Positions 1 through 38,453 of a DNA stretch of 38,453 bases are shown in pieces. Position numbers and translations under genes: made by a program. Origin of the DNA: Hydrogenobaculum sp. (lineage in GTDB: Bacteria > Aquificota > Aquificia > Aquificales > Aquificaceae); assembly GCA_002878215.1 (NCBI GenBank), contig PNJC01000024.1, forward strand, positions 1 to 38,453, in the 5' to 3' direction. Every line of letters starts with the position of its first letter. The stretch's first letter is position 1. Under the pieces are notes generated by a model. That model did no database searches. It was not told the origin of the DNA and saw nothing but the letters and a program-made list of their open reading frames with translations.

Positions 1-954
1 TAGAACAAAATATTTTAACACACATAAAGATTTACACAAAAGAGTAGACAGTCCCTCTGCATGTTTTGCCCCGCGCCAAGAACCATAAGTATTAGGTGGA
101 TTTCCATTAGTATTATCGCTAGCAATATTACCTATATTAGCTACTGGAGCTGTACCTTCATCGTTACCATTTGATGGAGCATATAATCCTATATTACCGT
201 ATATACCGCCATTTGTAAAGTTTCCAAGCATGGCGTAAGCTTCAGCGCCTTCTACCGGTGTAGCACCAAACGGGTCAAACAATGTATTATGAGTAGACAA
301 TACGTTTTGCAAATCAGTCATACCCCAGTTGCCTGGACCAGCTTGACCTACATCGTCAAAACCCACCATGTTTTCAAAACTTAGCCCATATGTAAAGTTT
401 TTGTTATCAACGGTATGGTCTCCGCCGTTTAATATTACATTGTAGCCCGCCAAAGAAGCTGAGCCACCGCTATCATTCCATCCGCCTATCTCTACCCACG
501 CACCAAGATGAGGCGTAATCTCACCAACTATGTAAAGAGAATCACCTTTTACAAGGTTAAACGTATCCTTAGTTGGATATTGAGCCGGATAAGAGAATGC
601 ACCTTGGCCATCAGTTATTTTGCCGTGAGGTACCATAGAACCACCGTCTTGGTTTGCCCATACACCGGCTATTCTAACGGATACCATAGGTATCTTGTTT
701 ATCATCAAGTCTGGCATGCCGCCTTCTTCTGCGGCTCTTTTTTTGGCGGCTTGTCTTACCATTTTGATAAGCTCCGAATAATCGTAGGTATAACCGTGGA
801 GTTTAAACTCTCTACCAAAGGGTGTAAGGTGTGGAAATACCGTATGGCACACATCACAAGCAAGTCCTGTCTGTCTTGCGAAAGATGGTATTGCAAAGCT
901 TGTTTTTGGCATAAATACTGCCAACGATAGAAGTCCAACGACCCCGTAAGCCAT
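1..954 (-). CDS. Partial (runs off window start) fused monoheme cytochrome / outer-membrane porin-like protein, Cyc2-like N-terminus
   Basis: Own minus-strand translation from ATG at 954: MAYGVVGLLSLAVFMPKTSFAIPSFARQTGLACDVCHTVFPHLTPFGREFKLHGYTYDYSEL...; signal peptide, PSFARQTGxxCxxCH heme motif, then Gly/aromatic-rich beta-barrel-like sequence. Not in ORF track because no stop is inside the window. Confidence 0.75.
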   Translation of the reverse strand, partial: MAYGVVGLLSLAVFMPKTSFAIPSFARQTGLACDVCHTVFPHLTPFGREFKLHGYTYDYSELIKMVRQAAKKRAAEEGGMPDLMINKIPMVSVRIAGVWANQDGGSMVPHGKITDGQGAFSYPAQYPTKDTFNLVKGDSLYIVGEITPHLGAWVEIGGWNDSGGSASLAGYNVILNGGDHTVDNKNFTYGLSFENMVGFDDVGQAGPGNWGMTDLQNVLSTHNTLFDPFGATPVEGAEAYAMLGNFTNGGIYGNIGLYAPSNGNDEGTAPVANIGNIASDNTNGNPPNTYGSWRGAKHAEGLSTLLCKSLCVLKYFVL

Positions 955-1081
955 CTGTCTTACTAACTTTGTATTAGCTTAAAAAACAAATTTATTAACG
1001 CCGGTTAAAATATTTTATTTATCAGATTGATTTATTTTTGCTTTTGGTATATTATTATATGAAATTGGAGGTTTGATATAG

Positions 1082-1393
1082 ATGTTTAATATCCCTGAGA
1101 TTACACCAGAAGAGGCAAAGAAGATTTTAGAATCAGAAGAAAATGCAGTGCTTTTGGATGTGAGGACACCTCAAGAATATAGGCAAATAAGAGTGCCAAA
1201 CAGCGTTTTGATACCGGTGGATGATCTAAGATTTAAATTTAAAGAACTTGACAAAAACAAAAAATACCTTGTAATGTGTAGGAGCGGAAACAGAAGCGCT
1301 TTTGCTACCTATGCTCTAAGACAGCTTGGATTTGATGCTTACAACGTAATAGGCGGTATATTAAACTGGCCTTATGAGGTAGAAAAGGGCTAA
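1082..1393 (+). CDS. Rhodanese-like domain protein
   Basis: VLLDVRTPQEY...CRSGNRSAFATYALRQLGF...GGILNW; SD ggagg upstream. Confidence 0.9.
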   Translation: MFNIPEITPEEAKKILESEENAVLLDVRTPQEYRQIRVPNSVLIPVDDLRFKFKELDKNKKYLVMCRSGNRSAFATYALRQLGFDAYNVIGGILNWPYEVEKG

Positions 1394-1406
1394 TCATGAG
1401 CCTATC

Positions 1407-2273
1407 ATGAAATACATAATAGAAGCCCAAAATATAAAAGATGACTATAAAAACATTTTAGAGAGAGCTAAGTTTTTCAAAGAAAAAAATATATACCCCA
1501 CTTTAAACAAGTCTTGCGCCCTTTTTTTTGAAGAACCCTCTACAAGAACGAGGCTTTCTTTTGAAAAAGCATCAAGAAACTTAGGATGTGAAACCTATTA
1601 CATACAGGGAAACTTCTCATCGTCAGTAAAAGGCGAAACGCTCTTTGATACATTCTTATCTCTTAAAAAAATTGGTATAGATGTGGTGATTTTTAGGACT
1701 TCTGACATCATATTTGACTATGAAACATTGTTAGAGCTGAAGTTGGGACTTATAAATGCTGGGGACAGCACTCATGAACACCCTTCCCAAGGACTTTTGG
1801 ATGTTTTTACGCTTTTAGAAAAAACACATACGTTAAAAAATCAAAACATACTTTACGTAGGAGACATATATCACAGCAGAGTTTTTAGGTCGGGGGCTTA
1901 TCTTTTTAAATTAGAAGGGGCTAATATAGGGGTTTGCGGGTATCCGGGTTTCATACCAAAAGATTACCCTTTTATGGATAAAGTTTTTACAAATTTAGAT
2001 GAGGCTATAGAGTGGGCTCATCATGTAATAGCTTTGAGAATTCAAAAAGAAAGACACAAAGAAACCTACAACTTAGAAAGCTATTTTGACATGTACGGAA
2101 TAACAAAAGAAAGATATAATAAAATTAGAGGATTTTTGATGCATCCTGGCCCTGTAAATAGGGGTGTTGACATAGACGGTGATTTGTTGTACAAGGAGAA
2201 ATCTTTGATAGCAAATCAGATTGAAAACGGCGTGTTCGTCCGGATGGCTATGATAGAATATGTTGTAGGATAG
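1407..2273 (+). CDS. pyrB: Aspartate carbamoyltransferase catalytic subunit
   Basis: FFEEPSTRTRLSFEKA, HPSQGLLD, HPGPVNRGVDID motifs. Confidence 0.92.
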   Translation: MKYIIEAQNIKDDYKNILERAKFFKEKNIYPTLNKSCALFFEEPSTRTRLSFEKASRNLGCETYYIQGNFSSSVKGETLFDTFLSLKKIGIDVVIFRTSDIIFDYETLLELKLGLINAGDSTHEHPSQGLLDVFTLLEKTHTLKNQNILYVGDIYHSRVFRSGAYLFKLEGANIGVCGYPGFIPKDYPFMDKVFTNLDEAIEWAHHVIALRIQKERHKETYNLESYFDMYGITKERYNKIRGFLMHPGPVNRGVDIDGDLLYKEKSLIANQIENGVFVRMAMIEYVVG

Positions 2274-2283
2274 GAGATGGTTT

Positions 2284-3156
2284 ATGAAATATACATATAT
2301 AAGATACATGGACACAAACAAGATAGGCCTTTTAGAAGGCACAAGTGAGGTTTTGCCAAAAAACTCTTACGTAATCGTAAGTAAAGACGATTGCGTGGAT
2401 ATTGCAAAAGTGGTGGGAGTATCTAACAAGCTTTACGAAGTGAAACCTTCTTTTTTTATAAGAAAAGCCACAAAACAAGATATATCTAAAATGCATCACT
2501 TTAGCAAAATTTCTCAAAGCTATGTGAAAATTGCCAAAGAACTTTCCAAACAACACAATCTATCTCTAAAATTTATAAAAGCTTACATCCCCATAGACGG
2601 TTTAAAATCTTACTTCTTTTATACTGCTGAAACAAGGGTTGATTTTAGGCAGTTTGTAAAAGATTTGGCTAAAGCCATTAAAAAAAGGATTGAGATGAGA
2701 CAAATAGGTACTAGGGATGCCGTCCAAATGCTTGGTGCCGTTGGAATGTGTGGATGTAAGACATGTTGTTCAAACTTTATAGATGTGTTTGAATCTGTGA
2801 ACCTAAAAGATATGGAGATGCAAAACCTACCTATGTCTCCTTCAAAGTTTACGGGCCCATGCGGTAAACTTGTGTGTTGCATGTCTTTTGAAAAGATAAA
2901 CTATGTAATAAAGTATATACTTCCCCCAGAAGGCACAAATATTTGTTTTGAAAATAAAGAATATACGGTATCTCATATAGACCCGCTTACAAACTTGGTA
3001 GCTTTGACCTCTTCGGAAGATAGATTAAATGTAAACGTTATGGATTTGCTACCAGAAGGCTATGAAGTGGCTGTTAAAAAGTGTGCTTCTTGCGGCGGAT
3101 GTTGTGCTTCTAACGTAGAACAGCAAAGCGTTATTTTTGAAGAAGCACTTGCTTAG
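2284..3156 (+). CDS. PSP1 C-terminal domain (RicT/YaaT-like) protein
   Basis: GMCGCKTCCSNF...NLPMSPSKFTGPCGKLVCCMSFE characteristic Cys-rich PSP1/YaaT block. Confidence 0.88.
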   Translation: MKYTYIRYMDTNKIGLLEGTSEVLPKNSYVIVSKDDCVDIAKVVGVSNKLYEVKPSFFIRKATKQDISKMHHFSKISQSYVKIAKELSKQHNLSLKFIKAYIPIDGLKSYFFYTAETRVDFRQFVKDLAKAIKKRIEMRQIGTRDAVQMLGAVGMCGCKTCCSNFIDVFESVNLKDMEMQNLPMSPSKFTGPCGKLVCCMSFEKINYVIKYILPPEGTNICFENKEYTVSHIDPLTNLVALTSSEDRLNVNVMDLLPEGYEVAVKKCASCGGCCASNVEQQSVIFEEALA

Positions 3157-3729
3157 ATGCTTTTTTATGGAGAGTTTGAAGATTTTAAGATAGGTATAAC
3201 AAAAGACTCACAAGGGATATTTTTACCAAAACAAATTCATTCAAACGTTGTAGTCTATATAAACGATTACGCTGAAAATATAGAAGCTGACGGTGTTATA
3301 ACAGACAGAAGCGCTTTTAAGATAGGTGTAAAAACGGCGGATTGTGTGCCTATAATTTTAAAATCAAAAAACTTTGTAGGGGCTATTCATGCTGGTTGGC
3401 GAGGGCTTTACAACGGCATTTTGAAAGAGGCTTTTTCTTTGTTTGAAAGCTTTTCGGAAAAACCTTACTTTGCTTTTATAGGTCCTTCTGCGAAAGAATG
3501 TTGTTATGAAGTGGGACCAGAGTTTCAAAACTATTTTAAAAGCTTAAAAGTCGTTGATAACAAATTATTTTTTGATACACAGAAAGAAGCCATAAGTCAA
3601 TTAAAAGCCCTTAACAAAGATATTAGACTTTTGGTATACGATACATGCACCATATGCAACAAAGAAATTCCAAGCTATAGAAGAGATAAAACAAAAGAAA
3701 GAATGGTTGTTTTTGTAGAAAAAAATTAA
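3157..3729 (+). CDS. YfiH/YlmD-family (multicopper polyphenol oxidase-like / purine nucleoside phosphorylase) protein
   Basis: TADCVPI, HAGWRGLYNGI, GPSAKECCYEVG motifs. Confidence 0.88.
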   Translation: MLFYGEFEDFKIGITKDSQGIFLPKQIHSNVVVYINDYAENIEADGVITDRSAFKIGVKTADCVPIILKSKNFVGAIHAGWRGLYNGILKEAFSLFESFSEKPYFAFIGPSAKECCYEVGPEFQNYFKSLKVVDNKLFFDTQKEAISQLKALNKDIRLLVYDTCTICNKEIPSYRRDKTKERMVVFVEKN

Positions 3730-3734
3730 ATATC

Positions 3735-3962
3735 TCAAGATTTTTCTAAAAATTCTTCTATACTAATATCTGCTTGTTTTAGTATAGCCCTCAGCGTTCC
3801 TTCTGGTATATCGCCTGAGTGCTTAGGTACAGTAGTATATTTATTCGTATTTGGGTTATACCATATTTCGTGAGAACCAGCTGCTTGTCTTTTTAATTCA
3901 AAACCAAAACTCTTTAGTCTTTTTACAACATCTTTATATGTAAAGCCAGAAAGCCTACCCAC
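3735..3962 (-). CDS. hicA: HicA-family toxin
   Basis: VVKRLKSFGFELKRQAAGSHEIWYNP...VPKHSGDIPEGTLRAILKQADIS; GTG start directly after the hicB stop. Confidence 0.88.
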   Translation of the reverse strand: MGRLSGFTYKDVVKRLKSFGFELKRQAAGSHEIWYNPNTNKYTTVPKHSGDIPEGTLRAILKQADISIEEFLEKS

Positions 3963-4184
3963 TTATATATCTATTTTATATACAATATCCTGTGGGTTTA
4001 TAGGCTTATTGCTTAGTTCAGAAAGATGCCTAACCACATCTAATGCTATCTTAATGGTTTCATCTAAGGTCTTGCCTTGTGCAACTAAACCCTGTATATC
4101 ATCGGAAGTGGCAAGATAAAACCCCTCAGGTAATTTTTCTATTGTTATTGTGATGTTTGCAACATTTTTTAGACTTTCTATCAT
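3963..4184 (-). CDS. hicB: HicB-family antitoxin, short form
   Basis: GFYLATSDDIQGLVAQGKTLDETIKIALDVV; pairs with HicA immediately downstream. Confidence 0.85.
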   Translation of the reverse strand: MIESLKNVANITITIEKLPEGFYLATSDDIQGLVAQGKTLDETIKIALDVVRHLSELSNKPINPQDIVYKIDI

Positions 4185-4296
4185 AATGAAAAGTATATCT
4201 TCTTGTCAAGTTATTTCTATGATTTAACTCAATCATCCATTTATTAATATATTTTTATGTATCTAAAACATAAAGGGTGTGGTAAAATATTTGGAT

Positions 4297-5355
4297 ATGG
4301 GATATTGGAAAGGACTAATACACGCATATAGAGAATATCTGCCGGTTTCTGACAAAACACCTATTATAACCCTTTATGAAGGTAACACTCCTCTTATAAA
4401 AGCTCAAAGAATACCAGATATGTTAAAAGTAGGGGTGGAGCTTTACTTTAAGTTTGAGGGTTTAAATCCTACCGGTTCTTTCAAGGATAGAGGTATGACA
4501 ATGGCCATATCAAAAGCTGCTGAATCTGGTAAAAGAGCTGTGATATGTGCATCCACCGGAAACACTTCTGCTTCTGCCGCTGCTTACGCCGCTAGGGCTG
4601 GCATGAAAGCTTTTGTAGTGCTTCCAAAAGGTGCCGTAGCCCTTGGTAAACTATCCCAAGCTATCATATATGGTGCAAAAGTAATAGCGCTTCTTGGAAA
4701 TTTTGACGATGCTCTTTTTATAGTAAGGAAAATAGGTGAAATTTTGCCAGTAGAAGTTGTAAATTCTGTAAACCCATACAGGATAGAAGGCCAAAAAACC
4801 GCCGCCTTTGAGATAATAGATGCTTTAGGCGATGCTCCAACCTATCATTTTATACCAGTAGGCAACGCCGGCAACATAACAGCCTATTGGAAAGGCTATA
4901 AAGAGTATCAAGCTTTAGGAAAATCAAAAAGATTGCCAATTATGATGGGATATCAAGCAGAAGGCTCAGCACCCATAGTAAAAGGCTATCCTATAAAAAA
5001 CCCTCAAACCATAGCCACCGCTATAAAAATAGGTAACCCTTACAGTTGGAGAAACGCAATTCAAGCTGCCAAAGAATCAAACGGCAAAATAGATGCGGTT
5101 ACAGATGAGGAAATACTCTATGCTTACAACTTAGTAGCTTCTTGTGAAGGTGTCTTTTGCGAACCTGCATCAGCTGCTTCTGTAGCTGGCTTTATCAAAA
5201 GCGCAAAAGAAGGCATTTTCAAAGAAGGTGATGTGGTGGTGTGTACTTTAACTGGCTCTGGCTTAAAAGACCCAGATACCGCTATGAAATCCGCCCAAAG
5301 CCCTATAGAGGTCCCACCAGATTTAAATCAAGTTTTAAAGCTTATAGAAATTTAG
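4297..5355 (+). CDS. thrC: Threonine synthase
   Basis: [17 protein letters not shown]...TPLIKAQ...[13 protein letters not shown]; track start 4279 (GTG) overlaps a putative -10, ATG 4297 preferred. Confidence 0.92.
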
Positions 5356-5687
5356 CTTTTAATAATATCTTGTATCTCTACGATCAATTTCGGAATATCT
5401 TCTATTACCGTTTGCCACACAATTTCCAAGTCAACCCAAAAATAATCATGAATAAGCTTATCCCTCATGCCGGCTATTTCACTCCAGGGTATATTTTCGT
5501 TTTTATTTTTTACACTTTTTGGCAATTTTTTAGCGCATTCACCTATGATTTCTAAGCTTCTTACAAAAGCTCTTTGTAAATCTTCGTTTTTCTCAAAATC
5601 ATCAAATGTCATATTTTTACTTCTATCCATTAGATATCTACACTCTTTTATTATATCTTCTATGTAATCTTCGAAGTGTCTTGCCAT
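5352..5687 (-). CDS. HepT-like (DUF86) ribonuclease toxin
   Basis: [13 protein letters not shown]...[17 protein letters not shown] (R-x4-H-x-Y motif). Confidence 0.88.
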
Positions 5688-5977
5688 ACAGGAACCGCCT
5701 CTTTTAAAACTTGATTTTTTATGTAAGGTTTTAGAGATTTCTTAACCACTAAGTCTATTTTTATTCCTAGAAGTTTAGAAAGATACTTTTCTAATTTAAT
5801 AAATCTTATTAGACTAATAGGTCTTTCAAATTCCACTAGTATGTCTAAGTCACTGTTTTTACGCTGTTTTCCTTTCACGTAAGAACCAAAAATAGATATT
5901 TGCTTTACAAAATACTCATCTTTTAAATAATGTTTATTCTGCTTTAACATATCCTCTAGATCCTCTAATGTTTTCAT
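5660..5977 (-). CDS. MntA-like minimal nucleotidyltransferase antitoxin
   Basis: IFGSYVKGKQRKNSDLDILVEF (GSx10DxD); overlaps hepT by 28 nt. Confidence 0.9.
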   Translation of the reverse strand: MKTLEDLEDMLKQNKHYLKDEYFVKQISIFGSYVKGKQRKNSDLDILVEFERPISLIRFIKLEKYLSKLLGIKIDLVVKKSLKPYIKNQVLKEAVPVWQDTSKIT

Positions 5978-6003
5978 GTTTTTAAAACCTCCTAAATATT
6001 ATT

Positions 6004-6612
6004 TTATACCCTTTCTATTACTATATCTCCGTAGTGTTCTTCTTGATATATATCTGCATGTTTGTCGTATTGAATAAACATAAGGGCTGTGAATTGGACT
6101 GAAGCTTTGTCTTTGTCTATTATCTCGGAAAAGTAGAGCTTTGGCTTTTGATTTATGGTAGATTTTAGATGTTCTATCACATCTTTTAATATGGACCTAT
6201 GAAGAGGAATTTTGCGTTTTTTCATAATAGAGCGATGTCTTTCTTTTGTGAGGGTATACTTTTTTCTTTCTTTTGATATTTTTGGTGTGTTTTGTTGTTC
6301 TTGTGGTTCATCTATAGGTTCTATTTGAGATTCATCATACATTTGTACAAGCTCTTTTAACGTAAGTCTTTGACGGTGTATCTTTGGTTTTGGAAACAAT
6401 ATCTCAAGCTTTTTTTTGAATAGAAATGTAGCTGCCGATAAAGCGTTGGCGGGTATTCTCATATCAAGAAGCTCCATATTTCTTATCTGTTCTATGTAAA
6501 GTTGTGCTAAATTTGCTATGTCTATGCTCCATGGGTCGATTTTGCCTTCTTCTACAAGCGGTATCAAAAGGCTGAACGGATGGTCTTCTGGAAGTTTAAA
6601 ATCCACTGACAT
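6004..6612 (-). CDS. scpA: Segregation and condensation protein A
   Basis: PFSLLIPLVEEGKIDPWSIDIANLAQLYIEQI...AATFLFKKKLEIL. Confidence 0.85.
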   Translation of the reverse strand: MSVDFKLPEDHPFSLLIPLVEEGKIDPWSIDIANLAQLYIEQIRNMELLDMRIPANALSAATFLFKKKLEILFPKPKIHRQRLTLKELVQMYDESQIEPIDEPQEQQNTPKISKERKKYTLTKERHRSIMKKRKIPLHRSILKDVIEHLKSTINQKPKLYFSEIIDKDKASVQFTALMFIQYDKHADIYQEEHYGDIVIERV

Positions 6613-7012
6613 AAGTTTCTACAAACCTTTTAAGCGCTTCTTTATCGCCGTCGTATTCATAAACTACGTTTTCTAAAGGCTCTTTTATATCGCCTACTTT
6701 TACTTTTGGAAAAGCCATATACTTAAAACCTTCTAATATTATCAAATCGTAATCTTTAAAAAAAGCTATAGCTTCATCGACAGTTTTTGGCTTTTGATAC
6801 AAAACAAAGGTATCTTTTGATAAAATAGCGCTTTGGTGGTTTAAAGAAAGTATTCTGGCGCTGTCAGAGTTTTCTTTATCAAAAATAGCGTGCCCTTTGG
6901 GGTCATGTTTTATGTAGGCTATTTTGTAAATATTCTCAAAGCTTTTGATAATCTCTTCTATTAAGGTAGTTTTTCCGCTGTTGTGATATCCTACAAAAGA
7001 TAGGATTTTCAT
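6596..7012 (-). CDS. mobB: Molybdopterin-guanine dinucleotide biosynthesis protein MobB
   Basis: FVGYHNSGKTTLIEEII Walker A; YIKHDPKGHAIFDKENSDS; DLIILEGFK. Confidence 0.9.
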   Translation of the reverse strand: MKILSFVGYHNSGKTTLIEEIIKSFENIYKIAYIKHDPKGHAIFDKENSDSARILSLNHQSAILSKDTFVLYQKPKTVDEAIAFFKDYDLIILEGFKYMAFPKVKVGDIKEPLENVVYEYDGDKEALKRFVETYVSGF

Positions 7013-7872
7013 AGGGATATCTCGGTGCCTATTCCTTCTTTCGTAAATACTTCTATGAGTATTGAATGCTTTATTTTACCGTTTATTATATGGACTTTTC
7101 TAACACCTCTCAAAATAGCATCTATGGCAGAGTTTATCTTAGGTATCATACCTTTTGTAATAGTACCATCTTCTATAAGCTCTTTGTATTGGGATTTATG
7201 TATAGAAGATATAGTCTTCCCGTTTTTATCTAAAATTCCATCGGTATCCGTTAAAAATATAAGTTTTTCCGCTCCAAGCTCACAGGCAATTTCTGTAGCC
7301 GCCATATCGGCATTTATATTGTAAATTTGATTTGATTCTGGGTCTATGCCTATTGGTGCTATCACCGGTGTATAGTCATTTTGTATGAGTTCTCTTATCA
7401 ATTTTGTATTTACCGCTTGGACTTTGCCTACAAAACCTATATCCTTGCCTTCGTAATAGTATTTTTTGCATATTAGCAAATTTGCGTCTATACCTGATAA
7501 TCCTATAGCCCCATGCATATTTGACATTTCTTTATTTAGCATAGATACTATGTCTTTGTTTAACTTTCCTATCAGCACCATTCTTGCCACATCAAGAGAG
7601 TCCTTGTCGGTCTTCCTTATACCGTTTATAAATTCTGTTTGTATGTTTAACTTGTCTAACATGTTCGTGATGTCTTTACCACCGCCGTGCACCAACACCA
7701 CTTTTATACCGACATATCTAAGAAGGGCTATGTCCTTTGCAAAGGAATGCTTTAGTTCGTCTTCTTCCATGGCGGCCCCGCCGTATTTGACTACGAAAAC
7801 CTTTCCGTAAAAATCTCTTATAAAAGGTAAAGCTTCCTGAAGTACCAAGGCTTTTTCTAAAAGTTGTTGCAT
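7009..7872 (-). CDS. argB: Acetylglutamate kinase
   Basis: VFVVKYGGAAM, VLVHGGGKDI, TDTDGIL; start trimmed to MQQLLEKALVLQEALPF because the track ORF (7968) extends into lpd. Confidence 0.92.
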   Translation of the reverse strand: MQQLLEKALVLQEALPFIRDFYGKVFVVKYGGAAMEEDELKHSFAKDIALLRYVGIKVVLVHGGGKDITNMLDKLNIQTEFINGIRKTDKDSLDVARMVLIGKLNKDIVSMLNKEMSNMHGAIGLSGIDANLLICKKYYYEGKDIGFVGKVQAVNTKLIRELIQNDYTPVIAPIGIDPESNQIYNINADMAATEIACELGAEKLIFLTDTDGILDKNGKTISSIHKSQYKELIEDGTITKGMIPKINSAIDAILRGVRKVHIINGKIKHSILIEVFTKEGIGTEISL

Positions 7873-7882
7873 AATAAAAGCC

Positions 7883-9244
7883 TCATAAAAGTTTTTTCTG
7901 CACAGACATAATAACAGTTTCAGATAAAGAAGGGTGAGTATACATACACCTTGATAAAAACTCCACATCTTTCCCGGCTTTTACCACGTGCACTACTTGA
8001 TGAAGCAGTTCTCCGGCTTGTGGTCCCAATATCTCTGCTCCTAAAATCTCTTTTGTGTTGGCATCGTATATTACCTTTGCGTACCCTTCGGCTTCGTCGT
8101 CTATGATAGCTTTTGGGTTTTTAACGAAAGTGGCTGTGCCCACTTCATAATCTAGCTCCATATCCTCAGCTTGGTCTATGTTTATACCAAAAGATGCAAT
8201 TTCGTAAGCTGAGTATATTATCTTTGGTACTATCCTGTAATCTAACTTTTCCGCATCGTTGTTTATATGGGCTACAGCGGTTCTTCCTTCATACATAGAT
8301 TTATGAGCAAGCATCAAAGGCGATGTTATGTCTCCGCAGGCGTATATATGGTTTACAGATGTTTTTGCGTACTCGTCAATTTTTACATACCCTTTCTCTG
8401 TAAGAGCTATATCTGTATTTTCTATGCCTATGTCTTTTGTGTTTGGAGCCCTCCCAACAGCTTCCAATATAATATCATATTCTAAAACGGTACCATCTTT
8501 TAAAATGGCTTTTCTTTTGCCGTCTTCTTCTATAAGATTTTCTATAGTATTTGAAGTAAATATCTTTACACCTAAGTTTTTAAGCTTTTTGCTAAGATAA
8601 GAGGCGCTATCTTCTGATTCTGAAGGTATTATTCTCCTTGAAATATCTACCAAATACACATCTATATCGTACATTCTAAATATGTATGCGAACTCTACGC
8701 CCACTACACCAGCCCCTACTATAAGAACCGATTTTGGTTTTTCTGTAAGTCCCCAGATGGTATCTGTGTTGTATATTTTAAACTTTGTTTTATCGTAGTG
8801 AAGTATGCTAACAACAGAAGAACCGGTGGAAAGAAGTATGTATTTGCCTTTTACTACATCTCCTTTTGTAGTTTCTATGGTGTTGTTGTCTTTAAATCTA
8901 CCTTTTCCATAATATATATCCACTTTTAAGCTTTTAGCATAAGCTTTGAAACTCTCTCTTATATCGGAGACAGCGTTGTCTCGGTTTTCTTTAAAAGCAA
9001 GCCAGTCTATATCTTGGCTGTTTATTTTTATGCCGTATTTTATGCCCCTTGAAAGATGCTCCATGAGTTTAGCACCAAATCTCATATATTTAGATGGTAT
9101 GCAACCTCTGTTTAGACAATTACCACCTATGGTTTTCTCAGATATGTCTATCATAGCTACATGCATGCCGTATCTTTTGGCGTGTAACATAGCTTCGTAG
9201 CCGCCAGAGCCTGCTCCAAAAATAACTATGTCATATTCCTTCAT
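7883..9244 (-). CDS. lpd: Dihydrolipoamide dehydrogenase
   Basis: GAGSGGYEA, GGNCLNRGCIPSK redox motif, YTHPSLSE C-terminus. Confidence 0.9.
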   Translation of the reverse strand: MKEYDIVIFGAGSGGYEAMLHAKRYGMHVAMIDISEKTIGGNCLNRGCIPSKYMRFGAKLMEHLSRGIKYGIKINSQDIDWLAFKENRDNAVSDIRESFKAYAKSLKVDIYYGKGRFKDNNTIETTKGDVVKGKYILLSTGSSVVSILHYDKTKFKIYNTDTIWGLTEKPKSVLIVGAGVVGVEFAYIFRMYDIDVYLVDISRRIIPSESEDSASYLSKKLKNLGVKIFTSNTIENLIEEDGKRKAILKDGTVLEYDIILEAVGRAPNTKDIGIENTDIALTEKGYVKIDEYAKTSVNHIYACGDITSPLMLAHKSMYEGRTAVAHINNDAEKLDYRIVPKIIYSAYEIASFGINIDQAEDMELDYEVGTATFVKNPKAIIDDEAEGYAKVIYDANTKEILGAEILGPQAGELLHQVVHVVKAGKDVEFLSRCMYTHPSLSETVIMSVQKKLL

Positions 9245-9494
9245 CTTCCTTGCTCCTATCCTTTTTGCTATTTTTAATTTTATTCTTTCTTCTTTCTTTG
9301 TAAACCTCTTGTCTTATGTCCTTAATCAATTTTTTATATTTGTAGAATACGCCCGGTACTTTTATTGGCAAGTGGTAATATTTTTCAAGCATAAGCATAA
9401 TATCTTCCGTGGTTAAATATTTTTTATTGGTGATAAGGGTTTTTATGTATTTATATATCCTTGAGTCTTTTTTCACTATGTTACCACTACGCAC
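9231..9494 (-). CDS. Small basic hypothetical protein
   Basis: 87-aa ORF overlapping neighbours on both sides in an operon-like array; no recognised family. Confidence 0.6.
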   Translation of the reverse strand: MRSGNIVKKDSRIYKYIKTLITNKKYLTTEDIMLMLEKYYHLPIKVPGVFYKYKKLIKDIRQEVYKERRKNKIKNSKKDRSKEDEGI

Positions 9495-10663
9495 TTGTGA
9501 TGATTTATGTATGTTTTATATACGTCTTCTATCTCTTTTTTTGTGACTGATTTTATAAGATTTTCGTATTCAAATATCGTATCCTTGCCAAGTCCCATAA
9601 GTTCAAAATACCCCATCGCATAGGATTTGCTAAATCTGGTTTGATGCTCCAAAGAAAAGTTTCCTATAAGCTTTTGTTTTGCTAAGTCTATGTCTTCTTC
9701 TTTTATGTTTAGATTTTTTATTATATCGTTTAAATCTTTTAAAGCGTTGTCTGATTTTTCTATAGAAGTACCTATGTATGCTATCATTTTAGAGCAATAG
9801 AGATTAGTAGAAACAGAACTGTTTACTGCATAAGCATAACCTTTTTCTTCTCTTAAAATCTTAAAAAGTATAGAACTCATTCCATTTCCCAATATTGCAT
9901 TTAGCACTTTAAAAGCAAAATACTCTTTTTTATCCTTTGATAGTGGTGCATCGTAACCACACATAATACTAGCCTGAGCCCCGCCTCTTTTTATGCTGAT
10001 AACCTCATCTTTGTCTACTTTAGGACAGATGTTTATAGATGGTGTTTCTTGGTTTTTAGAAAAAATATCCAATACGCTTTTTATGGTTTCAATGTCTTTG
10101 TCTTCTAAATTATCCGCTACAACGCTTGCAACATAATCTTTTTTTAATATATCAAAATATCTTTCCCGAACATCTTTTACCGATATACTTTTAACGCTCT
10201 CTTCGGTGCCTAAGCTTGATATCTCATAAGGAGTATTTTTATACAATATTTTTCTTAAATTGTCAAAAGCAAAATCAAAAGGCCTCTCTTTTCTTGATTT
10301 TAAAGTAGATAATACGTTTTGCTTTTCTATTTCCAAGGTTTCTTCTTCAAATACGCTGTTTGTAAGCACATCTTTTAAAGTATCCATAGATTCTTTTATA
10401 TTGGCTTTTTTAGTAGCTATTGATATTGTTATAAAATCTCCGTAGGTTTTAAATCTTAGAAATCCGCCAACACTTTCAAATACTTCGTTTATCTCCTGGG
10501 AAGTTTTGGAAGTTGTTTTCTTTCCCATTAGTGATGTGGTAACGTTTGTAAGGCCTTTTATTGGTTCGTTGACTGCACCATCTTTTAAAAATATGTTTAT
10601 AGCCACTATATCAAAATCAGATTTTGTGTTATGGTATATAAATTTTTCCATATTTAACTCCAA
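9476..10663 (-). CDS. M16-family peptidase homolog lacking HxxEH (non-catalytic subunit type)
   Basis: M16 fold signatures (ASIMCGYDAPL, AILGNGMSSILFKILREEKGYAYAVNSSVS) but the HxxEH position reads GLTNVTTSLMGKKT; start may be 10651. Confidence 0.8.
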   Translation of the reverse strand: MELNMEKFIYHNTKSDFDIVAINIFLKDGAVNEPIKGLTNVTTSLMGKKTTSKTSQEINEVFESVGGFLRFKTYGDFITISIATKKANIKESMDTLKDVLTNSVFEEETLEIEKQNVLSTLKSRKERPFDFAFDNLRKILYKNTPYEISSLGTEESVKSISVKDVRERYFDILKKDYVASVVADNLEDKDIETIKSVLDIFSKNQETPSINICPKVDKDEVISIKRGGAQASIMCGYDAPLSKDKKEYFAFKVLNAILGNGMSSILFKILREEKGYAYAVNSSVSTNLYCSKMIAYIGTSIEKSDNALKDLNDIIKNLNIKEEDIDLAKQKLIGNFSLEHQTRFSKSYAMGYFELMGLGKDTIFEYENLIKSVTKKEIEDVYKTYINHHKCVVVT

Positions 10664-11703
10664 GAATCATCTTGATTTGTATCTATATCGTTACCCCAAT
10701 CATCTCCACCGGCAAAATCTATGTTGTTATCTGTATCTTGATTTATCATATCTTGGTTATCTATAGGGGGTTCGTTGTAATAGTTGTTTTCCACGATAGT
10801 GGGCCCCATGCCAAAGCCTCCACCAAAACCGCCGCTAAATATAGACCCCATCAAAGAGCCCATTGCCATCATGCCAAGTAAATCCATAAAAGACATTCCA
10901 CCACCCATCATACCAGGATTTATGGGTGTTTGATTTTGGTAGTTTGGTTGAGTGTTCATGTTTTGTAGATTTTTTAAATCATCGTGGGTTTCATAAGTAC
11001 TTTTAACGCCTGTAGCCACTTCTTTTAGTTTGTCTTTGAGATTTTCAAAATAAACGTACGCTCCTTGTATATCGGCTACTTCGTTGTTTTTAAGCTTTTG
11101 AAGTAAATCTATCATGTTTTTTCTTATCTCATCCAATTCGTTTAGCCTATTTGAAAGGTCTTTTTTGGCTGGATCTTCGTCTTTCAAAGATACCAAATCA
11201 ATAGATAATTTAGTTTTAACCTTTTCAATATTCTCAAGATACAAAGTAAGCTCTTGCATAAGCTTCGTTTTTATATCTTCTTTGTTTTTGTTCGTAAGCT
11301 TGTTTGACATGTATAAAAATATAGCCCCCACTATCAGTAAACCACCTATTAAGAAAAATATCATAGCACCTCCAAAGGTACCCTTTTTGACTTTGATTGA
11401 TTTTTGTAAATCTCTCTCGTAATTTTTTAAATAACCTTTATGGGCAAAGGATTCTGACGGGTCAAGCTTTTTGGCTACGTTTAGCTCTTGTAAAGCTTTT
11501 TGATCTTTGCCTTCAAGGTAATACACCTGAGATAACATATAATGGGCTTTAGCAGAGTTTGGGTCTTTTTGTAACACCTCTTTCAAAAGCATTTCGGCTT
11601 TGTGATAGTGCCCAGCTTGTACTTCTTTGGCTATATCGGAAGGGGTTGGCAGTGCTAAAGCTAAGCTAAACCACATTAGAAGGAATATTATATATTTTTT
11701 CAT
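10654..11703 (-). CDS. TPR membrane protein with Gly/Met-rich and Asp/Asn-rich C-terminal tail
   Basis: Signal peptide; TPR-like repeats; TM GGAMIFFLIGGLLIVGAIFLYM; GGMMGGGMSFMDLLGMMAMGSLMGSIFSGGFGGGFGMG tail. Confidence 0.75.
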   Translation of the reverse strand: MKKYIIFLLMWFSLALALPTPSDIAKEVQAGHYHKAEMLLKEVLQKDPNSAKAHYMLSQVYYLEGKDQKALQELNVAKKLDPSESFAHKGYLKNYERDLQKSIKVKKGTFGGAMIFFLIGGLLIVGAIFLYMSNKLTNKNKEDIKTKLMQELTLYLENIEKVKTKLSIDLVSLKDEDPAKKDLSNRLNELDEIRKNMIDLLQKLKNNEVADIQGAYVYFENLKDKLKEVATGVKSTYETHDDLKNLQNMNTQPNYQNQTPINPGMMGGGMSFMDLLGMMAMGSLMGSIFSGGFGGGFGMGPTIVENNYYNEPPIDNQDMINQDTDNNIDFAGGDDWGNDIDTNQDDSWS

Positions 11704-11843
11704 ATATTAAGCCTTTTTCTTCCTATGTTAAAAGCCAAAAACACCGCAAACAAAAACGCCCCAAGCATAAGAAATCCCATAATCTTCCATACTATTATAC
11801 CTATTACAAGCACAATGGCTAGCAAAATAGCTTGCCCTATCAT
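11700..11843 (-). CDS. Small (47 aa) membrane protein, not in ORF track
   Basis: Own translation: MIGQAILLAIVLVIGIIVWKIMGFLMLGAFLFAVFLAFNIGRKRLNI; start overlaps pspA stop (ATGA), stop overlaps TPR gene start (ATGA). Confidence 0.72.
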   Translation of the reverse strand: MIGQAILLAIVLVIGIIVWKIMGFLMLGAFLFAVFLAFNIGRKRLNI

Positions 11844-12514
11844 TTTAATCCCATCTCTTTCTTGAGGGCTTCGAGTTTCTCGTCTACTGTGCTTGTTTTT
11901 TCAAGGTTTTCAAATTCTTTTTCTATATCGGTACCAGTTTGTTCATCTTCTATGTTTTTCATAGCCTTAGCTCTTGCCTCTTCTTTTAGGACTTTTTCTT
12001 CTACTGAATCAAGCTTTTCTTTTGCATGAGAGTCCCCTATACCAGTGGTTATTTCGGAAGCCTTCTCTTGGGCTTTTGCCACTTCGTACCTTGTGCTTAG
12101 GATATCTGCTTTTGATTCTAATTCTTGTTTTTTGTTTTTTAGCTCTTGTATTTTGGCTTTTAGCTCATTTATAGAAGGCTCTAAAGCTTCAATCTGCTTT
12201 TGATAAACATCTGCTTGCTTTTTAGCTTCTTCTTCTTGCTCTAAAGCTTTTTTTGCCAAATCTTCTCTACCCGCTTGAAGGGCTTTTTTGGCTTTTTCGT
12301 GCCAATCGTTAGCCTCTTCTTCAAATTGGGCTTTTTTTTGCTTTAAAAGCTCGTATTCGGCCATTACGTTTACCATGTTGGCGTTGGCTTTTTCTATCTG
12401 CTCTTGTAAATCCCTTATCACTTGCCTTGCGGTTCTTCCGGGCTCTGACGCTTTATCAAGAGCATCGTTTAAAGCACCTTTAATTTGGGTCATTAGATTT
12501 TCTAAAAAGCTCAT
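11840..12514 (-). CDS. pspA: PspA/IM30 family protein
   Basis: Coiled coil: MSFLENLMTQIKGALNDALDKASEPGRTARQVIRDLQEQIEKANANMVNVMAEYELLKQ... Confidence 0.85.
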   Translation of the reverse strand: MSFLENLMTQIKGALNDALDKASEPGRTARQVIRDLQEQIEKANANMVNVMAEYELLKQKKAQFEEEANDWHEKAKKALQAGREDLAKKALEQEEEAKKQADVYQKQIEALEPSINELKAKIQELKNKKQELESKADILSTRYEVAKAQEKASEITTGIGDSHAKEKLDSVEEKVLKEEARAKAMKNIEDEQTGTDIEKEFENLEKTSTVDEKLEALKKEMGLK

Positions 12515-12568
12515 AAACTAACCTCCTCTTTATTATAATCTATATCCCCTAAATAAAATATCTGTGAG

Positions 12569-12886
12569 TTATAGAAAACTTTTTAACCTTTCTTTTATAA
12601 ACTCTTTTGGTATAACACCGCTTATATTCCCATTTATGTTGAAAGTCCTACAAGAGTAAGATATTTGGTCTGGGGCCTTGCCTGTGTAGATATCTATGCC
12701 GTTTACATATATAGACGGTGAGCCCATAAACTTTACTTTTTGAGCAGTTTCTAGATCTTTTACATCTATGCTGTTTATGGGTATGTTTATGTTTAGCTCT
12801 TTCAAAGCTTCTAAAAGATTTTGGTATGTGGGTTCAGAGTTTGGGCAACCCTGAAAGAATAAAAACTCTATTTTTTCTATATTCAT
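12569..12886 (-). CDS. Thioredoxin-like small protein (DF-family (seleno)protein / alkylmercury-lyase-like)
   Basis: IEFLFFQGCPNSEPTYQNL...VKFMGSPSIYVNGIDI...SYSCRTF. Confidence 0.65.
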   Translation of the reverse strand: MNIEKIEFLFFQGCPNSEPTYQNLLEALKELNINIPINSIDVKDLETAQKVKFMGSPSIYVNGIDIYTGKAPDQISYSCRTFNINGNISGVIPKEFIKERLKSFL

Positions 12887-12887
12887 C

Positions 12888-13457
12888 TTAAGCTCCTTCT
12901 TTGTTGCTTTTAAAAATATTTAATAAAAGCCTGTAAGCTTTTTCTTGTATGTCTTCTTCTATATCGTCTATAAAACCCATCTCATAGAATAAAAATATAC
13001 GTTCCAACGTGCCTATGAAAAGTGCTGTGGCGTATTCTGGTTGTATGCCTATTTCTTCGTGGCTCTTAAAAAATTCGTATACAACATCCTTTGGCATTTT
13101 ACCATCTTTTAATCTTAGTTCATAGTCTATTTTAAAATAGTGAAATAGGTTTATAAACTTGAAAGCCTCTGGATTTGTAAAAGCGTAGTTTAAAAATGCT
13201 TCAGATAAGTTTTTTAAAGCCTCTTCAAAGTTTTGGGCTTTTGATAAGGCGCTGTTTAGATGTGTATAAAACTCCTGAGAGCTATTAAGAAAAAGAGATT
13301 TTACTATCTGCTCTTTGCTATCAAAATGTCTATATATAGCTCCTTCTGTTATGCCAACGGCTCTAGCTATATCTTTTATAGTAGTCTCTCTAATACCTTT
13401 GTTTGAAAATATCTTAAGGGCTTCGTGCAATATTCTATTTCTCGTTCTTCTTGGCAT
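12888..13457 (-). CDS. TetR/AcrR family transcriptional regulator
   Basis: RILHEALKIFSNKGIRETTIKDIARAVGITEGAIYRHFDSKEQIVKSLF. Confidence 0.92.
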   Translation of the reverse strand: MPRRTRNRILHEALKIFSNKGIRETTIKDIARAVGITEGAIYRHFDSKEQIVKSLFLNSSQEFYTHLNSALSKAQNFEEALKNLSEAFLNYAFTNPEAFKFINLFHYFKIDYELRLKDGKMPKDVVYEFFKSHEEIGIQPEYATALFIGTLERIFLFYEMGFIDDIEEDIQEKAYRLLLNIFKSNKEGA

Positions 13458-13466
13458 ATCAAAATA

Positions 13467-13486
13467 TTAACATAAGTAAATGTTAA
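13467..13486. promoter_or_regulatory. Candidate TetR-family operator
   Basis: Perfect inverted repeat TTAACAT-AAGTAA-ATGTTAA immediately upstream of the tetR start (13457, minus). Confidence 0.6.
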
Positions 13487-14241
13487 CAACAATGATTTAT
13501 ATTTCTGCTAAATATCAGTATAGCCGTATGGGCTGGCATAAAATCCTCTGGTCTTAATCTATCTGGATTTGGTTTTAATTTTCTAAGAAGTATTTCAGAT
13601 ATCTCATAAACAAAAAATTTATCTTTTGACGATTCTAAAAGCTTTGAAACTTGGTTGTAGGTAGGCACTAAAAAACATACGTTTGCGCCTGGCTTGAGCT
13701 CTTTGTGTAGCTTGTCTACGTATTCCCAAGGTTCTTTTGTGTCTATAAAAGCGCAATCAAAGAATCCTTCTTCGTATTTTGTATCGTTGTAATTTGCCAG
13801 TATGGCTTTTAACCTATCGTCTAAAAGTCCAAAAGTTTTTAAGTTTTTAATAGCGTTGTCGTAAGCTTTTTGGTTTTCTTCGTGGGTGTATAAAATAGCA
13901 TCTTCTTTCATGGTTTTTAATATAATGGCGCTCATTACGGCACTTCCCATACCAAACTCAAGTATTCTTTTGCAAGACGGTATATCTAATTTTATGGATG
14001 CATAAAAAGCATCTTTTGGATAAACTATTTGAGTCTCTCTTTTGAATCCATATTTTACAATTTCTTCAATGGTGGGCTTTGCTACAAAAAATCCGTTTAA
14101 AAAAATACCGTCTTCTTTCCCTATGATGTCATCGTACTTTAGTATGTGAGATTTTACGTTTAGGCTTTCTCCTTTTTTAACTCTTTTTATATAGACTTTA
14201 TCGCTATATCTTATTGTAACCAAATCGTTTTCTAATATCAT
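13483..14241 (-). CDS. TrmI-like tRNA (adenine-58-N1)-methyltransferase family protein
   Basis: IVYPKDAFYASIKLDIPSCKRILEFGMGSAVMSAIIL (SAM motif I), FIDTKEPWEYVDKLHKELKPG. Confidence 0.72.
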   Translation of the reverse strand: MILENDLVTIRYSDKVYIKRVKKGESLNVKSHILKYDDIIGKEDGIFLNGFFVAKPTIEEIVKYGFKRETQIVYPKDAFYASIKLDIPSCKRILEFGMGSAVMSAIILKTMKEDAILYTHEENQKAYDNAIKNLKTFGLLDDRLKAILANYNDTKYEEGFFDCAFIDTKEPWEYVDKLHKELKPGANVCFLVPTYNQVSKLLESSKDKFFVYEISEILLRKLKPNPDRLRPEDFMPAHTAILIFSRNINHCC

Positions 14242-14687
14242 TATAGAGGTGATATTTCAAATAGAGGTTGGCCGTATTCTACTATTTCACCGTTTTCTAC
14301 CAATATGTTTTCTATCCTACCCCTTATATCGCTCTCTATTTCGTTCATAACTTTTAAAGCTTCTATTATACACAAGGTTTGACCTGGTGATACTATATCC
14401 CCTACTTCTACAAAAGGTGGTGCATCTGGAGAAGGTGCTCTATAAAAAGTACCCACCAACGGACTCGTAATAACGTGATAGTTTGATTTTTGGGCTTCTT
14501 TTGTTGTTTGAGCTTCTTCTTTTTGCCTTGATACCTCTAAATGTCTTGTTTCTTTGGGTACTTCTTCTACTATATATGTTTGTCCTTTTTCAAGCTCTAA
14601 TGTAAAATCTCCGGAGCTTAATTTTAGCTTTTGTAAACTAGAATTATCTAAGGCTTTTATAAGGGCTAATATAGGTTCTAAATCCAT
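14241..14687 (-). CDS. accB: Biotin carboxyl carrier protein of acetyl-CoA carboxylase
   Basis: [46 protein letters not shown]. Confidence 0.92.
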
Positions 14688-14688
14688 A

Positions 14689-15273
14689 TCACTTTTTCTG
14701 TGCTCTGTCCAATCTTTCTAAATATTGACCTGTTCTCGTATCTACTTTTACTATATCGCCTTCGTTTATGAAAAATGGCACTTGTATTACAGCACCGGTT
14801 TCTAGTTTTGCCGGTTTTGAACCACCAGCCGCTGTATCTCCTTTGAAGCCAGGGTCTGTTTCTATAACCTCTAATTCTACAGCCTTTGGAAGCTCTATGC
14901 CTATTGGTTTATTTTTGTAGATAAACACCACTACGGTCATGCCCTCTTTCAGAAACTTAGCCTCTTCCTTTATGTCCTCTGCGTTTATGCTTATCATTTC
15001 ATGGGTGTTTTGAGTAAGGAAGTGGTATTCGTCTGCATCCTTGTAAGAAAACTCTGCAAACACTTGTTCAAAATCGGCAAGCTCTATGCTGTCAGAGGAT
15101 TTGTAGGTGATTTCAATGGCGTTGCCAGTGTTCATGTTTTTGGCTTTTACTCTAACAAAAGCTTGACCTTTTCCGGGTTTTACGTGGTCGTAATCCACAA
15201 CTCTGTAGGGCTCACCCTTGTACTCAATAAACATATCCCTTTGAATGCGGTTTATATCAATTTTTTCAGCCAT
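14689..15273 (-). CDS. efp: Elongation factor P
   Basis: [63 protein letters not shown]. Confidence 0.95.
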
Positions 15274-16021
15274 GGCTTTTATTATAGCATAAATTTACCG
15301 TTAGATATTTTACAAATTGTTTTGCGCTTCTACCCGAATAACCACCAGCATTTAGGGCAAATCTATCCGCTTCTTGCTCAAATTCTTCGTTCCATTCTAA
15401 GTTTAGGCTTTTAACATGATGTTTTACAATGTTTATATACTGTTCTTTTGAAAAGCCCCAAAAACCAAGCCTAAGGCCAAATCTATCTACCAAAGCGTAA
15501 GCGTCGTTTAGACTATCCTCTGGAAACTTTTCGTCTTCCACTTTTTCTATAGTTAGATCTCTTTTGTTTGAAGTAGCATACACTATAAGGTTATTGGGGC
15601 GCTCTTCTATATCTCCTTCCAAAAGCGCTTTCATCAAAGAAAATCTTTCATCTTTTTCACTGAAAACAAGATCATCAAAAAACAAAATAAACCTATAAGG
15701 TTTATCATATATGTATTCGTATATGAAGGCCAAATCCTCAAGGTTTGATTTGTAAGCTTGTATCATTCTTAGCCCTTCATCTTTAAATCTATAAAGCATC
15801 GATTTTACCAAAGCAGATTTGCCGCTTCCTCTTCTTCCCCACAAAAGTGCATCGTTTGCCATATAACCTTTCACAAAGCAGTGGGTATTTTTTATGAGCT
15901 TTTCTTTTTGGTCATCGATGAAAAGAAGATCATCTGGGTTTACAAGATCTGGTCTTTTGATAGGCTCTAAGTTTTTTTCTATTATTCTAAAAGCCACAAA
16001 GGTTTTTAGCTCTAAACTCAT
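15266..16021 (-). CDS. DUF815-type AAA ATPase
   Basis: LLWGRRGSGKSALVKSML Walker A, RFILFFDDLVF Walker B; start trimmed to MSLELKTF giving an ATGA overlap with dapA. Confidence 0.82.
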   Translation of the reverse strand: MSLELKTFVAFRIIEKNLEPIKRPDLVNPDDLLFIDDQKEKLIKNTHCFVKGYMANDALLWGRRGSGKSALVKSMLYRFKDEGLRMIQAYKSNLEDLAFIYEYIYDKPYRFILFFDDLVFSEKDERFSLMKALLEGDIEERPNNLIVYATSNKRDLTIEKVEDEKFPEDSLNDAYALVDRFGLRLGFWGFSKEQYINIVKHHVKSLNLEWNEEFEQEADRFALNAGGYSGRSAKQFVKYLTVNLCYNKSHG

Positions 16022-16890
16022 ATAAGGCTGTATTTTTTTAGGACTTCTTTTAACTTTTCTTCGTTTTGAGGAAGCATTTCGCAAAGAGGTAGCCTAAACT
16101 CTTTTTTTACCATACCCATCAAAGAAAGGGCGGTTTTTACAGGGATGGGGTTAGTCTCTATAAACATAATCTTAAATATTTCTAAAAGATGATAATGCAT
16201 TTGCCTTGCTTTTTCAAAATCACCTTTTAAAGCATGAGTTGTTAGTTCTTTTACCTCTTTTGGCATCACGTTGCTTATCACAGATACCACCCCTTTAGCG
16301 CCCAAGCTCATCATAGGAAGTGTCAGAGAATCATCTCCAGAAAATACCGTAAAATTTGGTATTCTTTTTAAAATCTCTGATATTCTATCCATGTTTGGCG
16401 TTGATTCCTTGGAGCCTTTTATATTTGGATGGTCTTTTGCAAGTCTTTCTAAAGTATCCACGGATATTTCTATACCTGTCCTAGAAGGAATGTTGTAGAT
16501 GTATATGTCTATATCTACTTCTTTTGCTATTTTGCTAAAATGTCTATAAAGTCCCTCTTGAGTTGGTTTGTTGTAGTATGGTACTACCAAAAGAGCACTG
16601 TCTGCACCCACTGCTTTTGCAAAGGTCGTAAATCTCAAAGCTTCTTCAGTGGAGTTTGCGCCAGTCCCAGCCATTATGTGTATGCGTTTTTTGGCGCTTT
16701 TAACGGCAAACTCTATAACAGCTTCATGTTCTTCGTAGCTTAAAGTAGGCGATTCACCTGAAGTGCCGCATACCAATATGCCATCCGTACCATTGGCTAT
16801 TTGAAACTCTATAAGCCTCTCAAAAGCTCCGTAATCTACTTCACCGTTTTTAAAGGGTGTTACTATGGCAGTTATACTTCCTGTTAACAT
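16018..16890 (-). CDS. dapA: 4-hydroxy-tetrahydrodipicolinate synthase
   Basis: GSITAIVTPF, CGTSGESPTLSYEEH, YNIPSRTGIEIS, IKGSKES. Confidence 0.94.
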   Translation of the reverse strand: MLTGSITAIVTPFKNGEVDYGAFERLIEFQIANGTDGILVCGTSGESPTLSYEEHEAVIEFAVKSAKKRIHIMAGTGANSTEEALRFTTFAKAVGADSALLVVPYYNKPTQEGLYRHFSKIAKEVDIDIYIYNIPSRTGIEISVDTLERLAKDHPNIKGSKESTPNMDRISEILKRIPNFTVFSGDDSLTLPMMSLGAKGVVSVISNVMPKEVKELTTHALKGDFEKARQMHYHLLEIFKIMFIETNPIPVKTALSLMGMVKKEFRLPLCEMLPQNEEKLKEVLKKYSLI

Positions 16891-16931
16891 ACTAATAATA
16901 TAACCTAAAAATCTTTATTTGGCTTTTTATT

Positions 16932-18443
<1,512 letters not shown>

Positions 18444-18464
18444 TTAAAAGCTCAATACACATGC

Positions 18465-18470
18465 TATAAT
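18465..18470 (+). promoter_or_regulatory. -10 hexamer TATAAT exactly 6 nt before GTG 18477 (predicted leaderless start)
   Basis: gcTATAATaaaaatGTGagagtt. Confidence 0.6.
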
Positions 18471-18476
18471 AAAAAT

Positions 18477-18881
18477 GTGAGAGTTTCAAAAACGTATAGG
18501 CTTAGTTCAAAAGTTATTATGAAGATAGAAGCTTTAGCTGAAAAATTTGATATATCTGCCACAGAGGTAGTAGAGAAAGCTGTAGAAGAATTATATTCCA
18601 AAGAGATAAAAGGTTTGCACTACGTATCCGTAGACAAATACAATGAAATAGTAGATAAGCTAAAAGAATCAAACGATACTATTGTAGATTTAAATAGGCA
18701 AATATTATCTTTGTATGAGAAGATAAAGCAATTAGAGTACGATAAAATATCTTTAGAATTTAAATTAAAGGAAAAAGAGAAGGCATATAATAGGCTTAAA
18801 AAGAAGATAGAGAATGTCCCTTTCTGGAGAAAAGACATATCTGAGCTATTTGGTCCCAAAAAAGAAGACGAAGAAGATTAG
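18477..18881 (+). CDS. RHH-like / coiled-coil hypothetical protein
   Basis: VRVSKTYRLSSKVIMKIEALAEKFDISATEVVEKAVEELYS N-terminus, then coiled coil; track start 18264 trimmed. Confidence 0.7.
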   Translation: MRVSKTYRLSSKVIMKIEALAEKFDISATEVVEKAVEELYSKEIKGLHYVSVDKYNEIVDKLKESNDTIVDLNRQILSLYEKIKQLEYDKISLEFKLKEKEKAYNRLKKKIENVPFWRKDISELFGPKKEDEED

Positions 18882-19165
18882 ATGTTTAAAAACTCTAAAC
18901 TTATATCAAAAATAATATCTGGCCACTGTTTTTCGCTAAATTTTACAATAGAGCTTAGCGCTTGGTTAACCCCTTCTTTATCAACCCCCACTACAGCAGC
19001 ACCTATTCTCGAGCGCTGCCAAGAATCGTGGAAATCCACTTCAGATACAGATATTTTAAAGTTGCTAACGAGCTTATCTTTTATAGACCTCACATAGTGT
19101 CTTTTTTCTTTCAAAGAAAGAGCATCTGGTATATAAAAATCTATTATTACTATACCAACAATCAT
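18878..19165 (-). CDS. DUF503 (YlxP-like) protein
   Basis: DALSLKEKRHYVRSIKDKLVSNFKISVSEVDFHDSWQRSRIGAAVVG. Confidence 0.9.
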   Translation of the reverse strand: MIVGIVIIDFYIPDALSLKEKRHYVRSIKDKLVSNFKISVSEVDFHDSWQRSRIGAAVVGVDKEGVNQALSSIVKFSEKQWPDIIFDISLEFLNI

Positions 19166-19173
19166 AAAAAATA

Positions 19174-19605
19174 TTATAACTTGCTTTCTATCTCTTTTAA
19201 GGTATTTTGATAGGCTTTGTTGTTGGGTTCAAGTTTTAAAGCTTTTAATATATAAAACTTTGCCTTTTTAAAATCCCCGAGTTTATAGTAAGTATAAGCC
19301 AAATTGTTCATAGCGTCTGTGTTTTTAGGGTTTATTTTTATGGCTTTTTCGTAATATTTTACGGCATCTTTGTATTTTTTTTCTTTAAAAAGCGCATTGC
19401 CTAAGTCAAAGTATGCAATGTCGTAGTTTTTATCTTTTTTTATAGCCATTTTATACTGGTATATAGCATCCTTATAATCTTTTTGCTTTTCGTAAGTGTA
19501 TCCAAGTTCTACGTGTTCTTTGGCGCTAAGGGGGTCATGTACTATAACTATGTAAGAGCAAGAGCTTAGTATCATAGTAAAAGCCAAAAAAACAAGTTTT
19601 TTCAA
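19174..19605 (-). CDS. TPR-repeat lipoprotein
   Basis: Lipobox-like MKKLVFLAFTMILSSCS; 3 TPR repeats. Confidence 0.82.
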   Translation of the reverse strand: MKKLVFLAFTMILSSCSYIVIVHDPLSAKEHVELGYTYEKQKDYKDAIYQYKMAIKKDKNYDIAYFDLGNALFKEKKYKDAVKYYEKAIKINPKNTDAMNNLAYTYYKLGDFKKAKFYILKALKLEPNNKAYQNTLKEIESKL

Positions 19606-20630
19606 GATATGATGCCACCCCCTAAGAGTGTATCGCCAAAATAAATAGCTCCTACTTGGCCTTTTGCTACTTGCGTTGCCGGTTCTTTTAAAAGTACTCT
19701 TACATCATCTTTATCTTCTTCTATATGCTTTATCGGTATAGGTTTTGAGTTATACCTGATTTGTATGTACATATTGTCTTTTTCAAAATTTTCCAGCCTA
19801 TTGTAATCCTTTAATGTTATTGCGTCTTTGAAAAGATATTCTTTTTCACCTACGTAAAGTATGTTGTTTTCAATATCTTTTTCTACTACATAAAGCGGTT
19901 TATGATAAGACACCCCCAATCCATGCCTTTGGCCTATGGTATATTTGTGTATGCCTTTGTGTTTACCTAGTTTTTTTTGAGTAGCTATATGCACTATATC
20001 TCCTTGTGTCATGTCTATAAATTGAGATAGGTAATCTTCTAAATCCATACCTTTTAAAAAACATACATCTTGAGATTCTACTTTGTTAGCCACTGGAAGG
20101 TTTATTTTTTTTGCGATGTCTCTAATTTCTTGCTTTGTCATAAGGCCCACTGGAAACATAAGATAATCAAGGCTTTGTTTAGGGACAAGCGCCATGAAGT
20201 AAGATTGGTCTTTTTCTTTAGCCCTTTTTATTTTATTGCCTTCTTTTATCACGTAGTGCCCCGTGGCTAAAAAATCTATATCGGCAGTTTGTTTTAGATA
20301 GAAGCCCAAAAACGCAGTCTTTACATCTTTATTGCATATAGCACAAGGATTTGGTGTAAGCCCAGCTTTGTAGCTTTTTATAAAATAATCTATCACTCTT
20401 TCTTTAAATAGATTTTCCCAATCAAGCGTAATGTGTGGTATACCAAGTATATCGCATACTATTCTTGCATCTTGCACGTCTTTTGGAGAGCAGCATACCC
20501 TTGCGTTTTCTGGGCATTCTTCTTTGTAAAATCGTAGTGTAACGCCTATTACATCGTGACCTTGTTCTTTTAGCAAATATGCGGCTACGCTTGAATCCAC
20601 GCCGCCACTCATACCAACAGCAATTCTCAT
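19602..20630 (-). CDS. mnmA: tRNA-specific 2-thiouridylase
   Basis: VGMSGGVDSSVAAYLLKEQGHDVIGVT; LTPNPCAICNK; GQRHGLGV. Confidence 0.95.
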   Translation of the reverse strand: MRIAVGMSGGVDSSVAAYLLKEQGHDVIGVTLRFYKEECPENARVCCSPKDVQDARIVCDILGIPHITLDWENLFKERVIDYFIKSYKAGLTPNPCAICNKDVKTAFLGFYLKQTADIDFLATGHYVIKEGNKIKRAKEKDQSYFMALVPKQSLDYLMFPVGLMTKQEIRDIAKKINLPVANKVESQDVCFLKGMDLEDYLSQFIDMTQGDIVHIATQKKLGKHKGIHKYTIGQRHGLGVSYHKPLYVVEKDIENNILYVGEKEYLFKDAITLKDYNRLENFEKDNMYIQIRYNSKPIPIKHIEEDKDDVRVLLKEPATQVAKGQVGAIYFGDTLLGGGIIS

Positions 20631-20632
20631 GT

Positions 20633-21073
20633 TTACTTGTAAAGCTTGCTCAATATGTATAAAAATTGTTCTTTTGTTTTATAACCTTGATAAACTTTAA
20701 AGTGCCCATTTGGATATACAACAGCAAAAGCTGGAGTACCAAACAATCTGAACTTTCTAATAAACTTATTTCCGCCAGATTCATCTACATTTACCGAAGA
20801 AAATATGAAATGCTTATTTATAAAATCCACTACATCGGGCTTTTGCAACACATATTGGTCAAAAAGATCGCAATACGTACAATCGTTCCCGTAAAAGTAT
20901 AAAAGCACCGGCCTATGCTCTTTTTTTGATAGCTCTTTAGCTTGGTTGTAATAATAAATATATAGCCCGTGCCATACGGTAGGGTTAGTGTTTGGTGCAT
21001 TGCTCGTGGTGCCATCGGCGAATACCATAATACTAAAAGCCAAAAACGTTAAAAAAATTCTAAAATACTTCAT
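20633..21073 (-). CDS. Periplasmic thioredoxin-fold protein
   Basis: Signal peptide; PVLLYFYGNDCTYCDLFDQ (CxxC); RLFGTPAFAVVYPNG. Confidence 0.85.
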   Translation of the reverse strand: MKYFRIFLTFLAFSIMVFADGTTSNAPNTNPTVWHGLYIYYYNQAKELSKKEHRPVLLYFYGNDCTYCDLFDQYVLQKPDVVDFINKHFIFSSVNVDESGGNKFIRKFRLFGTPAFAVVYPNGHFKVYQGYKTKEQFLYILSKLYK

Positions 21074-21810
21074 GTATATATGATAGCAGTTAAAAAGTAA
21101 TCAAGTATAAGAATTAACATAGAAGATATTACAACCGATGATGTGGTAGCCCTACCAACACCCTGATTGCCACCGCTCGTCTTGAAACCAAAATAGTTGC
21201 TAACTGTGGCAATCACTATACCATATGCAAAAGCTTTATACAACCCCCCGTATATATCGTAAAAATCTACAATTTCCTTTGTTTTATCCCAATACATATG
21301 TCCGTTTATATGGAATATTAAGGTGCTTACGAGGTATCCGCCAATTATTCCAGAGATATCTGATAATATTGTAAGAAGAGGTAAATCAATCATGCAAGCA
21401 AAAAGTATCGGGCTTGTAATATATGCGTAAGGGTTTATAGCCAGCGTTTCAAGGGCGTCTATTTGTTCGGTAACCTTCATAGTACCTATAGAAGCTGTAA
21501 TGGCAGAACCAACCCTTGCCACCACCATCAAGGATGTAAGCACTGGTCCAAGCTCCCTACCCATTGAAAGAGCTACCAAAGCCCCAATTAGATACTCTGA
21601 GTTAAACTCATGAAGGGTAGAATACGTTTGCAAAGCCAAAACCCCGCCCGTAAATAGCGATGTGATAACCACTACCGGCACAGTATCAGCGCCTATGTAA
21701 ATTACCCTATCTACAAAGTGTCTTAACTTTGGCCTGTCTTTAAAGATGTGCAAAAGCGCTGTTAGAAAAATATAGAAAGCCTCTCCTAAGGCATTTATAA
21801 ACTCTATCAT
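21070..21810 (-). CDS. MlaE-family ABC transporter permease
   Basis: FTGGVLALQTY, MGRELGPVLTSLMVVARVGSAITASIGTMKVTEQIDALETLAINPYAYI. Confidence 0.9.
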   Translation of the reverse strand: MIEFINALGEAFYIFLTALLHIFKDRPKLRHFVDRVIYIGADTVPVVVITSLFTGGVLALQTYSTLHEFNSEYLIGALVALSMGRELGPVLTSLMVVARVGSAITASIGTMKVTEQIDALETLAINPYAYITSPILFACMIDLPLLTILSDISGIIGGYLVSTLIFHINGHMYWDKTKEIVDFYDIYGGLYKAFAYGIVIATVSNYFGFKTSGGNQGVGRATTSSVVISSMLILILDYFLTAIIYT

Positions 21811-22706
21811 TACTTTTTCTCCACCTTGTTTATTATAAAGTAAACTATACCTATAAAAAGCATCAATATACCAAGTATTAAAAGCTCAATACTTTTCTTT
21901 GGATATAAAGATATTATAAGTATTTTTCTTATAATGGCAGCTAAAGCTATGCCTGCAAACACCTTAAGGGATAGAGAAGCCCCTTTTAAATGCTTTATTT
22001 CTTCGTTTAAAAGCTCGGATATCGCATACAAAATAAGCGTAGAACCAAGTATCTCGAGGGCGGTAGACTCTGGTGACACTCTACCAAGCACCAAATTTAC
22101 CAATTCGTACAGTATCCATCCACCACCCACTATAGCTAAAAAGCTCATTATGGTAACGATAAAAAGGTCTATTGACCTTGAAACTCCTTGAATGGCTTCT
22201 ATGAATATTTTTTGGATTTTGGAAGTACCTAAATATGTTTTAAATTCTTCTTCTCTATAAGCCTCTGTGATAACATCAAGGTTTATATCAAGGATTTTAT
22301 CGATGGATTTTAAAATCTTTATCTTTTCGTCTGCATCGGCTGTTTTTTCTATGACTAGTGTTTCTATAAACTCTCTAACAAAATTCATTGAAGAGTTTAA
22401 ATAATGAGGTGGTAAGCCTATCTGAACGTGTCTCATACCTATGCGCTGAGCTTTTGAAATATAAATATGGTCAATGTTTCCTTCAAAAAGCCCCAAAAAC
22501 CAAGCTTGTAAGTGGGCTTTGTGCCTTTCTTTTATTTTTTCATCTTTTAAATACCTGTCCTTGTCTTCAAATATATTAAAATACTCATAAAGCTTGTTTA
22601 CAAAATCATCCTTATGTTTAATCGCTATATCCTTCATCTCTTTAAGGTGTCTCTCATCTTCTTCATTCCAACTATAATGCTTTTTAATCTCTTCTATGCT
22701 TCTCAT
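21810..22706 (-). CDS. Membrane-anchored protoglobin-domain protein with PsiE-like C-terminal domain
   Basis: N-term globin-coupled-sensor globin (IGMRHVQIGLPPHYLN proximal His); C-term several TM helices incl. ALAAIIRKILIISL. Confidence 0.75.
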   Translation of the reverse strand: MRSIEEIKKHYSWNEEDERHLKEMKDIAIKHKDDFVNKLYEYFNIFEDKDRYLKDEKIKERHKAHLQAWFLGLFEGNIDHIYISKAQRIGMRHVQIGLPPHYLNSSMNFVREFIETLVIEKTADADEKIKILKSIDKILDINLDVITEAYREEEFKTYLGTSKIQKIFIEAIQGVSRSIDLFIVTIMSFLAIVGGGWILYELVNLVLGRVSPESTALEILGSTLILYAISELLNEEIKHLKGASLSLKVFAGIALAAIIRKILIISLYPKKSIELLILGILMLFIGIVYFIINKVEKK

Positions 22707-22741
22707 TGATAGCTAATATTATATGCTAAAATAAAAATCTT

Positions 22742-23623
22742 ATGCATAGGTCTATAGATAAAAAAGCTTTTATTTTGTTGATAGTGCTATCTTTTATATG
22801 GGGTTACAACTGGGTTTTGATGAAGCAGGCTATACAGTATATGCCAGAGCTTTATTTTGCCTTTTTTAGGACTATATTTGGTGCTTTTTTGCTTTTTGGT
22901 ATCTTGGCTTTTAACAAGAAAAGCTTAAAAATAACACATTTTAAATATGTGAGCATACTGGGGTTTTTACAAACTACAGGTTTTGTAGGACTTACCATAT
23001 TGGCCCTTAAATTTGCAAAAGCTGGTAAAACAGCAATATTAGTTTATTCTATGCCTTTCTGGCTTGTGTTGTTTTCTTGGAAGATTTTAAAAGAGATACC
23101 GGATAGAAAGGAAATAATTAGCAACGTTGTAGCTTTTCTGGGGCTTTTTCTTGTGTTAGAACCTTGGGATATGATAGGTAACAAGGGATTTTTGGGCGAT
23201 GCTCTCGCTATCTTAAGCGGTATATCTTGGGCTTTTGCAGTAATATGGCAGAAAAAACACCGCAACTTAAATGCCGATATAATCTCGTTAAACGCATGGC
23301 AGATGTTTATAGGAAGTATAGGTATTTTGATATGCGCTTTAATGTTTGAGAGATTTTATATAAGGTTTTCTTATTTTCTTTTGTTTGCTATATTCTACAA
23401 TGCAGTTTTGGCAAACGCTTTAGCATGGGTTATATGGAGTTATGCAATAAAAAGACTACCTTCTGGTTTTATGGGACTTACGATGCTTACTACACCTGTA
23501 ATAGGTATGATTTCTTCTATGATTATTCTAAAAGAGCGTATGGATATTTACGAAATAATTGGGTCTTCTCTTATTGTTTTAGGTCTTTTAATAAACACCT
23601 TAGACCATATAAGAAAAGCTTAA
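22742..23623 (+). CDS. EamA/DMT-family transporter
   Basis: Ten-TM pattern; LLIVLSFIWGYNWVLMKQAIQYMPELYFAFFRT; second repeat ILSGISWAFAVIWQKK. Confidence 0.9.
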   Translation: MHRSIDKKAFILLIVLSFIWGYNWVLMKQAIQYMPELYFAFFRTIFGAFLLFGILAFNKKSLKITHFKYVSILGFLQTTGFVGLTILALKFAKAGKTAILVYSMPFWLVLFSWKILKEIPDRKEIISNVVAFLGLFLVLEPWDMIGNKGFLGDALAILSGISWAFAVIWQKKHRNLNADIISLNAWQMFIGSIGILICALMFERFYIRFSYFLLFAIFYNAVLANALAWVIWSYAIKRLPSGFMGLTMLTTPVIGMISSMIILKERMDIYEIIGSSLIVLGLLINTLDHIRKA

Positions 23624-23625
23624 AA

Positions 23626-24597
23626 TTAGCGCTGCTTTTTCTCCCATTCCCAAGCGGTTTTTACTATGAAGTAAGGATCGTCGTATTTTGGTTTCCAGCC
23701 AAGTTTATTCTTTATCTTATCAACATTTGCAATAAGAACAGGTGGGTCTCCTGGTCTTCTATCGTAATTATATACTGGAAAATCAACACCTGTTACATCT
23801 TTTACTATATCAACCACCTCTTTTACACTTAAACCTCTTCCGTAGCCGCAGTTAAAAATATCTGAATCAGCGCCTTCTTCAAGGTATTTCATAGCCTCAA
23901 AATGAGCATCTACTAAGTCTGATACATGTATATAATCTCTTATGCAAGTGCCATCTTTCGTGTTGTAATCAGTGCCGTATATGCCAAAATCTTTTATCTC
24001 ACCTTTTGCGGCTTTTAAGGCTCTTAAAATAAGATGCGTTGGTTTTTTAGAAATTTGCCCAAGCTCTCCTTCTGGATCTGCTCCAGCTACGTTAAAATAC
24101 CTAATGGCCACATACTTTAAATCGCTTACTTTTGACACATCTTCTAAGGCTTTTTCAAAGTTTGCCTTAGATTGACCGTAAGGGTTTATTGGTTCTATTG
24201 AATCTGTTTCTTTTACAGGTTTATCGGATTTTATACCGTAAACAGCTGCTGTTGATGAAAATATAAAGTTTTTTACTCCAGATTTTACAGCGTATTCTAA
24301 AAGCTTTAAACTGTTGCAAAAATTGTTTTCATAATACTTTATAGGTTGTTGTACAGATTCTTCAACAGCTATGTATGCTGCAAAATGTATTATCGCATCT
24401 GGTTTAAACTCTAATAGCGCCTCTAAGGTTTCTTTGCTTTGTATATCAGCTTGTAAAAACTTACCACCTTTTACAAATTCTCTATGACCTGTAGATAAAT
24501 TATCTATCACAAGGACATCGTAGCCTCTTTTTAGGGCTTCTTTTAGCATGTGAGAGCCTATGTACCCAGCCCCACCGGTTATAACGATTTTTTTCAT
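23626..24597 (-). CDS. galE: UDP-glucose 4-epimerase
   Basis: VITGGAGYIGSHM, YGQSKANFEKAL, CIRDYIHVSDL, RRPGDPP. Confidence 0.92.
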   Translation of the reverse strand: MKKIVITGGAGYIGSHMLKEALKRGYDVLVIDNLSTGHREFVKGGKFLQADIQSKETLEALLEFKPDAIIHFAAYIAVEESVQQPIKYYENNFCNSLKLLEYAVKSGVKNFIFSSTAAVYGIKSDKPVKETDSIEPINPYGQSKANFEKALEDVSKVSDLKYVAIRYFNVAGADPEGELGQISKKPTHLILRALKAAKGEIKDFGIYGTDYNTKDGTCIRDYIHVSDLVDAHFEAMKYLEEGADSDIFNCGYGRGLSVKEVVDIVKDVTGVDFPVYNYDRRPGDPPVLIANVDKIKNKLGWKPKYDDPYFIVKTAWEWEKKQR

Positions 24598-25044
24598 TTA
24601 CAAACACTCTTCTTCAAAAGATGCTATAATTCTTAGTCTTCTTTCGTGCCTTCCACCTTCAAAGTGTGCGTCAAACCAAGCGTCCACTATTGATTTTGCC
24701 AACTCAATCCCTATTACTCTAGCACCTAAACATAAAATGTTTGCGTTGTTATCTCTTACGCTCATCCTTGCCATATATTCGTTTAGGCAAAGAGCAGCTC
24801 TTATACCCTTTATCTTGTTGGCGCTTATGGACATTCCAAGACCGCTTCCACATATTAATATGCCTCTGTCGGCTTTTTGGTTTTTGATATGAAGAGCCAC
24901 TTCTTTGGCATATATAGGGTAATCTGTGGATTCTTTTGAATGTGTACCGCAATCTATTAGCTCATGACCTTTTGATATTATATGTTCTTTTAAAGCTTCT
25001 TTTAAATCAAAACCAGCGTGGTCTGAACCTATGGCTATTCTCAT
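24598..25044 (-). CDS. rpiB: Ribose-5-phosphate isomerase B
   Basis: [44 protein letters not shown]; start trimmed, ATGA overlap with gatB. Confidence 0.94.
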
Positions 25045-26441
25045 AAACACTCTCTTATAAGCTTATTTACAAGTTTTGGGTTAGCTTTACCTTTGGTAAG
25101 CTTCATAACCTCTCCCACCAAAAATCCTATTAGTTTTTCTTCGCCGTTTTTTAGCCTTTCTCTTTCTTGCGGGAATTTTTCTAATACGCTTATTACCACA
25201 GCTTTTATCTCATCTTCGTTTGATATCTGCTTTAAGCCCCTTTCTTCTATGATAACATCTGGGTCTTTTTTGCTTGTTAGCATATCTTTTATAACTTCTT
25301 TTGCTATTTTTGTGGATATCACATCTTTTTTGATGAGTTCTACAAGCTTTGCAAGATGCTCTGGTGCTATTGGTATTTCTTCCATCTGGTTTTCATTCAT
25401 AAACCCAAGCACATCGTTTAAAAGCCAATTGCTAAGGGCTTTGTACTCTTTAGTGTATTTTGTGGCTTCTTGGAAAAAGTCTCCTAACTCTTTTAGATTT
25501 GTAAGCACAGATGCTTCATACCTACTAAGACCGTAATCTTTCATCAACCTTTCTATACGCTCGTCTGGTAGCTCTGGCATATTGTTTTTTATATTTTCTA
25601 AAAGCTCTTTACTTATGATAAGAGGAAGCAAATCAGGGTCTTTAAAATATCTGTAATCTTCTGCCTCTTCTTTAGTCCTCATTACAAATGTCTTACCGCT
25701 TTGAGGATCAAAACCCCTTGTTTCTTGTTCTACGGATTTTCCTTCTAAGAGTATAGCCTTTTGACGCTCTATCTCGTACTCTATAGCTTTTTGTACAAAT
25801 TTAAAAGAGTTTACGTTTTTTACTTCTACTCTAGTACCAAGCTCTTGAGAACCTTTCGGCCTTAGAGATACATTCACATCGCATCTTAACTGGCCTTTTT
25901 CCATATCTGCTTTTGAAACACCAGCGTATCTTACTATAGCCCTTAGTTTTTCTAAAAACTCTTTGGCTTCTTCTGTGGAGTTTATATCTGGTTCTGTAAC
26001 TATTTCCATAAGAGGGGTACCGGCTCTATTGAGATCCACCAAAGAGCTATCTTCGTAGTGGTTGTTTTTACCGGCATCTTCTTCTAAATGTAGTCTTCTT
26101 ATTCTTACTTTTTTATGTTCTAAAAGCACAAAACCGTGCTCAGCTAAAGGTTTTTCGTATTGAGATATTTGATAACCTTTTGGTAAATCTGGGTAAAAAT
26201 AGTGTTTTCTTGCCATTATCGATGTTAGATTTATATTGCAATTTAACGCTAAAGATGTTCTAATGCCATATTCTACTGCTTTCTTGTTGATAACTGGAAG
26301 GCTTCCTGGCAATGCCATGCATACTGGGCATACGTTTGTATTGGGGGGAGCATCGTACTCTATCTTACAAGAGCAAAACATCTTTGTTTTTGTATCCATA
26401 TGAACATGCACTTCCAAACCTATAACCGGCTCAAATTCCAT
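25041..26441 (-). CDS. gatB: Aspartyl/glutamyl-tRNA amidotransferase subunit B
   Basis: [38 protein letters not shown]; start trimmed from 26462. Confidence 0.95.
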
Positions 26442-26489
26442 AGCACTTCCATTATAGCACAAAGTTTAGGTTTAACGCTTTTAGTATGA

Positions 26490-26495
26490 TAAAAT
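26490..26495 (+). promoter_or_regulatory. -10-like TAAAAT 6 nt before gyrA-like ATG (predicted leaderless)
   Basis: gaTAAAATtttattATGgaa. Confidence 0.5.
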
Positions 26496-26501
26496 TTTAT
26501 T

Positions 26502-30635
<4,134 letters not shown>

Positions 30636-30639
<4 letters not shown>

Positions 30640-31607
30640 AGGAAAAGTTTAGGGGCATTGTTCTTGGATCTGCAATAGGAGACGCTATAGGAAAATCTTT
30701 TGAAGATTTGGATATTTACCAAGTGGAAGAGTTTTACAGGGATTTACCTATAACAAGCTTTGTGGAACCGCATCCTAGCTCTCCGGCATTTTTTCAAAGA
30801 CCAAACGAACCTTCAGATGAAACCACTGTATCAAGGCTTTTAATAGAATCTATATTGGAATCTAACAAGCTTGATATCTATAACTATTTTGATAAGCTTA
30901 GAGTTTGGGCTTTTGATGAATCAGCTCATAGGTACCCGGATCCATTCATACTAAAAGCCATATACAATTTATCAAACAACGTAACGGAAGGTTTTAAATT
31001 CTCTTCGATAGAAGGTATACTGAGGGTTATAGCCACTTCCATGCTTCACTTTGAAAACGAAACCGTATCGGAAGAAGCGGCTAAGTTAGTTACAATGCTT
31101 ACTCATAGAAGTGATGAAGCTTTGGACGGCGCTATTTTGTTTAATCGCTTTTTGGTAAAATCTATAAAAAACGATGAATCTTTAGAGACTTTAGAAAATA
31201 GAATAGAACTTTTAAAGGAGTTAAAATCTTATGTCAAAAGCTTTTATACAGAAAAAATGTTAGATACGTTGATAGATGCTCTAGAGGAAGGATATTCCAA
31301 AGAAAAAGCTATTGTAAGCATAGGTAATGGTAATTTTGTGTTGGAGAGTTTAGGGTTGTCTTTGTATTACTTTTTAACAGAAGGCATCGAGTATCCGTTT
31401 GATGCTTTTGTTAACGCTGTAAACTCTTATTGGGAGTTTGGCGGTGATACAGACGCTATAGGTTTTATTACAGGGGCTTTGTTGGGTGCTTATCATGGGT
31501 ATGAGTTCTTACCAGAGGATTTGATACAAAATTTAGAAAACCATCAGCACTATATATATTTAGCAGATAACCTTTACGAGCTTAGTAAAAAATTACATGT
31601 AAAATAG
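30636..31607 (+). CDS. ADP-ribosylglycohydrolase family protein
   Basis: [48 protein letters not shown]. Confidence 0.85.
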
Positions 31608-31609
31608 GT

Positions 31610-31615
31610 TAAAAT
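31610..31615 (+). promoter_or_regulatory. -10-like TAAAAT 6 nt before mreB ATG (predicted leaderless)
   Basis: ggtTAAAATattagtATGttt. Confidence 0.45.
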
Positions 31616-31621
31616 ATTAGT

Positions 31622-32632
31622 ATGTTTGGATTCATGAATAGTGCAATAGGCATTGATTTAGGTACGGCTAACAGTTTGGTATTCATTCCAGGACGAGGCA
31701 TTGTATTGGAAGAACCTTCTATAGTAGCTATAGACTCAAGAAAGCATAAAGTTTTGGCAGTGGGAACAGAAGCCAAGGAGATGCTTGGTAAAACTCCTGA
31801 TTATATAAAAGCTGTAAGACCTCTAAAAGATGGTGTTATTACAGACTTTGAAATCACCCAGGTTATGATATCTCATTTTATCAAGAAAACCTTAGGTAAA
31901 GGTATATTAAAACCTAAGCCAAGAGTTGTAGTAGGTGTGCCTTCAGGTGTAACACCAGTAGAAGAAAGAGCGGTTATAGATGCTGCAAAGTCAGCTGGAG
32001 CAAGGGAAGTGTATCTCATAGCAGAGCCAATGGCGGCTGCTATAGGGGCAGATTTACCAATTTCTGAGCCCATAGGTAATATGGTGGTTGACATAGGTGG
32101 AGGGACTACAGATGTAGCCGTTATATCTTTGTCGGGTATCGTTATATCTCATTCTCTTAAGATAGCTGGCGACGAGATGAACGAAGCTATCATCGAATAT
32201 ATAAAAAGAAAGTTTAGTATGCTTATAGGCGAGCAAACCGCCGAAAAAATAAAGTTAGATCTTGGTTCTGCCGTAATACCAACGGAGAAGAGGGAGATGG
32301 AGGTAAGAGGAAGAGATGCAACGGGGCTTCCAAGGTCTATAGTTGTTGATTCTACGCAAATATACGAAGCTTTGGAAGATACGTTAAATGCCATAGTGAG
32401 TGCCGTTAGAACTACTTTAGAAAAAACGCCACCGGAATTGGCTGCCGATATAGTGGAAAGAGGTATTGTGCTAACGGGTGGAGGGTCTTTGCTTAAAAAT
32501 TTGCATCATAAATTAACTCAAGACCTTGGTATAAAAACATACTACTGTGAAGATCCATTAAGAGCTGTGGCAAGAGGTGTTGGTAAAGTCGTGGACGATA
32601 TAGATCTATTGAAGAAAGTATCCTTTACATGA
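31622..32632 (+). CDS. mreB: Rod shape-determining protein MreB
   Basis: IGIDLGTANSLVFIPGRGIVLEEPSIVAID; GGGTTDVAVISL. Confidence 0.96.
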   Translation: MFGFMNSAIGIDLGTANSLVFIPGRGIVLEEPSIVAIDSRKHKVLAVGTEAKEMLGKTPDYIKAVRPLKDGVITDFEITQVMISHFIKKTLGKGILKPKPRVVVGVPSGVTPVEERAVIDAAKSAGAREVYLIAEPMAAAIGADLPISEPIGNMVVDIGGGTTDVAVISLSGIVISHSLKIAGDEMNEAIIEYIKRKFSMLIGEQTAEKIKLDLGSAVIPTEKREMEVRGRDATGLPRSIVVDSTQIYEALEDTLNAIVSAVRTTLEKTPPELAADIVERGIVLTGGGSLLKNLHHKLTQDLGIKTYYCEDPLRAVARGVGKVVDDIDLLKKVSFT

Positions 32633-33402
32633 GGCTTGGTTTTTTATATATTTTTTTGCTTTTTTTGTCTTTCATTTTTATTTTTTTTCCAAGTACGGCT
32701 TATTTGGTAAGCTACAATCCTTTTAATTATATAACTAACTATAGACTTTCTTCTTACGCTTTTATTAGCAATATGTTTAGATTGTATTTTGATTTGGTTG
32801 ATGTTAGAAAAGAAAACGCTATCCTAAGGAAAAAGCTAAATTATTATAAAACCTTTAGCTATGAGCTTCAGAAATGTCAAAATGAAGCTAGACAGCTCTA
32901 TTATATATCAAATAGTTTGGCTTTCATAAACAAACAATCAAACCCAAATGTGTACATTTCAAGAGTTGTTGGTTATGATACGTCTGGAAAGAAAAGCTTC
33001 TTGGAAATACAAAACAACGGCAAAATAAAAGAAGGAGATATAGTATCATCCAACGGATATTTTGTCGGTGTAGTTTATAAAGTCTATAAAGATGTGGCTT
33101 ATGTTATGACGGTTTATAACAAAATGTTTAATACGATAGTTTATGATTATAGGACTGGTGATACTTATATTTATAAAGGTGGTTACCCTGATGGTAGCAT
33201 AATAAACGCTACTTCTAGCGACGATATAAGGGTAGGAGATTTAATTTATTTTAGAAGCTTAAAAAACCAAGATATACCGTATTTATTGGTGGGCAAAGTT
33301 TTAGAGGTTAATAGATCGAAAAATTTATTTTTTTTAAACGTTAAACTAAGACCTATGGCCAATCCCAATATATATGATTTTGTGGTGGTATTAAATAGAT
33401 GA
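32629..33402 (+). CDS. mreC: Rod shape-determining protein MreC
   Basis: N-term TM, coiled coil, VVGYDTSGKKSFLEIQNNGKIKEGDIVSSNGYFVGVVYKV; position in mre operon. Confidence 0.9.
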   Translation: MRLGFLYIFLLFLSFIFIFFPSTAYLVSYNPFNYITNYRLSSYAFISNMFRLYFDLVDVRKENAILRKKLNYYKTFSYELQKCQNEARQLYYISNSLAFINKQSNPNVYISRVVGYDTSGKKSFLEIQNNGKIKEGDIVSSNGYFVGVVYKVYKDVAYVMTVYNKMFNTIVYDYRTGDTYIYKGGYPDGSIINATSSDDIRVGDLIYFRSLKNQDIPYLLVGKVLEVNRSKNLFFLNVKLRPMANPNIYDFVVVLNR

Positions 33403-33839
33403 ATGGTAAACGTTTTGCTGTTTGGTTTTTTGTACTTTTTATACTGGAATTCTTTTTTTTAGAAGGAAACGGCGTGTATCCATTTCCAGAAGCATTTTTA
33501 CCTTTGATATTTTTAAATTTAGAAAATAAGTATATTCCGCTTTGGTCATTTTTAATGGGTATTTTAATGGACCTCAGCGTAAACACGTTGGGAGTTTTTA
33601 CTTTCAGCTATACGCTTTATAGTATAATAATAAGACTTTTGCTTAGCTATACTTTAGAAACCAATTTTTTAAAAGTGCCCATGTTTTTTATTTTTGATCT
33701 GCTTGTAAAGCTAACAAACGTTGGTATTATTTATATAAAGTATGGTCATGTTGATTTTGGATTTTTAGGGTTTTTCATGTCAATTTTTATAGATTGTATA
33801 ATATTTTTTGTGTTAGACAGGTTTTATAAAAATGTATGA
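33399..33839 (+). CDS. mreD: Rod shape-determining protein MreD
   Basis: Polytopic membrane protein between mreC and PBP2, ATGA overlaps on both sides. Confidence 0.85.
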   Translation: MNGKRFAVWFFVLFILEFFFLEGNGVYPFPEAFLPLIFLNLENKYIPLWSFLMGILMDLSVNTLGVFTFSYTLYSIIIRLLLSYTLETNFLKVPMFFIFDLLVKLTNVGIIYIKYGHVDFGFLGFFMSIFIDCIIFFVLDRFYKNV

Positions 33840-35596
33840 GAAAAAATTACATTGTTTTTGCGCTTTTAATATTGATAGCTTATATTGCAATAGGTGCTAG
33901 ATTATTTTATTTACAGGTAATAAAAGGAAGTAAGTATTATGAAGAGTCTAAGCAAAACTATACCAGACTCCAGATACTTTACCCTCCAAGAGGCGCTATA
34001 GAAAGCTCGGATGGTGTAAAGCTTGCCTATGACGTTCCCACCTACGATCTTTACATAGATCCTCAAGAAATATCCGAAAATAAAGATTTATCAAAAGAGA
34101 TAAAAATATTTAAAAACATGTTTGGTATAGATATAACTAATACTATAAAGGTAAATAAAAATTCTATAACACCTATAAAAATTATGGACAATTTAAGCAC
34201 CCAACAGCTAGAAACGTTTTATGCAAATTCTTATAAATTTCCTGGTATTTTTGTGGGTATAGTGCCAAAAAGGGTATATCCTTATGGAGATGAATACGCT
34301 CACATCTTAGGCTATGTAGGCTTGCCGTCTCAAAAAGATTTGAAAGAATATAATATAGGTCCTCAAAGTCTTGTAGGTAAGGCTGGTATTGAAAAGCGAT
34401 TCAACAAATATCTTATAGGTGAACTTGGTTATAAAAAAATAATGGTAAATGCTTTAGGAAAAGAGCTTTACACTATTGATAAAAAATTACCCGCGCAGGG
34501 TGATACGGTGGTGCTTACTATAAACTCACAAATTCAAGACATAGTGCATAAGGTGTTTTTAAGCTCTGGCCAGAAAGTGGGTGCAGTTATAGTTATGAAC
34601 GCTAACAACGGCGAGATATTGGCGCTGGATAGTTTTCCTGAATACAACCCAAACGATGTATATAAAGACTGGAATAAGATTATAAATGACCCCTTGAGAC
34701 CCTTTTTAAATAGAGCCACTGAGGCCATATACCCACCTGGTTCTGTCTTTAAAGTTCCTATTGCTATAGCTGCATTAAAATACGGTGTTATAACTCCATC
34801 TTCCACCCTTGATTGCTCTGGGTACATTAAGGTTGGCAACCATATTTTTTACAACTGGCTTAGATACGACACAGGGTATCAGACAATAGACCAAGCTATT
34901 CAGAATTCTTGTGATACGTTTTTTTACCAGATCGGTATGAAACTTGGGCAGAGGAAGATATACGACATAGAAAAAGATTTTGGTTATGGTTCTAGCATAC
35001 CCTTTGAACTATACAACTCGCCCGGCTTTTTGCCTACTAAAAGCTGGAAATTACGGAAATTTCATCAACCTTGGTATGAAGGTGATACGGTTAATATGAG
35101 TATAGGCCAAGGATATGTGCTAGTAACTCTTCTTCAGCAAGTAACCATGATGGAGGGAATAGCAAACAACGGCGTAATATATCAACCTACCCTTTTAAAA
35201 GAAATAAAAACGGCGGACGGCAAAGTTATATTTAAAAACAGCAGAAAAGTATATAGATATGTAAAGGCGCCATTAGAAGACTATTCTATAGTTAAAAAAG
35301 GCTTAAGGGAGGTGGTTTTAAAGGGTACCGGTACAAATGCACTTTCTACCATTGTAGATATAGCAGGCAAAACTGGTACAGCTCAAGTAGTCTTTGGAAA
35401 ACATGTAGGGCCAAACAGCCCGTGGAAATATCAACCAGATGCTTGGTTTGTGGGTTTTGCACCGTATAGAGATCCTAAGTATGTGGTGGGTGTTATAGTG
35501 GAGCATGGTATTGAAGGAAACCTCACAGCCGCTCCTATTGTAAAAAGGATATTGGAACAAATATATATAAAAGGTATAAACAGAGAAATAAATTAG
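33836..35596 (+). CDS. mrdA: Penicillin-binding protein 2
   Basis: PPGSVFKVPIAIAAL (SxxK), QNSCDTFF, GKTGTAQV (KTG). Confidence 0.94.
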   Translation: MRKNYIVFALLILIAYIAIGARLFYLQVIKGSKYYEESKQNYTRLQILYPPRGAIESSDGVKLAYDVPTYDLYIDPQEISENKDLSKEIKIFKNMFGIDITNTIKVNKNSITPIKIMDNLSTQQLETFYANSYKFPGIFVGIVPKRVYPYGDEYAHILGYVGLPSQKDLKEYNIGPQSLVGKAGIEKRFNKYLIGELGYKKIMVNALGKELYTIDKKLPAQGDTVVLTINSQIQDIVHKVFLSSGQKVGAVIVMNANNGEILALDSFPEYNPNDVYKDWNKIINDPLRPFLNRATEAIYPPGSVFKVPIAIAALKYGVITPSSTLDCSGYIKVGNHIFYNWLRYDTGYQTIDQAIQNSCDTFFYQIGMKLGQRKIYDIEKDFGYGSSIPFELYNSPGFLPTKSWKLRKFHQPWYEGDTVNMSIGQGYVLVTLLQQVTMMEGIANNGVIYQPTLLKEIKTADGKVIFKNSRKVYRYVKAPLEDYSIVKKGLREVVLKGTGTNALSTIVDIAGKTGTAQVVFGKHVGPNSPWKYQPDAWFVGFAPYRDPKYVVGVIVEHGIEGNLTAAPIVKRILEQIYIKGINREIN

Positions 35597-35597
35597 T

Positions 35598-35615
35598 TGC
35601 AACATAGTTGTTGCA
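35598..35615. promoter_or_regulatory. Candidate enhancer-binding-protein site (UAS)
   Basis: Perfect inverted repeat TGCAACA-TAGT-TGTTGCA about 64 nt upstream of the -12 GC. Confidence 0.6.
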
Positions 35616-35665
35616 TGCAATAGCTCTATTCTCTTTAAAGCCTTGTTTATCAACACATATAAATA

Positions 35666-35682
35666 TGGCATCATAATTGCTT
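35666..35682 (+). promoter_or_regulatory. Sigma54 -24/-12 promoter
   Basis: TGGCATCATAATTGCTT: GG-N10-GC spacing with TGGCA and TTGCT boxes; SD aaggaggtg and ATG follow at 35714. Confidence 0.78.
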
Positions 35683-35713
35683 ATCTTTTTACAAATCTCT
35701 AAGGAGGTGCCAT

Positions 35714-36055
35714 ATGGCAAAACTTAGTAAGCTTCATCATCTTATGCAAGTACCAGGCGCAGTTGCTGCCGGTGAGTTTTCCGATGACGGCAGGCTTTTA
35801 AATTACATCGGTAGTTTGGATGAAAAGTCCGCAGAGATAGCAGCCCTTATGTGTGCTGCCAACAAAGCGATAGGTAACATGCAAGCCAAAGGTTGGACAG
35901 TTTATGCGGGTAAAGACGGATTCTTTCCAGTGATCGGGTTTGCAGTTGCAGGTGGCAAGTATGCAGCCTGTGTAATGGGGAATGCTGGGGTTTTTGTAGA
36001 GCTATCAAAAGCTGATTTCGACAAAGCCTTTGAAGTATTATCAGAAAATGTTTAA
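35714..36055 (+). CDS. DUF2173-family protein, copy 1
   Basis: LMQVPGAVAAGEFSDDGRLLNY...MCAANKAIGNMQ...CVMGNAGVFVE; SD aaggaggtg. Confidence 0.8.
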   Translation: MAKLSKLHHLMQVPGAVAAGEFSDDGRLLNYIGSLDEKSAEIAALMCAANKAIGNMQAKGWTVYAGKDGFFPVIGFAVAGGKYAACVMGNAGVFVELSKADFDKAFEVLSENV

Positions 36056-36069
36056 AGGAGGTTTTAACC

Positions 36070-36393
36070 ATGGCAGATTTACAAAAGTTTTTATCTATAA
36101 AAGGTGTTTTCGCGGCAGGCGAGTTTTCAAATGATGGGAAGCTTTTGGCTTTCAAAGGAGAAATATCAGAAGAAGAAGCAGCAATGGCGGCAAAAATGTG
36201 TGCTGCCAACAAAGCGATGGCGGAGATGCAAACAGAAGGCTTTACAGCAATGTCTGGTCAAGAGTGGGCGCCATTTAAAGGGTTTGCCCTTAGTGGACCA
36301 AAATATTCAGTTTGCGTTGCTGGAAACGTTGGCGTTTTTGTAAAAAATGACGAAGTGTCATTTAATGAAGTATTTAAAGCTCTATTAAGTTAA
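36070..36393 (+). CDS. DUF2173-family protein, copy 2
   Basis: FLSIKGVFAAGEFSNDGKLLAFKG...MCAANKAMAEMQ...CVAGNVGVFVK; paralog of the upstream gene; SD ggagg. Confidence 0.8.
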   Translation: MADLQKFLSIKGVFAAGEFSNDGKLLAFKGEISEEEAAMAAKMCAANKAMAEMQTEGFTAMSGQEWAPFKGFALSGPKYSVCVAGNVGVFVKNDEVSFNEVFKALLS

Positions 36394-36443
36394 AAAATAT
36401 TGTCTGGGTAGAGGGGAGGGCAATAAATATTTAGAGGTGATTT

Positions 36444-36827
36444 ATGTATAAATTTTTGTCTTTAGAGTGGATGGAAGCTTATAAAGAGCTTTGGAACAAA
36501 AAACAAGATCTTATAAATGAGCTCAATGGATTCACGGCTTCTATAAAGTATAAAGTTGAAGGCTATGAGCCGGGTGTTATGCTTTTGGTAGAAAAAGGTG
36601 CTGCTAAAAATGTTGATGAGGCTAAGGGTGATAAATATGACTTTGAAATGTGGAGTAGTATCGATATATGGAAGCGTCTTGCCATCAACGACTTAAGCCC
36701 GAAAGCAGCTCTTCTGACTAAAAAATTAAAATTTAAGGGATCTATGATAACTGCTATGAAATATATGAGCGCTTTTGAGAAAAGCATAACAATGATGAGT
36801 GAAATACCATCAATCTTTGAGTTATAA
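36444..36827 (+). CDS. SCP2 sterol-carrier-like domain protein
   Basis: WMEAYKELWNKKQDL...GVMLLVEKGAAKNV...KYDFEMWSSIDIWKRLAINDLSPKAALLTKKLKFKGSMITAMKYMSAF pattern. Confidence 0.65.
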   Translation: MYKFLSLEWMEAYKELWNKKQDLINELNGFTASIKYKVEGYEPGVMLLVEKGAAKNVDEAKGDKYDFEMWSSIDIWKRLAINDLSPKAALLTKKLKFKGSMITAMKYMSAFEKSITMMSEIPSIFEL

Positions 36828-36828
36828 T
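36823..36828 (+). promoter_or_regulatory. -10 TATAAT upstream of EBP gene ATG 36837
   Basis: gtTATAATatgtttatATGttc; overlaps stop of the upstream gene. Confidence 0.5.
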
Positions 36829-36836
36829 ATGTTTAT

Positions 36837-38411
36837 ATGTTCTTGAACTTTAATCTATTTGAAAACATATCAGATGGTGTAATAATAGTATCTAAAGACA
36901 AGAAAATTGTCTACTTTAACAAAAGTGCTAAAAACTTTTTTCCAGATATTGCTCTAAACAAAAGTTGCTATGGGCTTTACAACATATGTGAAAATTGCCC
37001 ATTGGAAATAGCCAAAGAAGAAAATAGAAATATAAACATATATGATGTCAAATTGTCTAATAAAAGGGTTTGCTTTTCTATGAACCCTATTTTTATGGAA
37101 ACTGAATTTTACGGTGTAATAGAAATTTTCAGAGACGTAAGCAGAGTTATACACTACATGGAAGATGTTCACAAACAAAAAGAGTTTACTGAAAAAATAT
37201 TTAACTCCATCGTAGAAGGTATAATAGTTGTAGATAAAGAAGGCAAGGTTATAAACTTAAACGATAGCGCTAAGAAACTATTATGTAACCTTGACACGAA
37301 AGATGCCATAGGACACCATGTTAAAGAAATTCTTGGAATTGATTTAGAACAAATGCCAGCTTTAGACAAAAGAAACGACATATATATTCAAACTTATTGT
37401 GGGAAGTTAAAAGCATCTTTGATGTTGTCTGCTTTTAGAGATGAGGGTTACATAATATCTTTTTACATACTGCCAGAACAAAACATGTTTTACGGTTTTT
37501 CTGAAAATGAATTTCATACAAAAAGCCCGAAATTATCAAAGGCTATTGATATCGCAAAATATGTTGCAGAACACAATGTAAACGTGTTGATAGAGGGGGA
37601 AACTGGAACAGGTAAAACACTTCTGGCAAAGTATATCCACTTTTTGTCTCCCAGAAGAAATAAGCCTTTTGTTAAAATAAATTGCGCTGCAATACCAGAA
37701 AACCTTTTAGAATCAGAGTTATTTGGTTATGTCAAAGGAGCTTTCACTGGTGCTATAAAAGACAAAGTAGGTAAAGTGGAACTAGCAAACGAAGGGACCC
37801 TTTTCTTAGACGAAATTGGTGATATGCCGTTGTCTATACAAGCTAAGATATTAAATTTAATTCAGGAAAAAGAGATAGAAAGGTTGGGAGACAATAAAAC
37901 TTTAAAGGTAGATGTTAGAATAATAGCTGCTACAAATAAAGATATGAGGCAACTTATTAAAAATAGGCTTTTTAGAGAAGACCTTTACTATAGGTTAAAC
38001 GTTGTCAATATAACCTTGCCGCCACTAAGGGATAGAAAGGAAGATATTCCAACGCTTGTAAGAGGATTTTTAGAAAAATTTTCCGAAATTCATAAAAAAA
38101 GTGTAAAATCGATAAGATCGGAAGCCATTAAGCTGCTTTTAAAATACGACTATCCTGGCAATGTAAGAGAGCTAGAGAATATCATAGAACACGCCGTTAT
38201 AATGACCAAGAGTGATTACATAGACGCTCCTGATCTTCCTGAGTTTCTAGCTTCTAATTTTGATGTATTTTTAGAAAACTTAACAGAAAAAGATTTGATA
38301 GTAAAAACCTTAAAACAAACAAATGGGAACAAAGCTGAAGCCGCAAAGATTCTTAATATGCACAGGACAACGCTTTGGCGCAAGATAAAAGAATACGGTA
38401 TAGAGATATAA
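36837..38411 (+). CDS. Sigma54-dependent transcriptional activator with two PAS-like regions and Fis-type HTH
   Basis: GETGTGKTLLAKYIH, ELFGYVKGAFTGAIKDKVG, LDEIGDMPLSIQAKIL; C-term NGNKAEAAKILNMHRTTLWRKIKEYGI. Confidence 0.93.
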   Translation: MFLNFNLFENISDGVIIVSKDKKIVYFNKSAKNFFPDIALNKSCYGLYNICENCPLEIAKEENRNINIYDVKLSNKRVCFSMNPIFMETEFYGVIEIFRDVSRVIHYMEDVHKQKEFTEKIFNSIVEGIIVVDKEGKVINLNDSAKKLLCNLDTKDAIGHHVKEILGIDLEQMPALDKRNDIYIQTYCGKLKASLMLSAFRDEGYIISFYILPEQNMFYGFSENEFHTKSPKLSKAIDIAKYVAEHNVNVLIEGETGTGKTLLAKYIHFLSPRRNKPFVKINCAAIPENLLESELFGYVKGAFTGAIKDKVGKVELANEGTLFLDEIGDMPLSIQAKILNLIQEKEIERLGDNKTLKVDVRIIAATNKDMRQLIKNRLFREDLYYRLNVVNITLPPLRDRKEDIPTLVRGFLEKFSEIHKKSVKSIRSEAIKLLLKYDYPGNVRELENIIEHAVIMTKSDYIDAPDLPEFLASNFDVFLENLTEKDLIVKTLKQTNGNKAEAAKILNMHRTTLWRKIKEYGIEI

Positions 38412-38417
38412 CCATGT

Positions 38418-38423
38418 TATAAT
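38418..38423 (+). promoter_or_regulatory. -10 TATAAT 6 nt before ATG 38430 (predicted leaderless)
   Basis: gtTATAATatttttATGagaaaa. Confidence 0.5.
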
Positions 38424-38429
38424 ATTTTT

Positions 38430-38453
38430 ATGAGAAAATTAACGTTAATTTTT
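38430..38453 (+). CDS. Start of a further gene, truncated by window end (MRKLTLIF..., possible signal peptide)
   Basis: ATG 6 nt after a TATAAT; only 8 codons visible. Confidence 0.35.

Follow-up and report, generated by a model that had tools for sequence, protein, structure and literature searches.

The window (the whole 38,453-nucleotide stretch of Hydrogenobaculum DNA analysed here) contains a run of four minus-strand genes headed by pspA, with a conserved sequence block immediately upstream:

12532..12567, minus strand: conserved block TCACA..TTTTATT..TTATAAT, found in five of five species though the upstream gene differs in one of them (G031); a possible promoter or control element, unproven.
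11840..12514 (read 12514-11840), minus strand: pspA, 224 aa, PspA/IM30 family (PF04012), bacterial ESCRT-III-like.
11700..11843, minus strand: 47-aa membrane ORF (sORF) between pspA and the TPR gene.
10654..11703, minus strand: TPR membrane protein, 349 aa, TPR_19 at 2e-09, a candidate membrane receptor for PspA.
9476..10663, minus strand: M16 homologue, TTG start, 395 aa, PF00675 and PF05193, an inactive M16B subunit.

The original prediction put these genes forward as a candidate envelope-maintenance operon, noting that they are consecutive and overlap at every junction. The overlaps are real (4, 4 and 10 nt from pspA to M16), and each of the five Hydrogenobaculum genomes (G000 and G030-G033) has the same ones. 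The M16 start at the overlap with the TPR gene is non-ATG (TTG), and the most divergent genome, G031, has GTG at this position with no ATG nearby, which supports the 10-nt overlap. The order of genes from pspA to an scpA-like gene is identical in 5/5 genomes, so that conservation of order holds among these relatives; the conserved array 3′ of the TPR gene (M16, o87, lpd, argB-like, mobB-like and scpA-like) is functionally mixed. The genes 5′ of pspA differ, with a thioredoxin-like gene present in four genomes and absent from G031, and with G032 retaining that gene only; because of this variation, pspA is placed at the left edge of the conserved block. By a simple gene call, the window has 36 same-strand junctions; in 22 of them the genes touch or overlap, and in 28 they lie within 10 nt of each other. 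Overlap is thus a style of the Hydrogenobaculum genome and weak evidence of a functional unit.

The upstream block occurs once in the genome, and this single occurrence excludes it as a regulon signature. Its TATAAT hexamer (12537-12532), earlier read as a −10 element of pspA, is conserved in 5/5 genomes and is followed by the SD at 12526-12522. A transcription start 6–7 nt past the hexamer would fall about inside the SD, and the promoter scan matched no −35 partner and returned a number of sites equal to chance expectation; a promoter is therefore not established. The noted absence of a sigma-54 box upstream of pspA was confirmed, the best candidate agreeing at 6 of 12 positions against a mean of 7 in shuffled sequence.

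PspA matches PF04012 over its whole length at 124.3 bits (cut-off 33.9; 7e-36), which places it in the PspA/IM30 family, and a profile search with the five orthologues hit PspA/Vipp1 chains of solved structure (8qbw, 4.5e-24, residues 3-221). Judged by these matches, the Hydrogenobaculum protein is a normal PspA/IM30 protein, for which the similarity to solved PspA/Vipp1 assemblies predicts ESCRT-III-like polymerisation on membranes. Its distribution is narrow. PF04012 is above cut-off in 11 of 136 Aquificota genomes, belonging to 2 of 30 genera, which rules out PspA as an Aquificota-wide trait, and the TPR protein is found in 5 of the 136, exactly those with the Hydrogenobaculum-type (g1) PspA, all other matches being to generic TPR segments. 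Conservation across the Aquificales, proposed as a check on the operon, thus fails, with the TPR protein in one genus there and PspA in two of the 30. In the second genus (g2), PspA is present in 6/7 genomes, is ∼30% identical to the Hydrogenobaculum protein and lies in the known CesT/Tir-PspA-DUF4178-lipoprotein-DUF350-spermidine-synthase operon, the second group recognised by Ravi et al. (2024; PMC11237479). None of the partner genes of that operon occurs at the Hydrogenobaculum locus; in particular, no CesT/Tir (YjfI/YbjN-like) gene was found beside pspA in either the four genomes with the thioredoxin-like gene or in G031. A joint clade of both Aquificota genera in the PspA tree is not rejected by the AU test (p 0.129), but a single system common to the g1 and g2 proteins was rejected because their gene contexts differ.

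The 47-aa ORF is present at the same place in 5/5 congeners, with 4-nt overlaps on both sides and lengths of 47, 47, 47, 47 and 48 aa. Its dN/dS is 0.13-0.38 in the usable pairs (0.85 in a near-identical pair, with two further pairs saturated), which indicates that it is under purifying selection. The conservation that the original prediction asked of this sORF is therefore present, and the ORF very probably encodes a real protein. In the five-genome alignment, almost every residue is hydrophobic; the exceptions include K20, invariant and in mid-sequence, and a C-terminal GRKR that is predicted to be cytoplasmic by the positive-inside rule. The AF2 model (pLDDT 90) is a single helix over residues 2-45, i.e. 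one predicted helix of 44 residues, although the polar centre (HD in G031) would also allow a short hairpin. The ORF has no match above cut-off among the Pfam and NCBIfam models.

The TPR protein begins with a signal peptide and two TPRs and crosses the membrane once (transmembrane segment, TM); beyond this come long helices, then a hydrophobic stretch rich in Gly and Met, and finally an acidic tail that contains Trp:

11653..11703, minus strand: signal peptide, residues 1-17, ALA/LPTPSD, from sequence and hydropathy, ending in AxA.
11452..11622, minus strand: two TPRs, residues 28-84; Pfam TPR_19 at 28-83, AF2 helices at 33-46, 51-63 and 67-80.
11305..11373, minus strand: transmembrane segment, residues 111-133, hydropathy peak 2.62.
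10963..11286, minus strand: predicted cytoplasmic helical region, residues 140-247, from AF2 helices; among the slowest-evolving parts.
10804..10920, minus strand: Gly/Met-rich hydrophobic stretch, residues 262-300; counterpart in Paraburkholderia fungorum GGWLGGMGGLGSLVTGMLLG.
10657..10803, minus strand: acidic tail ending DIDTNQDDSWS; P. fungorum end EIDTGGGDDWSNGS, Cupriavidus end TFDGGTGGDW.

Given the N-terminal signal peptide, the TPRs would lie outside the cytoplasm and the helices and tail inside. Between G000 and G031, dN is lowest in the helices (residues 134-247, 0.13) and rises through the Gly/Met stretch (0.16) and the TPRs (0.28) to the tail (0.45) and the signal peptide (0.50), compared with 0.16 for the whole of PspA; the predicted cytoplasmic helices are thus as constrained as PspA itself. 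When G000 is compared with its three close species, dN in the Gly/Met stretch (residues 266-300) is 0.00-0.02, against 0.16 in the comparison with G031. The AF2 model of the whole TPR protein is poor (pLDDT 56).

As a search of genome contigs with PspA returned two Hydrogenobaculum-type records only, relatives from other phyla were taken from plasmids. Among 72,556 plasmid records, the best match to the window PspA is from P. fungorum (E 6e-32), a soil bacterium, in which the next annotated gene after pspA encodes a tetratricopeptide repeat protein and the gene beyond is unrelated. This TPR protein has the same plan (signal peptide, an LPGASD start, two TPRs, TM, helices, the stretch GGWLGGMGGLGSLVTGMLLG and the end EIDTGGGDDWSNGS), its C-terminal end being a near-identical motif to DIDTNQDDSWS of Hydrogenobaculum. 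Here pspA and the TPR gene are 139 nt apart, and the 47-aa ORF is absent. The window TPR protein matches 9 of the 72,556 plasmid records, all from Burkholderiaceae (four P. fungorum, three Cupriavidus and two Burkholderia contaminans) and among them the gene after pspA in P. fungorum, and in the reverse search the P. fungorum protein finds one gene per Hydrogenobaculum genome, namely the psp-linked one. The relatives likewise have AxA followed by an L/M-P..S/A-D start. Statistical similarity between the Hydrogenobaculum and P. fungorum proteins is carried by the signal peptide and TPRs (∼80-100 aa; hhalign 7e-14, HMMER 3.6e-17), and the tail profiles match marginally (E 0.0017 as a single comparison). 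Pairwise profile comparison detected no statistical similarity in the helices, for which the likeness is one of layout. The C-terminal part alone gave zero matches on plasmids, as did the Hydrogenobaculum and P. fungorum TPR proteins on viral contigs. A third TPR protein of the same plan is found on a plasmid of Cupriavidus metallidurans, away from pspA. The B. contaminans plasmid protein (SP-TPR-TM, lacking the tail and a pspA neighbour) was set aside. The PspA tree places P. fungorum as sister to the Hydrogenobaculum proteins with support of 93/90, below the starred level, a grouping that is suggestive but not conclusive. No adjoining TPR gene was seen in the annotated pspA neighbourhoods of Citrobacter, Agrobacterium, Serratia, Paenibacillus, Sphingomonas, Arthrobacter and Nostoc. 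Across the 136 Aquificota genomes and the annotated plasmid neighbourhoods examined, a protein with the order SP-TPR-TM-helical-Gly-rich-acidic-tail follows pspA in two lineages, Hydrogenobaculum (with the 47-aa ORF between) and P. fungorum. The proposal that the 47-aa and TPR proteins are PspA partners is strengthened by their genus-strict conservation, by co-occurrence and by the independent P. fungorum pair; the description of both as lineage-specific holds for the 47-aa ORF only, the TPR protein having relatives in P. fungorum and Cupriavidus.

In other bacteria, PspA is recruited by membrane proteins such as PspB/PspC, LiaI and YdjG/YdjH, the last two being encoded with pspA in Bacillus subtilis, where they anchor or recruit it (PMC8581546). 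In keeping with the earlier remark that none of the usual partners is recognisable at this locus, neither PspB nor PspC (with a positive Escherichia coli control) nor a TPM domain (PF04536) was matched in any of the five genomes. One Band-7 gene is present in Hydrogenobaculum, elsewhere than at the psp locus. Like the B. subtilis pspA-ydjGHI operon (TPM protein YdjH, YdjG and SPFH protein YdjI), the locus encodes PspA together with membrane proteins, but it has a TPR protein in the place of the TPM protein and no SPFH gene in the operon, and the genus has no TPM gene. The pairing of a small membrane protein with a PspA homologue recalls LiaI-LiaH of Bacillus, although the 47-aa ORF is without a Pfam or NCBIfam assignment and Hydrogenobaculum PspA, at 47 bits on the LiaH model, falls far short of its cut-off of 380. 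With the E. coli PspA-PspB-PspC system, the locus has in common the PspA fold and the expectation of membrane partners, whereas it differs in the absence of PspB, PspC and a sigma-54 site and in a PspA that is 22% identical. The PspA-TPR pairing is absent from the main text of the 2024 PSP survey (PMC11237479), in which the sole mention of TPR concerns a protein beside Vps4-like ATPases, and from that of the 2022 phyletic survey. It would seem to be an overlooked form of a stress system that is already known, rather than a peculiarity of one genus.

In the absence of PspB, PspC and TPM, another receptor for PspA is to be expected. The reading that we favour, and which we hold to be somewhat more probable than its negation, is a PSP-type membrane-maintenance module in which PspA is provided with membrane docking proteins of its own, the TPR protein as receptor and the 47-aa protein as accessory anchor. 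In such a module, the TPR domain would face the periplasm and report on the state of the envelope, and the cytoplasmic helices and tail would bind PspA and bring it to the damaged inner membrane, where PspA may polymerise and limit proton leakage; by analogy with LiaI or PspB for other PspA proteins, the 47-aa protein would serve as an additional membrane anchor. PspA has been linked to limiting proton leakage, and Hydrogenobaculum is an acid-loving, thermophilic genus of hot springs, for which such a need is plausible; an organism of this kind is a natural setting in which to study the protection of the proton gradient by PspA. The pspA-TPR pair may be a recurring unit, probably acquired by Hydrogenobaculum. 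A broader and more tentative proposal, to which we give slightly less than even weight, is that the SP-TPR-TM-helical-Gly/Met-acidic-tail family serves one PspA clade as a general type of membrane receptor not described before, replacing PspB/C, TPM or SPFH partners and acting in Hydrogenobaculum with the 47-aa protein. The membrane receptor of PspA varies by lineage, and a recurring TPR receptor whose conserved part is predicted to be cytoplasmic would be a defined and testable partner. For PspA lacking an associated AAA ATPase, the main text of the 2024 survey states that the regulation of assembly is unknown (PMC11237479).

The strongest alternative attributes the co-location to genome compactness: PspA would work without partners, and the TPR protein and the 47-aa protein would each have a separate envelope function, e.g. 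in the assembly of an envelope complex. TPR-TM proteins serve many envelope machines, and the frequency of touching or overlapping junctions in the window, together with the unrelated genes M16, o87, lpd, argB, mobB and scpA in the same conserved array, speaks in its favour. In the favoured reading, too, the downstream M16, o87 and lpd are compaction neighbours of the psp genes, unrelated to the system (for M16, probably so); o87 is a conserved small protein of the Aquificaceae, present in 62 of the 136 Aquificota genomes, and elsewhere lies apart from M16 (e.g. in G042, with o87 on contig 15 and M16 on contig 7). Against compactness as the explanation for the TPR gene stand its adjacency to pspA in P. 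fungorum, with an unrelated gene coming next, the reciprocal specificity of the two TPR proteins in searches, and the joint presence or absence of Hydrogenobaculum-type PspA and the TPR protein across the Aquificota. We regard compactness alone as the less likely account.

Considerably less probable is a role of the TPR or the 47-aa protein as a negative regulator, keeping PspA tethered to the membrane while cells are free of stress, in the manner of the PspB/PspC signalling arm, rather than as a receptor for repair. Partners of the PspB/PspC type perform both signalling and recruitment, and since the locus shows neither a pspF gene nor a sigma-54 site, control of PspA could be post-translational. 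However, it also shows no transcription factor on which PspA could act, and the evidence fits the regulatory and the docking roles alike.

The proposed docking module would consist of PspA, the TPR protein and the 47-aa protein, with the fourth gene probably standing outside it. As regards the four-gene operon first proposed as a single system, the two candidate partners of PspA have gained support, whereas M16, an old Aquificota gene, is probably not part of it. The label pseudo-M16 was apt, as the HxxEH motif is replaced (TNVTT) and the protein still carries the R..Y motif typical of inactive subunits; with an active partner elsewhere in the genome, these are the features of an M16B inactive subunit. 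The protein resembles the classical inactive subunit of M16B heterodimeric zinc peptidases (YmxG/YfmF type; PDB 3amj, 3hdi), differing in that it is split from its active partner and has no signal peptide. An orthologue is found in 129 of the 136 Aquificota genomes. M16 is far more widespread in the phylum than psp, and rearrangement or genome compaction most likely brought the two together. The same wide occurrence, often beside an active partner and in secreted form, led us to reject M16 as a component of the psp system, in which it should not be counted merely on grounds of overlap; it is probably a bystander, the old inactive half of the Aquificota M16 pair. It is improbable that the psp operon took in an inactive M16 which then shed its signal peptide and became a cytoplasmic regulator of PspA or its partners. 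The Hydrogenobaculum pair is indeed split, with neither half bearing the signal peptide seen in most sampled Aquificaceae relatives. However, the protein still has R..Y, like any ordinary inactive subunit, and all 5/5 genomes encode the active partner at a different locus (which makes an ordinary heterodimer formed in trans the simpler explanation); no M16 lies beside pspA in P. fungorum or the g2 genomes; and G105 and G132, sampled from families f3 and f5, also have no signal peptide, yet have no psp. In several of the Aquificaceae regions examined, the inactive M16 follows an HxxEH-bearing M16 in tandem (G042, G035, G050, G057, G023 and G026), and in G058 the active and inactive halves are fused in one frame, the N-termini of these tandem and fused genes having the appearance of signal peptides.

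Along the pspA-lpd region, the closest relative of the window's genome alternates between three other Hydrogenobaculum-group genomes, G033, G030 and G032, every few hundred bases (window 7800-12600 compared with L072-L075), and the 47-aa membrane ORF differs from that of G030 by a synonymous divergence of 0.03 versus 0.7-0.8 for the flanking genes. This blockwise pattern marks the region, as judged from sequence comparison, as a recombination mosaic among Hydrogenobaculum species. The M16 gene of this array is overlapped by a small ORF:

9231-9494, - strand: o87, a 75-87-aa protein, mostly 55-72% identical across other Aquificaceae

The o87 protein, for which comparison with Pfam returned no family above cut-off, is found in 62 of the 136 Aquificota genomes and its conservation exceeds that of the M16 gene.

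In Hydrogenobaculum, both the active (L133:5104-6351) and inactive (window 9476-10663) M16 halves are devoid of the signal peptide that is present on their tandemly arranged relatives in most of the other Aquificaceae sampled, which suggests that the pair changed compartment in this genus. In genus g10, active and inactive M16 are fused in one 832-aa reading frame (L121:3687-6185).

The TPR protein copy on a Cupriavidus campinensis plasmid (L141:3995-4852) carries a frameshift, and its Gly-rich tail runs on in a different frame. Conjugative plasmids from Citrobacter, Agrobacterium and Serratia carry a pspA that overlaps the gene for a ~160-170-aa protein with an N-terminal TM segment (L135:6675-7154; L138:5671-6180), and a gene for a multi-TM protein follows; the two products are possibly another plasmid-borne set of PspA partners. 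A PspA homologue is also encoded at MT839532.1:2206-2883, a 4.2-kb unannotated record from human faeces that may be a bacterial contig despite its 'Bacteriophage sp.' label.
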